In this document: in pieces, positions 1 to 64,000 of the stretch | Numbering within the stretch: position 1 is the stretch's first letter | Layout: each line of letters opens with the position of its first letter | From: an uncultured Aquimarina sp. | GTDB taxonomy: Bacteria > Bacteroidota > Bacteroidia > Flavobacteriales > Flavobacteriaceae | Direction of reading: 5' to 3' | Assembly (NCBI GenBank): GCA_947489685.1 | Contig: CANLEM010000006.1 | Location: 62,001-126,000, forward strand | Length of the DNA: 64,000 nucleotides | The notes under the pieces: generated by a model | Seen by the model: only the letters and a program-made list of their open reading frames with translations | Database searches by the model: none | What the model was told of the DNA's origin: nothing | Program-made: the position numbers and the translations under genes

Positions 1-2
1 CT

Positions 3-134
3 CCACAGCCAGGAGGGTTGCCGGGATTGTATGTTCTCAAGTTTTGTATAACACTTGGATTCGTATTTCTGTTGTTACAAGGTGTCTCACAAATGTTAAA
101 ATCTATTCAAGTCATTTTTAATAAGGGTAATTAA
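3..134 (+). CDS. TRAP transporter small permease (DctQ), C-terminal fragment cut by window edge
   Basis: Frame 3 is open from the window edge (PQPGGLPGLYVLKFCITLGFVFLLLQGVSQMLKSIQVIFNKGN*) and overlaps the dctM start (TAATG). Confidence 0.7.
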   Translation, partial: PQPGGLPGLYVLKFCITLGFVFLLLQGVSQMLKSIQVIFNKGN

Positions 135-1480
135 TGGAATATTTAGCAATAGTACTTTTTGTAATTATCTTTATTTTAATCCTTAGAGGATATCCGGTAG
201 CATTTACCTTAGGTGGTATTTCTGTAGCATTTGCTTTTGGAGTATCTATTTTTGCTCCTGATGTTTTTCAGATGTCAACATTTTATTTACTCCCATCTCG
301 GATCATGGGTGTGGTAAATAATTATGTGCTCATGGCGGTTCCTTTATTTATTTTTATGGGGATCATGCTTGAGAAATCAGGACTAGCGCAAAGCTTGTTA
401 GAAACTATGGCAATGATGTTTGGGCGTATACGCGGTGGATTAGCAATTTCTGTGGTTATTGTGGGAGCATTGCTGGCAGCGTCAACAGGTATAGTTGGAG
501 CTACGGTGGTAACGATGGGATTAATTAGTTTGCCAACAATGCTAAAACGAGGGTATAAGACAGAATTAGCAACTGGTGTTATTGCTTCGTCGGGTACATT
601 GGGACAAATTATTCCACCTTCAATAGTTTTGGTATTATTGGCAGATACTATTAATAGTTCCTCTCGGGGATCAGCTTCTGTAGATGTTGGTGCTTTATTC
701 TCAGCAGCTTTATTGCCAGGGCTTATTTTGGTCGGATTGTATATCGCATATATACTTATTAAAGCAATGATCCATAAAGAAGATGCACCTAGTATTCCTG
801 CCGAAGAAATAAAAGAATTTAGAGGTTCTAATTTTGGATCAAAGATTATAAAAGTACTACTACTACCCGTTTTATTAATAATGTTGGTTTTAGGATCTAT
901 ATTTACGGGTATTGCTTCTCCTACAGAGGCTTCGGCTATTGGAGCCATTGGTGCAACTTTGTTAACTGTCATTCAAAAGAAATTTTCAGTTAAGATTTTA
1001 AAAGAAGTAACAAGAGAGACCACCAAATTAACCACTATGGTCTTTTTTATACTTTTAGGAGCTACTACATTTACCTTGGTATTTAGAGCCTTAGGAGGTG
1101 ACTCGTACTTGCAAGAATTAATTATGTCTTCTAATTTAACACCGTTGATGTTTTTATTGTTGGTGATGTTAGTAGTTTTTATAGCAGGATTTTTTATTGA
1201 CTTTATCGAGATTGTATTTATTATTGTTCCTGTGGTTACGCCTGTGTTTAATGCTTTTGATATGAATATGCTTTGGGTAGGTGTTTTGATTGCTCTTAAT
1301 TTGCAAACTTCCTTTTTGACTCCTCCTTTTGGATTTGCATTGTTTTATTTAAAAGGAGTAGCTCCTGATTCGGTTAAGACTAGTCAGATTTATAAAGGAA
1401 TAGTACCTTTTATTATTATTCAATTATTAATAGTCGGTTTGGTGATGTTCTTTCCAGAAATCATTTTTATTCAGAAATAA
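134..1480 (+). CDS. dctM: TRAP transporter large permease (DctM)
   Basis: 448 aa, many TM helices, DctM-like motifs (ASTGIVGATVVTMGLISLPTMLKRGY, GQIIPPS). Confidence 0.92.
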   Translation: MEYLAIVLFVIIFILILRGYPVAFTLGGISVAFAFGVSIFAPDVFQMSTFYLLPSRIMGVVNNYVLMAVPLFIFMGIMLEKSGLAQSLLETMAMMFGRIRGGLAISVVIVGALLAASTGIVGATVVTMGLISLPTMLKRGYKTELATGVIASSGTLGQIIPPSIVLVLLADTINSSSRGSASVDVGALFSAALLPGLILVGLYIAYILIKAMIHKEDAPSIPAEEIKEFRGSNFGSKIIKVLLLPVLLIMLVLGSIFTGIASPTEASAIGAIGATLLTVIQKKFSVKILKEVTRETTKLTTMVFFILLGATTFTLVFRALGGDSYLQELIMSSNLTPLMFLLLVMLVVFIAGFFIDFIEIVFIIVPVVTPVFNAFDMNMLWVGVLIALNLQTSFLTPPFGFALFYLKGVAPDSVKTSQIYKGIVPFIIIQLLIVGLVMFFPEIIFIQK

Positions 1481-1509
1481 GTATTTAAAAGATTACAAAA
1501 ATAATTAAG

Positions 1510-2655
1510 ATGAATTTTTACGATCACTACAAAATAAAAAATTACCATTTTGTCAAATTTTTAATTGTAATGGTTATCAGCTTGCTGTTTTCTTCTTGTT
1601 TAGGAGAACCTCCGGCGAGTATGAAAACCAATACATATGATGTAACGAAGCCAGACAAAGTTTTTCATTGGAAAATGACTACCACATGGCCACCAAATTT
1701 CCCAGTGGTAGGAGAAGTTGCAGAGAAATATTCAGAATGGGTTGAAGAGTTATCTAATGGTCAAATCAAGATAAAGGTGTATGGAGGAGGAGAGTTAGTC
1801 CCTCCTTTAGAGGCTTTTGATGCAGTATCCCAGGGTACTATAGAAATGGGTTGCGGAGCAGCGTATTATTGGGCAGGAAAAACTCCTGCAGCGCAGTTTT
1901 TTGCAGCCGTCCCTTTCGGAATGAATAGTCAGCAAATTACCTCTTGGTTAGAAACAGGAGGAGGATATGAATTATGGAAAAAAACGTATGCTAAGTTTAA
2001 CTTGGTTCCTTTTATGGGAGGAAATACAGGTGTACAAATGGGAGGGTGGTTTAATAGAGAAATTAATTCTGTTGAAGATTTTAAAGGTTTAAAAATGAGA
2101 TTGCCTGGTATTGGTGGTAAAGTTCTCGAAAAAGCAGGCGGCGCGGCAGTACTAGTAGCTGGGAGCGAAGTGTATACAAGTCTTGAACGGGGTGTTATCG
2201 ATGCTACCGAATGGATAGGGCCTTATCACGATTACAAAATGGGGTTTCATAAAATAGCCAAATACTATTATACTCCCGGTTGGCATGAAACAGGATCGCA
2301 ATTAGAGTTCTTTATTAATAAAAATTTGTACGATGGATTGCCTCCTCATTTACAAGCAATTTTACAGGCAGCTTCCAAACGTGCCCAAGTTTGGGTTCTA
2401 GCAGAGTTTGATAAACAAAATGGTATATATCTGGATAAATTAGTTAATGAAGAAGGTGTTGATGTTAGAGAGTTTTCTAAAGAAACCCTTGATGCATTAA
2501 GAGGATATACAGCTGAAGCCTTACAAGAAATGATAGGGGATGACCCATTGACCAAAGAGGTTTATGAGAGTTATTCTGATTTTCAAAAGAAAATATCAAA
2601 GTGGTCAGAAGTAACTGAAAAAGCATATTATAATAAAATACAAAAAGTAGATTAA
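1510..2655 (+). CDS. TRAP transporter substrate-binding protein (DctP), putative lipoprotein
   Basis: FHWKMTTTWPPNFPVVGEVAEKYSEWVEELSNGQIKIKVYGGGELVPPLEAFDAVSQG is typical DctP; N-terminus has a lipobox-like LLFSSC. Confidence 0.9.
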   Translation: MNFYDHYKIKNYHFVKFLIVMVISLLFSSCLGEPPASMKTNTYDVTKPDKVFHWKMTTTWPPNFPVVGEVAEKYSEWVEELSNGQIKIKVYGGGELVPPLEAFDAVSQGTIEMGCGAAYYWAGKTPAAQFFAAVPFGMNSQQITSWLETGGGYELWKKTYAKFNLVPFMGGNTGVQMGGWFNREINSVEDFKGLKMRLPGIGGKVLEKAGGAAVLVAGSEVYTSLERGVIDATEWIGPYHDYKMGFHKIAKYYYTPGWHETGSQLEFFINKNLYDGLPPHLQAILQAASKRAQVWVLAEFDKQNGIYLDKLVNEEGVDVREFSKETLDALRGYTAEALQEMIGDDPLTKEVYESYSDFQKKISKWSEVTEKAYYNKIQKVD

Positions 2656-2697
2656 AAAAAAGCCGTTTTTAGATTATACTAAAAACGGCTTTTTTTT
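2654..2697 (+). terminator. Bidirectional intrinsic terminator between dctP and a convergent gene
   Basis: AAAAAAAGCCGTTTTTAG-ATTATA-CTAAAAACGGCTTTTTTT inverted repeat with A/T tracts on both sides. Confidence 0.85.
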
Positions 2698-2715
2698 AAA
2701 TGATGAGCAATAATA

Positions 2716-3552
2716 CTATAACTCTATAGTGGTTTCATTACCACCTTTATCTGTTAAGGTAGCAATATTGTCGCACTCTCCGTTGCCATAATCCAAAGTC
2801 GAAGTATCGCTATTCTCAGAGGTAACAATAACTCCGCTAACGATATAATTACAATCCACTTCGTTTCGTAAAGGAGTGGTAATTTCTACCGCATATATAT
2901 CACCATTACTAAAGGTAGTCGTACTTGTTCCAGAAGTAAGAGTATAGTATTCAAAATCTCCTGGCGAATCCGGATTAGCCTCAAAAATAGTTTCATTCTC
3001 AAAACTAGTTTCGCTGGTAGCAGATAAACCATCTCCCCAGGCAAAAGTGAAGTTTGAAGTTGTAGTAAACTTTCTATTTCTTGTTTCGGCATTAAACGAA
3101 AATATAGTAGTTGCATTTCCGTTAACCGAAATATCTTTATAAGTAAAATTTTCAACGCTATAGGTAATGGTCACTTTGTTTTCTGTATCTAACTCGAGAT
3201 TGAAACTTAAACGAATGATACCTGTGATTACTTCTCCGTCCCCAACATCACAACCATCACCAAAATCGATTGTGATCGTTCTGGTGGTTTCGGTAACTTC
3301 AGATGTTGTGGTTACACAATCAACTAATTTATTTTTTAGATTTCTGGTGTTGATAAAACCCGATTGTACATTAAATACATCCTCAACCATAGTTTGTATT
3401 CTGCCATTAGCACTTTCAATATCTTTATATTGTTTGGCAGTGGTAACCTGGCTGGTTGGTATTGGCGTTTCGTTGTCATCGTCTTGACAACTCGTAAAGA
3501 AAGTTGCCGAGATGAATAGTAGGCTTAAGATAACAATGATGTGTTTTTTCAT
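2716..3552 (-). CDS. Hypothetical lipoprotein, beta-rich
   Basis: Signal peptide plus lipobox (ISATFFTSCQDDDNE); no family recognised. Confidence 0.7.
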   Translation of the reverse strand: MKKHIIVILSLLFISATFFTSCQDDDNETPIPTSQVTTAKQYKDIESANGRIQTMVEDVFNVQSGFINTRNLKNKLVDCVTTTSEVTETTRTITIDFGDGCDVGDGEVITGIIRLSFNLELDTENKVTITYSVENFTYKDISVNGNATTIFSFNAETRNRKFTTTSNFTFAWGDGLSATSETSFENETIFEANPDSPGDFEYYTLTSGTSTTTFSNGDIYAVEITTPLRNEVDCNYIVSGVIVTSENSDTSTLDYGNGECDNIATLTDKGGNETTIEL

Positions 3553-3748
3553 CTTTTTTTTAATTAAATATTTATTAGTAAACGTATGTTAATGAGGTTG
3601 GTTGTTATGATTAACGATAGAGAAAAGATAATTCTTATAATAGGTTTCGTTAATTTATGTTAAGGTTATGTTAGATGTATTTGATTCTAAATAGGGCAAC
3701 AAAAGTTATTATGAACATAGTTTTGTTTTATATATTTTGAATATTCAG

Positions 3749-3779
3749 TTGCAAAGAATTTTTCTTATCAATATCTTCG
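3749..3779 (+). promoter_or_regulatory. Candidate Bacteroidetes-type promoter upstream of pyc
   Basis: TTG -N20- TATCTTCG, near the TTG/TAnnTTTG consensus; one mismatch at -7. Confidence 0.3.
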
Positions 3780-3823
3780 CAGCGAATGTTCGCTAAAAGT
3801 GTTCTAAACTCAAAATTTATAGT

Positions 3824-6800
3824 ATGCAAATAAAAAAGGTTTTAGTAGCCAATCGTGGAGAAATCGCAATCAGAATTTTTAGAGCTTGTACAGAAATTGG
3901 ATTACAAACTGTAGGAGTATATACATATGAAGATCGATATTCTTTACATAGATATAAAGCAGATGAAGCATATCAGATTGGTGAAAATCATGAGCCACTA
4001 AAACCATATTTAAATATTGAGGCTATTATAAAAGTTGCCAAAAAAAACAATGTTGATGCAATACATCCCGGATATGGTTTTCTTTCAGAAAATGCTGATT
4101 TTGCAGAACAATGCGAGAAGAATGATATCATTTTTATAGGCCCTAGAGTATCCGTACTTCGTTCATTAGGAGATAAAATTACGGCAAAGAAAGTGGCTAT
4201 AGATAATGATATTCCGATCATTCAGAGCAATAAAGAAGATTTGGTTGATATCGATATCGCGGTTAAGGAGGCTAAACGAATTGGTTATCCTGTGATGTTA
4301 AAAGCAGCTTCTGGTGGTGGTGGACGTGGTATGCGAGTGATAAGAAATAAAGAACAGTTAGAAAAAGCGTTTCCCGAATCCCGTAGAGAAGCATTAAATG
4401 CCTTTGGTGACGATACCGTGTTTTTAGAAAAGTTTGTAGAAAATCCAAAACATATCGAAATCCAAATTGTAGCCGATCATCATGGTAATATGGTCCACCT
4501 TTTTGAACGAGATTGTTCTGTTCAGAGACGCTATCAAAAGGTGATAGAGTATGCACCTTCTTTTGGAGTTGCTGAAGAGATTAAACAAAGTTTATACGGT
4601 TACGCATTATCCATATGTCAAGCAGTAGATTATAATAATATTGGTACTGTAGAATTTTTGGTTGATGATGATGGTAGTATTTATTTTATCGAAGTAAATC
4701 CCCGTGTACAGGTAGAACATACGGTAACAGAAATTGTAACTGGTATTGATCTGATCAAAACGCAAATTTTTATTGCTGGAGGGTATAAATTATCAGATAA
4801 GCAAATAAAAATAGAAAGTCAAGAAAGCCTTAAGACAAATGGTTTTGCCTTGCAATGTAGAATTACAACCGAAGATCCTGAAAATGATTTTAAACCCGAT
4901 TATGGTACAATTACTACATATAGAAGTGCATCAGGTTTTGGAATACGGCTAGATGCTGGTAGTGTGTATCAAGGGGTTACTATTTCGCCGTTTTTTGATT
5001 CTATGCTGGTAAAAATATCTGCAAATAGTAGAACTCTCGATGGAGCATGTAGAAAAATGAGAAGAGCGCTGTCCGAATTTAGAATACGTGGTGTAAAAAC
5101 AAATATGCCATTTTTGGATAATATTCTAAATCATGAAACTTTTAGAAAAGGGCAAGTAACAGTAAATTTCATACAGGATACAAAATCACTGTTTACCATT
5201 AGAGAGTCGCGTAACAGGGCTACTAAATTGGTGAATTTTTTAGGAGATGTAATCGTTAACGGAAACCCAGATGTTAAGAAATTAGATCCGAATAAAACAT
5301 TTGTAGTACCTGCAATACCAAAATTTGAAGAAAATACTAGTTACCCTCAAGGGACTAAGAATTTGTTAACCAAATTAGGGCCCGAAAAATTTGCCGAATG
5401 GTTGAAAAATGAAAAGAAAGTTCATTTTACAGATACCACAATGCGAGATGCGCACCAGAGTTTATTGGCTACTAGAATGAGAACTTATGATATGCTCAAA
5501 GTGGCCGAGGGGTTTGCAAAAAACCACCCAGAAGTCTTCAGTATGGAAGTTTGGGGAGGAGCAACGTTTGATGTGTGTTTACGATTTTTAAGAGAAAACC
5601 CATGGGAGCGACTTAGAGCATTACGTAAAGCTATGCCTAATCTTTTATTACAAATGTTAATAAGAGGTTCTAATGGAGTCGGATATACAGCATATCCGGA
5701 TAATTTGGTAGGTAAATTTGTAGAACAATCGTGGGAGAACGGAGTCGATGTATTTAGAATTTTTGATTCGCTTAACTGGATGAAATCAATAGCTCCATGT
5801 ATAGAACATGTAAGAACTAGAACACAAGGGTTAGCCGAAGGATCTTTATGTTATACGGGAGATATCCTTGATCCTAAAAGAACAAAATATACATTGGATT
5901 ACTATATTCAATTAGCAAAAGATATAGAAAATGCTGGAGCTCATATTTTGGGAATCAAAGATATGGCGGGTCTCTTGAAACCATACGCGGCATATGAACT
6001 AGTATCTGCTCTAAAATCAGAAATAAATATTCCAATTCACTTGCATACGCATGATACATCATCGGTACAATCGGCAACGTATCTTAAGGCTATAGAGGCG
6101 GGAGTGGATGTTGTTGATGTAGCTTTGGGTGGGCTTTCGGGATTAACAGCACAACCAAATTTTAATGCTGTTGTAGAGATGTTGAAATTTCATGAACGTG
6201 AAAATGAGATGAATATTCCTATGTTGAACGAGTATTCAAATTACTGGGAATCTGTTAGGGAATACTATTATGTTTTTGAATCAGGTCTCAAAGCAGGAAC
6301 CGGGGAGGTGTATCAACATGAGATTCCGGGAGGACAGTATTCTAACCTAAAACCACAAGCTCAAGCTTTGGGATTATCAGATCGTTTTCATGAAATCACA
6401 AAAATGTATGGCGATGTAAATGAGTTGTTTGGTGATATAGTCAAAGTAACTCCAAGTTCTAAGGTTGTAGGAGATATGGCACAATATCTTGTGAGTAATA
6501 ACCTTACAATTGAAGATGTGAAAGAAAGAGGAGAAACAATTTCTTTTCCACAATCAGTCATGAGTTTCTTTAAAGGAGAACTTGGTCAACCTGTGGGAGG
6601 ATTTCCTAAAGCGGTACAAAAATCGGTACTAAAGGATCAGAAGCCATTTACAAATCGGCCTAATGCTCATTTGGAGCCCGTAGATTTTGAAACAGAATTT
6701 AAGGACTTTGAAAAAGTATTTAAAAAAGGAATGGGGAGAGCATTGGATATCACCGATTTCCTTTCTTATAAACTATACCCAAAAGTGTTTACAGGTGCTT

Positions 6801-7276
6801 ATAATCATCATCTTAAGTATGGGAATGTAATGAATATCCCTACCAAAAACTTCTTTTATGGGATGACGCCAGAAGAAGAGATTATAGTAAAGCTAGATCA
6901 AGGAAAAACACTATTAGTACAATTAATATCTATAGGAGATCCTAATGAAGAAGGAAAAGTAACGGTATTCTTCAAGATCAATGGTCAAACACGTAATGTA
7001 GAAGTGCAAGATAGTTCGATTAAAGTTGATAAGATAGTGCACGCCAAAGTTGATAAAGCAGATGCAAAACAAATAGGAGCTCCTTTACAAGGTTCTCTGT
7101 CTTCGGTATTGGTAAAAGCTGGTCAAGAAGTTAAAAAGAACGAACCTCTATTCATTATTGAGGCTATGAAAATGGAAACTACCATTACAGCCAATGAAGA
7201 TGGGGTAATTAAGAAAATTGTATTAAAATCAGGGACCATGGTCGAGGCAGATGATCTGGTGATCACTTTGAAATGA
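3824..7276 (+). CDS. pyc: Pyruvate carboxylase
   Basis: 1150 aa: biotin carboxylase domain (ANRGEIAIRIFRA, FIEVNPRVQVEHTVTE), carboxyltransferase (DTTMRDAHQSLLATRMRT), biotinyl domain (EAMKMETTI). Confidence 0.97.
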   Translation: MQIKKVLVANRGEIAIRIFRACTEIGLQTVGVYTYEDRYSLHRYKADEAYQIGENHEPLKPYLNIEAIIKVAKKNNVDAIHPGYGFLSENADFAEQCEKNDIIFIGPRVSVLRSLGDKITAKKVAIDNDIPIIQSNKEDLVDIDIAVKEAKRIGYPVMLKAASGGGGRGMRVIRNKEQLEKAFPESRREALNAFGDDTVFLEKFVENPKHIEIQIVADHHGNMVHLFERDCSVQRRYQKVIEYAPSFGVAEEIKQSLYGYALSICQAVDYNNIGTVEFLVDDDGSIYFIEVNPRVQVEHTVTEIVTGIDLIKTQIFIAGGYKLSDKQIKIESQESLKTNGFALQCRITTEDPENDFKPDYGTITTYRSASGFGIRLDAGSVYQGVTISPFFDSMLVKISANSRTLDGACRKMRRALSEFRIRGVKTNMPFLDNILNHETFRKGQVTVNFIQDTKSLFTIRESRNRATKLVNFLGDVIVNGNPDVKKLDPNKTFVVPAIPKFEENTSYPQGTKNLLTKLGPEKFAEWLKNEKKVHFTDTTMRDAHQSLLATRMRTYDMLKVAEGFAKNHPEVFSMEVWGGATFDVCLRFLRENPWERLRALRKAMPNLLLQMLIRGSNGVGYTAYPDNLVGKFVEQSWENGVDVFRIFDSLNWMKSIAPCIEHVRTRTQGLAEGSLCYTGDILDPKRTKYTLDYYIQLAKDIENAGAHILGIKDMAGLLKPYAAYELVSALKSEINIPIHLHTHDTSSVQSATYLKAIEAGVDVVDVALGGLSGLTAQPNFNAVVEMLKFHERENEMNIPMLNEYSNYWESVREYYYVFESGLKAGTGEVYQHEIPGGQYSNLKPQAQALGLSDRFHEITKMYGDVNELFGDIVKVTPSSKVVGDMAQYLVSNNLTIEDVKERGETISFPQSVMSFFKGELGQPVGGFPKAVQKSVLKDQKPFTNRPNAHLEPVDFETEFKDFEKVFKKGMGRALDITDFLSYKLYPKVFTGAYNHHLKYGNVMNIPTKNFFYGMTPEEEIIVKLDQGKTLLVQLISIGDPNEEGKVTVFFKINGQTRNVEVQDSSIKVDKIVHAKVDKADAKQIGAPLQGSLSSVLVKAGQEVKKNEPLFIIEAMKMETTITANEDGVIKKIVLKSGTMVEADDLVITLK

Positions 7277-7283
7277 TGTAAAT

Positions 7284-7320
7284 GAAAACCTCAAAGGTTT
7301 CTGTAATCTTTGAGGTTCAA
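7284..7320 (+). terminator. Possible terminator hairpin after pyc
   Basis: AACCTCAAAGGTTTCTGTAATCTTTGAGGTT inverted repeat; no strong U-tract. Confidence 0.4.
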
Positions 7321-7432
7321 AAATTACTCCTTAATCCTGAGGTGATTAGATCTAGGACTATCGTGTTAAAATCTTTGTAGTTTCCAAAATCTTTCTATTT
7401 TTACTAAAAAGTAGAACATACCCCGGGAAACG

Positions 7433-8941
7433 TTGAAAATAAAGCCTATTCAAATATCATTATTTATCCTATTCGTTTTAGGAGCGTTGTTTGGACTTAT
7501 GTTTTTGAGTCAAAAAGGGGGAGTACAAAAAGAACAAACTCAAGATGACGGGTTTTCGTACGAAGGCATATCTCTTAAATACCCATCCTATACTACTTTT
7601 TTAGGTTTAGAAAAAGACTCTTCGCTCACGCGTCAGGATATTCTTAAAGTTACCGAGATTGTAACACCATTAGAGATCGAAACCAAGGAAAATATTAGTG
7701 ATATAGCAGAGGTTCAGCAAATCAAACAATTACCGGATTTTTCAAAAATAGATACCACTCAATTAGTACGGATCAGATATCCGGATAGTAACCAAAATTT
7801 TGCGAATGAATTAAGAGCCAAATTATCTTCACGATCCTGTAGGATATTGCATTATGGTGATTCTCAAATCGAAGGAGATCGAATTACGGCGTATTTGAGA
7901 AATAGGTTACAGCATATGTATGGAGGAAGTGGTCCTGGGTTTATTCCGTTAATGCCAGTATATCGACAAATAAGTGCAATTGTAGAACCTAGTGAACAAT
8001 GGCAACGTTATGCATTTTTCGATCCGACCAAAAAGAAATTTTCGCATAAAAAATATGGAGCGTACTTATCAGTATCGCGTTTTACAGATTATCAAAAAAA
8101 CCTTCCGGATAGTACCAAAATAGACTCTTTGCCAATAATTAAAGCTTCGGTTACAATCGGTAAATCTAAAAAAACCTATGCCAAGTTTAGAAGATTTACA
8201 AACATAGGATTGCATTACGGTAATAGTAATTTTCCGATCAAAATATCGGTGTACAATGATGGGAATTTAATTCAAGAAGATAGTTTAATTGCAGATGGAA
8301 AATATCATCAGTACAAAATAAGAACATCAATCACCCCTACAAATTTAAAGATTGAATTAGAAGGTAAAGTAAGTGCTGATTTTTATGGATTGACCTTAGA
8401 TGGAGGCTCTCGCGTGCAAATCGATAATGTTGCAATGCGTGGTGCTTCGGGAACTATTTTTACACGTTCTAACGCCACAACTTATAGTAGGATGGTAAGG
8501 CAATTGAAACCAAAAATTGTGATCATGCAATATGGCGGAAATACAATGCCATATCTTAAAGACTCTATAGATGTTGATAAATATGCCAATAGAGTAAAAA
8601 ACCAAGTAAATTGGATTCGGCGTAGAGCAAAAAAGGCTAACTTTATATTTATTGGCCCTACGGATATGTGTCTTCCTGTAAATGGTAAGATGGAAACCTA
8701 TCCACTATTGCCCTATCTTAATGAAAAATTAATGGAGACTTGCTTAGATAATAATGTCGCCTATTGGAGTATGTATGATGCAATGGGAGGTAAGGGGTCA
8801 ATGGAGTTATGGGTAGACGAAAAGCTTACGGCCAAAGATTATATGCATTTTACCTGGAAAGGAACTAAGATAATTTCTGAACTATTTTTTACAGCCCTAT
8901 ACCTTGACCTTAAAGAACCTGACAATAATGATGAAGCATAA
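7433..8941 (+). CDS. SGNH/GDSL hydrolase-like protein, membrane anchored (TTG start)
   Basis: N-terminal TM helix; LHYGDSQIEGDR (block I GDS), YGGN, C-terminal DYMHFTWKG. Followed by another SGNH gene and an MBOAT gene. Confidence 0.75.
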   Translation: MKIKPIQISLFILFVLGALFGLMFLSQKGGVQKEQTQDDGFSYEGISLKYPSYTTFLGLEKDSSLTRQDILKVTEIVTPLEIETKENISDIAEVQQIKQLPDFSKIDTTQLVRIRYPDSNQNFANELRAKLSSRSCRILHYGDSQIEGDRITAYLRNRLQHMYGGSGPGFIPLMPVYRQISAIVEPSEQWQRYAFFDPTKKKFSHKKYGAYLSVSRFTDYQKNLPDSTKIDSLPIIKASVTIGKSKKTYAKFRRFTNIGLHYGNSNFPIKISVYNDGNLIQEDSLIADGKYHQYKIRTSITPTNLKIELEGKVSADFYGLTLDGGSRVQIDNVAMRGASGTIFTRSNATTYSRMVRQLKPKIVIMQYGGNTMPYLKDSIDVDKYANRVKNQVNWIRRRAKKANFIFIGPTDMCLPVNGKMETYPLLPYLNEKLMETCLDNNVAYWSMYDAMGGKGSMELWVDEKLTAKDYMHFTWKGTKIISELFFTALYLDLKEPDNNDEA

Positions 8942-10205
8942 AATGTTTTTTTATGTATGGCTTATTACGGCACCACTTATGGCGCAAACTTATGTTTTGG
9001 ATACGATACAAAGCAAATATCCATTTATAAACTGGAAAGCCAACGAAATTAAGATGGCGGAGAATTCACCAGCCTTCAAAAAACTATTCCATAAATTAGA
9101 TACTATTGCCAATGGTGGAGAAGAAGATCTTCATGTTTTTCATATTGGAGGATCTCATATCCAGGCAGATATTTATTCAAACCGTTTACGGTCCTATTTG
9201 CAAACCATGAGTCCTACCGCAAAAGGACAACGCGGATTTATATATCCTTTTAGTATCGCCAAAACCAATAACCCTGGTAATTATAGAATAAAATATGATG
9301 GGCAATGGTCGGGATATCGATGTTCTGTTCGTAAAGATAGTGTGGCTTGGGGATTATCTGGGGTAACCGCAGTCTTTAAAGATTCTTTGGCAAATGTGAA
9401 AATAATTGCCAATGGAAATAACTATCATAAAAAAATGTATGATTTCAATAAAATCAGAATTTTTTATGATAACTGGAGCAAGGATTATGAGATATCATTT
9501 AAAGAAGATTCGCTAATTGTTGATATTGTCGAGAATAACGAAGCTCATTTTGTAGAGTATACTTTAAATAGAAAAGTCGAAGAAATAGATTTTTGTATAC
9601 AAAGAGTAGAAGGTGTAGAAAACCCAGAATTCTTAATGATGGGAATAGAGTTAATGAATGACAACAAAGGAATTCAATACACGTCGATTGGAGTAAATGG
9701 GGGGAGTTTTTCGTACTACGACAGATGCAAATACTTTGATGCTCAATTAATGTTGTATAAACCGGATTTGTTTATTGTTTCGGTAGGAACAAATGATGCA
9801 TATCACCCAGATTTTAACCCGGATGAGTATAAAGAGTATTATACAAGTCTTATCAAATTAATTCAGAAAGCAAACCCGGATTGTGCGGTATTATTAACCG
9901 TTCCCAATGATTCGTATTACAAGAAGAAATTCCCTAATCCACGTACAAGAATTGCCGAAAAAATCATTTACGAAGTAGCAAAAGAACAACAAATGGCCGT
10001 ATGGGATTTTTATGAAATTATGGGAGGTTTTAACTCTTCAAGAGATTGGTATAATAATAAATTAATGCCAAAAGATAGGATCCATTTTACGGTAATGGGA
10101 TATCGTATCAAGGCAGATCTTTTATTGCAGGCGCTAGCACATTCTTGGGAAAATGAATTAAAATTACCATCAAACTCTGTTTTGAATAAGATGATTAATG
10201 AATAG
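8928..10205 (+). CDS. SGNH/GDSL hydrolase-like secreted protein
   Basis: FHIGGSHIQADIYSNRLR (block I variant), VSVGTNDAYHP, DRIHFTVMGY. The track start at 8904 is a TTG; ATG at 8928/8931 is more plausible. Confidence 0.75.
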   Translation: MMKHKMFFYVWLITAPLMAQTYVLDTIQSKYPFINWKANEIKMAENSPAFKKLFHKLDTIANGGEEDLHVFHIGGSHIQADIYSNRLRSYLQTMSPTAKGQRGFIYPFSIAKTNNPGNYRIKYDGQWSGYRCSVRKDSVAWGLSGVTAVFKDSLANVKIIANGNNYHKKMYDFNKIRIFYDNWSKDYEISFKEDSLIVDIVENNEAHFVEYTLNRKVEEIDFCIQRVEGVENPEFLMMGIELMNDNKGIQYTSIGVNGGSFSYYDRCKYFDAQLMLYKPDLFIVSVGTNDAYHPDFNPDEYKEYYTSLIKLIQKANPDCAVLLTVPNDSYYKKKFPNPRTRIAEKIIYEVAKEQQMAVWDFYEIMGGFNSSRDWYNNKLMPKDRIHFTVMGYRIKADLLLQALAHSWENELKLPSNSVLNKMINE

Positions 10206-11856
10206 ACTTATTGACATATTCTCTTTTTCTGAAGATTCTCCATTAATCTTTACTCAAGCCGACTTTTGGGTATTCTTTGCAGCGGTATATTTTATCTATG
10301 CGTTGGTATATCGTAAACAAAATTTACGAAGTGCCTATCTTTTTGCTATTAGTATTTTATTCTATTATAAAACCAGTGGACTTTTTATAGGTATTTTACT
10401 ATTTAGTACTGTTAATGATTTTTTTCTGGGTAAAGCGATTTATAAAAGTAAATCGGATGCTGTTAAAAAGATGCTGGTCACAATTAGTGTGATTATTAAT
10501 CTGGGTACGTTATTTTATTTTAAATATGCATACTTTTTTACGGAGTCGTATAATTACCTTTTTCAAACAGACTACGGTGTAATAAACTATTTGGCGCAAT
10601 GGGCTAACACATGGACGGCGGTAGATTATTTTACGGTAGATAAAATTATTCTTCCGGTTGGAATCTCATTTTATACTTTTCAAACGATAAGTTACAGTGT
10701 GGATATATATAGGAAACAGATTAAACCTTTAAATTCGATTATCGATTTTGGGTTTTTTGTAAGCTTCTTTCCTCAATTAGTAGCAGGGCCAATCGTTAGA
10801 GCTTCGGATTTTGTACCGCAAATAAGAAAGCAAATCAATATAACCAAAGAAGAATTTGGTAGAGCTTCTTATATGATATTAAAGGGCTTGATAAAAAAAA
10901 TGTTGTTTGCAGACTATATAGCGGCCAATTTTATGGACAGGGTGTTTGATGTGCCCGAGATGTTTTCTGGGTTTACCAATATCATGGCTATGTTTGGGTA
11001 CTCTTTGCAGATTTACGGAGATTTTTCGGGATATACCGATATCGCAATAGGACTGGCGATGCTTATGGGGTATAAATTACCGGTTAATTTTAATTCTCCT
11101 TATAAAGCAATTCATTGTGGGGATTTTTGGAAACGATGGCACATATCTTTATCTAGTTGGCTTAAAGATTATTTGTATATCCCTATTGGTGGTAATCGCA
11201 ACGGTAGTATTTTTTCTTATGTTTTTATAATAGTATTTACATTTTTGGGTGCATTTGCATATGCCGATTTCGGGATAGCAATTATCGCCACTGCTGGTGC
11301 TGGTTTGGTATTAATAGTTACCTTGTTTTCATCTAGAATAGCATGGCATTTTAATCGAAATGTGAATATTATGATCACCATGTTGGTAGGAGGGTTATGG
11401 CATGGTGCCTCCTGGAAATTTGTAATCTGGGGTGGTCTTAATGGAATTGGGATTGTAACTTATAAATATTGGAGAAAAATTAGTCCATATGAGAACTCTA
11501 AAGCTTGGTATGCTTTATTGTGGAGAATTGCTTTGACTTTTGTATTTATTACTTTCACACGGATTTATTTCAGAGGTAATAGCATGGATCACATTAATCG
11601 CTTTTATCAACAAGTAATGACCAATATGGATTGGCAAAATGCTCTTTTAGTACTTTGGGAATATCGTATTGTATTTATTGTAATGTTAGTTGGGTACATC
11701 ACCCATTGGTTACCTTATCGTACCAAAGATTGGATCGAAGGTTTGTTTATTAAAAGCAATATGATCATTAAAGGATTAGTTGTTGTAGTTGTAGCAATTA
11801 TTTGTTACCAAACATACGCTGCAGATTTTCAACCATTTATTTATTTTCAATTTTAG
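10198..11856 (+). CDS. MBOAT family O-acyltransferase (AlgI-like)
   Basis: Polytopic; FFPQLVAGPIVRASDFVPQ, FSGYTDIAIGLAMLMGYKLPVNFNSPYKA, GGLWHGASWKFVIWGGLNG (MBOAT His). Confidence 0.92.
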   Translation: MNRLIDIFSFSEDSPLIFTQADFWVFFAAVYFIYALVYRKQNLRSAYLFAISILFYYKTSGLFIGILLFSTVNDFFLGKAIYKSKSDAVKKMLVTISVIINLGTLFYFKYAYFFTESYNYLFQTDYGVINYLAQWANTWTAVDYFTVDKIILPVGISFYTFQTISYSVDIYRKQIKPLNSIIDFGFFVSFFPQLVAGPIVRASDFVPQIRKQINITKEEFGRASYMILKGLIKKMLFADYIAANFMDRVFDVPEMFSGFTNIMAMFGYSLQIYGDFSGYTDIAIGLAMLMGYKLPVNFNSPYKAIHCGDFWKRWHISLSSWLKDYLYIPIGGNRNGSIFSYVFIIVFTFLGAFAYADFGIAIIATAGAGLVLIVTLFSSRIAWHFNRNVNIMITMLVGGLWHGASWKFVIWGGLNGIGIVTYKYWRKISPYENSKAWYALLWRIALTFVFITFTRIYFRGNSMDHINRFYQQVMTNMDWQNALLVLWEYRIVFIVMLVGYITHWLPYRTKDWIEGLFIKSNMIIKGLVVVVVAIICYQTYAADFQPFIYFQF

Positions 11857-11864
11857 ATAGTAAT

Positions 11865-12518
11865 TTGTTTCAACATATTCATCCATATCAGCCTTTTTTC
11901 CCCGAAGGAGCGACTAGACTTATCATAGGTACGCTACCTCCACCACGCTTTACTACGGGAGATCTTAACGATAGAGATGTTGATTTTTGTTATGGTAGTA
12001 GTAATGGATTATTATGGCCTGTGTTGGATCGTATTTTTGAACTACATCTTAAATATGAAACTACTGCATATGCTGCCGATCAGCGAAAAAACTTTTTAAC
12101 CAATAAAGGTATAGGTGTATGTGATATTGTAGATCGTTGCGAACGTGATAAAATTGATGCTTCGGATTTAGGAATGCAAAATATAAAATTACGAGATATT
12201 ATATCGTATTTAAAACAATACCCCAAAATAGATACACTAATTTTTACTGGAGGAAACAGTAAAAATGGACCCGAATATTTCTTTAGAAAACATATAAAAG
12301 ATTACGGTATAACATTAGAACCCGTATCTAATGATGTTCCTAGAATTCATCAATTTAATATTGAAGACCGAACTGTTCAAACTATTTCGCTAACCGCTCC
12401 ATCTGGTGCAGCAAATCGTGCGATTGGGAGTATGCAACAATATAAAGATCTCAAAAAGAAAGACCCTAAATTCAATACCATGGATTTTAGAGTGCTACAG
12501 TATCGTCCTTATTTTTAA
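11865..12518 (+). CDS. Uracil-DNA glycosylase family-like protein
   Basis: LIIGTLPPPRF, DFCYGSSNGLLWPVL and TLIFTGGNSKNGPEYF resemble the UDG/MUG fold. The track start at 11802 lies inside the MBOAT gene; start probably TTG 11865. Confidence 0.55.
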   Translation: MFQHIHPYQPFFPEGATRLIIGTLPPPRFTTGDLNDRDVDFCYGSSNGLLWPVLDRIFELHLKYETTAYAADQRKNFLTNKGIGVCDIVDRCERDKIDASDLGMQNIKLRDIISYLKQYPKIDTLIFTGGNSKNGPEYFFRKHIKDYGITLEPVSNDVPRIHQFNIEDRTVQTISLTAPSGAANRAIGSMQQYKDLKKKDPKFNTMDFRVLQYRPYF

Positions 12519-12591
12519 CCAGCATGTTCGCGGCCTTATCAGATGACAATATCAATCTATTTTTTGTGATCTTTTTTAAGGAGATTAAAAG

Positions 12592-12629
12592 AAAAACCCT
12601 AAAATCTTTATTTAAAATTTTAAGGTTTT
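12592..12629. terminator. Bidirectional terminator-like hairpin between convergent genes
   Basis: AAAACCcTAAAAT ... ATTTTAaGGTTTT inverted repeat with one mismatch. Confidence 0.5.
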
Positions 12630-12646
12630 CATGAAGTTATTTTAAC

Positions 12647-12826
12647 TTATTCTGATTTTTTTTCAGCTTTCTTTTTTGTTGGTTTTTTCGCAGCTGTTTT
12701 CTTTGTGGCTACTTTAGCCTTTGGCTTTGCGGTCGTATTAATTTTTGACTTTTTACGACGCCTTAACCTACCAAAAGTACCTATGCAGATTTTACCGCGA
12801 CGTGTTTTTTTATCTCCTTTACCCAT
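12647..12826 (-). CDS. 30S ribosomal protein THX family with Lys/Ala-rich tail, 59 aa
   Basis: Hand translation MGKGDKKTRRGKICIGTFGRLRRRKKSKINTTAKPKAKVATKKTAAKKPTKKKAEKKSE*. MGKGDKKTRRGKI is the hallmark of Bacteroidetes THX. Below the ORF-track length cutoff. Confidence 0.8.
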   Translation of the reverse strand: MGKGDKKTRRGKICIGTFGRLRRRKKSKINTTAKPKAKVATKKTAAKKPTKKKAEKKSE

Positions 12827-12960
12827 ACATTAAGCTTTATTTCTGTTTATTAATAAAATATTTAAACAATTGATTTTGTGTATTTTACTAATTTAAGAAT
12901 TTATATAGAAAAAAAGAAATAAGCTCTAGATTTCAATTTTAATAAGAAATATTATCCTAA

Positions 12961-13746
12961 TCATCTAATTTTTTTAACAAAGTCATCTATGGTATCTACT
13001 CCGTTATGAGTTAAATGTTTAATAAAGGCAGAACCAATAATGGCACCTTTGGTCGTTTTGGTGGCTTGTGTAAAGGTTTCATTATTACTAATACCAAAGC
13101 CTACAATCTGTGGATTTTTTAGTTGTAACTCTTCAATACGTTCAAAATATTCTTGTTGCACATCGCCAAATGTACTTTTTGCTCCGGTTGTACTTGCAGA
13201 GCTCACCATATAAATAAAGCCATTAGAAACAGTATCGATAAACTTTATGCGCTCGTCTGAAGTTTGCGGAGTGATTAAAAAAACATTTATTAACCCATAT
13301 TTTTCAAATGTTTTTCTGTAATGCTCATTATACTCTGCTACCGGTAAATCTGGAATTATTAATCCATCAATACCTATTTCCTGACATTTAGCACAAAAAG
13401 CTTCCACTCCATATTGCATCATAGGATTAAAGTACCCCATAATGATTAATGGAATATTGACGGATTTTCTAATATCTTTTAACTGTTCGAAAAGAATTTT
13501 GGTGGTCATTCCGTTTTTAAGAGCTACGGTCGAACTTTCTTGAATGGTTGGTCCGTCGGCCAGAGGATCGCTAAATGGAAGACCAATTTCGATCATGTCT
13601 ACACCACTTTTTTCAAGATCTTCAATTATTTTGACGGTATCCTGAAGCGAAGGATACCCGGCAGTAAAATATATAGAAAGTAACTTTTTCTCTTCAGCTA
13701 ATTTTTGGTTTATTCTGTTTTTCATCAGTGTTTTATTTTCTATCAT
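12961..13746 (-). CDS. trpA: Tryptophan synthase alpha subunit
   Basis: FTAGYPSLQDT, DMIEIGLPFSDPLADGPTIQ, VGFGISNNET; end of the trp operon. Confidence 0.97.
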   Translation of the reverse strand: MIENKTLMKNRINQKLAEEKKLLSIYFTAGYPSLQDTVKIIEDLEKSGVDMIEIGLPFSDPLADGPTIQESSTVALKNGMTTKILFEQLKDIRKSVNIPLIIMGYFNPMMQYGVEAFCAKCQEIGIDGLIIPDLPVAEYNEHYRKTFEKYGLINVFLITPQTSDERIKFIDTVSNGFIYMVSSASTTGAKSTFGDVQQEYFERIEELQLKNPQIVGFGISNNETFTQATKTTKGAIIGSAFIKHLTHNGVDTIDDFVKKIR

Positions 13747-13755
13747 GATGATGTA

Positions 13756-14937
13756 TTATAATTTAAAATAATCGATGTAGGTATTTAGGTCTTTATCTCC
13801 ACGTCCAGAAAGACTGATGACTACAACATCATCTGGTTTAAATTTTTTGTCGTTAAAAATCGCCAGTGCGTGCGATGATTCTATCGCCGGAATAATTCCT
13901 TCTAGTTGAGATAATTCTAAACCTGCGGTCATGGCATCATCATCTGTAACCGAGTAAAACTCTCCTCGCCCTGACTTGTACAGATGAGAGTGTAATGGTC
14001 CAACTCCTGGATAATCAAGACCTGCCGAAATAGAATATGGTTCGGTGATCTGCCCATCTGGCGTTTGCATAAGTAATGTTTTGCAGCCATGAATGATTCC
14101 TTCATTACCCAATTGAGAAGTCGCAGCACTCTCGCCACTATATACTCCTTTACCCGCAGCTTCTACTGCAATAATACCTACACTGGGTTCATCGAGAAAA
14201 TGATAATAGGTACCTGCAGCATTACTACCACCACCAATACAAGCGACTACATAATCTGGGTTTTCTTTACCTTCTTTTTCTTTAAGTTGCCATTTGATCT
14301 CTTCAGAAATGATGGATTGAAATCTGGTAACCATATCGGGATATGGATGAGGTCCTATTGCAGAACCAATAATGTAATGTGTATCAACAGGGTTGTTAAT
14401 CCAATCTCGGATTGCTTCGTTGGTTGCATCTTTTAGCGTTTTACTACCTGATTTTGCCGGGACAACTTCTGCACCAAGCATTTTCATTCTTGCCACGTTG
14501 GGCGCCTGGCGTTTGATATCTATTTCACCCATATATACAACACACTTGATTCCCATTAAAGCACAAACTGTTGCAGTAGCCACTCCATGTTGTCCTGCAC
14601 CGGTTTCGGCAATAATTCGGTTTTTACCCAATCGTTTAGCAACAAGTATTTGTCCTATGGTATTATTAACCTTATGAGCTCCCGTATGATTAAGATCTTC
14701 GCGTTTAAGGTATACTTTGGTATTGTGTTTTTCAGAAAGTCGTTTGGCAAAATATAGAGGAGAAGGGCGGCCTACATAATCTTTCAATAATTGATTGAAT
14801 TCTTCTTTAAAAGAAGGTTCATTAGTAATTTCTAGATAACTTTTGCGTAACTCTTCTACATTGGGGTACAGCATTTCGGGGATGTATGCACCTCCAAAAT
14901 CTCCGTAATACCCCTTTTCATTTACTTGGTAACTCAT
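13756..14937 (-). CDS. trpB: Tryptophan synthase beta subunit
   Basis: KREDLNHTGAHKVNNTIGQ, ETGAGQHGVATAT, CIGGGSNAAG. Confidence 0.98.
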   Translation of the reverse strand: MSYQVNEKGYYGDFGGAYIPEMLYPNVEELRKSYLEITNEPSFKEEFNQLLKDYVGRPSPLYFAKRLSEKHNTKVYLKREDLNHTGAHKVNNTIGQILVAKRLGKNRIIAETGAGQHGVATATVCALMGIKCVVYMGEIDIKRQAPNVARMKMLGAEVVPAKSGSKTLKDATNEAIRDWINNPVDTHYIIGSAIGPHPYPDMVTRFQSIISEEIKWQLKEKEGKENPDYVVACIGGGSNAAGTYYHFLDEPSVGIIAVEAAGKGVYSGESAATSQLGNEGIIHGCKTLLMQTPDGQITEPYSISAGLDYPGVGPLHSHLYKSGRGEFYSVTDDDAMTAGLELSQLEGIIPAIESSHALAIFNDKKFKPDDVVVISLSGRGDKDLNTYIDYFKL

Positions 14938-15596
14938 AATGTGGTTTTTTTATTTCTTTTGTCTGAAGGATATATGTGCTTCTTAAATTCGATTAGTTTG
15001 TCAATGTTTTTTAATCCTGGTTGGGTTTCAAATTTGCTATTAACATCAAGGGCATAAATGGGTAAGTTCGTCTTAAGAATGGCTTGTATTTTGTCTATTT
15101 CTTCAAGTCCGATACCACCGCTCAATATGAACGGAGTTTTAGACGAGTAATTTGCTAATACACTCCAGTCAAACGTATATCCATTACCTCCTTTTTCTTT
15201 TCCTTTGGTGTCGAATAAGAAATAATCTACTATCCCTTCATAGGGGTTTAAGGTAGAAAAGTCGAACTCATCTTTGATAGAGAATACTTTAAATAGCTCT
15301 ATCTTATCATATAGTGACTCTAATTTTTGTTTTAATTCCTGACAAAAATGTGAAGTCTCGTCTCCGTGCAATTGTATCGCTTTAAAACCGTATTCTTTAG
15401 TTTTTTTAACAATAAAATCAATAGATGCATTTACAAAAACCCCCGTCTTTTTTATGTGTGCTGGTAACTCTGCAATTGGTCCTGTAAAGTTTCTGGGAGA
15501 TTTCTCATAGAAAATAAAACCTAAATAGTCTGGTTGCAGACTAGCAATGGCTTCTATATTTTCTTGATATTTCATTCCACAGATTTTTAGCTTCAT
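14934..15596 (-). CDS. trpF: Phosphoribosylanthranilate isomerase
   Basis: MKLKICGMK, YLGFIFYEKSPR, FILSGGIGLE; 4-bp overlap with trpB. Confidence 0.95.
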   Translation of the reverse strand: MKLKICGMKYQENIEAIASLQPDYLGFIFYEKSPRNFTGPIAELPAHIKKTGVFVNASIDFIVKKTKEYGFKAIQLHGDETSHFCQELKQKLESLYDKIELFKVFSIKDEFDFSTLNPYEGIVDYFLFDTKGKEKGGNGYTFDWSVLANYSSKTPFILSGGIGLEEIDKIQAILKTNLPIYALDVNSKFETQPGLKNIDKLIEFKKHIYPSDKRNKKTTL

Positions 15597-16378
15597 GATT
15601 TTAAATTTTTTATAAATTCAATTGCATTCGCCCCAGGGTTTTCGGTTTTCATAAAATTTTCTCCGATTAAAAAACCTTTATATCCGTATTGTTGGAGATC
15701 TTTTATAGCAGCAACGCTACTAATACCACTTTCTGAAACTTTTACAAAGTCATCTGGGATTTGTGTACTAAGAGCTTTGCTAATCTCTGTGCTGACCTCA
15801 AATGTTTTTAAATTTCGATTATTTACGCCTAGCATATCTAAAGATGGCATAATGGATTTTTCTAATTCTTCTTGATTGTGCACTTCTAGTAATACATCAA
15901 GAGATAAGCTTTTTGCAAATTCAGATAATACTTTAATTTGATCTCGGGTAAGTACCGCAGCAATTAATAGTATGACATCAGCGCCATATGCTTTGGCTTC
16001 TAGTAACTGATATTCGTCTATAATAAATTCTTTACGAAGCAATGGTAATTGAACAGCTGCTCTTGCTAACAAAAGATCATCCAAAGAACCCCCAAAATAC
16101 TTTCCATCTGTTAGAACCGACATTCCGCAAACTTCGGCAGTTTCATAACCCAAAGCAACATCTTGTACACTTACTTTTTGATTGATAACCGCTTTAGAAG
16201 GGGATCGTCTTTTATGTTCTGCAATGATACCTGTAGCACTATTTCGCAATGTTGTAGCCAAAGAGCTCGTGTTGCGTTGAAACAATACAGAGTTTTCTAA
16301 TTGATTTACGGGGATTAAGCTTTTTTTTAGTGCTACTTCTTTATGTTTGTCGGCAACTATTTTATCTAGTATATTCAT
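15593..16378 (-). CDS. trpC: Indole-3-glycerol phosphate synthase
   Basis: MNILDKIVADKHKEV, IIAEHKRRSPSK, LGVNNRNLKTFEV, KVSESGI; 4-bp overlap with trpF. Confidence 0.97.
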   Translation of the reverse strand: MNILDKIVADKHKEVALKKSLIPVNQLENSVLFQRNTSSLATTLRNSATGIIAEHKRRSPSKAVINQKVSVQDVALGYETAEVCGMSVLTDGKYFGGSLDDLLLARAAVQLPLLRKEFIIDEYQLLEAKAYGADVILLIAAVLTRDQIKVLSEFAKSLSLDVLLEVHNQEELEKSIMPSLDMLGVNNRNLKTFEVSTEISKALSTQIPDDFVKVSESGISSVAAIKDLQQYGYKGFLIGENFMKTENPGANAIEFIKNLKS

Positions 16379-16380
16379 GA

Positions 16381-17376
16381 TTAGTTCTTACTGAGTTCTT
16401 GAACTTTTTTAAGAGCTGTTAAGCCTTTACCTGATAATAGTGATTCTTTGGCTCTTTCAAACCCTTGTATAGGATCTAATCCATCAACCGTGGCAATTGC
16501 CATTCCTGCATTTGCGCAGATTACATTATTTTGTGCTTCAGTTCCTTTTCCATTCAAAATATTCATAAATATATCTGCAGATTCTGAAACGGAGTCACCA
16601 CCAGTTATTTCTTCTTGTTTTAAGGTTGAGACACCAAAATCGGAAGGAGTAAGTATTCCTTCGGTATGATTTGAAATGGTTTTGGTGCTTCCGGTTAGTG
16701 ATATTTCATCGTAACCATCTAAAGCATGAATAATTGTAAAATTTTTATCGGTATTTTGATATAGGTACCCATACATTCTAGCTAATTCTAGATTAAACAC
16801 ACCTACGATTTGATTCTTAGGAAAAGCAGGATTTACCATTGGACCGAGCATATTAAAAAATGTTTTCACGCCTAATTCTCTTCGGATAGGAGCTACATTT
16901 TTCATTGCTGGGTGAAACAAAGGGGCATGTAATACACAAATACCCGCTTCATCGATACTACGTTTTAAAAAGTCTTTGTCATTACTAAATTTGATGCCCA
17001 AGTGTTCCATAACATTAGAGCTCCCACACTTTGAAGAAACTCCGTAATTACCATGTTTGGTTACTTTAATACCTGCACCTGCAGATACGAAAGATGACAA
17101 AGTAGAAATATTAAAAGTGTCTTTTCCGTCGCCCCCCGTACCGCAAAGGTCTATAGGGTTATATTCGCTAAGATCAACCGCCAGGCAAAGTTCTAGTAAA
17201 GCATCTCTAAACCCTTCTAGCTCTTCAATGGTTATGCTGCGCATCATATAAACCGTAAGAAAAGACGCAATCTGACTTTGATTATAGTCTCCTTTAGAAA
17301 TATTGACCAAAACACTTTTGGCTTCGTCCTTGGAGATGGTTTCGTGATTGATTAATCGATTGAGTAATTGTTTCAT
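16381..17376 (-). CDS. trpD: Anthranilate phosphoribosyltransferase
   Basis: DLCGTGGDGKDTFNIST, KHGNYGVSSKCGSSNVMEHLG. Confidence 0.97.
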   Translation of the reverse strand: MKQLLNRLINHETISKDEAKSVLVNISKGDYNQSQIASFLTVYMMRSITIEELEGFRDALLELCLAVDLSEYNPIDLCGTGGDGKDTFNISTLSSFVSAGAGIKVTKHGNYGVSSKCGSSNVMEHLGIKFSNDKDFLKRSIDEAGICVLHAPLFHPAMKNVAPIRRELGVKTFFNMLGPMVNPAFPKNQIVGVFNLELARMYGYLYQNTDKNFTIIHALDGYDEISLTGSTKTISNHTEGILTPSDFGVSTLKQEEITGGDSVSESADIFMNILNGKGTEAQNNVICANAGMAIATVDGLDPIQGFERAKESLLSGKGLTALKKVQELSKN

Positions 17377-17383
17377 ATCAGAT

Positions 17384-17956
17384 TTAATTATTAACCCAGT
17401 TTTCTAACATTTTTTTACCATCAGGAGTCAATACAGATTCTGGATGAAACTGTACTCCCCGTACATCCAAATCTCTATGACGTAAAGACATAATTTGTCC
17501 GTTTTGATCATAGGATGTAACCTCTAGACAATCGGGTAAATCTTTATCGTTTACAACCCATGAGTGATATCTGCCTACATCAAATTTTTCATTTAATCCA
17601 TCAAAAAGAGGTTCATTAGATACCGATAAAGTAACATTTGTTGCTACGCCATGATAGACTTCGTCTAGATTAATAAGACTTCCTCCAAAAACTTCTCCAA
17701 TAGCTTGTTGACCCAGGCAAACCCCAAAAATGCTTTTTGTAGCGGCATATTTGCTAATAATATCTTTTAATAAACCTGCTTCTTCGGGTATTCCTGGCCC
17801 TGGAGAAAGGAGTATTTTTTGAAAAGGTGCCACGTCTTCTAACCGTAATTGATCATTTCGTTTTACGGTAACTTCACAATCTAAATCTTCGAGATAGTGT
17901 ACTAAGTTGTACACAAAAGAATCGTAGTTGTCTATTACTAATATTTTTTTATTCAT
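17384..17956 (-). CDS. trpG: Anthranilate synthase component II (glutamine amidotransferase)
   Basis: IDNYDSFVYNLVHYLE, LSPGPGIPEEAG, GVCLGQQAIGE, GVQFHPESVLTPDG. Confidence 0.96.
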   Translation of the reverse strand: MNKKILVIDNYDSFVYNLVHYLEDLDCEVTVKRNDQLRLEDVAPFQKILLSPGPGIPEEAGLLKDIISKYAATKSIFGVCLGQQAIGEVFGGSLINLDEVYHGVATNVTLSVSNEPLFDGLNEKFDVGRYHSWVVNDKDLPDCLEVTSYDQNGQIMSLRHRDLDVRGVQFHPESVLTPDGKKMLENWVNN

Positions 17957-17959
17957 CGT

Positions 17960-19357
17960 TTATATATCTTCAGCCAGTTGTAGTGCTTTTGTTAATGCTC
18001 CTAGTTTGTTATACACTTCTTGTAGTTCATTTTCTTCATTAGATTCGTTCACCAATCCTGCTCCTGCCTGCCAATGCAATTCATGATTTTTACTCAAGAA
18101 CGTACGAATCATAATAGCATGATTAAAGTTGCCAGAAAAATCCATAAATCCTATAGCGCCACCATAAAAATCTCGATTTACGGTTTCGTACTTTTCGATA
18201 AGCTGCATAGCCATATGTTTTGGTGCACCGCTCAAAGTACCCGCCGGAAATGTATCTGCGACTACCTGCATAGTCGTAGTATCAGTATGTTTCTTTCCTG
18301 TTACCTTACTAACTAGATGAATTACATGAGAATAAAACTGGATTTCTCTGTAGGTTTCGACTGTAACTTCACTACCATTGCGGCTAAGATCATTTCTCGC
18401 CAGATCTACCAACATTACATGTTCGGCATTTTCTTTTTCGTCTACAGCCAGTTTTTTGGCTAATTCGGCATCTTGTTCATCATTACCTGTACGCTTAAAA
18501 GTTCCTGCAATTGGGTGAATTTCTGCAGTACCTTCTTTTACTACTAATTGAGCCTCGGGAGAACTACCAAAGATTTTAAAATCACCATAGTCAAAATAAA
18601 ATAGGTAAGGAGAAGGATTTACGCTTCGTAATGCTCTATACACGTTAAATTCATCGCCTTTAAATTTTTGCGAGAAACGTTTTGAGAGTACTAACTGAAA
18701 TACATCTCCTCGCATGCAATGTTTCTTGGCGAGAGTTACATGTTCTTTATATTGCTCATCGTTTAGATTAGAAGTTGTATTTCCAAGAGTTTCAAAATTG
18801 TATGAAGCAAAATTTTTGACATTAAGCAATGATTCAATTTCGGCTACATTGCTATCAGAATCGTATGTGTGCGCAAAAATATAGGCCTGATTGTTAAAAT
18901 GATTGATTGCGATAATATTTTGATATACGCTATAATGAATATCAGGGATATTAAGAGTTCCTTCTTTTTTCGAGATTGAAATATCTTCAAAATAACGAAC
19001 AGCATCATACGATATATATCCAAAAAGACCATTGTTGATGAATTTGAAGTCACTTTTTGAAGTTTCAAATAATTGACCAAATTGCTCAATAATCTCAGGG
19101 ATATTAGTAGTATCGGTTATAGTAATCTCGGTAGTGCTTTTATCAGGAAAGGATTGATAGATGGTTTCGTTTTCGATCTTAATAGTAGCAATAGGATTAC
19201 AGCAGATATATGAGAAACTATTTTCGTTACCTCTATAATCACTACTTTCTAATAATAAACTATTAGGAAAGCGATCTCTAATTTTTAAGTATACGCTTAC
19301 TGGAGTAATCGTGTCTGCCAGAATCTGTTTGTAATGTGTGGTTAATTTGTAACTCAT
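17960..19357 (-). CDS. trpE: Anthranilate synthase component I
   Basis: Chorismate-binding domain: LSKRFSQKF, SPEAQLVVKEG, HPIAGTFKRTG, TFPAGTLSGAPK. Confidence 0.96.
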   Translation of the reverse strand: MSYKLTTHYKQILADTITPVSVYLKIRDRFPNSLLLESSDYRGNENSFSYICCNPIATIKIENETIYQSFPDKSTTEITITDTTNIPEIIEQFGQLFETSKSDFKFINNGLFGYISYDAVRYFEDISISKKEGTLNIPDIHYSVYQNIIAINHFNNQAYIFAHTYDSDSNVAEIESLLNVKNFASYNFETLGNTTSNLNDEQYKEHVTLAKKHCMRGDVFQLVLSKRFSQKFKGDEFNVYRALRSVNPSPYLFYFDYGDFKIFGSSPEAQLVVKEGTAEIHPIAGTFKRTGNDEQDAELAKKLAVDEKENAEHVMLVDLARNDLSRNGSEVTVETYREIQFYSHVIHLVSKVTGKKHTDTTTMQVVADTFPAGTLSGAPKHMAMQLIEKYETVNRDFYGGAIGFMDFSGNFNHAIMIRTFLSKNHELHWQAGAGLVNESNEENELQEVYNKLGALTKALQLAEDI

Positions 19358-19400
19358 TTTTACGTTTAAATTTTAAATTCAGCCCCTATGAATAGGAAAC

Positions 19401-19434
19401 AAAAAAAAGGCTTGTCGTGATTTGACAAGCCTTT
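19401..19434 (-). terminator. trp attenuator terminator
   Basis: Minus strand AAAGGCTTGTC-AAATCAC-GACAAGCCTTTTTTTT: perfect 11-bp stem plus U-tract, between the leader peptide and trpE. Confidence 0.88.
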
Positions 19435-19463
19435 GATATGTTTACTTAACACAATAACAGGAT

Positions 19464-19526
19464 CTATCTCACGACGTTTTCGTTTTGAGAAGACCACCAC
19501 CAATTATTTGTTAAGATTATTTTCAT
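19464..19526 (-). CDS. trpL: trp operon leader peptide, MKIILTNNWWWSSQNENVVR
   Basis: 20-codon ORF with three consecutive TGG codons, followed by the intrinsic terminator and trpE. Confidence 0.87.
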   Translation of the reverse strand: MKIILTNNWWWSSQNENVVR

Positions 19527-19581
19527 TTTTTTCTTTATGAGGTCAAATATATAAATTAATTATAATTCTCAATAAAAAAAA

Positions 19582-20148
19582 TTACATTTTTAAATTTACC
19601 GCTAATTCAAATTCGTCGCTGATAGCTTTATCACCTAAATTATCAAAGAAACTTCCCGAACCATATTTGATTCCGTATGTAGTTCTATTAACTTTTAGAG
19701 TTGTAGAAGCAGCATCTCCGTTTACTTCAAGATCAAACTCTATAGGATTTGTTTTACCTTTTATAGTAAGATCGCCAGCGATTTTATATCCTTTATCTGT
19801 TTTTTTGGCTTTGGTGACCACAAGTTTTGCTGTTTTGTGATTTGCAGTACCAAAAAAGTCGTCAGAACTAAGGTGACCTTCTAGTTTTTCTTTTCCTTTT
19901 CCAGCTTCAAGATCAGTTACAGCAAGAGAAGTCATGTCTACTACAAATTCTCCTCCGGTAATAGCATCATTTTCAAAAACGAGATGGCCTTTAGAAAGAC
20001 TTAATGTCCCCGTATGTGATCCGGTAACTTTATTACCAGTCCAGTTAATAGTACTTTCAGAAGCTTTGATTTCTTTTTTCTGTGCAAAAATTGATGTGGA
20101 TGCGATAATTGCAAAGGCTAAGATGAATGATTTAAGTCTAGTTTTCAT
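19582..20148 (-). CDS. YceI family protein
   Basis: Secreted; STINWTGNKVTGSHTGTLSLSKGHL, HKTAKLVVTKA, GDLTIKGKTNPIEFDLEV. Confidence 0.92.
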   Translation of the reverse strand: MKTRLKSFILAFAIIASTSIFAQKKEIKASESTINWTGNKVTGSHTGTLSLSKGHLVFENDAITGGEFVVDMTSLAVTDLEAGKGKEKLEGHLSSDDFFGTANHKTAKLVVTKAKKTDKGYKIAGDLTIKGKTNPIEFDLEVNGDAASTTLKVNRTTYGIKYGSGSFFDNLGDKAISDEFELAVNLKM

Positions 20149-20188
20149 GATTTTTTAAAATTTAAAATAGTTATATTAATGATTAAGT

Positions 20189-20641
20189 TTATGCTCTTAG
20201 TTTATTAAGGAGTTCATTGAGTAAGGTCAACTCTTTTTCAGACAGATTAGAGGTAAGTTTATTTTCAAACCTGCTAATTAATGGGCTTACAGTATCGAGA
20301 AATGCACTACCTTGTTGAGTAATGGTAATTTCAACTTTGCGCCGATTAGAGGCACAAGTAACTCTTTGTACATATTGTTTTTGGATTAATTTATCTACCA
20401 ATCTTGTTGTATTACTCATTTTACTTACCATTCTATCCTGTATTGTTGAAAGATTAGCGGGTTTTCCTTTTTGTCCCTTCAAAATTCGTAATACATTAAA
20501 CTGTTGAATAGAAATATCATGTGTCTTTAGTTCTGAATTGATTTTATCCATTAACCAATTCTCTGTATACATCAAATTGATGATCACCTTTCGGGAAAGA
20601 GGTAATTCAACTTCGGTCTTTATAATTTTCTCTATTTTCAA
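20189..20641 (-). CDS. MarR family transcriptional regulator
   Basis: FNVLRILKGQKGKPANLSTIQDRMVSKMSNTTRLVDKLIQKQYVQRVTCASNRRKVEITIT winged-helix MarR pattern. Confidence 0.93.
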   Translation of the reverse strand: MKIEKIIKTEVELPLSRKVIINLMYTENWLMDKINSELKTHDISIQQFNVLRILKGQKGKPANLSTIQDRMVSKMSNTTRLVDKLIQKQYVQRVTCASNRRKVEITITQQGSAFLDTVSPLISRFENKLTSNLSEKELTLLNELLNKLRA

Positions 20642-20647
20642 TTGTCA

Positions 20648-20674
20648 GTACAATATTTGTACATACAAATGTAT
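20648..20674 (-). promoter_or_regulatory. Overlapping palindromes, candidate MarR operator, with a -7-like TACATTTG
   Basis: GTACAA-TAT-TTGTAC (20648-20662) and ATTTGTA-CA-TACAAAT (20655-20670) directly upstream of the MarR start; minus-strand TACATTTG at 20667-20674. Confidence 0.65.
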
Positions 20675-20881
20675 GGATGTTTATGTTTTGAAAATTATAA
20701 ATTGATATTAATTGTTTGTTAAAGTTGATTTTTCAAATTATGTTAAATGGTATTATTGCCAAAGTAAATAGTATTACTATTGAATTAAACATTTCTAAAA
20801 ATTTCTGAAAATTTTTAGATAAAAACCAGAAACCATGTTAATTTTCTTTTGGATGATTAACCGTTTTGATAAATTAGTATT

Positions 20882-21403
20882 ATGTCTAGAGGTATAGTTT
20901 ACGTTTTGTGTATCGTACTCTTTGCAAATTGTAAAGGAGAACAGAATGTGGCTCTTGATGCTACCCAAGTTTATAAAAGCAAAGGTGTAGAAATCCCTAT
21001 GTATGATTTCAAGAGTTTCGAACCTTTATTGAAAATGGATGATGGAAAAACCAGAGTTATCAATTTTTGGGCTACTTGGTGTAAACCTTGCGTTGCCGAA
21101 TTGCCTTACTTTGAATTGATAAATAGTAGGTATCCAGATGATAAAGTCGAAGTGATATTAGTAAGTCTGGATTTGCCCAAACAAGTAGAATCCAAATTGA
21201 TACCATTTATTAAAAGGCAGCAAATAGAGAGTAAAGTAATTTTATTGGATGATCCAGATGCAAATAGCTGGATACCTAAAGTGGATAAAACCTGGTCTGG
21301 ATCTATACCGGCCACGATAATTTATAAAGGAAACACAGTTAATTTTTACGAAAGATCATTTACCTATAATGAGCTTGAAAAAGAGTTAAAAAAAATCCTT
21401 TAA
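20882..21403 (+). CDS. TlpA-like thioredoxin-fold lipoprotein
   Basis: Lipobox LFANC; VINFWATWCKPCVAELPYFE; VDKTWSGSIPATIIY. Confidence 0.9.
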   Translation: MSRGIVYVLCIVLFANCKGEQNVALDATQVYKSKGVEIPMYDFKSFEPLLKMDDGKTRVINFWATWCKPCVAELPYFELINSRYPDDKVEVILVSLDLPKQVESKLIPFIKRQQIESKVILLDDPDANSWIPKVDKTWSGSIPATIIYKGNTVNFYERSFTYNELEKELKKIL

Positions 21404-21442
21404 GCAAAAACTAAATTCGAAATACCACAAAAACAAACACTT

Positions 21443-22069
21443 ATGAAAACTTTAAAAATTCTTGTTGGAATAGCTTTTGTAATTGCAATAAGCGCTTTTG
21501 CAATTGATAAGGTTTCTGGATCCTCGACCGCAGGCGGATACTCAATTGGAGACGTAGCTACTGATTTTGAATTGAAAAATATTGATGATACCATGGTCTC
21601 TTTGGCCAGTTATGAAAATGCAAAAGGGTTTATTGTGATATTTACTTGTAATCACTGCCCTTATTCGGTGGCATATGAGGATAGAATTATAGAGTTAGAT
21701 AAGCAATTTAAAACAAAGGGATATCCTGTGATTGCAATTAATCCAAATAACCCTAAAGCATATCCAGATGACAGTTTTGATAACATGAAAGTAAGAGCTA
21801 AAGAAAAAGGATTTACTTTTCCTTATTTGTTTGATGATGGTCAAAAAATATACCCACAATACGGAGCAACAAAAACACCTCATGTATATATTTTAGAAAA
21901 GACTGGTCAAGGTAATCTAGTTAGATATATCGGAGCAATTGACAATAATTATAAGGATGCCAATTCTGCTAATAAAAAATATGTAGAAGATGCTGTAAAT
22001 TCACTGTTGAAAGGAGAAAAAATACCTGTAGAAACTACAAAGGCTATCGGTTGCAGTATCAAGGCGTGA
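21443..22069 (+). CDS. Thioredoxin family / AhpC-TSA-like redox protein
   Basis: VIFTCNHCPYSVAYEDRI (CxxC); IGDVATDFELKNIDD; YGATKTPHVYILEK. Confidence 0.9.
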   Translation: MKTLKILVGIAFVIAISAFAIDKVSGSSTAGGYSIGDVATDFELKNIDDTMVSLASYENAKGFIVIFTCNHCPYSVAYEDRIIELDKQFKTKGYPVIAINPNNPKAYPDDSFDNMKVRAKEKGFTFPYLFDDGQKIYPQYGATKTPHVYILEKTGQGNLVRYIGAIDNNYKDANSANKKYVEDAVNSLLKGEKIPVETTKAIGCSIKA

Positions 22070-22187
22070 TCTTTTACTTAAAACTTTATAGAAAAGAATG
22101 TATTTGCTAAACAATTCGATAAGGACTCTTATATTTGTAAGGAATATAAAAAGTAATTGTCCAATTATAGTATAATTTAGTATTGCA

Positions 22188-22502
22188 ATGGCAGAAGACA
22201 TCACACAAGAAGAATGGCAAGAGTTAATCTCTAAAGATAATAAGGCGGTAATCTTAGACGTTAGAACAGAAGAAGAAGTAGAAGACGGTTTTATACCTAA
22301 TATGCTTAATATCGATATTAGACAAGGACAAGGGTTCTTGGATGAAATTGAAAAATTAGATAAGTCTAAAAATTACTATGTATATTGTCGTTCTGGAGCC
22401 CGAAGTGCTCAGGCTTGTACCTTAATGGGGCAAATGGGATTTGAGACTACCTATAATTTGGTTGGTGGTTTTATGAACTGGGATGGCGAAACTGCTGAAT
22501 AA
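22188..22502 (+). CDS. Rhodanese-like domain protein
   Basis: VILDVRTEEEVEDGFI, YYVYCRSGARSAQACTLMGQMGFETTYNLVGGFMNW. Confidence 0.92.
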   Translation: MAEDITQEEWQELISKDNKAVILDVRTEEEVEDGFIPNMLNIDIRQGQGFLDEIEKLDKSKNYYVYCRSGARSAQACTLMGQMGFETTYNLVGGFMNWDGETAE

Positions 22503-22509
22503 AAAACAC

Positions 22510-22899
22510 ATGAATTTTAAATCTATATTATTATTTTTTGTTGTAATCACCCTGAGCTGTAAAAACTCTTCTGATGATACAACGGTAGAGTTGATTACTG
22601 TCGAAGAGATGGATTCTTTAGTGCAACTGGGAGAAGTTCAATTAGTAGATGTGCGAACGCCTAATGAATATGCCGAGGGGCATATTGAAAGTGCTATTAA
22701 TATAGATTTTAGAGATGAAGATTTTGAAAAACTTATTTCTCAAGTAGATAAATCAAAACCTGTTGCCGTGTATTGCGGACGAGGAGGTAGAAGCGGAAAA
22801 TGTTCTTCATATATGAAAAAAGCAGGGTTTACCAAGATTTATGATCTGGATGGAGGTATAACAGAATGGAAATTTAAAGGCAAGAAAACGGTTAAATAA
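22510..22899 (+). CDS. Rhodanese-like lipoprotein
   Basis: Lipobox ITLSC; VQLVDVRTPNEYAEGHIESAINIDF; VYCGRGGRSGKCSSYM. ATG at 22510 is better than the track start 22483. Confidence 0.9.
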   Translation: MNFKSILLFFVVITLSCKNSSDDTTVELITVEEMDSLVQLGEVQLVDVRTPNEYAEGHIESAINIDFRDEDFEKLISQVDKSKPVAVYCGRGGRSGKCSSYMKKAGFTKIYDLDGGITEWKFKGKKTVK

Positions 22900-22917
22900 G
22901 ATAATTTAATCACGATA

Positions 22918-22957
22918 ATAAAAAAAAGCAAAACATTAATGTTTTGCTTTTTTTTAT
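22918..22957. terminator. Intrinsic terminator
   Basis: AAAAAAAGCAAAACATTAATGTTTTGCTTTTTTTT. Confidence 0.85.
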
Positions 22958-23027
22958 TAATAGTTTGTAATGTTCATGAAAACTAAAGCTCATAGAACAA
23001 ATTAATTACCAAACTTTTAACCAGATA

Positions 23028-23072
23028 ATAAAAAAGGACTGTCTAGATCTCTCCAAACAGCCCTTTCGTAAA
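23028..23072 (-). terminator. Terminator downstream of the LPMO gene
   Basis: AAAAAGGaCTGT ... ACAGcCCTTT imperfect inverted repeat with a T-tract on the minus strand. Confidence 0.6.
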
Positions 23073-23102
23073 TAAGGTAAAATGATGTTTCTTATTTTTA
23101 TA

Positions 23103-24407
23103 TTACTTTACAATAAACTTTTGGATTTGTGTTTTATTTCCAGTGGTAATATGCATAAAATAAATACCTGGTGATAAATGATTTAGTTTTATCGTTTGAT
23201 TTATTTTAGTTGTCTTTTCTGGTGTTTTTAATATTATAATTTCTAAAATTCTTCCATTAATATCTTTAATACTCATTTTTGATGAGGAAGATTGAAGGTT
23301 ATAAATATTCAGATTAAGAATATCTTTTGCTGGGTTAGGGAAGACAATAAAATTTAATTCTCCCAAATCAGATTTAGTATTAGCCTTTGAGGTACATGAC
23401 CCAAGGTTTATCCATACTTCCCATTGACCCGAATTTTGTTCTGGATTTTTCCCAGTATTCCACCATTTGGCTTCATATTCGACTTCATTGTATACCACTT
23501 TGTTACCGATAACATAGGTCGCATTAGTGGACCAGGCACTTATTCCGTCACAACCAGCTCCTCCAGTGCATTGTCCTGTAGAGTTATAAGTCGTTTGATT
23601 ACAATTAATGGTAAAATTACCTATTTGATCCCCCGAAGGATTTCGGGTTTCCCACTGGCTCCCCACCGTGGTAGTTGTGGCGTAAGAACCTCCTGCATTG
23701 GCAGACCCTTGTAATGAATTATTCTGATAATACTGTAATGTACAATCTGTATTATTGGTAAAAGTCGCGCTTATTGCATCGCCAGTAGTACACCCGGCAC
23801 CACCACCTTCGACAATTATATCACTTACTGAATAAAATGCTTCATGGCTCTCAGTATAATCTCTCTGCCAAATACTTACTAAGGCGGCTCTTTTACCGGC
23901 ATAAGAATCAGGAATAAAAGATCTAATAATAGTGGATGATGATGGAGGTCCTTGCCCTACACTGCCAATCTCTATCAAATCATTCCATCGTAATGGTTTT
24001 GTAGGATCCCAATTTAATTGAGTAATGTAAACCTTGTAATATTGAGTTTTATGAGGTGCTGTATTTGTCCATTCCACGTCAATATATCCGTGATTAACAG
24101 TTGTTGCTGGCCAATCACTACTCAACGCATCGAGACAGCTAAAGTCTACAGCACTACCATTACCACCACTTGCAATTTGACCATCCGGAATTAAAGCCTG
24201 GTGGTTTCCGAAATTGGTATCAGGTTGTAAAACCCCCCTCCATTCATAAATTGCATTGCCACAAGGAGTGCAAATAGGGGTTGATGAATTATTAAAACAA
24301 TTGTAAATCCTACTTGGAGGATAAATTACAGTACCATGCGAGAATACTGGCTGAGCGATGCCCAACAAGAAAAGAAAAAATACGAGAAATTTAAGAGTTT
24401 TCTTCAT
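23103..24407 (-). CDS. AA10 lytic polysaccharide monooxygenase with CBM5/12 and T9SS sorting domain
   Basis: Signal peptide then HGTVIYPPSRIYNCF (mature N-terminal His), WTNTAPHKTQYYKVYIT (second His), HEAFYSVSDIIVEG; CBM5/12 (WSTNATYVIGNKVVYNEVEYEAKWW); C-terminal LNFIVFPNPAKDILNL...GIYFMHITTGNKTQIQKFIVK. Confidence 0.93.
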   Translation of the reverse strand: MKKTLKFLVFFLFLLGIAQPVFSHGTVIYPPSRIYNCFNNSSTPICTPCGNAIYEWRGVLQPDTNFGNHQALIPDGQIASGGNGSAVDFSCLDALSSDWPATTVNHGYIDVEWTNTAPHKTQYYKVYITQLNWDPTKPLRWNDLIEIGSVGQGPPSSSTIIRSFIPDSYAGKRAALVSIWQRDYTESHEAFYSVSDIIVEGGGAGCTTGDAISATFTNNTDCTLQYYQNNSLQGSANAGGSYATTTTVGSQWETRNPSGDQIGNFTINCNQTTYNSTGQCTGGAGCDGISAWSTNATYVIGNKVVYNEVEYEAKWWNTGKNPEQNSGQWEVWINLGSCTSKANTKSDLGELNFIVFPNPAKDILNLNIYNLQSSSSKMSIKDINGRILEIIILKTPEKTTKINQTIKLNHLSPGIYFMHITTGNKTQIQKFIVK

Positions 24408-25020
24408 AATTGAAAATGATTTTAGGTTATAAATCGATTAACAACCTAAGATCTGTATCAGTGATCTTAGGCTTAATTTTATCTGTTGTAGTGTATCTCA
24501 AATAGAGTATTGATCACAGACTAATAGGTTGTGTAGGTATACATTGATACTTGCAATATCGCTGTATGCATTTATCCACGTTGTTTGTTGAATAATTGTA
24601 GAAACACGTTTCTAGTCAAATTTTTCAGTCAATCCGGTACTATAATGAAAAAATGATATTGACTAGCACATAATCTCGAAAGGCGTTAAATGGAAACAGA
24701 AGTCTTTAGTGATAATAGATTGATTTTGTTCATGTTGGTTTGTGTTTTAAAAGTTGGCTAAACCTAAATATAAGTTTTGCCAAAAAGAAAATATTTAGAC
24801 CAACCGCATTGTTTTAAAGATATCATGTTTTTAAAATCCTATTAAGTGCTTTTTTGAGAAGAAAAAATCTTAAAAATAGATATGGTAAAACACGGATTGT
24901 TTTGTGTGTATACCTTTTTCATGAGTCAAAAACACCAATGTTTTTATTTTGATAGTTAGGTAACCAATTTTTAGATTTAATTTTTTAGTGCAAATAACAT
25001 TCATCATCGTATTAATAGAC

Positions 25021-25992
25021 TTAACTAGACCAATTAGTTGGTACTCTATCCCATCGATGATTTCTTAAATCCGATATCCATTGTTGTGAGAGGCCAATAC
25101 CATCACTAATGGCCATATTAGCTTTTACATTTCGTAGTTGACGCATACCCGGAATCATCGTGCTAACCACTGGGTGCGATGCAATAAAACGCAAAGCAAG
25201 TTCTGCTAAGGGCATCTCTTCTCCGACCATTTTTTTTAATTGCGAAATACGATCAATGGTTGGTGGTAAGTTTTCTGGTCCAAAATATATATTTCTAAAA
25301 TCACCTTGATCCCATTTAGAGTCTATGGTTAGTTTCCCTGTAAGTGAACCTTCATCAAAAGGAACTCTGGCAATTACGCCGATATTATTTTTTTCGCAGT
25401 AAGGAAATAATTCATCCTCTGGGGATTGGTCAAATATGTTGTAAATGACTTGTACGGTATCGATTAAACCACTTTCTAATGCCCGTATACAGTTTGAAGG
25501 CTCCCATCGGTTTACACTAATTCCGAACGCCGAAACTTTCCCTTCTTTTTTTAGTTTTAAGATGGTTTCCTTCCATTCATCATGATCTGCCCAACTATCT
25601 TCCCAAACATGAAATTGTAGTAAATCAATAGTTTCGACACCTAAGTTTATCAAACTTTTTTCGGTGTACTCTATGATGTGATCTTTAGGATAGATGTCCC
25701 TTAGTGTTGAAGATTTACTTGGCGGCCATTGATCAATTTTTGGAGGAATTTTTGTTGCAGCATATAGTTTTTTTTCGGAATGCCTTTTGAGTACTCCTGC
25801 TAAAATTCTTTCGCTTCTTCCTTCGCCATATCCCCATGCCGTATCAAAAAAATTGCACCCTAATTCTACTGCTTTATCCAGAGATTTATTTGAAGTAGTA
25901 TCGTCAGATTCTGACCACCCCGCCATGCCCCACATGCCATATCCAACTTGACTGATGTTCCAATCTAATTTTCCGAATTTTTTATAGACCAT
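25021..25992 (-). CDS. Aldo/keto reductase
   Basis: GMWGMAGWSESDD, FFDTAWGYGEGRSERILAGVL, TIDLLQFHVW. Confidence 0.93.
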   Translation of the reverse strand: MVYKKFGKLDWNISQVGYGMWGMAGWSESDDTTSNKSLDKAVELGCNFFDTAWGYGEGRSERILAGVLKRHSEKKLYAATKIPPKIDQWPPSKSSTLRDIYPKDHIIEYTEKSLINLGVETIDLLQFHVWEDSWADHDEWKETILKLKKEGKVSAFGISVNRWEPSNCIRALESGLIDTVQVIYNIFDQSPEDELFPYCEKNNIGVIARVPFDEGSLTGKLTIDSKWDQGDFRNIYFGPENLPPTIDRISQLKKMVGEEMPLAELALRFIASHPVVSTMIPGMRQLRNVKANMAISDGIGLSQQWISDLRNHRWDRVPTNWSS

Positions 25993-26187
25993 ATTTTGTA
26001 AATTGATTTAATAGCTATCTGCTATTAATTGATAAAAGAAATACAAGATCAGTAAAAGCTAATCTATTGTATTTAGTACAATAAATAGTAGTATATACGT
26101 GTGGTTAATTATCTATATGCTTACTAGTATGATAAGAATATGAATTACTTATCTATGGAAAAACCTATAACATTATTTTGGCATTAA

Positions 26188-27999
26188 TCATTCAATTAGG
26201 TCTTTGCCTATTTTTTTCCAGACTCTTTTAAGTAAAAACCCTGCTAATAATGTAGTTATTCCTGTAATCGCTGCATTTTGGTATGCTCCATAAAGGATAT
26301 ATCCAGTAGTAAACAATGCGCCGTATACTAAGCAACACCCCAGTAACATTGCCAATATCCCAGAAGGTATAGCCCATTTTTTGTGGTCGCTAACAATCTC
26401 AATATTTTTTTGATTGGCTTTACTAATGATCATTTTCCAACCAGGTCCTCCTGGTTGTAGTTTTTTATAAAAACTAAATAGCTTTTCGTCTGTATCTGGT
26501 TTTGTTATAAAGGTCACTATCACCCAAATTAATGTGGTTATTATAACTACAAATGGAATGCTAAACCAAGTAGGGAAAACACCATCAGTACCAAAAAGTA
26601 AATCGTTTACTTCTGGTCTGGTAATGATTAAGGATATGATTCCCGAAGAGAACATAGCAGAGATTTCACTCCAGGCATTTATTCTCCACCAAAACCATCT
26701 TAAAATAAAAATTAACCCCGTTCCCGAACCAAACATTATAATATAGGTAAATATTTGTTCTGCATTATTAAGAGCAAGTGCCAATAAAACACTTAATGCC
26801 ATAAGCACTACAGTTGATAATCGACCAAATCCTACCATTTCTTTTTCGGTGGCATTGGGCTTTATGAATTGACGATATACATCGTTAACCAAATAAGAAG
26901 CTCCCCAATTAAGGTGAGTTGAAATACTAGACATATATGCTGCTATCAAAGAAGCTACAACAATCCCTAAAAGTCCACTAGGCAGTTTAGTTAACATTGC
27001 TGGATAAGCCAAATCATGTCCTAGTTTATCTGCCGTTACATCGGGAAAAGCTTCTTGAATACTTGCCAAATCAGGAAATACTATTAAAGATGTAAGCGCA
27101 ACTAATATCCAAGGCCAAGGTCGTAAAGCGTAATGCATAATATTAAAAAAGAAAGTTGCACCAATGGCGTGATTCTCATTTTTTGCCGCGAGCATACGTT
27201 GTGCTACATATCCACCACCACCAGGTTCTGACCCAGGGTACCATGAACTCCACCATTGTACTGCCAATGGTATAAATAATAAGGTAATTACCGCTTCTTT
27301 ATTTCCGAAATCCGGAAGTAAAGAAATTTTACTGGCTACATTGGGGTGAGATATTAAATTTTGTAAACCATTAACTTCGGGTAAATTTACACAATAATAT
27401 GCCGCTCCTATTGCCCCAGCCATAGCCACAAAAAACAGTAAAAAATCAGAATAAACTACTCCTTTAAATCCTCCTAAAGCACTAAAAATTACTGTAACCA
27501 CAGCAGCATATCCAACAGTTTCTATTGCACTTAATCCTAGCATTACTTGTCCAATCTTTATTGCCGCCAGTGTAATACCAGACATTGCCAATACATTAAA
27601 GATTAGACCTAAATACACAGATCTAAAAATTCGTAAAAAACGAGCTGGTTTACCTGAGTAACGCAGTTCATAAAACTCCATATCGGTATTCACATTAGAT
27701 CGCCTCCATAAACGTGCATATATAAAAACAGTAAGCAAACCTGTTAATAAAAAAGCCCACCAAGCCCAATTACCGGCGACGCCATTTTGTCGTACCAGAT
27801 CGGTAACCAAATTAGGCGTATCTGTAGAAAAAGTAGTAGCAACCATAGAGAAACCTAACAGCCACCACGGCATATTTCGACCAGATAAAAAATACTCTGA
27901 GGCGCTTTTTCCTGATTTTTTTGATACAATTAGCCCTATAAACAATGTGGTTAGGAAAAAAAATATGATGATTCCGTAATCGAGTTTACTTAAAGTCAT
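26188..27999 (-). CDS. Sodium:solute symporter (SSS) family transporter
   Basis: 603 aa polytopic; SASEYFLSGRNMPWWLLGFSMVATTFSTDTPNLV; SSISTHLNWGASYLVNDVYRQF. Confidence 0.93.
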   Translation of the reverse strand: MTLSKLDYGIIIFFFLTTLFIGLIVSKKSGKSASEYFLSGRNMPWWLLGFSMVATTFSTDTPNLVTDLVRQNGVAGNWAWWAFLLTGLLTVFIYARLWRRSNVNTDMEFYELRYSGKPARFLRIFRSVYLGLIFNVLAMSGITLAAIKIGQVMLGLSAIETVGYAAVVTVIFSALGGFKGVVYSDFLLFFVAMAGAIGAAYYCVNLPEVNGLQNLISHPNVASKISLLPDFGNKEAVITLLFIPLAVQWWSSWYPGSEPGGGGYVAQRMLAAKNENHAIGATFFFNIMHYALRPWPWILVALTSLIVFPDLASIQEAFPDVTADKLGHDLAYPAMLTKLPSGLLGIVVASLIAAYMSSISTHLNWGASYLVNDVYRQFIKPNATEKEMVGFGRLSTVVLMALSVLLALALNNAEQIFTYIIMFGSGTGLIFILRWFWWRINAWSEISAMFSSGIISLIITRPEVNDLLFGTDGVFPTWFSIPFVVIITTLIWVIVTFITKPDTDEKLFSFYKKLQPGGPGWKMIISKANQKNIEIVSDHKKWAIPSGILAMLLGCCLVYGALFTTGYILYGAYQNAAITGITTLLAGFLLKRVWKKIGKDLIE

Positions 28000-28106
28000 T
28001 TTAATGTTTTTATTAATGAAGTATTCGAGTTGTTAATGATTTTTTGTGAAATTTACTGACGTATTAAAGATCAATTTTATTTAAAGAAATAGCATTTTTA
28101 ATGGAT

Positions 28107-28835
28107 TTATTCATTCAAAAGATTTCCCTTATTTCTTAATATTTTTTGTTTAGCATGTATGGCATAATTACGGCCAATGGGAATTCGTTTGTTTTCTATT
28201 TCAATTTGATTTCCTTCAATAGATTTTACTTTGTCGATGGCAATGGTATACGATTTGTGCACTCTTATAAAATTTTCTTCAGGGAGTTCGTCGGTTATAC
28301 TTGTTAATGATTTATGAGAAACATATGTGCCTTCGATACTTGATACTTTAATATAATCTCTTAAGCTTTCTATATATAATATGTCATGTAGAAACACTTT
28401 TACTAATTTTCGATCTACCTTCAAAAAAATATGAGGAGCTTGTAAAAATTCTGGAGAAGTTTTAGCTTTTTCAAGATTTACAAATCGTGCCATTAGTTTA
28501 TTAATGGATTTTAAGAACCGACTAAATGGAATGGGTTTTACCAAATAGTCTAAGACCTCTAATTCATAACTTTCAATAGCATATTCTTTGTAGGCGGTAG
28601 TTATTATAATTTGAGGATAAGTATTAAGACTTTTTAGAAATTCTATACCATTCATTCTTGGCATATTAATATCCAGAAATATAACATCAATATCACCACT
28701 TTCTAACATAGGTAACGCTTCTAAGGGGTTTTTGTAAATGCCAGAAATTTCAATATTCTTAAACTCTTCTAAGTATGACTCTATGATACCTACAGCTAAG
28801 TGTTCATCATCGATTATGATACTTTTGATAATCAT
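28107..28835 (-). CDS. LytTR-type response regulator
   Basis: Receiver (IIDDEHLAVG, VIFLDINMPRMNGIEFL, TTAYKEYAIESYELEVLDYLVKPI) plus LytTR (YIESLRDYIKV, FIRVHKSYTIAIDKV). Confidence 0.95.
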   Translation of the reverse strand: MIIKSIIIDDEHLAVGIIESYLEEFKNIEISGIYKNPLEALPMLESGDIDVIFLDINMPRMNGIEFLKSLNTYPQIIITTAYKEYAIESYELEVLDYLVKPIPFSRFLKSINKLMARFVNLEKAKTSPEFLQAPHIFLKVDRKLVKVFLHDILYIESLRDYIKVSSIEGTYVSHKSLTSITDELPEENFIRVHKSYTIAIDKVKSIEGNQIEIENKRIPIGRNYAIHAKQKILRNKGNLLNE

Positions 28836-29890
28836 GTTTTAGGGGTTTTTAGAATGACTTTATAGATTTCATCCGTAGTTTCTATTTTGAGGTCATAATT
28901 TTTTCCATATAACAAATCTAATCTTCGTATAACATTTTTAATACCAATACCGTTTTTAAACTTAGATAAGGTTTTTGGATCGTAACTGTTTTCTGATATA
29001 AAAGTTAATGTTTTATCATCGGCTTCAAAAAAAACTTTCAAATCCATTTGCCCATTATTTTTAAAACCATGCTTAAAAGCGTTTTCAATAAAAGGTAAAA
29101 AAAGTAAAGGGGTAACCTTTAAAGTATCAATATTGCCAATAATGTTTACTTCAGTATTTATGAGGTCACCATATCTTATATTTTCTAAATCGATATAATT
29201 ATCTATATATCTAATTTCTTGTAATAAAAACACTTTTTTCTTATTTGCATCATAAATTATGTAAGACATGAATTGAGATAGTTTAACCACAACTTCAGAT
29301 GCTTTTGATGATTTGTGTAAGGTTAATGCATAAAGACTATTAAGGGTATTAAAGAAAAAATGAGGTTGTATTTGAGCTTTAAGATATTGCAATTCTGTCT
29401 TATAATGTAATGCTTTTAGTTGTTGGTTTTTGCTTCTTTCTATAATAAAATCCACACTAAATTTTATGGATGAAGTAAGTCCTAATACATATAGCTCCCC
29501 CAGAGTTACGGCAATAATATGATTAAAACCGAAGGGTTGATTCTCTCCTTGAGCTTCGGGCCATATATTTTCGGTTACAAGCCAATAATTTAAACCTGAT
29601 CTAATTATATAGTGCGCTCCCAAACTAAGAATCAAGAAGACAATATATTTGGTGTATTTGTTTCGTAATAAGTATTTCGGAATAAGATAATATATATTAA
29701 AGTAAACGATTATTAAATGAAGAGGAAATTCTACCAAATTAGATTTTAATGAATACCAATAATCATTAAAGTAACTACCCCAACGTATCACATTGAAAAG
29801 AAAATAAGCACTCCAAAAGAAAAAGTGATATTTCCTCTTAATCGTCTTTCCGACGGTATTATCATAATTTTTAACTTCCTCTATATACAA
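28832..29890 (-). CDS. LytS/YehU-like sensor histidine kinase
   Basis: Four TM helices; LKAQIQPHFFFNTLNSLYAL, PLLFLPFIENAFKHGF; overlaps the regulator by 4 bp. Confidence 0.94.
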   Translation of the reverse strand: MYIEEVKNYDNTVGKTIKRKYHFFFWSAYFLFNVIRWGSYFNDYWYSLKSNLVEFPLHLIIVYFNIYYLIPKYLLRNKYTKYIVFLILSLGAHYIIRSGLNYWLVTENIWPEAQGENQPFGFNHIIAVTLGELYVLGLTSSIKFSVDFIIERSKNQQLKALHYKTELQYLKAQIQPHFFFNTLNSLYALTLHKSSKASEVVVKLSQFMSYIIYDANKKKVFLLQEIRYIDNYIDLENIRYGDLINTEVNIIGNIDTLKVTPLLFLPFIENAFKHGFKNNGQMDLKVFFEADDKTLTFISENSYDPKTLSKFKNGIGIKNVIRRLDLLYGKNYDLKIETTDEIYKVILKTPKT

Positions 29891-30108
29891 TGCGAGATTT
29901 CTTAAGTAATTATTAAAAACTGGTAAAAAGTATTACTAATTGTGTTAAAAAACAAAAAATAAACTGCTAACAGAAAATTAACATTCAGGATGTCTTTTCA
30001 TAGATGTCGTTTGTTGTTTATTTTTTGTAGTTGGTATAAAAAAAATTTTTAATGCACCTCTATTTCCTACTTTAGGAGCAGTAAATAATCAATACAAAAG
30101 GAGAAAAC

Positions 30109-33100
30109 ATGAAAAAACTATTTTTATTCTTATTTCTATTTTCATTAGCACCTAATATATTCTCGCAAGAGATGCAGGTGTCTGGAGCCGTTACGGATTC
30201 AGACAAAAACCTTCCGTTACCAGGTGTTAATATATTAGTAAAGGGAACTAGTGTAGGGGCACAAACAGACTTTGATGGTAACTATTCAATTAAGGCATCA
30301 ACTGGAAATATTTTGGTGTTTTCTTACCTGGGGTTAAAAACTATTGAAGTTACGGTAGGTACATCAGACAATATTAATGTTGTAATGGAACAAGATTCGG
30401 AACAACTAGATGAAATAGTAGTAACGGCATTTGGGATAAAACAAGAAGCAAAAAAACTTGGATATGCGGTACAACAACTTAAATCCGAAAGTTTGGTTCA
30501 AACTGCAGACCCTAATATAGGTTCTGCGATTAGAGGAAAATTGGCAGGAGTTAATATTAATGCTAATTCTGGTGGTATTGGATCATCAGTTTCTATAAAT
30601 GTAAGGGGGATTAGTTCTTTAAGCCCTAATAATCAGCCGTTAATTGTATTGGATGGTGTAATTATTGATAACAACCAAGGAGCGCAAGGAGATTTTGCCG
30701 AAGGGATTGATTACGGAAATACATTATCGAATTTAAATCCAAATGACATTGAGAGTATTTCACTTTTAAAAGGAGGAAACGCTACAGCTTTATATGGATT
30801 TAGAGGGATTAATGGAGTTTTGGTGATTACCACAAAAAAAGGAAGATCGGATAGACCAACAATCGAAATAAACTCGGCTGTAACAGGAAGTTATATTCTT
30901 AGAGCACCAAAATTTCAAGACCAGTATGGTCAGGGATTCTTTGATACAGCCACTAATCAACTCACCTATAGTATTGCCAATGGTAGTAGTTTTGGCCCTG
31001 CATTAGATGGATCTCAACGAGAACGATTTGATGGTGTGGGTACGACTACCTATTCGGCAAATGATAATGATTTTAAAGATTTTTTTAGAACAGGTTTTTC
31101 ATTTCTCAATTCGGTAGCTGTTTCTCAAGGTACAGCAGATTATGATTATCGTTTTAGTTACTCAAGATCTGATGATGAATCTATAGTTCCTGGAAGTGAG
31201 TTAGTTAGGCAAAATTTTAGTATCAAAGCAGGTGCTAAAATTACAGACTGGATGAAGGTAAAAGGAAAAATTGATTACATCAATCAAGATGCAACAAATC
31301 GACCAGAGTTAACAGGAGGACAAACAAATATAACTAGGGCACTTTCATTACGGCCAAGAAATATCTCTAATTCGTTACTAAGAGATAATTTTCTAGAGCC
31401 AGATGGTACGCCTAATAGTTGGACAGGAGCCTTTATAACAAATCCTTATTATACGGCAAATACAAAGTTAAACGAAGATGAAACAGATCGATATTTAAGT
31501 TTGTTGGAGCTTAATTTTGATGTTGTTAAAGGATTAAAAGCAATTGCTAGAGTTTCTCAAGACCATATTATTACCAGTCAACAGATTTTTAACCCATTGG
31601 GAGCATTTGATATTGCTGCAAATGGTAGATTTATTGATACGAATTCTACTTCTAGAACAAATAATTACGACCTTATATTTACTTATAATACCAACTTAAA
31701 TAATGCGCTAAGCTTGGCTTCCACAGTAGGGTTTAGTCACTCAGATGTTTCGTTTAAATCAGTACAAGCCACAGGAGAAACATTCTTGATACCCAACTTC
31801 TTTTCATTAAATAATTTTGAAAGTATAAGTGTTACTCCGGGAGCAGCAAGAAATTCTTCTAATTCTGTTTTTGGATCGGTTACTTTAGGACTTAATGATT
31901 ATCTATTTACCGAATTTACTGCCAGAAATGATTGGAGCTCAACATTACCCATAGATGATGCATCATTCTTTTACCCTTCGGTAGGTATAAGTTTTGTCGC
32001 TACAGAAGCCATTCCGGCTTTACAGGACAATGAAGTATTAACTAATTTAAAGTTAAGAGGTAGTTATGCACAAACCGGAAACGCAACCGGTGCTTTTCAA
32101 CTTATTAATACTTTTAATGTATCTTCTAATTTATTTAATGGGCAACGATTTTTCTTTTTTGGAAATGCCGAAGAAGGAGCTGGAGCGGGACCACAACTTA
32201 AAAACCCAAACCTTGTTCCAGAAATTTCAAATACTTTAGAATTTGGTATCGACGCAGGTTTCCTAAGCAATCGAATAAACCTGTCTGCAACATATTATAG
32301 TATACGTACCGAAGATCAAATTTTAAGTTTGACACTTACCCCGGCCAGTGGAGCCGCAAATCAAATTATTAATGCCGGATTGGTTACCAGTAAGGGTTTA
32401 GAATTTTCACTTAATGCGGATATCATAAAAAATGAAAATTTTAGCTGGTCTACGAATATAAATTATACCACAAACGAAAATGTAGTGGAAGAATTAGCTC
32501 AGGGGATTACCCGAAACCCTTTATTTACTGATTTCAATGGTAGGATAATAGTAGCTGCAGAAGTTGGAACAAGTCCACAAGCATTATTCGGATCTACGTT
32601 TAATAGAGATGATAGCGGAAATATAATTTTTGATGCCGACGGTTTGCCTGAAGTTGGAGAAGTAGGGAAAATTGGTGATGCTGCACCGGATGCATTTTTA
32701 AACTGGGGGAATACATTTACGTACAAGCAATTTTCCTTAGGATTCTTGTTTGATGCTCGATTTGGCGGAGATATTTTTTCCTTTTCAGACATACAAAGAC
32801 ATACCCAGGGTACAGCAATAGAAACACTTCAAGGACGAGAATTTTTTACTGGAGGGCAAGGAATTCCTTTACCGGATAATGCTGTTGTCAACGGAACTTT
32901 AAATCCAGGAATTGCGGCAAATGGAGTGAACCCACAAACGTATTGGGGTAGAGTAGGGCAGATTTCCGAAAATTGGGTGGTAGATGGAAGTTTTATTAAA
33001 CTAAGAGAGATTTCTTTAGGATACTCTTTTCCTAAAAAAATGATCAAATCATTGGGGCTAAGTAATCTGTCATTAAATTATATCGGAAGAAATCTAGCAA

Positions 33101-33225
33101 TACTTCACAGTAACACAGATAATTTTGATCCTGAAACTGGATTTAATACCAGTGTAAGTGGATTAGAGTTTTTCGGAATTCCATCAGCGTCTAGTCACGG
33201 TCTAAAAGTAAACATGACTTTTTAA
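30109..33225 (+). CDS. SusC/RagA family TonB-linked outer-membrane protein
   Basis: Carboxypeptidase-like domain (VSGAVTDSDKNLPLPGVNILVKGTSVGAQTDFDGNYSI), plug (SIRGKLAGVNINANSGGIGSSVSINVRGISSL), C-terminal LKVNMTF. Confidence 0.96.
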   Translation: MKKLFLFLFLFSLAPNIFSQEMQVSGAVTDSDKNLPLPGVNILVKGTSVGAQTDFDGNYSIKASTGNILVFSYLGLKTIEVTVGTSDNINVVMEQDSEQLDEIVVTAFGIKQEAKKLGYAVQQLKSESLVQTADPNIGSAIRGKLAGVNINANSGGIGSSVSINVRGISSLSPNNQPLIVLDGVIIDNNQGAQGDFAEGIDYGNTLSNLNPNDIESISLLKGGNATALYGFRGINGVLVITTKKGRSDRPTIEINSAVTGSYILRAPKFQDQYGQGFFDTATNQLTYSIANGSSFGPALDGSQRERFDGVGTTTYSANDNDFKDFFRTGFSFLNSVAVSQGTADYDYRFSYSRSDDESIVPGSELVRQNFSIKAGAKITDWMKVKGKIDYINQDATNRPELTGGQTNITRALSLRPRNISNSLLRDNFLEPDGTPNSWTGAFITNPYYTANTKLNEDETDRYLSLLELNFDVVKGLKAIARVSQDHIITSQQIFNPLGAFDIAANGRFIDTNSTSRTNNYDLIFTYNTNLNNALSLASTVGFSHSDVSFKSVQATGETFLIPNFFSLNNFESISVTPGAARNSSNSVFGSVTLGLNDYLFTEFTARNDWSSTLPIDDASFFYPSVGISFVATEAIPALQDNEVLTNLKLRGSYAQTGNATGAFQLINTFNVSSNLFNGQRFFFFGNAEEGAGAGPQLKNPNLVPEISNTLEFGIDAGFLSNRINLSATYYSIRTEDQILSLTLTPASGAANQIINAGLVTSKGLEFSLNADIIKNENFSWSTNINYTTNENVVEELAQGITRNPLFTDFNGRIIVAAEVGTSPQALFGSTFNRDDSGNIIFDADGLPEVGEVGKIGDAAPDAFLNWGNTFTYKQFSLGFLFDARFGGDIFSFSDIQRHTQGTAIETLQGREFFTGGQGIPLPDNAVVNGTLNPGIAANGVNPQTYWGRVGQISENWVVDGSFIKLREISLGYSFPKKMIKSLGLSNLSLNYIGRNLAILHSNTDNFDPETGFNTSVSGLEFFGIPSASSHGLKVNMTF

Positions 33226-33241
33226 ATGATAATAAATAAAA

Positions 33242-34801
33242 ATGTTGGATGTAAATAAAAAAAATATGAAAACTAAACAGAATATATTAATAGCAATAGC
33301 TACTATTTTTATACTGGCAATTACGGTATCTTCTTGTACCGAAGATTTTGAAGAAATCAATACCAATCCTGTTGATCCTCAAAATGCTTCTACAGATGGG
33401 ATCATGGCTGGTGTTCAATATTTCGAATTTGCTGAACCTCGTTTTTTAACGTGGAGAGGAAATTTAATTTACTCAAGCCAATTCGCAAATCAATTTAGTT
33501 ATAATGCAGAAGGTTCTTGGTTTGCTGGTGACGCATACCAAAATAATCAAGGTTGGACAGATGCTGTTTTTAATGCTTCGTATCAAAAAGTTTCTCTTAA
33601 TGCTAGAAATCTATTGGGAACCTATAAAGATCTAGGAGATACTAATGGAGCCGCTGTGGCACAAATAATGATGTCTTGGTTTTATCAAAAAATGACAGAT
33701 ATCTATGGTAACATCCCGTATAGTGAAGTTATCGGTGATCAACTTATATTAGAGAATCCGCAACCCAAATATGATAACCAAAAGGATATATATATGGGGA
33801 TTATGACTAGCTTGAAAGCACAAATGGATGCTATTGGATCTTCTTCGCAGATAATAGCAGGAGCACAAGGGGACTTTTTATATCAGGGAGATCCACAAAA
33901 GTGGAAAGCTTTTGCAAATACGCTTAGACTTAGGATGGCTATAAGAGCCAGAGATGCATTCATTCAATCTGGAGATCAGTCATTTGTTGATGATGTTATT
34001 AATGACTGTTTGGCTAATGCTTTGATAGACGAATCTAATCAAGCGTTGGTGTCAAAATCCGAAAGTGCACTTATCCTATCATTTCTTGATGGAGGTTTTG
34101 AAGATATATATCATGGATTCGGAGGTTTAGGATCCAAATGGGTATTCTCTGATCGATATATGGGATTATTAAATGATAATAATGACCCTAGACGTGAGCA
34201 AATGGCAGATGCTTCGACAACAGGAATGTATGAAGGCACAGCAATTTCCCAGAGAGGAGTAATCCCAAGAGATGATCTGGCTATTCCATCGGTAAAAATA
34301 ATTGGTACTTCGACTACTGATGTTTCAAGTGTTGTACCTACTCAAGTACTTACTGCAGCCGAATCTTATTTTTTACAAGCTGAAGCTGCATTGTTAGGAT
34401 ATGCTGGTAATGCTCAGTCATTATATGAACAAGGAATAAGAGCGAGTATGAATTTTTGGGGTGTTGATGGAGCAGATATAAATACTTTTATAACTAATGA
34501 AACGATAGCCACTTTATCGGGTACTCCAGAACAACAATTAGAGAGTGTATGGAATCAACGTTGGGTAGCGCTTCTTATGAATGGGTACGAAGCATGGTCC
34601 TTGGTACGAAGAACAGATTTGATTCCAACACTTACAGATAATGCTGTGTTTTTTGTTTCGGCTCCAAACAATGGTAGGGTGCCAAGAAGATTACAATATT
34701 CTACAGGAGAACTAGTTGCAAATGAAGCAAATGTACAGCAGGCAATCCAAGATCAGGGACCTGATCAAATGACTACAAATTTGTGGTGGGATCTTCAATA
34801 A
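33242..34801 (+). CDS. SusD/RagB family lipoprotein (start possibly 33266)
   Basis: Lipobox VSSC; FEEINTNPVDPQNAS; AESYFLQAEAALLG; RRLQYSTGELVANEANVQQAI. Confidence 0.94.
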   Translation: MLDVNKKNMKTKQNILIAIATIFILAITVSSCTEDFEEINTNPVDPQNASTDGIMAGVQYFEFAEPRFLTWRGNLIYSSQFANQFSYNAEGSWFAGDAYQNNQGWTDAVFNASYQKVSLNARNLLGTYKDLGDTNGAAVAQIMMSWFYQKMTDIYGNIPYSEVIGDQLILENPQPKYDNQKDIYMGIMTSLKAQMDAIGSSSQIIAGAQGDFLYQGDPQKWKAFANTLRLRMAIRARDAFIQSGDQSFVDDVINDCLANALIDESNQALVSKSESALILSFLDGGFEDIYHGFGGLGSKWVFSDRYMGLLNDNNDPRREQMADASTTGMYEGTAISQRGVIPRDDLAIPSVKIIGTSTTDVSSVVPTQVLTAAESYFLQAEAALLGYAGNAQSLYEQGIRASMNFWGVDGADINTFITNETIATLSGTPEQQLESVWNQRWVALLMNGYEAWSLVRRTDLIPTLTDNAVFFVSAPNNGRVPRRLQYSTGELVANEANVQQAIQDQGPDQMTTNLWWDLQ

Positions 34802-34831
34802 CCCATTAATATTCATTTTTAAAAATGAGCA

Positions 34832-34873
34832 AAACAATCGCATTTCTACCAAAACGTATTAATGCGGTTGTTT
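34832..34873 (+). promoter_or_regulatory. Intercistronic hairpin between susD and nagB
   Basis: AAACAATCGCATT ... AATGCGGTTGTTT inverted repeat (one G-U), about 16-nt loop, no U-tract. Confidence 0.5.
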
Positions 34874-34924
34874 CCAACGAGAATATAAAAATGTGAAAAC
34901 GTTATTTCAATACCAAAATTAAAA

Positions 34925-36859
34925 TTGATAATGATAAAAGATATTAAATTCAGACAAGTAGGTAAGTTCGAAGACACGAAATTTGAAAAGATTCATAGTG
35001 AAATATTTCAAGATTCTTCTTACGCATCTAAGTTAGTTGCTCATGAAATATCTGATCTGATTAAACAAAAACAAAAAGAAGGTAAGCCTTGTGTTTTAGG
35101 TTTGGCTACTGGATCATCTCCAATAAAGGTCTATGAAGAATTGGTGAACTTGTATACTCAAGGTGAATTGAGTTTCAAAAATGTAATCACTTTTAATCTA
35201 GACGAATATTACCCTATGAATCCGGATAATCAACAAAGTTATTATCATTTTATGCATCAACATCTTTTTGATCATATTGATATCAATCCTCAAAATATTA
35301 ATATTCCTTCTGGTAATATTGCTCAAGAGGAAATAGATCAATATTGTATTGATTACGAGATGAAAATCAAAGAATTAGGAGGCCTTGATTTTCAGCTTTT
35401 GGGAATCGGAAGAACGGGGCATGTTGGTTTTAATGAGCCTGGATCTCATCAAAATTCTGGAACCAGAATTATTACATTGGATCATATTACTCGTAGAGAT
35501 GCCGCATCAGATTTTAATGGAATCGAAAATGTGCCTAAACGTGCTATTACTATGGGAATAAGCACTATTATGAATGCTAAACGAATTTTGCTTTTGGCTT
35601 GGGGACATAAAAAAGCAACTATCGTTAAGGAAATGATAGAGGGAGAAATATTATCAAGAATCCCAGCTTCTTTTTTACAAGAGCATAAGAATGTTACCAT
35701 TGTAATGGATAGTGAAGCGGCTGGAGAATTAACTAGAATAAAAACTCCATGGCTGGTTGATCAATGTATTTGGACCGAAGAGTTAAAATTAAAAGCTGTT
35801 ACTTGGTTAAGTCAAAAAGTGGGTAAACCCTTACTTAAATTGACTGATAAAGATTATAATGATCATGGTATGTCTGGCCTTCTTACTTTAGAAGGATCTG
35901 CTTACAAACTTAATATAAAGATGTTTAATCATCTGCAGCATACGATCACAGGTTGGCCAGGAGGAAAACCAGATTCAGATGATACCAAACGCCCCGAGAG
36001 ATCACTTCCTTCAAAAAAGAGAGTTTTATTATTTAGTCCACATCCCGATGATGATGTAATTTCTATGGGGGGTACTTTCTCTAGGTTAATTGATCAAGGG
36101 CATGATGTTTATGTTGCCTATCAAACTTCGGGCAATATAGCGGTAACTGATGAAGAGGCTTTAAAATTTGGAGAAGTTGCCCTAAAATTAACCGAATTTT
36201 CAAACACTCAAGAATGTGGTGTTTTTAAAGATATAGTGAGCATTATTACATCTAAAAATCAAGGAGATATTGATGCACCCGAAGTGAGAAAAACAAAAGG
36301 ACTGATTAGAAGAATGGAATCATATGCAGCTACAAGATATTTAGGCCTACCAGACGAAAAAGTACATTTTCTTGATCTTCCTTTTTATGAAACAGGACGG
36401 ATAAAGAAAAATCCAATAGGAGAGGATGACATCAATATTATATCTGATTTAATCTCAAAAATCAAACCACATCAGATATATGCTGCAGGAGACTTGGCGG
36501 ACCCTCATGGTACTCATAAACTTTGTTTGGATTCTATATTCGAATCATTAGATCGTCTTAAAAATCTTGATTTTATGAAAGATTGCTGGGTTTGGTTATA
36601 TAGAGGAGCATGGCACGAATGGGATATTCATGAAATAGAGATGTCCGTTCCATTAAGTCCAGATGAGGTAAACAGAAAAACAAATGCTATTCTATTTCAT
36701 CAGTCTCAAAAAGATAGAGTCATGTTTCAGGGAGAAGACTCTAGAGAATTTTGGATGAGAGCACAAGACAGAAATAGAAATACCGCAAAATTATATGATA
36801 ATCTTGGGTTAGCCAACTATGAAGCTATTGAAGCTTTTAAGAGATATCATTTTATGTAA
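34925..36859 (+). CDS. nagB: Glucosamine-6-phosphate deaminase fused to a PIG-L family deacetylase-like domain
   Basis: N-terminal NagB (VLGLATGSSPIKVYEEL, FNLDEYYPM, LLGIGRTGHVGFNEPGS); C-terminal PIG-L (RVLLFSPHPDDDVISMGGTFSRLIDQGHDVYVAYQTSGN). Confidence 0.94.
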   Translation: MIMIKDIKFRQVGKFEDTKFEKIHSEIFQDSSYASKLVAHEISDLIKQKQKEGKPCVLGLATGSSPIKVYEELVNLYTQGELSFKNVITFNLDEYYPMNPDNQQSYYHFMHQHLFDHIDINPQNINIPSGNIAQEEIDQYCIDYEMKIKELGGLDFQLLGIGRTGHVGFNEPGSHQNSGTRIITLDHITRRDAASDFNGIENVPKRAITMGISTIMNAKRILLLAWGHKKATIVKEMIEGEILSRIPASFLQEHKNVTIVMDSEAAGELTRIKTPWLVDQCIWTEELKLKAVTWLSQKVGKPLLKLTDKDYNDHGMSGLLTLEGSAYKLNIKMFNHLQHTITGWPGGKPDSDDTKRPERSLPSKKRVLLFSPHPDDDVISMGGTFSRLIDQGHDVYVAYQTSGNIAVTDEEALKFGEVALKLTEFSNTQECGVFKDIVSIITSKNQGDIDAPEVRKTKGLIRRMESYAATRYLGLPDEKVHFLDLPFYETGRIKKNPIGEDDINIISDLISKIKPHQIYAAGDLADPHGTHKLCLDSIFESLDRLKNLDFMKDCWVWLYRGAWHEWDIHEIEMSVPLSPDEVNRKTNAILFHQSQKDRVMFQGEDSREFWMRAQDRNRNTAKLYDNLGLANYEAIEAFKRYHFM

Positions 36860-36973
36860 TGAAAGTAAAGCAATCAAAAACATAGAAGCGTTGCACAAAT
36901 TCAGTAAAAATTTAAGTAAACAACTGTAGAAGCATTTAGAATTCTATTTCAACCATTTATAACCGTATTAAAT

Positions 36974-37843
36974 ATGATACATACCGCTAAATATCTGATA
37001 GTATTAATACTTATATCACAGATGTATGTGTCATGTTCTGGAAATACCGATAGTAAAGATTTTACTGAAGAACATGGATTTACCGAAGGGATAGAGGGGC
37101 CAGCCACTGATAATGAGGGTAATATTTATGCTGTTAATTTTAAAAAACAAGGAACTATCGGTAAAATAACACAAAATGGTGATGCTTCTGTTTTTGTAGA
37201 ACTTCCTAACGGTAGTATTGGCAACGGAATCAGATGTGTAGGAACAGATTATATGTATGTTGCCGATTATATCAATCATAATATTTTAAAAATTCATCTT
37301 ACCACTAGGGAAATAAAAGTTTTTGCCAACGAACCTTTTGCCAACCAACCTAATGATTTAGCCATCATTCCTAGTGGTAATGTGATATATGCAAGTGATC
37401 CCAATTGGATCAAAAATACTGGCAATTTATGGAGAATAACTCGCGATAAGGGCTTTGAACTTCTAGAAGAAAATATGGGTACTACCAATGGTATAGAAGT
37501 TAGCCCAGATGGAAAGAAATTATATGTAAATGAATCTATTCAACGAAAAATTTGGGTGTATGATGTGGATAAGGATAATAATTTGAGGAATAAGAAACTC
37601 TTTGCCAAGTTTGATGATTTTGGAATGGACGGAATGCGCTGCACGTCTTCGGGTAACTTATATGTATGCCGTTACGATAAAGGAAGTGTGTTGGCTTTTA
37701 CTCCAGAAGGCAATATGCTGAAAGAGTTTTTTCTAAAAGGGAAGAAACCTACTAACATAACGTTTAGTAACGATTATAAAACGGCCTATGTGACTCTTGC
37801 AGATAGAGGTTGCATAGAGATGTTTAGAACTCTTGAATTGTAA
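36974..37843 (+). CDS. SMP-30/gluconolactonase-like beta-propeller lipoprotein
   Basis: Lipobox YVSC; FTEGIEGPATDNEGNIYAVNF; NGIEVSPDGKKLYVNES; FDDFGMDGMRCTSSGNLYV. Confidence 0.88.
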   Translation: MIHTAKYLIVLILISQMYVSCSGNTDSKDFTEEHGFTEGIEGPATDNEGNIYAVNFKKQGTIGKITQNGDASVFVELPNGSIGNGIRCVGTDYMYVADYINHNILKIHLTTREIKVFANEPFANQPNDLAIIPSGNVIYASDPNWIKNTGNLWRITRDKGFELLEENMGTTNGIEVSPDGKKLYVNESIQRKIWVYDVDKDNNLRNKKLFAKFDDFGMDGMRCTSSGNLYVCRYDKGSVLAFTPEGNMLKEFFLKGKKPTNITFSNDYKTAYVTLADRGCIEMFRTLEL

Positions 37844-37874
37844 GTTTTAATGAGAATAAAAAAAGAATGATCTA

Positions 37875-38753
37875 ATGATATTAGTAGCAGATAGTGGTTC
37901 TACCAAGTGTGATTGGGTAATTGTGGATAATACCGGGAAACATATTGTGAAATATGAAACCAATGGTGTAAATCCTCTGATGTTATCACAACCCGAGATT
38001 ATAAATATGATTAATAAACCATCAGAGATTTTATATCTCAAAAATTTGGTTTCTGAAATCTATTTTTACGGAGCGGGATGTGGTACAGAAAAAGCAAATG
38101 ACAAAATAAGAACATCCTTGTTGTCTGTTTTTGAAAGTGCTCAAGTAATTGAAGTACATGAAGATATTATCGCTGCAGTACACGCAACTACAAAAGAACC
38201 GGGTGTAATTGCTATTTTGGGTACAGGTTCTAATTGCTGTTATTTTGATGGAGTCGAAGTAGTACAAAAAACACCTTCATTAGGTTATATTCTGGCAGAT
38301 GATGCAAGCGGTAATTATTTTGGTAAAGAACTACTTAAGAGCTTTTATCTACATCAAATGCCTAAAGATATTGAATCAGATTTTAAAAAAACTTTTGATT
38401 CGGATCTCAATATACTTTTTCAAAAATTATATAATTCGCAATACCCCAATCGCTATTTAGCATCGTATGCTGGTTTTCTTTTTGAACATATTCAACATCC
38501 ATTTATAAAGAAAATTTTAAACAAAGGGATTGGCTCATTTATTGAAAATTATTTGATGCTATATGCAAAGGAGCTAACCAATACTCCTATTCATTTTGTA
38601 GGGTCTATTGCATACTATTCTCAAGATATTATCAATCAATTATTACATGAAAAAGGTTTTCATGCAAAGAGTTTTATAAAAAAACCAATAGATAAACTCA
38701 TTAATGCCATAGTCTATAACACTACCCTTACTGCTTTAAAAAAGATATCATAA
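37875..38753 (+). CDS. BadF/BadG/BcrA/BcrD ATPase-family kinase, likely N-acetylglucosamine kinase
   Basis: MILVADSGSTKCDWVIVDN, AILGTGSNCCYFDG, GYILADDASGNYFGKELL. Confidence 0.88.
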   Translation: MILVADSGSTKCDWVIVDNTGKHIVKYETNGVNPLMLSQPEIINMINKPSEILYLKNLVSEIYFYGAGCGTEKANDKIRTSLLSVFESAQVIEVHEDIIAAVHATTKEPGVIAILGTGSNCCYFDGVEVVQKTPSLGYILADDASGNYFGKELLKSFYLHQMPKDIESDFKKTFDSDLNILFQKLYNSQYPNRYLASYAGFLFEHIQHPFIKKILNKGIGSFIENYLMLYAKELTNTPIHFVGSIAYYSQDIINQLLHEKGFHAKSFIKKPIDKLINAIVYNTTLTALKKIS

Positions 38754-41084
38754 ATGAAAAGAATACTAACAACACTAGGTCTAATATTCCTTTTGGGATC
38801 TTGTACAACATCTTCGACAAACGAGATTGTTATGACCTCGGATATTGCCATTATCCCCAAACCTAATTCAATTACCAAAAGTGAAGGAGTTTTTGAGTTA
38901 AAAAATACAACTTCGTTTGAGTTTAATGATATCTCTATTCGGCCTATAGCGGATCTTTTTGTAGAAAAAATAAGGTTTCTAACTGGTGTATCGATTCTAA
39001 CTAATCAGGATACGAAAGAAAGCAATATTCAGCTTATGATAAATAAGGAGTTGGATATAAATGAAGAAGGGTATCTATTGTATACCCTACCTAACACCAT
39101 AGTTATAGAAGCAAAATCGACAAAAGGAATCTTCTATGGATTACAATCTTTTGTACAGTTACTTCCTGTAATTTCAGAAGAAAAAAAGTCTGAAAAACTG
39201 ATTATTCATGTTCCAAAAGTTGAAATCAAAGACGAGCCTGCATTTGCATGGCGCGGAACCATGATAGACGTTTCTAGACATTTTTTTTCTGTTGATTTTA
39301 TAAAAAAACAATTAGATGTTTTAGCATCTTTTAAGATCAATAAATTTCACTGGCATCTCACCGATGATCAGGGTTGGCGAATAGAAATTAAAAAATACCC
39401 TAAACTTACTCAAGTTGGAGCCAAAAGAGGCGGTACTAAAGATCCTATGTATCATGGGTTTTATACGCAAGAAGAAATCAAAGATGTTGTGGCCTATGCA
39501 AAGGATCGATTTATAGATGTTATACCAGAGTTTGATATTCCTGGTCATGCTTCTGCAATTTTAGCGTCATATCCTGATATGGCTTGCGTAAAAGGGCCTT
39601 TCGAAATCCGAAAAATTTGGGGTATTGATTATAACATTCTTTGTGCCGGAAAAGAAAGCGTATACACATTTGTTGAAGATATAATTGATGAAATGACAGA
39701 GCTGTTTCCTTATCAATATTTTCATGTTGGTGGAGACGAAGTACCCAAAAAACACTGGGAAAACTGCAAGTTATGCCAAGAAAAGATAAAAAAAGAAGGT
39801 CTAAAAAATGAAGAAGAACTACAGAGTTATTTTATGGCTAGGGTAGAAGAGATGCTCCAAAAAAGGAACAAGAAGATGATTGGATGGGATGAAATCTTAG
39901 AGGGAGGTATTACCGCCACAACTAATATTATGTCTTGGCAAGGAGAAGAAGGAGGTATAGAAGCAGCAAATCAGGGACATGATGTAATTATGACACCTTT
40001 AGATTACACCTATTTAAATTTTTATCAAGGAGATCATATAGCAGAGCCTATGGCATTTGGAGGATATACATTATTAGAAAAAGTATATAACTATTCTCCC
40101 GTTCCTAAGGCAATTGATAAAGATAAACGACACCATATTCTTGGGTTGCAAGGTAATTTTTGGGCAGAGCATGGCAATAGTGATGCGATAGCCGAATATC
40201 AATTATACCCCAGGATTTTGGCAATAGCCGAAGTGGGTTGGTCAACTCGTAAAAACTATAAAGATTTCCTCAAAAGATTAGAAAAAAAATATCCCTTACT
40301 GGATCAATACGCTATTAATTATCACATACCTATGCCAGAAGGACCTATTGCCAATCAAATTGTTTTTGATAAAAAAACAACCTTGAGATTTAAAACCACT
40401 CATCCAGTAAAGATGGTATATACGGTTGATGGGTCAGAGCCTAATAAAAATAGTGAGCTGTATACAGAACCAATTACATTTGATAAAACAACAACACTAA
40501 AAATAGCTTCTGTTTTACCTCATGGTAAAATGAGTATAACAAGAGAGTTATTACTTAAAAAGGAAGATCTAATACCTTCAATTTCTCAATTTAAAAAGTT
40601 ATCCAAAGGCCTACAGGTAAAGACTGTTAAAGGACATTTTGTTAATGTCAATGCTGTAAATGATACACTAACTATGGCTTATGAAACTATAAAAGAAATT
40701 AAAGATGTTAATAAGACTTATGATTGGGGACATGCTATTAAAGAAGAAAATTTTAAAGCTGTATTTGTAGAAGGGTATATAGATATTTTAGAAGACGGTG
40801 TTTATTTTTTCTCTAGTAATCAAGATCAAGTATGGATTGCAGATCAATTGGTAATAGATTATAAAAAAACAATAAAAAAGCACCCCGAAACTAGTTCTAT
40901 TGCTCTAAAAAAAGGAAAACATAAGCTCAAAATTGTATACCTGAATAATATAATAAATGGTTGGGCTTCTGATTGGAATACGGTCGAAATAAAGTATAAA
41001 AAAGAAGAGGATACCATATTTAACACCGTAGACAAGGATATGATCTATTATCAAAACTCAGAAACAGATCTTTCTCTAAAATAA
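38754..41084 (+). CDS. Beta-N-acetylhexosaminidase (GH20) lipoprotein with C-terminal sugar-binding-like region
   Basis: Lipobox LGSC; FAWRGTMIDVSRHFFSVDFIKKQLD, FHWHLTDDQGWRIEIKKYP, YFHVGGDEVPKKHW, MSWQGEEGG. Confidence 0.95.
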   Translation: MKRILTTLGLIFLLGSCTTSSTNEIVMTSDIAIIPKPNSITKSEGVFELKNTTSFEFNDISIRPIADLFVEKIRFLTGVSILTNQDTKESNIQLMINKELDINEEGYLLYTLPNTIVIEAKSTKGIFYGLQSFVQLLPVISEEKKSEKLIIHVPKVEIKDEPAFAWRGTMIDVSRHFFSVDFIKKQLDVLASFKINKFHWHLTDDQGWRIEIKKYPKLTQVGAKRGGTKDPMYHGFYTQEEIKDVVAYAKDRFIDVIPEFDIPGHASAILASYPDMACVKGPFEIRKIWGIDYNILCAGKESVYTFVEDIIDEMTELFPYQYFHVGGDEVPKKHWENCKLCQEKIKKEGLKNEEELQSYFMARVEEMLQKRNKKMIGWDEILEGGITATTNIMSWQGEEGGIEAANQGHDVIMTPLDYTYLNFYQGDHIAEPMAFGGYTLLEKVYNYSPVPKAIDKDKRHHILGLQGNFWAEHGNSDAIAEYQLYPRILAIAEVGWSTRKNYKDFLKRLEKKYPLLDQYAINYHIPMPEGPIANQIVFDKKTTLRFKTTHPVKMVYTVDGSEPNKNSELYTEPITFDKTTTLKIASVLPHGKMSITRELLLKKEDLIPSISQFKKLSKGLQVKTVKGHFVNVNAVNDTLTMAYETIKEIKDVNKTYDWGHAIKEENFKAVFVEGYIDILEDGVYFFSSNQDQVWIADQLVIDYKKTIKKHPETSSIALKKGKHKLKIVYLNNIINGWASDWNTVEIKYKKEEDTIFNTVDKDMIYYQNSETDLSLK

Positions 41085-41095
41085 TTCTTAGAAAC

Positions 41096-43012
41096 ATGGA
41101 AACAGATCAAACAAGTGAATTAAAAATGATTTCTTCTTATGAAGAGTATCATAAAAAATATGAGCAAAGTGTAAAAGACCCAGAATCCTTTTGGTCAGAA
41201 ATAGCGAACAATTTTGTTTGGCATCAAAAATGGGATAAGGTATTAGAATATGATTGGGAGACTCCAAGAACGAAATGGTTTACAAATGCTAAACTTAATA
41301 TTACAGAAAATTGCTTGGATAGACATCTAGAGTTTAGAGCTGATCAAACTGCAATTATATGGGAGCCCAATGATCCTAGTCAACTCTCAAAAAAGTATAC
41401 CTATAGAGAATTACATGCAATGGTTTGCCAATTTGCCAATGTACTTAAAAATAAAGGTGTCCAAAAAGGCGATAGGGTATGTATCTATATGCCTATGGTT
41501 ATAGAACTGACTGTAGCGATGTTGGCATGCGCAAGAATTGGAGCCGTGCACTCTGTGGTATTTGCAGGGTTTTCTTCAGAAGCATTGGCAACCAGAATAA
41601 ACGATTCATCTTGTAAAATGTTGATTACTGCGGATGGGACATATAGAGGTACTAAAAATATCCCATTAAAAAATATAGTTGATGAGGCATTAAATAGGTG
41701 CTCTTGTATTGAATCTACAATAATTCTAAAAAATACAGCTCAAGATATTCACTGGGTACCTGGCAGAGATTCTTGGTGGCATCTTGAGTTAATGGGCATT
41801 TCTGAATATTGTGAGGCCGAGGTTATGAATGCCGAAGATCCTTTATTTATTTTGTATACTTCGGGGTCTACCGGAAAACCAAAAGGAATGGTGCATACTA
41901 TTGCTGGTTATATGGTGTATACGTCCTATTCTTTTTTAAACGTATTTCAATATCAACACGGTAACGTATATTGGTGTACCGCAGATATCGGGTGGATTAC
42001 AGGACACAGCTATATCGTGTATGGGCCTTTGGCGGTGGGTGCTACTTCAATCATTTTTGAAGGAATACCAAGTTATCCTAATTACGATCGTTTTTGGCAA
42101 GTATGCGAAAAACATGAAGTTTCACATTTTTATACAGCACCAACGGCTATAAGGGCATTAAAAAAACATCCTTCTTCGTTGGTTAAAAAATATAACCTTT
42201 CAAGTCTAAAGGTTTTAGGTACTGTTGGGGAACCTATTAATCTTGAAGCATGGGAGTGGTACAATGATGTAGTTGGAGATAATAATTGTCCTATCGTAGA
42301 TACTTGGTGGCAGACAGAAACGGGGGGGATCATGATCTCTTCATTAGCAGGAGTTACACCTCAAAAATCAACATTTGCAACACTACCACTGCCTGGAATA
42401 CAACCCACCCTAATCACTCCCGAAGGAATAGAAATAAATGAAAAAGAAGCTGAAGGAATTCTGGCAATAAAATTCCCCTGGCCCGGAATGGCACGAACAA
42501 TTTATGGTGATCATGACCGATATAAAAAGGTTTATTTTTCGGCTTATCCGGGCTATTACTTTCCGGGAGATGGCGCCTTAAGAGATAGCAAAGGAAATTA
42601 TAGAATTACGGGACGTGTAGACGATGTAATAATTGTATCGGGCCATAATTTGGGTACTGCGCCTATAGAAAATGCAATTAACCAACATCCATTAGTTGTA
42701 GAGAGCGCTCTAGTGAGTTATCCGCATGAGATTAAAGGTAATGCGCTATACGCATTTGTTATTACTTATGATAAAGACGAAAAAGAAGAAAGTTTACATG
42801 CCGAAATTAAAGAAATAGTTTCTCGTTTGGTGGGGCCAATTGCAAAACCAGATAAGATTCAAATCGTAACGGGGCTTCCTAAAACACGAAGCGGTAAAAT
42901 AATGCGAAGGATACTGAGAAAAATAGCAAACAATGATGTAACAACTATAGGAGATACATCTACTCTTTTAAATCCTGATGTGGTTAATGATATTATTAAA
43001 AATAAGAAATAG
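41096..43012 (+). CDS. acs: Acetyl-CoA synthetase
   Basis: LYTSGSTGKPKGMVHT, YWCTADIGWITGHSYIVYGPL, DTWWQTETGGIM, ITGRVDDVIIVSGHNLGTAPIE, KTRSGKIMRRILRKIA. Confidence 0.95.
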   Translation: METDQTSELKMISSYEEYHKKYEQSVKDPESFWSEIANNFVWHQKWDKVLEYDWETPRTKWFTNAKLNITENCLDRHLEFRADQTAIIWEPNDPSQLSKKYTYRELHAMVCQFANVLKNKGVQKGDRVCIYMPMVIELTVAMLACARIGAVHSVVFAGFSSEALATRINDSSCKMLITADGTYRGTKNIPLKNIVDEALNRCSCIESTIILKNTAQDIHWVPGRDSWWHLELMGISEYCEAEVMNAEDPLFILYTSGSTGKPKGMVHTIAGYMVYTSYSFLNVFQYQHGNVYWCTADIGWITGHSYIVYGPLAVGATSIIFEGIPSYPNYDRFWQVCEKHEVSHFYTAPTAIRALKKHPSSLVKKYNLSSLKVLGTVGEPINLEAWEWYNDVVGDNNCPIVDTWWQTETGGIMISSLAGVTPQKSTFATLPLPGIQPTLITPEGIEINEKEAEGILAIKFPWPGMARTIYGDHDRYKKVYFSAYPGYYFPGDGALRDSKGNYRITGRVDDVIIVSGHNLGTAPIENAINQHPLVVESALVSYPHEIKGNALYAFVITYDKDEKEESLHAEIKEIVSRLVGPIAKPDKIQIVTGLPKTRSGKIMRRILRKIANNDVTTIGDTSTLLNPDVVNDIIKNKK

Positions 43013-43152
43013 AACTATAATCTAGAGAGGATGTCATACCTCAATGGATTCAGAGAATAAACATAATTATAACATATAAAAAAACTATATGAATAGAAAC
43101 TATACTATCAAAGATAGTTAACACAATTATTAACCTTTAACACAAACATTTT

Positions 43153-44754
43153 ATGAACTTTTTAAAAAATCTTATTTGGGGAATAGCCATTTTACCAATG
43201 CTATTTTTATCATGCACAAACGAAAGTTTTATAGAAAGCGAAAGCTTGAGTAAAATTGAATCAAATGCAGCTAAATCTTCGATTAACGAACCAATTGTAC
43301 TGGGATATTTTCCCTCCTGGTCAGAGAGCTGGACATCTGGTGATAATGGGTCTAAATTGAGAGATATTCCAGAACACGTAACCCATGTGTTTCTTGCTTT
43401 TGCCAGACCTAACCTTAGATATCAAAAAGGCTCTTTGGATATTACCAACACAGGGATTCAAACGCCTTATGGTGGAGCAACACTAAAAGGATCTGTTGCT
43501 GCCTTAAAATCTAAGGGTACCAAAGTAATACTATCCATTGGTGGAGAAACCTATTGGGGTTCGGATGCCGCTTATGATATCAACTATCAACAAATAAAAG
43601 ATTTGGTAGATGATATGGGGTTCGAAGGAATTGATTGGGATTTTGAACCTAATGGTAGTTTTGCCACCATCGGGGATCCAATTAATGTTCAACGATTTAT
43701 TGATTTTTTTAATAACTCCAGAGCAATTATGCCCAAAGGGCAGTATCTTCTTGCTTGTGCACCTGCAGGCGTTGGCGCTTTGGGAGGTGTAAATAATGAC
43801 GATCCTTCATCGCCTTTTGCACACAGTAATCGAAATACCTTATCAGGAGAATCTGATGCAAATCTATATAATGCAACTACACCAAATCAGGCTATTAGTT
43901 TATTTGGATTTGCAACCACTGGTCATATGATACCCGTTATGGAAGCCGTTGGAGATAAAATAGATTTAATCGCATATCAAGGGTATAATACAGGTGCCGC
44001 CACGAATAGAAAAATTATGTATGATGCGTATAAACATTATGCAGATAAATATGGATTTGCAATTGCTGCAGGAACACATTACCCTAATGAACCATGGGGA
44101 CCATACTACACTTATACTTATAATAGTATGGCAGAACTTTCTGGTCATATTGCAGCCAATAACACGAACAATGACGGAATTATGATTTGGCAAATGTTAC
44201 TTAGTGGAGGTTCATCATCTGCATATGGATATCTACATATTGCTAGTCAGGTTCTTAATGGAGTGTCTCAATCTCAGGCAATAGCAAATGCCGAAAATTA
44301 CCCAGATTCTCCGTATACCGGTGGTGGCGATGGCGGCGGAGATGGTGGCGGTAACGGTACAGGTTGTGATAATGCGGCACAATGGAGTAGTAGCACCGTG
44401 TATAACGGAGGGCAAGAAGCTATAGAACAAAATAAATTGTATCGAGCAAAATGGTGGACGCAAGGTAATAATCCAAGTACCAGTACAGGTAACGGACAAC
44501 CATGGGAGTTTGTGAGCAACTGCGGTGGCGGTGATGGCGGTGGAGATGGAGATGGAAACGGCGGAGATGGCGATGGAGGAGGAACCGGTAACTGTAGTGC
44601 AAATCAATGGAATTTTTCAACGGCCTACACGGGAGGTCTTGAGGCTGTTTATCAAAATGCGTTATACAGAGCAAAATGGTGGACGCAAGGTGATGTGCCT
44701 TCAACCAATACAGGTGATGGTAAACCTTGGGAATTGATACAAAATTGCAACTAA
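43153..44754 (+). CDS. GH18 chitinase lipoprotein with two C-terminal CBM5/12 modules
   Basis: Lipobox FLSC; VILSIGGETYWGS; FEGIDWDFEPNG; Gly/Asp linkers; two CBM5/12 (AQWSSSTVYNGGQEAIEQNKLYRAKWWTQGNNPS; NQWNFSTAYTGGLEAVYQNALYRAKWWTQGDVPS). Confidence 0.94.
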   Translation: MNFLKNLIWGIAILPMLFLSCTNESFIESESLSKIESNAAKSSINEPIVLGYFPSWSESWTSGDNGSKLRDIPEHVTHVFLAFARPNLRYQKGSLDITNTGIQTPYGGATLKGSVAALKSKGTKVILSIGGETYWGSDAAYDINYQQIKDLVDDMGFEGIDWDFEPNGSFATIGDPINVQRFIDFFNNSRAIMPKGQYLLACAPAGVGALGGVNNDDPSSPFAHSNRNTLSGESDANLYNATTPNQAISLFGFATTGHMIPVMEAVGDKIDLIAYQGYNTGAATNRKIMYDAYKHYADKYGFAIAAGTHYPNEPWGPYYTYTYNSMAELSGHIAANNTNNDGIMIWQMLLSGGSSSAYGYLHIASQVLNGVSQSQAIANAENYPDSPYTGGGDGGGDGGGNGTGCDNAAQWSSSTVYNGGQEAIEQNKLYRAKWWTQGNNPSTSTGNGQPWEFVSNCGGGDGGGDGDGNGGDGDGGGTGNCSANQWNFSTAYTGGLEAVYQNALYRAKWWTQGDVPSTNTGDGKPWELIQNCN

Positions 44755-44813
44755 TTTATTGTTTGATAGAATATATAATTAGTCATTCTAATAGTTAAAC
44801 AATTGTTTTAAGC

Positions 44814-44862
44814 AAAACTCCGGAATGCGCTCAATTAGTATTGAGTTTTTCGGAGTTTTTTT
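44814..44862 (+). terminator. Intrinsic terminator after the GH18 lipoprotein gene
   Basis: AAAACTCCGgaatgcgCTCAATtagtATTGAGtttttCGGAGTTTTTTT, composite stem plus T-tract. Confidence 0.8.
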
Positions 44863-45051
44863 AAGGAAGACTATACTCTAACCTATATGTTAGGTATCAT
44901 CATTTTCTCGAATACTATTCAAACTGAATATAATCATATACCCTGAGATCAGATCTACAATCTGGTCTACAAAAATTTTGTTTTTTCAGTTGTAAAGAAG
45001 CAATTCCGAGAATCCAAAACATAAAAAAAACGTAAATCAAACTTTTTAATC

Positions 45052-48000
45052 ATGAAAAATAATAACCATTATTTATTCAAAAACTCTTATATCCCTATAT
45101 TACTACTATTTATATTAAGTATTAACTATGGTTATGCAGATATATGTATTAGTAATACGGTTAATAAAATTGAGGAGTATACTGCAAATAAAGAAAAGTA
45201 TACCTTTATTCAAAATAACTGCGAAAACATCCCGGTATGGTCATCGGCAAACACCTATACCCAAGGAAACGAAGTACAATTTAATGACAATAAATATATT
45301 GCAAATTGGTGGACACAAGATAATCCTGAAACTAATAATGGTCCCTCTGGAAGTGGTCAGCCATGGACTTTGATAGGGCCTTGTGGAGGACAAAATCAGT
45401 TACCAACTGTTAGTATTACTGTTCCTGCCAATGGCGCTGTTTTTGATCAAGGTAATATTATAACCATAACTGCAAATGCATCAGATCCAGATGGATCTAT
45501 TGCTCAAGTAGAATTCTTCTCAGGCACAACAAGTCTTGGAGTCGATACATCAAGCCCTTATAGTCTAAACTGGACCAATGCCGCTGCTGGTAATTATAAT
45601 ATTACGGCTGTGGCAAGAGATAATCAAGGGGCAATTACTACGTCATCAGTGGTGGCGATTATTGTAAACCCTGTGGGGCCCCAGCCTCCCGTTGTAGAAA
45701 TTACTTCTCCTTCTAATAATACCAATTTTACGGTTGGAAATAATATAAATATTACAGCCAACGCGTCGGATACTGATGGTTCTGTTACTTTGGTTGAGTT
45801 TTTTCAAGGTACCACAAAGCTAGGAGAAGATACATCTGCCCCTTATTCATTTACTTGGTCTGGAGTAGCAGAAGGAAGTTATTCGCTAACTGCTATTGCA
45901 ACAGATAATGATAATAATACAACAACTTCATCTTCTGTTAATATAATAGTTCGACCTGCTGGAGGATCAGATGGAGAATTACCCGATAGAGTAATTGTTG
46001 GATATTGGCATAATTTTGATAACGGTTCTGGTTTTATTCGTCCCGAAAATGTATCCTCTAAGTTTGATGTAGTAAATATTTCTTTTGCAGAACCTGTCTC
46101 TGGTAGTACTTCTCTTATTGATTTCACACCCGATCCGGCAAATATTTCTGATTCAGATTTTAGAAATGGTATTCAAATACTACAAAGTCGAGGGCAAGAA
46201 GTTGTGATTTCAATCGGTGGAGCAAATGGACTGGTGCAATTAAATACCATTGCCGAAAGAGATGAATTTGTTAGTTCTATGATTTCTATTATCGAAAATT
46301 ATGGTTTTGACGGAATGGATATTGATTTCGAAGGGCAATCGTTATCACTTAATTTGGGAGATGATGATTTTCGTAACCCAACTACTTCGCGCATTGTAAA
46401 TCTTATTGATGCAATTAATACGATAACGGATCATTTTGGAAATAAGTTCGTTCTTACTATGGCGCCCGAAACATTCTTTGTTCAATTGGGTTATAGTTTT
46501 TATGGTGGTATTTCTTCTGGAGCCGATAGAAGAGCTGGAGCTTACCTTCCGGTTATTCACGCTCTAAGAGATAAGCTTACTTTCTTACAAGTTCAATATT
46601 ACAACTCTGGATCGATCACAGCTTTGGATGATCAGTTTTATGCTATGGGTAATGCAGATTTTTATGTGTCATTAGTCGATATGTTGTTAAAGGGATTTCC
46701 TATTACAAGAGATGCTTCTAAGTTTTTCCCAGCCCTTAGACAGGATCAAGTTTTAATAGGTCTTCCGGCTAATGCTAATGCAGGTGGTGGTTTTGCTCCG
46801 CCAGCAGAGGTTCATAAAGCCTTGGATTATTTAATTAAAGGAATTCCTTTTGGAGGTAATTATACGCTTACACAAACGTACCCTAATCTTAGAGGATTAA
46901 TGACATGGTCTGTAAACTGGGATGCCTTTAATAATTTTGAATTTTCTGATCAGCATAGAGCATATTTAGATGCTTTAGGTAATAGTAACCCACAACCAAC
47001 TATAAATATAACATCTCCGGTTAATAATGCCAATTTTGGAATAAACGATACTGTAATAATAAATGCAAATGCTTCAGATAACGGTAGTGTTACTCGGGTA
47101 GAGTTTTTTGTCGACGGTACAAGTGTAGGTATCGATACAACGAGCCCGTATAGTGGTACATGGAGCACAAATATCGCAGGATCATATAATATAACGGCAA
47201 CAGTTACTGATAATTTGGGAGCAACTGTAACATCAAATCCTGTCTCTATTAATATTAATGATACTTCTAATGATCCGCCTGTAGTTACGATATCTTCACC
47301 TACAGCAGGAACAACTTTTGATCAGGGAACTACTATTACCGTTACTGCAAATGCATCTGACACCGATGGGACGATAACTTCTGTAGAGTTTTTTGCCGAT
47401 AATGCAAGTTTAGGGATAGATACTACCAGTCCGTATAGTGTGGCATGGACTAATGCACCAGTTGGTACTTATAATTTAACAACCATTGCAATAGATGATA
47501 AAGGCGCATCAACTACTTCTTTACCTGTGCAGATTGTTGTGAGTTCAATTTCTGGTGATGGGTGTACGAATATACCCATATGGTCATCATCGAATACCTA
47601 TACCCAAGGAGATGAAGTACAGCTTAACGGTAAAAAATATCTTGCAAATTGGTGGACTCAAAATAATCCAGAAACAAGTAATGGTCCTACAGGAAGTGGA
47701 CAGCCATGGACATTATTGGGGTCCTGCTCAGGTGGTACCAATCAACCACCAAGTGTTAGTATAACATCTCCATCTACTGGCAGTGAGTTTGAAGAAAACA
47801 CCACCATAGAATTAACTGCAAATGCTACGGATGACGGAAGTGTTACTCAGGTAGAATTTTTTAATGGAAATTCAAGTTTAGGAATTGATACAACAAGTCC
47901 ATATAGTATTAATTGGGATAATGCTGCAGTAGGGGAGTATACTATAACTGCCGTTGCAACAGATAACGATGGTGTTAGTACAACTTCTAGTGCTATAAAT

Positions 48001-49608
48001 GTTTCAATCATTGCTGTGTCAAATTCATTATCTGTAAGTATAACATCACCGAATGCAGGAACGGTATTTACACAAGGAAATGCAATTTCAATAACTGCTA
48101 ATGCATCCACTACTAATGGCAATATTACATTGGTAGAGTTCTTTGATGGGACTACAAAATTAGGAGAAGATACAACAGCTCCTTATGGTATTACCTGGTC
48201 ATCAGGAAGCTTAGGAAATCATTCTTTAACAGCTAAGGCTACAAATACAAATAATGATACAGTTACGTCGACTGCAGTAAATATTTCTATTACCGATGGT
48301 ACACCGCCGCCGCCAACAGATCTAGCAAAACATATTATGGTAGGATACTGGCATAATTTTAATAATGGTGCTGCTGTATTGAATTTGGGAGATGTATCTA
48401 CTGATTGGGATGTAGTAAACATAGCATTTGCTGAGCCTGCTACTTTTGGACAGGCGGATATGGCCTTTACGCCGAGCAATGATGTTACCACAGAAGCACA
48501 ATTTCGTCAAGATGTCACTTTATTACAAAGTAGAGGACAAAAAGTACTTATTTCGATAGGAGGAGCTAATGGAAGAATTGAACTTCTTACGCCACAAGAT
48601 GCTCAAACGTTTGCAAGTGCGATGATCGCTATTATTGAAGATTATGGTTTTGATGGTATGGATATCGACCTTGAAGGTACATCACTTGGATTATCCACAG
48701 GTGATACTGATTTTAGAAATCCAACATCTCCCAAAATCACCAATTTCATTGCTGGTACTCAAGCTGTATTAAATCATTTTGGTCCAGATTTTATACTAAC
48801 CGCTGCACCAGAAACTGCATTTGTACAAGGAGGAAATAGCACATATGCAGGCTCATTTGGAGCATATTTACCCGTAATTTATAATTTTAGAAATAGATTA
48901 GATTATATACATGTACAGGATTACAACTCTGGATGTATGTTAGGTTTGGATGGTGTATGCTATTCTCAGGGTAATGCAGATTTTCATGTGGCTATGACCG
49001 AAATGCTGTTACAAGGATTTCCGGTAGCGGGCCATACGGTAAACTTCCCAGCTTTACGACCTGATCAGGTGGCTTTTGGGATACCTGCATCTCCACAAGC
49101 AGCGGGTGGCGGATATACTGCACCAGCCGAGGTGAAAAAAGCGTTGGATTATCTAATTAAAGGAATTCCATTTGGAGGTAGGTACACTTTAGTTAATCCT
49201 AATGGATATCCACAAATGAGAGGATTAATGACATGGTCTATTAATTGGGATGAGTTTTTTAATAAAGAGTTCTCATTAAACTACAGACCATATTTTGATG
49301 CCATTTTAGGGCAAAATTTATCTAAAGAAAATGGGTTCTTAGCTAGTGAGTTATTATCCTTAGATGTATTCCCTAATCCAATACGAACAATAGCCAATTT
49401 TAGATTTAATTTACAAAAAATGAGTAATGTTGATTTGCAATTGTATAACCTCTTAGGCAATAGAGTTCAAGTATTCAATAATAATACATACCTGAATAAA
49501 GGAATTCATGATTACCAATTAGATATGAGTGCTTTCCCTAACGGCATTTACTTTCTTAAATTAAAAGTAGATGGTGCAACTCAAACCTTGAAATTAATTA
49601 AGAACTAA
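45052..49608 (+). CDS. Multimodular T9SS-secreted chitinase: CBM5/12, Ig-like repeats, GH18, Ig-like repeats, CBM5/12, Ig-like repeats, GH18, T9SS domain
   Basis: Two GH18 motifs (YGFDGMDIDFEG and YGFDGMDIDLEG), two CBM5/12 modules (IPVWSSANTYTQGNEVQ..., IPIWSSSNTYTQGDEVQ...), repeated Ig-like units (VEFFxGTTxLGxDTxxPYSxxW), C-terminal LDVFPNPIRTIANF...LKLIKN. Confidence 0.95.
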   Translation: MKNNNHYLFKNSYIPILLLFILSINYGYADICISNTVNKIEEYTANKEKYTFIQNNCENIPVWSSANTYTQGNEVQFNDNKYIANWWTQDNPETNNGPSGSGQPWTLIGPCGGQNQLPTVSITVPANGAVFDQGNIITITANASDPDGSIAQVEFFSGTTSLGVDTSSPYSLNWTNAAAGNYNITAVARDNQGAITTSSVVAIIVNPVGPQPPVVEITSPSNNTNFTVGNNINITANASDTDGSVTLVEFFQGTTKLGEDTSAPYSFTWSGVAEGSYSLTAIATDNDNNTTTSSSVNIIVRPAGGSDGELPDRVIVGYWHNFDNGSGFIRPENVSSKFDVVNISFAEPVSGSTSLIDFTPDPANISDSDFRNGIQILQSRGQEVVISIGGANGLVQLNTIAERDEFVSSMISIIENYGFDGMDIDFEGQSLSLNLGDDDFRNPTTSRIVNLIDAINTITDHFGNKFVLTMAPETFFVQLGYSFYGGISSGADRRAGAYLPVIHALRDKLTFLQVQYYNSGSITALDDQFYAMGNADFYVSLVDMLLKGFPITRDASKFFPALRQDQVLIGLPANANAGGGFAPPAEVHKALDYLIKGIPFGGNYTLTQTYPNLRGLMTWSVNWDAFNNFEFSDQHRAYLDALGNSNPQPTINITSPVNNANFGINDTVIINANASDNGSVTRVEFFVDGTSVGIDTTSPYSGTWSTNIAGSYNITATVTDNLGATVTSNPVSININDTSNDPPVVTISSPTAGTTFDQGTTITVTANASDTDGTITSVEFFADNASLGIDTTSPYSVAWTNAPVGTYNLTTIAIDDKGASTTSLPVQIVVSSISGDGCTNIPIWSSSNTYTQGDEVQLNGKKYLANWWTQNNPETSNGPTGSGQPWTLLGSCSGGTNQPPSVSITSPSTGSEFEENTTIELTANATDDGSVTQVEFFNGNSSLGIDTTSPYSINWDNAAVGEYTITAVATDNDGVSTTSSAINVSIIAVSNSLSVSITSPNAGTVFTQGNAISITANASTTNGNITLVEFFDGTTKLGEDTTAPYGITWSSGSLGNHSLTAKATNTNNDTVTSTAVNISITDGTPPPPTDLAKHIMVGYWHNFNNGAAVLNLGDVSTDWDVVNIAFAEPATFGQADMAFTPSNDVTTEAQFRQDVTLLQSRGQKVLISIGGANGRIELLTPQDAQTFASAMIAIIEDYGFDGMDIDLEGTSLGLSTGDTDFRNPTSPKITNFIAGTQAVLNHFGPDFILTAAPETAFVQGGNSTYAGSFGAYLPVIYNFRNRLDYIHVQDYNSGCMLGLDGVCYSQGNADFHVAMTEMLLQGFPVAGHTVNFPALRPDQVAFGIPASPQAAGGGYTAPAEVKKALDYLIKGIPFGGRYTLVNPNGYPQMRGLMTWSINWDEFFNKEFSLNYRPYFDAILGQNLSKENGFLASELLSLDVFPNPIRTIANFRFNLQKMSNVDLQLYNLLGNRVQVFNNNTYLNKGIHDYQLDMSAFPNGIYFLKLKVDGATQTLKLIKN
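45390..48297 (+). repeat. Internal tandem Ig-like repeats encoded within the large chitinase
   Basis: At least six related units, each with V(S/E)ITSP... ITANASD.DGS(V/I)..VEFF.G...LG.DT..PYS..W.......Y.(I/L)TA.A.DN, interrupted by the first GH18 and the second CBM. Confidence 0.85.
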
Positions 49609-49629
49609 TTATAAACTAAATTTTAAATA

Positions 49630-49673
49630 AAAGAGATCGCTTAAATCCATTTAAGCGATCTCTTATTTTTTTT
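49630..49673 (+). terminator. Intrinsic terminator after the large chitinase
   Basis: AAGAGATCGCTTAAATCCATTTAAGCGATCTCTTATTTTTTT. Confidence 0.9.
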
Positions 49674-49750
49674 ACTCAAGAATATTTCACTACAAATAGA
49701 AATATTGCGTGAGGATTTTTTAAATTAATAAACCTTGCCTCTTGAAAGAG

Positions 49751-49890
49751 TTGAAGTGGAGTCGGAGAGGGCCGTAGCGTCAAGCAAAGGCTTTAGAGCC
49801 CTTTGTAGCGTAGGAGCCAGGTGGCGCGCTGGCCGAATCCCCTGGATACACAAAATCCTGCCAATTGGCAGGATTGAAGTGGAGTCGGAG
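49751..49890. repeat. 17-bp direct repeat TTGAAGTGGAGTCGGAG at 49751-49767 and 49874-49890; second copy covers the tmRNA 3' end
   Basis: Exact match with 123-bp offset; each copy is preceded by a different palindrome (CTCTTGAAAGAG; AATCCTGCCAATTGGCAGGATT). Confidence 0.8.
49854..49875 (-). terminator. Hairpin directly downstream of the tmRNA 3' end
   Basis: Perfect palindrome AATCCTGCCAATTGGCAGGATT. Confidence 0.65.
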
Positions 49891-50275
49891 GGATTCGAAC
49901 CCTCGTCCAAACAAGGAACAACATAGCTTTCTACACGCTTAGTTTTTGTTTAATTTTCGTCGATAAGAAAGACCAAAAACCGCCAACCTATCGCTTATTC
50001 TCAATTAAGTTTCGAAATTATATCAAGATCCTATAATTTCTAGGTTTACTTTTACGATACCTCATGATCAATCGCCGCAAACCAAGGCTCTTGAGAGGTA
50101 TCCTGCTTGCTCACCTAGTGAGCCGAGGCATTATCCTACTATAATTCGGATTATGCAGCTAGGGCGTAGTTATTCTCGCCGTTTAAAAAAGTGAAATATG
50201 ATATTTACGAGCTATATCCCAGCGCTCGGCGTGCTTACCATCCTATTCATCTCGCTGTCAAAACCAGTCGACCCC
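49880..50275 (-). ncRNA. ssrA: tmRNA
   Basis: 5' GGGGTCGACTGGTTTTGACAGCGAGATGAATAGG ... tag ORF AACGGCGAGAATAACTACGCCCTAGCTGCATAA (NGENNYALAA*, 50151-50183) ... GGACGAGGGTTCGAATCCCTCCGACTCCA 3'. Acceptor ends pair (GGGGUCG/CGACUCC). CCA not encoded. Confidence 0.95.
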
Positions 50276-50386
50276 AAAAAATCATAGTGTAATGTCTATT
50301 TAACATCAAAAATGGTTGGCAAAGATAACTATAATTGTCATATCTTTAGCCGCAATTTTAAACTACAAAAAATATACCATTTCCAT

Positions 50387-51595
50387 ATGACCAAGTTCGG
50401 TATAATCAAAGAACGAAAAAACCCGCCAGATCGTCGTGTTGTATTTTCTCCTGACGGTTTAAAAAAAGCAAAATCAAAATTTACAGAAGCTTCTTTTGTA
50501 GTGGAAAACTCTGATATAAGGGTGTTTACAGATGTTATGTATGAAGATGCTGGTTTTACAGTGTCGAATAACGTTTCTGATGCAGAGGTTTTACTTGGAG
50601 TAAAAGAAGTACCTATTTCGGATTTAATACCCAATAAAAAGTACTTTTTCTTTTCGCATACCATAAAAAAACAGCCGTATAATAGAAATTTATTAAGAGC
50701 CGTCCTCGGAAAAAATATAGAGTTATATGATCATGAGGTAATTGTAGGGACCAATGGTTTTAGACTAATAGGATTTGGGCGATATGCAGGTATTGTGGGA
50801 GCATACAATGGAGTTAGAGCTTGGGGATTAAAATATAATACTTTTTCGCTTCCTAAGGCAAATATGCTAGATGATCAAAAAGCACTAGAAGTAGAACTTT
50901 CTAAAATTTCTTTACCAAATATTAAGATTGTACTTACCGGTAATGGTAAAGTAGGTTCGGGAGCCAAAGAAATTCTGGATGCGATGAAGATCAGAGAAGT
51001 TTCTGTAGAAGAATACCTAAACAATACTTTTGATGAGGCTGTTTATGTTCAGATAGATGTATTGGACTACAATAAGCGTAAAGATGGTACTGTAAAAGAT
51101 AAAAGTGATTTTTATAATAATCCTGGTGAGTATATATCAGATTTTATGCGTTTTGCCAGCGTGAGTGATATGTATATTGCAGGACATTTTTATGGAGATG
51201 GAGCACCTTTTATTTATACTCGTAATGATGCCGCTTCCAAAGACTTTAATATTAAAGTTGTAGCCGATGTTTCTTGTGATATTGATGGTCCTGTGGCTTC
51301 TACGATTAGAGCATCTACAATTGCCGAACCCATTTATGGATATGACCCAATAACCGAAACTGAAATTGATTACAAAGATCCAAAAGCAATTGTAGTGATG
51401 GCAGTCGATAATTTACCTTGCGAATTGCCTAAAGATGCTAGTGAGGGATTTGGAGAAATGTTTCTGGAACATGTAATTCCGGCATTTTTTAACGGAGATC
51501 AAGATGGAGTTTTAGAAAGAGCTAGAATGACCAAAGATGGTAAACTCACTAAAAGATTTAATTATCTTCAGGATTACGTAGATGGTAAAGAATAA
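50387..51595 (+). CDS. NAD(P)-dependent saccharopine/alanine dehydrogenase-like protein
   Basis: MTKFGIIKERKNPPDRRVVFSPDGLKKA, GRYAGIVGAYNGVRAWGLKY, VLTGNGKVGSGAKEIL. ATG at 50387 preferred over 50312. Confidence 0.8.
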   Translation: MTKFGIIKERKNPPDRRVVFSPDGLKKAKSKFTEASFVVENSDIRVFTDVMYEDAGFTVSNNVSDAEVLLGVKEVPISDLIPNKKYFFFSHTIKKQPYNRNLLRAVLGKNIELYDHEVIVGTNGFRLIGFGRYAGIVGAYNGVRAWGLKYNTFSLPKANMLDDQKALEVELSKISLPNIKIVLTGNGKVGSGAKEILDAMKIREVSVEEYLNNTFDEAVYVQIDVLDYNKRKDGTVKDKSDFYNNPGEYISDFMRFASVSDMYIAGHFYGDGAPFIYTRNDAASKDFNIKVVADVSCDIDGPVASTIRASTIAEPIYGYDPITETEIDYKDPKAIVVMAVDNLPCELPKDASEGFGEMFLEHVIPAFFNGDQDGVLERARMTKDGKLTKRFNYLQDYVDGKE

Positions 51596-51621
51596 TTTTA
51601 TAATTAATTGTTAAGCGAAGT

Positions 51622-52440
51622 ATGAAAACCAGCCAACTTGTTGAACAAATACTTAAAAAAAAATCATTCTTATGTATTGGTTTGGATGTAGATCTAAATA
51701 AGGTGCCAAAACATTTATTGGATAAAGAAGATCCGATTTTTGAATTTAATAAGGCTATTATAGATGCAACGCATCATTTGGCAGTAGCGTATAAACCAAA
51801 TATCGCTTTTTATGAAGCTTACGGAATAACCGGATGGACATCACTAGCAAAAACTATTGAGTACCTAAATATAAATTACCCAGAAATATTTACCATAGCC
51901 GATGCAAAACGTGGTGATATTGGTAATACGAGTACCATGTATGCCAAAGCTTTTTTTGAAGATTTAGAATTTGATTCTATTACTATCGCTCCGTATATGG
52001 GTAAAGATTCTGTTGAACCATTTTTGGCTTTTGAAGATAAGCATACAATAGTATTGGCATTGACCTCTAATCAAGGGGCTTTTGATTTTCAAACCAAAAA
52101 TACCGAAGGAAAAGAACTGTATAAACAAGTACTCGAAATTTCAAAATCTTGGGAAAATTCAGAAAATCTGATGTATGTGGTGGGCGCTACAAAGGCCGAA
52201 TACTTTTCTGAGATTAGAAAAATTGTGCCAGATAGTTTTTTATTAGTACCAGGTGTAGGTGCACAAGGAGGAAACTTAAAAGATGTGTGTACATATGGTC
52301 TTAATGATCAAATAGGATTATTAATCAACTCTTCAAGAGGAATTATCTATGCTTCGGACACCAAAGATTATGCTGCTGCTGCTGCTGCCAAAGCATTAGA
52401 GCTTCAGAAAGAAATGGAAGTTATTTTAGAGAAAAGATAA
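51622..52440 (+). CDS. pyrF: Orotidine 5'-phosphate decarboxylase (type 2)
   Basis: [74 protein letters not shown]. Confidence 0.96.
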
Positions 52441-52442
52441 TA

Positions 52443-52490
52443 AAAAAGGAAGGAGAATTTTTAATAAAAAACTCTCCTTCCTTTTCTTTT
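52443..52490. terminator. Intrinsic terminator after pyrF
   Basis: AAAAGGAAGGAGA ... TCTCCTTCCTTTT inverted repeat. Confidence 0.85.
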
Positions 52491-52501
52491 AATGAATAGC
52501 A

Positions 52502-52618
52502 CTAGCGTCTATTCGCGTTAAATACTTGTTTTGCATATCCATAGAGTCCATATGCAATGAACACTATAAAAAATGCCATGATACCGTAAATAATTACGCT
52601 TAGTAATACTGAATTCAT
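52502..52618 (-). CDS. Small single-pass membrane protein, 38 aa (not in the ORF track)
   Basis: MNSVLLSVIIYGIMAFFIVFIAYGLYGYAKQVFNANRR*; hydrophobic helix with basic C-terminus; sits just past the pyrF terminator. Confidence 0.5.
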   Translation of the reverse strand: MNSVLLSVIIYGIMAFFIVFIAYGLYGYAKQVFNANRR

Positions 52619-52764
52619 AGCCCCGTGTATTTAATTAATAAAAATTCTTCTTTCTAATATAGGGCTTTTTTGACACAAAAACTAGTTTTAAACGGCTAGT
52701 TATTAATGATTTAAGAGTTTTTTAAGGTTTGTTTTAAATACTATGCAAAAATAAGATCAAGTTT

Positions 52765-53547
52765 ATGATGTTTACAGATCAAATGAATAGAAAGGTACAG
52801 GTTTTGGATACTCCGAAGCGTATTGTTTCTTTGGTGCCTTCTCAAACAGAGTTACTTATAGCTTTAGGACTAAAAGATAGTATTGTTGGTATCACTAAGT
52901 TTTGTGTGCATCCCCTTAATTTGAGAAAAGAAAAAACAATAGTCGGAGGAACTAAAAAAATCAATTATGATGTTCTTAAAAAATTAAATCCAGATATTAT
53001 TCTTTGTAATAAGGAAGAAAATAGTAAGGAGATTGTAGAGTCTTTAGAGAAGAAATATCCCGTACATGTATCGGATATTTTTTCTGTTAAGGATGCTCTG
53101 GGAATGATTATCCAATATGGCGAAATGTTTAAAAAACAGACCTTGGCCAAAGCGCTTGTTTCTGAAATAGAAACCGAAGAAGACTCGTTTCGAAGTTTTA
53201 TAAAAGACAAGCCGAAAAAAAAAGTAGCATATTTTATTTGGAAAAACCCATGGATGGTAGCAGGTAAGAATACATTTGTGGATTACCTATTAAAAGAAAA
53301 TGGTTTCAGTAATGTTTTTGGGCATATAGATCGCTATCCCGAAGTTTTGGATAATGATATTACCTCATTACCAAAGTTGGATTTAATTCTTTTGTCATCA
53401 GAGCCTTTTCCTTTTGCGCAAAAACATATAGAAGATGCTCAAAAAATGTATCCAAGTGCCAAAGTTGTTTTGGTTGATGGCGAGTATTTTTCGTGGTATG
53501 GGTCACGTTTACGCAATGCGTTTTCATATTTCAAAACCTTACATTAA
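52765..53547 (+). CDS. ABC-type cobalamin/iron-siderophore substrate-binding-like protein (helical backbone receptor; BtuF-like)
   Basis: RIVSLVPSQTELLIALGLKDSIVGITKFCVHP; NPDIILCNKEEN; KKVAYFIWKNPWMVAGKNTFVDYLL. Confidence 0.88.
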   Translation: MMFTDQMNRKVQVLDTPKRIVSLVPSQTELLIALGLKDSIVGITKFCVHPLNLRKEKTIVGGTKKINYDVLKKLNPDIILCNKEENSKEIVESLEKKYPVHVSDIFSVKDALGMIIQYGEMFKKQTLAKALVSEIETEEDSFRSFIKDKPKKKVAYFIWKNPWMVAGKNTFVDYLLKENGFSNVFGHIDRYPEVLDNDITSLPKLDLILLSSEPFPFAQKHIEDAQKMYPSAKVVLVDGEYFSWYGSRLRNAFSYFKTLH

Positions 53548-53638
53548 TTAGCGAATAGATAAACATTTCTTTAAATACTGTTAAGCGTATCTATAATCCG
53601 AAATAAGTTTATATTTTTGGCTTGCTAAATAACTTCTA

Positions 53639-54418
53639 TTGCTTAATTATTCATTATATCAACATCCGAAAAGTATAGAGTGGGTGACCTTTGTTCATGG
53701 AGCAGGAGGCAGTTCTTCTATATGGTTTAAACAAGTTCGCGAGTTTAGAAAACATTTCAATGTACTTATATTAGATCTTAGAGGACACGGAAATTCTAAA
53801 CCAGCTCTAAAAGATGCTTTCAATTCAAAATATACTTTCGATTCTATTACAGACGATATCGTAAAGGTTATTGATAAAGAGCATATTCAAAAATCTCACT
53901 TTGTAGGCATATCTTTGGGTACAATTTTGATTAGAAATCTGGCAGAAAAATACCCTGATCGTGTACAAAGTATGATTATGGGTGGCGCTATAATGAAATT
54001 AAATTTGAGATCTCAGATATTAATGAGATTAGGTATCGTGTTTAAATCTGTAATACCTTATATGTTGTTGTATAAGTTTTTTGCTTTTATTATCATGCCT
54101 AAAAAAAATCATAAGCAATCTCGATTGTTGTTTGCCAATGAGGCAAAAAAGCTATACCAAAAAGAGTTTGTAAGATGGTTTAGATTAACTTCAGAGATTA
54201 ATCCTTTACTACGTTTTTTTAGGGCAAAAGATATAAAAATTCCGACTTTATATATTATGGGTGAAGAGGATTACTTATTTCTTCCCTCGGTTCAAAAAGT
54301 AGCTTCGTCTCATCGGCTATCTAGCCTTTTTATAATTAAAAACTCGGGGCATGTAGTAAATGTTGAACAACCCGAAATTTTTAATAGAGAAACGATTGCT
54401 TTTATAGGGCAATCCTAA
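53639..54418 (+). CDS. Alpha/beta hydrolase (TTG start)
   Basis: VTFVHGAGGSSSIWFKQ, LILDLRGHGNSKP, FVGISLGTILIRNLAEKYPDRV, NSGHVVNVEQPEIFN. Confidence 0.92.
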   Translation: MLNYSLYQHPKSIEWVTFVHGAGGSSSIWFKQVREFRKHFNVLILDLRGHGNSKPALKDAFNSKYTFDSITDDIVKVIDKEHIQKSHFVGISLGTILIRNLAEKYPDRVQSMIMGGAIMKLNLRSQILMRLGIVFKSVIPYMLLYKFFAFIIMPKKNHKQSRLLFANEAKKLYQKEFVRWFRLTSEINPLLRFFRAKDIKIPTLYIMGEEDYLFLPSVQKVASSHRLSSLFIIKNSGHVVNVEQPEIFNRETIAFIGQS

Positions 54419-54426
54419 TGGGTTAT

Positions 54427-54606
54427 TTAAATGGTAGTTTGATTTTCAAGCTTCTTTATTTCTGATAAAATCTCACTAGCTTGCTTATGCAATTGATCAC
54501 TCTTATCCTTGTCTTTAATAGCTATTTTGTAGGCACTTTTCATTAACTTACAGTAAGAATACTGCAACTTTTGTAATTCGGTTTTATGTTTTAACCAGGT
54601 AAACAT
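54427..54606 (-). CDS. Lacal_2735-like small protein, 59 aa (not in the ORF track)
   Basis: MFTWLKHKTELQKLQYSYCKLMKSAYKIAIKDKDKSDQLHKQASEILSEIKKLENQTTI*; resembles the short Flavobacteriaceae Lacal_2735 family. Confidence 0.7.
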   Translation of the reverse strand: MFTWLKHKTELQKLQYSYCKLMKSAYKIAIKDKDKSDQLHKQASEILSEIKKLENQTTI

Positions 54607-54741
54607 TTTTATCCTTTTATATACTACAGTACAAAATTAAAGGATATTACTTCTAAGCTTTCTTAAGGATGAGTTAACATTGTTTAAAGTTGTTATAAAT
54701 GTCAAATAATGGTCAATAAAAGGTTTGTACAACTACATATT

Positions 54742-55458
54742 TTAATTATCCTGAAGAGCAAAAACTTTTCTTAACAAATCGGTAGTTCTTGAACTAAATT
54801 TTGTTCGAATTTCCTTTTCCTCCACAGCAATCATAGCATATACACCTTTAAGTGCTTCTTGCGTAACATAATCAGTAAGATCTGGATTTACATTATTGGT
54901 TAAAGGAAGTGCATTGTATTTATTGATAATATTAGACCAGATTTGATCTGCACCTACTTTAGAAAAAGACTTATTAATTACGGGGTTAAATTTTGAATAT
55001 AGGGCAGTACTGGTTTTATTTTTAAGGTACCCCGTGGCCGCATCATCGTTACCTAAAAGGATTTGTCGGGCATCATTAAAGGTAATTTGTTTTACGGCAT
55101 CCACAAATATAGGTGTGGCCTCTTTAACTGCATCTTCTGCCGCTCTATTTATTACTCGTAACCCTTCATCTGCCAGTTTGCTTAAACCAACATCTCTTAA
55201 GGTTTTGTCTACTTTTCGTAATTCTTGAGGCAGAAGAATTTTAACCAATTGATTTCTATAAAAACCATCTTTTTGCGTGAGTTTTGTAACTTGCTTATCG
55301 ATACCATTATCCAATGCTTGTCGTAATCCATTGGCGATATCAATATTACTTACCCCAAAACCCCCAGTGGTGGTTTGTGGTAAACTGTTAACTACTTGTT
55401 GTAATTCTGCACATCCAGAAAGTAATAGTATAGCGAATATAAAGATGATTTTTTTCAT
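54742..55458 (-). CDS. DUF4197-like lipoprotein
   Basis: Lipobox LLSGC; GLRQALDNGIDKQVTKLTQKDGFYRNQLVKILLPQELRKV; LNPVINKSF-type segment. Confidence 0.82.
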   Translation of the reverse strand: MKKIIFIFAILLLSGCAELQQVVNSLPQTTTGGFGVSNIDIANGLRQALDNGIDKQVTKLTQKDGFYRNQLVKILLPQELRKVDKTLRDVGLSKLADEGLRVINRAAEDAVKEATPIFVDAVKQITFNDARQILLGNDDAATGYLKNKTSTALYSKFNPVINKSFSKVGADQIWSNIINKYNALPLTNNVNPDLTDYVTQEALKGVYAMIAVEEKEIRTKFSSRTTDLLRKVFALQDN

Positions 55459-55494
55459 GATTTCTTGTTAGATTTGAGAATACTAATATGTAAT

Positions 55495-56451
55495 ATGAAT
55501 TCAAATTTAATTTTTTTAGCAGTATCTCTTTTAATTATTTCATGTAAAAATGAAAAAGATTCGATAAAAGACGAAATTATACCACCAATTAAATCCGATC
55601 AATATATCACTGTTTTAGGAATAGCCCAAGATGGAGGCTTTCCTCATATAAACAATACTGATGAGTTTGTGGCGGTTAAGAATAATGAAATAAAAAAAGA
55701 ATTAGTAGTTTCTTTAGGTTTGGTAGACCATAATGAAGAAAAAAAATTTTTGTTTGAAGCTAGCCCTGATCTACCAGAGCAATTATCTATTCTGGATAAT
55801 GAATATTTAAAATCGAACAGTATAATAGACGGAATATTTCTCACTCATGCCCATATGGGGCATTATACAGGATTGATGTATTTGGGCAGAGAGGCTATGG
55901 GAGCAAAAAACATCCCAGTATATGCAATGCCAAAAATGAAAACGTTTTTAGAAACAAATGGCCCTTGGTCACAATTAGTAGATTTAAAGAATATTGTAAT
56001 CCAACCTATTCAAAAAGATTCGATAGTGTCAATTACGAAATCTTTGAAGGTAATGCCGTTTAGAGTACCGCATAGAGATGAATATTCAGAAACAGTAGGG
56101 TATAAGATTATCGGTAAGCATAAATCGGCATTGTTTATTCCGGATATTAACAAATGGTCACTATGGGAGAAAAATATTGTTGAGGAGGTGAAACAGGTGG
56201 ATTATGCTTTTATTGATGCTACTTTTTTTAAGAATGGTGAAATACCGCGGCCTATGACCGAGGTTCCTCATCCGTTTATTGAAGAAACCATAAAGTTATT
56301 CGAAAACGAATCAAAAGAAATAAAATCCAAAGTCATTTTTATACATTTTAATCATTCAAATCCAGCTCTTGATATCAATAATAAAGAACGAATTATATTG
56401 GAGAGACAAGGTTATCGTTTTGCAAATTCTAGAGATGTATTCCCATTATGA
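55495..56451 (+). CDS. PqqB-like MBL-fold hydrolase, lipoprotein
   Basis: Lipobox LIISC; VLGIAQDGGFPHIN, GIFLTHAHMGHYTGLMYLGREAMGAKNIPVYAMP. ATG at 55495 preferred over 55465. Confidence 0.85.
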   Translation: MNSNLIFLAVSLLIISCKNEKDSIKDEIIPPIKSDQYITVLGIAQDGGFPHINNTDEFVAVKNNEIKKELVVSLGLVDHNEEKKFLFEASPDLPEQLSILDNEYLKSNSIIDGIFLTHAHMGHYTGLMYLGREAMGAKNIPVYAMPKMKTFLETNGPWSQLVDLKNIVIQPIQKDSIVSITKSLKVMPFRVPHRDEYSETVGYKIIGKHKSALFIPDINKWSLWEKNIVEEVKQVDYAFIDATFFKNGEIPRPMTEVPHPFIEETIKLFENESKEIKSKVIFIHFNHSNPALDINNKERIILERQGYRFANSRDVFPL

Positions 56452-57300
56452 AAAAATAACAGTTTTGTTATTGTACACCAATACCTTTCGCTCAATATGA
56501 TGTTTGATAGCTCTCGATAGTACAATCTTTTCAAGATCTCTTCCTTTTAATATAAAATCTTGAACATTATGTACATGTGATACTCTTACAATTTCCTGTT
56601 CGATTATTGGGCCTTCATCCAGATCAGAGGTTACATAATGACTCGTGGCTCCAATGATTTTTACTCCTCTTTCATAAGCCGAATGATAAGGTTTAGCGCC
56701 AGGAAAGGCAGGTAAAAAAGAATGATGGATATTAATAATTTTATTAGGATATGTATTTACAAACTTTGGAGACAAGATCTGCATGTATCTGGCCAAAACG
56801 ATAAAATCGATTTTATGCTCTTTAAGGATTTTGAGTTGTTCTGTTTCGGCCTGTGCTTTATTTTTTTTAGTAATAGGTATATGTTTGAAAGGAACATTAA
56901 AAGCTTCAGCAATAGGTTTAAGAGTGAGATGATTACTTATAATGATTGGTATTTTTATATGGAGTTCACCAGATGCATACCTTCCTAAGATGTCATACAA
57001 ACAATGATCGTATTTTGACACAAAAAGTGCCATTTTGGGCTTTTTATCGGTATTATACATCTCCCAATGCATATTGTGATTTTTTGCGACTTCTTCATTA
57101 AAGGATTCTTTGAATTGTGCTAATTTTTTCTCGTCCTGATCAAATTCACATTCCAACCTCATAAAAAATTCTCCTAATTCGCGATCTACATGTTGTTCTA
57201 TATAGACTGTATTTCCTTTTTTGTAGAGGATAAAGTTTGTAACAGTAGCAATGATCCCTTTTTTATCAGGACAGTTGATTAGTAAAGTAGTCTTTTTCAT
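56446..57300 (-). CDS. purU: Formyltetrahydrofolate deformylase
   Basis: ACT domain (LLINCPDKKGIIATVTNF), IVLARYMQILSPKFVNTYPNKIINIHHSFLPAFPGAKPYHSAYERGVKIIGATSHYVTSDLDEGPIIEQ. Confidence 0.97.
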   Translation of the reverse strand: MKKTTLLINCPDKKGIIATVTNFILYKKGNTVYIEQHVDRELGEFFMRLECEFDQDEKKLAQFKESFNEEVAKNHNMHWEMYNTDKKPKMALFVSKYDHCLYDILGRYASGELHIKIPIIISNHLTLKPIAEAFNVPFKHIPITKKNKAQAETEQLKILKEHKIDFIVLARYMQILSPKFVNTYPNKIINIHHSFLPAFPGAKPYHSAYERGVKIIGATSHYVTSDLDEGPIIEQEIVRVSHVHNVQDFILKGRDLEKIVLSRAIKHHIERKVLVYNNKTVIFS

Positions 57301-57436
57301 TGGTGAACACGTTTTCTGTAGATAAACTTACCCAGAAACCATAGTATTTACCAATATTTATCTCTGATATTCTTTAAAAATCGCAGTTTTTACCGAATTG
57401 CAATTTTGCGATATGTTTTTCTAAAGAATCATTAAT

Positions 57437-57472
57437 ACAAAAGGTTGATTTGTTTTCAAATCAACCTTTTGT
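57437..57472 (-). terminator. Hairpin downstream of the metalloprotease gene
   Basis: ACAAAAGGTTGATTTG-TTTT-CAAATCAACCTTTTGT, perfect 16-bp stem. Confidence 0.6.
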
Positions 57473-57493
57473 AGAGTAACTTATTAATAAGTG

Positions 57494-60106
57494 TTATTTT
57501 ACTTCGTCAATTGCATTACTGATTAACGTTTTGATATGATCTTTATGTGCTTTGGTTAATGTATTACCTGACCCATTAGAAATCATAGAACGCACTTTTT
57601 TAAGATTGTAAAGCGCCATCGATTTAGCAGCGTTAGTATACTTTATTCTTTGTTCAGGATTTGATTTTGCTAAAATACGTATCAGTTTTTGAGTGTATTC
57701 TAATTGTAAATTCTGTCTAAATGTATTGATACTTCCTGATACATCTTTTTGAAATATAGCATTGTTTAAATCTGTCATATATTCAGATAATGAATAGGTA
57801 TTTCCGTACAATTCAGAATCAGTTATTCTTTGTAAAGTGTTTGGATGCAAAATGTGATCTAAAATTCTTTTCTGATAGCTCAAAACTACTTCATGAATCT
57901 TTGGATCCTCTGGTCCTCTGAAGAAATTATATCCTCTTCGCTGTATGGCAATATAATTATATAGATCATTAGGAACATCATATGCATTAGGTGCAAAGAC
58001 ATATTTGCTTAAAGCTTTCATTGCTCTTTTTTGGTCTTCATAACTTACTGGTGTGTAGGGTTTTAAATTATTATCTTGCCCAATCATACTCCTGTCTACA
58101 TAAACACCGCCTATAAATCGAGAAATTACATCACCGGCACGACCGTATTGTCGTCGTAGAATAAAATAAGCTTGTCTCAACTCTTGATAAGATTGCCCCT
58201 TTTTATTAAATTGATTTTTAATTTGTGGCATAAGTTGATTAACCAATTCCATTCTGTTGATAGAGTATGTGATTTGATCATTAGATAAATCCCCAGTCAT
58301 AACTCTTGGATCTATCGCTTTTCCTGGAGAACGCATATCATCTGCATCATTACCAAAAATTAATTCAGGTTTATTAGATTGGTCGGCGATTTTTTCTAAT
58401 TCATTCGCAGACTTTACAGGTGTATAGCCGTATTGAATAGCCCAAACATCATATGGTCCTACAGTGGTCGAAAAATATTGTCCTTGATTTATTTTGTCAT
58501 TGGTTAAATTAATAGCAGTATAATCCATCACAGAACCTGTAAGACATTTTCCTTTTATAAATTCTTTGTCAGCAAGTTGTTCTGGAGAGAATAATTGACT
58601 AGCTTTCATATTATGATTTAAACCAAGTGTATGTCCTACTTCATGCATTATCAATTCTTTCATAGCTTCTCTTTTCATGCCGTTCATTTCATTATCATTA
58701 GAACCAGATGCTAATAAGGCCGTTTGACCAAAAAGTGAATTTTCTTGCATGATATATCCATAAGAGCAGTATTGGTGTTTGTTTTTATCTAGTGGAGAAG
58801 AAAATTTTTGATTTTCGGACTGGTCGTTGGCAGTAAGGTTAAATAACCTATCAAATTTTACACGATTGGTATGAAAAACATATTCTAACATAATATCGGC
58901 TCCCAAAATTTGCCCTGTTCTTGGATTAACAAAACTAGGCCCATACCCTCCAAAAGGAGGTTGTGGGGAAGAGGTCCATCGTAAAACGTTATATCTAATA
59001 TCACCTGCATCCCATTGTGCATCATCGGGTTGAGTTTTTACCACTATTGCATTTTTAAAGCCCGCTTTTTCAAATGCCTTGTTCCATTCTAACACGGCTT
59101 CCTTAATAGTCTCTCTAAATTCTACAGGAGTGGTATTTTCAATCCACCACTCGATAGGTTGGATAGGTTCGGAGATAGCCGCTGCAGGATCTTTTTTTAT
59201 TAAATTCCAACGATGTACCAGATCTCTATAAGGAGTCGGACTAGTAGACGTCATATCGGTAACTTGAGTAAGAAAATAACCTACTCTCGGGTCATCATAT
59301 CTAGGCTGATATTTATTCTTGGGCATGGCAATTAAACTATGCTCTACTTTAATGGTAATGTTTCTTCCATCACTTACAGCGTTAGATCCACCATTAAGAA
59401 TAGATGGATTAGTGTAGACATAATGACTATTGATATTAGTGTTTTCGGGATAATTTTTTATCGATTTAATTTTAGTTTTATCATTATCAAGTTTCCCTAC
59501 TTTAAAAGCAAAAGGTGATTGTTTAGGAAATGTAGGAGCTTTAACTTGTTGAAAAGTCTCTTTAAGAAAAAGATTGTCTGATTTAATGAGGTATAGTCCT
59601 TTTTCTTTATCATGAGCTTCTACTTTCAGACTAGCCATAATACCTTCACTAATATTTGCACTAGAGGATTTTGAGAGGGCATTATTTTTGTCAAAATAAA
59701 ATGACGAATTTTGAGTGATAAATTCTATTTTATTATAATGTTTCTCGATTTTAAAAACTTTAGAACCGCGATATGCTCCTCGAAAAGTACCAGCATCTAG
59801 AACTCCATCAGAAATTTGACTAAAATAGATGAATTCCTTTCCTATTTGATCTTTATTGATTAGCATATGAGTAGTTCCGTCTATAGAGTCTCTATAGATT
59901 GTAAATAACCCTTCAATTTTTTCACTTTTTTTTACAAGTTCCTCTATGGTCTTCTCTTTACCTTCTTTTGTAGAGTCTACTTGTTCTTTTTCTCCTTTTT
60001 TCGATTTCTTTCTCTTTTTTTGAGCGCTAATGTCTTGGATTCCAATTCCTACGATGAAGAGGAACGATAGGAATAATATTCTGTTTTTTGTTGATGTTAA
60101 TTTCAT
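57494..60106 (-). CDS. Secreted zinc-dependent metalloprotease (DUF5117/DUF4953-type)
   Basis: MHEVGHTLGLNHNMKAS (HExxHxxGxxH), GYFLTQVTDMTSTSPTPYRDLVHRWNL, signal peptide. Confidence 0.9.
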   Translation of the reverse strand: MKLTSTKNRILFLSFLFIVGIGIQDISAQKKRKKSKKGEKEQVDSTKEGKEKTIEELVKKSEKIEGLFTIYRDSIDGTTHMLINKDQIGKEFIYFSQISDGVLDAGTFRGAYRGSKVFKIEKHYNKIEFITQNSSFYFDKNNALSKSSSANISEGIMASLKVEAHDKEKGLYLIKSDNLFLKETFQQVKAPTFPKQSPFAFKVGKLDNDKTKIKSIKNYPENTNINSHYVYTNPSILNGGSNAVSDGRNITIKVEHSLIAMPKNKYQPRYDDPRVGYFLTQVTDMTSTSPTPYRDLVHRWNLIKKDPAAAISEPIQPIEWWIENTTPVEFRETIKEAVLEWNKAFEKAGFKNAIVVKTQPDDAQWDAGDIRYNVLRWTSSPQPPFGGYGPSFVNPRTGQILGADIMLEYVFHTNRVKFDRLFNLTANDQSENQKFSSPLDKNKHQYCSYGYIMQENSLFGQTALLASGSNDNEMNGMKREAMKELIMHEVGHTLGLNHNMKASQLFSPEQLADKEFIKGKCLTGSVMDYTAINLTNDKINQGQYFSTTVGPYDVWAIQYGYTPVKSANELEKIADQSNKPELIFGNDADDMRSPGKAIDPRVMTGDLSNDQITYSINRMELVNQLMPQIKNQFNKKGQSYQELRQAYFILRRQYGRAGDVISRFIGGVYVDRSMIGQDNNLKPYTPVSYEDQKRAMKALSKYVFAPNAYDVPNDLYNYIAIQRRGYNFFRGPEDPKIHEVVLSYQKRILDHILHPNTLQRITDSELYGNTYSLSEYMTDLNNAIFQKDVSGSINTFRQNLQLEYTQKLIRILAKSNPEQRIKYTNAAKSMALYNLKKVRSMISNGSGNTLTKAHKDHIKTLISNAIDEVK

Positions 60107-60379
60107 TTTAAAATAATTTTTTATTCGAATAGGTGTTGAAGATATCGTTTTCTTATATTAGTTTATAAGTGTTTAACAGTCTCGTTAACAATAATTAATT
60201 GTTCTATGCGTCTCAATTTTGTAATTTGAACCTTATTAGAAGAACATAAGCTTAAGTTGGTTATAGTATCCATAATAAGTTGATAAATATGGATAAGTAA
60301 ATTATATAATTCTAAAAAAATAATCCTTTTTGATGCGTATTTCGTAAATTAGCGCCATCAAAATCACTATTTATTGTCA

Positions 60380-63300
60380 ATGGAACAAATTGCACCCTAT
60401 ACACCCAAGAATAAAGTAAGAATTGTTACTGCAGCATCATTATTTGATGGACACGATGCGGCCATTAATATCATGAGACGTATTATCCAATCAACTGGTG
60501 TTGAGGTAATACATTTAGGACACGATCGCAGTGTAGAAGAAGTAGTTAATTGCGCAATACAAGAAGATGCCAATGCTATAGCAATGACGTCGTATCAAGG
60601 AGGGCATAATGAATATTTTAAATATATGTATGACTTGCTTAAAGAAAAAGGAGCAACGCATATTAAAATATTTGGCGGTGGCGGAGGAGTAATTCTTCCT
60701 GAAGAGATAAAAGATTTGATGGATTATGGAATTACCCGAATTTATTCTCCAGATGATGGGAGAGAGTTAGGATTACAGGGAATGATAAATGATCTTGTAA
60801 TGCAGGCAGATTTTCCAATAGGAGATGGATTAAATGGAGAAGCAGATCATCTGGCCGAAAAAGAAATAGGAGCAATTGCACGAGTAATTTCTGCAGCCGA
60901 AAACTTTCCTGAAATTGCAAAGAATACACTAAACGAAATACATAAAAAAAATAAAACCTCAAAAACTCCTGTATTAGGTATTACCGGTACTGGGGGAGCC
61001 GGTAAATCATCGCTGGTAGATGAATTGGTTCGTCGATTTTTAATCGATTTTCCGGAAAAAACTATGGGAATCATTTCTGTAGACCCTTCCAAACGAAAAA
61101 CAGGAGGTGCGTTATTAGGAGATCGTATTCGCATGAACGCTATCAATTCTCCTAGAGTATATATGCGTTCTTTGGCTACACGTCAATCCAACTTGGCATT
61201 ATCTAAATATGTAGCTGAAGCTATTGAAGTATTAAAAGCAGCAGAATTTGATTTAATTATTCTTGAGACTTCAGGAATTGGGCAATCGGATACAGAAATT
61301 TTAGAACATAGTGATACTTCTCTATATGTAATGACTCCCGAGTTTGGAGCGGCTACTCAGTTAGAAAAGATCGATATGCTTGATTTTGCAGACTTGGTAG
61401 CTATTAACAAATTTGACAAAAGAGGTTCTCTGGATGCTTTACGAGATGTAAAAAAACAGTATATGCGTAATCATAACCTTTGGGATACGCATCAAGATGA
61501 TTTACCTGTATATGGCACGATTGCTTCGCAGTTTAATGATCCAGGCATGAATACATTGTATAAGGCCATTATGGATAAAGTGGTTGAAAAAACAGGAGCA
61601 GCGCTAAAATCTGATTTTCATATTTCTAAAGAAATGTCTGAAAAGATATTTGTAATTCCGCCTAGCAGAACAAGATACTTGTCTGAAATAGCAGAGAATA
61701 ATAGAGGGTATGATAAAACAGTGAGTACGCAGGTAGAGGTTGCTCAAAAATTATATGGTATCTATAAAACGATCTGTAGTGTTGCCGATGTTAATTTTAT
61801 AGGATTGTCTAAAAATGGTATTGAGGATGACAACCTTCGTAAAGTAACAAATGACGATAATTCGGATTTCTTGAAATTATTATTGGCAGAATTTGATAGA
61901 GTAAAACTTAATCTTGACCCATATAATTGGGAAATTATAACGGGTTGGGCAACTAAACTCAAAAAATATAAAGACCCTATTTACTCGTTTAAAGTAAGGG
62001 ATAAGGAGATTAAAATTGAAACACATACCGAGTCGTTATCGCACACTCAAATCCCTAAAGTAGCTTTGCCAAAATATGAAGCTTGGGGCGATGTTTTAAA
62101 ATGGTCTTTACAAGAAAATGTTCCGGGAGAGTTTCCATATGCATCAGGTTTATATCCTTTTAAACGAACGGGAGAAGATCCAACACGAATGTTTGCCGGA
62201 GAAGGAGGGCCAGAACGTACTAACCGACGTTTCCATTACGTAAGTTTAGGAATGCCAGCAAAACGTTTGTCTACAGCTTTTGATTCGGTGACATTATATG
62301 GTAATGACCCAGATCATAGACCTGATATCTATGGTAAAATTGGTAATGCAGGTGTATCTATTTGTTGTTTGGACGATGCAAAAAAATTGTATTCTGGTTT
62401 TGATCTTACCCATGCAATGACATCTGTGAGTATGACCATAAATGGTCCAGCACCTATGTTATTAGGATTCTTTATGAATGCTGCAATTGATCAAAATTGT
62501 GAGAAGTATATTAAAGAAAATGATCTGGAAGTCGAGGTCGAAGGAAAGATTAAAAAAATATATAAAGATAAAGGAGTTGAGCGTCCTCAATATCAAGGCG
62601 AACTTCCTGAAGGTAATGATGGATTAGGATTGATGTTATTAGGAGTTACAGGAGATCAAGTACTGCCAAAAGACGTTTATGACAAGATTAAAGCAGAAAC
62701 TCTAAATACGGTTAGAGGTACTGTACAAGCAGATATATTAAAAGAAGATCAAGCGCAAAACACATGTATTTTCTCTACAGAATTTGCATTGCGATTAATG
62801 GGAGATGTACAGGAATATTTTATAGAAAAACAAGTTCGAAACTTTTACTCAGTATCCATATCGGGATATCATATAGCAGAAGCAGGTGCCAACCCAATTA
62901 CGCAACTAGCATTGACCCTGGCTAATGGATTTACATATGTTGAGTATTATTTAAGCCGCGGAATGGATATTAATAAGTTTGGTCCAAACTTATCTTTCTT
63001 TTTCTCTAATGGTATCGATCCAGAATATGCTGTAATTGGTCGTGTCGCTCGTAAAATTTGGGCAAAGGCACTAAAACATAAATATGCTGCCAATCCAAGA
63101 GCGCAAATGTTAAAGTACCATATCCAGACTTCTGGTCGATCGTTACATGCTCAGGAAATTGACTTTAATGACATTCGTACTACGTTACAGGCATTATATG
63201 CCATATATGATAATTGTAATTCTTTGCATACTAATGCATACGATGAGGCTATTACCACACCAACTGAAGAGTCGGTACGTAGAGCTATGGCAATACAGTT

Positions 63301-63814
63301 GATTATAAATAAAGAATTAGGTCTGGCTAAGAACGAAAACCCTATCCAGGGATCTTTTATTATCGAAGAATTAACAGATCTGGTTGAAGAAGCTGTACTA
63401 ACAGAATTTGATAGGATAACCGAACGTGGTGGAGTTCTGGGAGCAATGGAAACTATGTACCAGCGTAGTAAAATACAAGAAGAAAGTTTGTATTACGAAA
63501 CTTTAAAACACACCGGAGAATTCCCAATTATTGGTGTAAATACATTCTTAAGTTCTAAAGGATCACCAACGGTTACTCCTGGCGAGGTTATTCGTGCTAC
63601 TGAAGAAGAGAAACAATATCAGATTACCATATTAAATAACCTTCATAAAGCCAAAGATGATGTAGCTGCCAAAGCACTTACTCAAGTACAGGAGGCTGCG
63701 GTACAGAATCAAAATATTTTTGAGATTTTAATGGAAGCTACCAAAGTATGTTCTTTAGGACAAATAACGGCAGCCTTATTTGAAGTAGGAGGACAGTATC
63801 GCAGAAATATGTAA
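60380..63814 (+). CDS. icmF: Fused isobutyryl-CoA mutase (B12-binding domain, MeaB-like GTPase, mutase)
   Basis: B12 domain ([17 protein letters not shown]...GHDRSVEEV), G-domain ([42 protein letters not shown]), mutase ([36 protein letters not shown]). Confidence 0.95.
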
Positions 63815-63838
63815 TATCAAAAATTAATAGACATAGGT

Positions 63839-63868
63839 TAAAAACCCTGCTCAAGAGCAGGGTTTTTC
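63839..63868 (+). terminator. Intrinsic terminator after icmF
   Basis: AAAAACCCTGCTCAAGAGCAGGGTTTTT. Confidence 0.9.
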
Positions 63869-63910
63869 GTTTGCAAGAGTTTCTTTATCTTTAGAGAAAA
63901 AGGAATACAT

Positions 63911-64000
63911 TTGTTTACCACTATAGAATATACTGTTACTGCTATTGTTTGTTTGATTTCGGCAATTGTAATTCAACGCATTTTTAGCAAAGAAAAACTT
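63911..64000 (+). CDS. Possible start of a membrane protein running off the window edge
   Basis: Frame open to the window end from TTG: LFTTIEYTVTAIVCLISAIVIQRIFSKEKL, hydrophobic. Confidence 0.35.
   Translation, partial: MFTTIEYTVTAIVCLISAIVIQRIFSKEKL

Follow-up and report, generated by a model that had tools for sequence, protein, structure and literature searches.

In the trp leader of Escherichia coli, trpL, analyzed by Yanofsky, the antiterminator uses the 5′ arm of the terminator (2:3 versus 3:4 pairing). For Bacteroidetes, the element Bacteroid-trp was proposed in 2010 by Weinberg et al. as a probable cis-regulatory RNA (PMC2864571). In 2019, an element located before the trp operon of Flavobacterium psychrophilum was called, in the main text, similar to the E. 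coli leader (PMC6414381), and the main text of the 2021 transcriptome of F. psychrophilum mentions, for amino-acid operons, strong clues of upstream attenuation by leader peptides (PMC9723704).

The Aquimarina trp operon is preceded by a Bacteroid-trp element

The window analyzed here is a stretch of DNA of 64,000 nucleotides, and all the features described below are on its minus strand. According to the Pfam matches, trpE (anthranilate synthase component I, 19357–17960; PF04715 and PF00425) is followed by trpG (glutamine amidotransferase, PF00117), trpD (PF02885/PF00591), trpC (PF00218), trpF (PF00697), trpB (PF00291) and trpA (PF00290), in that order, between positions 17956 and 12961. The nearest trpE genes, with up to 92% identity, are those of Aquimarina. 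Between the end of a YceI-family gene on the same strand and the leader ATG there are 55 nt. Elsewhere in the window, we noticed a tmRNA gene (49877–50275, RF00023, 148 bits), and a gene (23103–24407) whose product starts with HGTVIYPPSR after a signal peptide; by eye, this protein resembles a chitin/cellulose-active LPMO, and its C-terminal stretch is like a type IX secretion sorting domain.

A cmscan search aligned the full Rfam model RF01692 (Bacteroid-trp, model positions 1–131) to 19546–19424 with 68.1 bits, above the gathering cut-off of 49 bits (E = 2.5e-6 in the full window), and this was the only match in the whole genome. The location upstream of trpE–trpA in a member of the Bacteroidota, and the presence of a short ORF with two or more Trp codons ahead of a terminator, also agree with the family; the element is a well-formed member of it. 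A sequence-only reading of this locus had described the element as unannotated, which is wrong with respect to Rfam; its proposal of attenuation in Bacteroidetes is supported by the results presented here but is not new, given that it had been put forward in the three reports cited above. Other Rfam matches at this location (mir-26, STnc300, PrrF and others) stayed below threshold and were discarded as chance hits.

Bacteroid-trp was detected in 214 of the 301 genomes sampled from the window's family, in three other families (37/150, 18/151 and 48/151 genomes) and, at the level of the phylum, in 44 of 395 sampled genomes. The trpE gene was downstream in 107 of the 112 loci tested, and the five misses corresponded to 501-base stretches. 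One genome (G1088, contig C39) has two matches separated by approximately 5 kb (110007–110147 and 114978–115120), possibly reflecting a duplicated or split trp locus.

The leader contains three tandem Trp codons, an intrinsic terminator and a segment complementary to its loop

The leader ORF starts with an ATG at 19526–19524 and encodes the peptide MKIILTNNWWWSSQNENVVR* (19526–19464); homologous Trp-rich ORFs were found at 183 loci. Codons 9–11 are three tandem Trp codons (TGGTGGTGG, 19502–19494), the putative sensor. By itself, TGGTGGTGG is frequent, with 95 copies in the genome; WWW was present in 103 of the 105 leaders of the first parsed set. The intrinsic terminator (19434–19401) has a perfect stem of 11 bp formed by AAAGGCTTGTC (19434–19424) and GACAAGCCTTT (19416–19406), a 7-nt loop (AAATCAC) and a U tract of eight T (19408–19401), and its core occurs only once in the genome. 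The candidate antiterminator segment, GUCGUGA (19475–19469), lies within leader codons 18–20, 18 nt past the last Trp codon; it can form 7 bp with UCACGAC (19420–19414), which includes the loop bases UCAC and the first 3 nt of the 3′ arm. For all these elements (the ORF with its three TGG codons, the 11-bp stem and U tract followed by trpE, and the complementarity with its 18-nt spacing) the sequence-only reading was exact to the base.

A complement as strong as that of GUCGUGA was obtained in 0.9% of shuffled leaders, and the fold of the whole leader was 4.9 sd below that of shuffled sequences. A chance origin is ruled out by the conservation of these elements in relatives.

Upstream of the leader, we identified a promoter of the Bacteroidota sigma-A type (19572–19544) from the sequence and its relatives, with TTG at 19572–19570, a spacing of 18 nt and TATATTTG at 19551–19544, which conforms to TAnnTTTG. 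In 178/183 leaders, this box was found at most 45 nt upstream of the leader ATG, versus 3.6% in shuffles; as these sequences are related, the value is a count and not a rate. According to the main text of the F. psychrophilum transcriptome, the TAnnTTTG box occupies positions −12 to −5 of the start site (PMC9723704), and the transcript of the window is predicted to start at about 19539, 13 nt before the leader ATG. A scan with the sigma-70 consensus revealed promoters no more numerous than in shuffles, as expected in a phylum with another promoter type. The box-to-ATG distances cluster at 4–5 nt and at 16–20 nt. The box is 4–5 nt before the ATG in 48/183 relatives, which predicts leaderless leader-peptide mRNAs starting at the ATG or one base before it; leaderless transcripts represent 5.5% of the mapped mRNAs of F. 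psychrophilum in the main text of the same report (PMC9723704).

The antiterminator segment is conserved at a fixed distance from the Trp codons and covaries with the terminator

The relatives comprised 183 parsed leaders, nearly all from Flavobacteriaceae, and 64 additional leaders from three other families. In 175 of the 183, the segment that best complements the loop of the terminator together with the top of its 3′ arm begins 16–20 nt past the last Trp codon, whereas relative to the end of the stop codon its start drifts over 23 nt (−13 to +10 nt). The reading frame of these nucleotides varies (ACG TCG TGA in many relatives, AAC GTC GTG AGA here), or they lie past the stop codon, which indicates that the RNA and not the peptide is under selection. 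The last four bases of the terminator loop are TCAC in 160/183 leaders.

Native leader/terminator partners reached a complementarity of 17.01, compared with 16.60 for swapped partners (sd 0.066) and approximately 10.2 for shuffled leaders. In an alignment of 34 diverse sequences, 92.9% of the cells of the antiterminator helix were paired versus 90.3% in shuffles, and six double-change cells were observed versus 0.9 in shuffles, with three of the seven pairs changed on both sides. None of 500 shuffles attained as high a covariation score or as many double-change cells, and the signal was lost when the partner was slid by one to three bases. In the terminator stem, compensatory double changes were present in 6 of the 11 pairs. 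These covariation counts come from related sequences in which most positions hardly vary.

In the window's family, the mean of the best complementarity to the loop and 3′ arm was 16.9 versus 10.0 for shuffled leaders, and the loop together with the top of the 3′ arm was targeted in 170 of 173 distinct leaders. In contrast, the best complementarity to the 5′ arm had a mean of 10.2 versus 10.9 for shuffled leaders, and hence the 5′ arm is not targeted.

The target of the segment differs in some other families

In a sister family, the leader segment, also 18 nt past the last Trp codon, is GUUGGUUC and the apex of the terminator is GAACCGAC; in one genome of this family GUUGAUUC is paired with GAAUCGAC. 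In another family, GUCGUAAG faces CUUACGAC at 20 nt, and in a third one GGCAA, at 17–18 nt, is opposite UUGCC in the 5′ arm of the terminator. The sister families are the strongest test of the antiterminator pairing. When leader groups were tabulated against terminator groups, every leader group fitted best with the terminators of its own group (for example, 17.0 versus 9.0–13.1). In the window's family, in f11 and in the GUUGG group of f2 this best fit involved the loop and 3′ arm, and in f3 and the remainder of f2 it involved the 5′ arm; the E. coli type of wiring does not apply to the window's family and is limited to the outgroups f3 and part of f2. Individually, the outgroup leaders L230, L231, L235, L237, L240–L244 and L246 (the family of genome G650), as well as L218, L219, L222, L223 and L226–L229, have this E. 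coli-like arrangement, in which the segment past the Trp codons matches the 5′ arm of the terminator and not its loop and 3′ arm.

A broader interpretation, which we regard as having an even chance of being correct, is that the trp leaders of Bacteroidota constitute a distinct, late-committing attenuator, in which an antiterminator set on a fixed ruler of 16–20 nt from the last Trp codon would invade the terminator through its loop and 3′ arm during emergence. The target would have been rewired to the 5′ arm in some families, and in about one quarter of the relatives examined the leader mRNA would start at the start codon or one base before it.

Folding models suggest a three-state switch that operates kinetically

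In the absence of a ribosome, the leader is predicted to fold into a long hairpin (19515–19445) in which the ORF, including the Trp codons, is paired with the region past the stop codon. The tip of this hairpin, UCUCA (19490–19486) with UGAGA (19471–19467) and ACG (19483–19481) with CGU (19476–19474), would sequester GUCGUGA. The prediction of this sequestration holds for 172 of 175 leaders. The arm responsible mostly lies 3–12 nt past the last Trp codon; if the footprint of the ribosome is assumed to reach about 9 nt past the A-site codon, stalling at the Trp codons would place most of this arm under the ribosome. Since the segment is sequestered by an arm located just past the Trp codons, a three-state switch is suggested. 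RNAalifold, applied to a sequence-only alignment, found the terminator and no conserved long hairpin, a miss that we take to come from the alignment and not from the structure, given that the individual folds show this hairpin.

When the ribosome was placed at the third Trp codon of the window, the modelled probability of the antiterminator was 1.00 from the emergence of position 19414 to that of 19410, while in the absence of a ribosome, or with one at the stop codon, that of the terminator was at least 0.97 once 19412 had emerged. The polymerase hides roughly 12–14 nt of RNA, and the interval of emergence between 19414 and 19410 would correspond to its passage through the U tract. In the relatives, with 6 nt of the 3′ arm exposed, the antiterminator dominated in 173 of 175 leaders when the ribosome was stalled (the terminator in 2), and the terminator dominated in 151 of 175 without a ribosome and in 121 of 175 when the segment was shuffled and the stall maintained. 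The full three-state pattern was predicted in 144/171 leaders, where the segment is covered in the stop-codon state by construction of the model; in the no-ribosome state, termination was not predicted in 24/171 relatives. In one leader, L024, the ORF ends early (WWWCF*), and the segment falls beyond the footprint assumed for a ribosome at the stop codon; this leader may be poorly repressed or represent a recent change.

The antiterminator was calculated at −6.7 kcal/mol as a hairpin and −9.1 kcal/mol as a duplex versus −15.3 kcal/mol for the full terminator, of which 8 bp (−6.6 kcal/mol) could still form alongside the antiterminator. With the whole 3′ arm exposed, the model favored the terminator in 168 of 175 leaders even with a stalled ribosome. 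Given that the antiterminator loses to the finished terminator at equilibrium, the switch must be kinetic. This need is the main weakness of the model, which depends on timing and on the assumed footprints of the ribosome and the polymerase.

These results modify the picture drawn by the sequence-only reading. The folding that it proposed as a check for competing structures predicts the antiterminator and the terminator that it described, and adds a third structure, the long hairpin in which, without a ribosome, the Trp codons are buried and GUCGUGA is sequestered. The classic switch geometry stands in that the segment is modelled as free under a stall; the correction is that an antiterminator of 7 bp, which loses at equilibrium, would have to act kinetically. 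Its other check, the comparison with relatives, revealed that the WWW ORF, the terminator and the antiterminator pairing are conserved, with compensatory changes, in the 183 leaders and the sister families.

Discussion

The conserved and covarying set formed by the WWW ORF, the terminator and an antiterminator held at a constant spacing from the Trp codons supports the ribosome-stalling attenuation foreseen in the earlier reading, and we consider it highly probable that this member of Bacteroid-trp acts as a ribosome-stalling transcription attenuator of the trpEGDCFBA operon. The leader ORF carries tandem codons for the operon's own product, and the antiterminator and the terminator are, as computed, mutually exclusive, with the segment free under a stall. 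The parts, their complementarity, spacing and covariation are read directly in the sequences; from them we infer the events involving the ribosome and the polymerase, and the response to Trp.

Other explanations were weighed against this one. The pairing of GUCGUGA with the loop could be a by-product, if only the long hairpin regulates the terminator or if the segment merely closes the tip hairpin. The predominance of the predicted tip hairpin, which uses the same segment, and the greater thermodynamic strength of the terminator would be in line with this idea; however, the tip hairpin leaves unexplained the TCAC found so regularly at the loop end, as well as the joint changes of the loop and the leader segment in sister families, and we consider a by-product improbable. 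Arrest by the nascent peptide, as with TnaC, or a functional small protein, instead of attenuation by codon counting, seems to us even less probable. A short ORF is indeed conserved in hundreds of genomes, but arrest is made unlikely by the scarce conservation of the peptide beyond WWW, and the conserved RNA segment appears in different frames or past the stop codon. Codon-starvation sensing has as its hallmark several consecutive copies of the rare codon that corresponds to the operon.

The explanation to which we give the least credit is control of the operon by a Trp-binding protein (TrpR or TRAP) or a T-box, the hairpin being the ordinary terminator of the upstream YceI-like gene. The short distance between this gene and the leader ATG, on the same strand, is compatible with such a role, but a promoter and an ORF with Trp codons are located between the gene and the terminator. 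Moreover, the TrpR and TRAP models had no match in the genome, although they recovered their positive controls, and no T-box was detected within the window.

Under ribosome-stalling attenuation, transcription would start about 13 nt before the leader ORF. When Trp is plentiful, the ribosome would reach the stop codon and cover GUCGUGA (19475–19469), the terminator at 19434–19401 would form, and transcription would halt before trpE. In a leader without a ribosome, the long hairpin (19515–19445) would keep GUCGUGA in its tip, and the terminator would also form. When Trp is scarce, a ribosome stalled on UGGUGGUGG would mask the 5′ arm of the tip hairpin (bases 4–8 past the last Trp codon), and the free GUCGUGA, 18 nt downstream, would capture UCACGAC as it exits from the RNA polymerase. 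This capture would precede the emergence of the remaining 3′ arm of the terminator, whose top three pairs would be blocked, allowing transcription of the trp genes.

The identity of the element is settled by this analysis, and the known Bacteroid-trp family gains a testable, fully placed three-state switch that includes a pairing absent from the public model, and the fixed spacing and the paired changes name the exact bases for mutation. Given that translation initiation in Bacteroidota occurs mostly without Shine-Dalgarno sequences, ribosome-coupled attenuation in this phylum is a good test of how tight transcription–translation coupling is outside the usual model organisms.

No statement of this antiterminator pairing was found in the main texts consulted; the precise antiterminator, the ruler-like spacing and the rewiring from one family to another may be new. 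The locus resembles that of F. psychrophilum in having a Bacteroid-Trp RNA before the trp operon, which was interpreted as E. coli-like in main texts that do not name the alternative pairings (PMC6414381, PMC9723704). With Rfam RF01692 it shares a full-length match, the same place before trpE, the Trp codons and the 5′ arm of the terminator. However, the model stops at this arm (...GGCUUGUC) and its structure line contains only the long leader hairpin, so that the pairing of the antiterminator with the terminator loop and 3′ arm falls outside it. In comparison with E. coli trpL, the tandem Trp codons, a protecting hairpin and the mutually exclusive antiterminator and terminator are alike, a similarity from which we claim no homology; in contrast to trpL, the antiterminator proposed here is directed at the loop of the terminator and the upper part of its 3′ arm.
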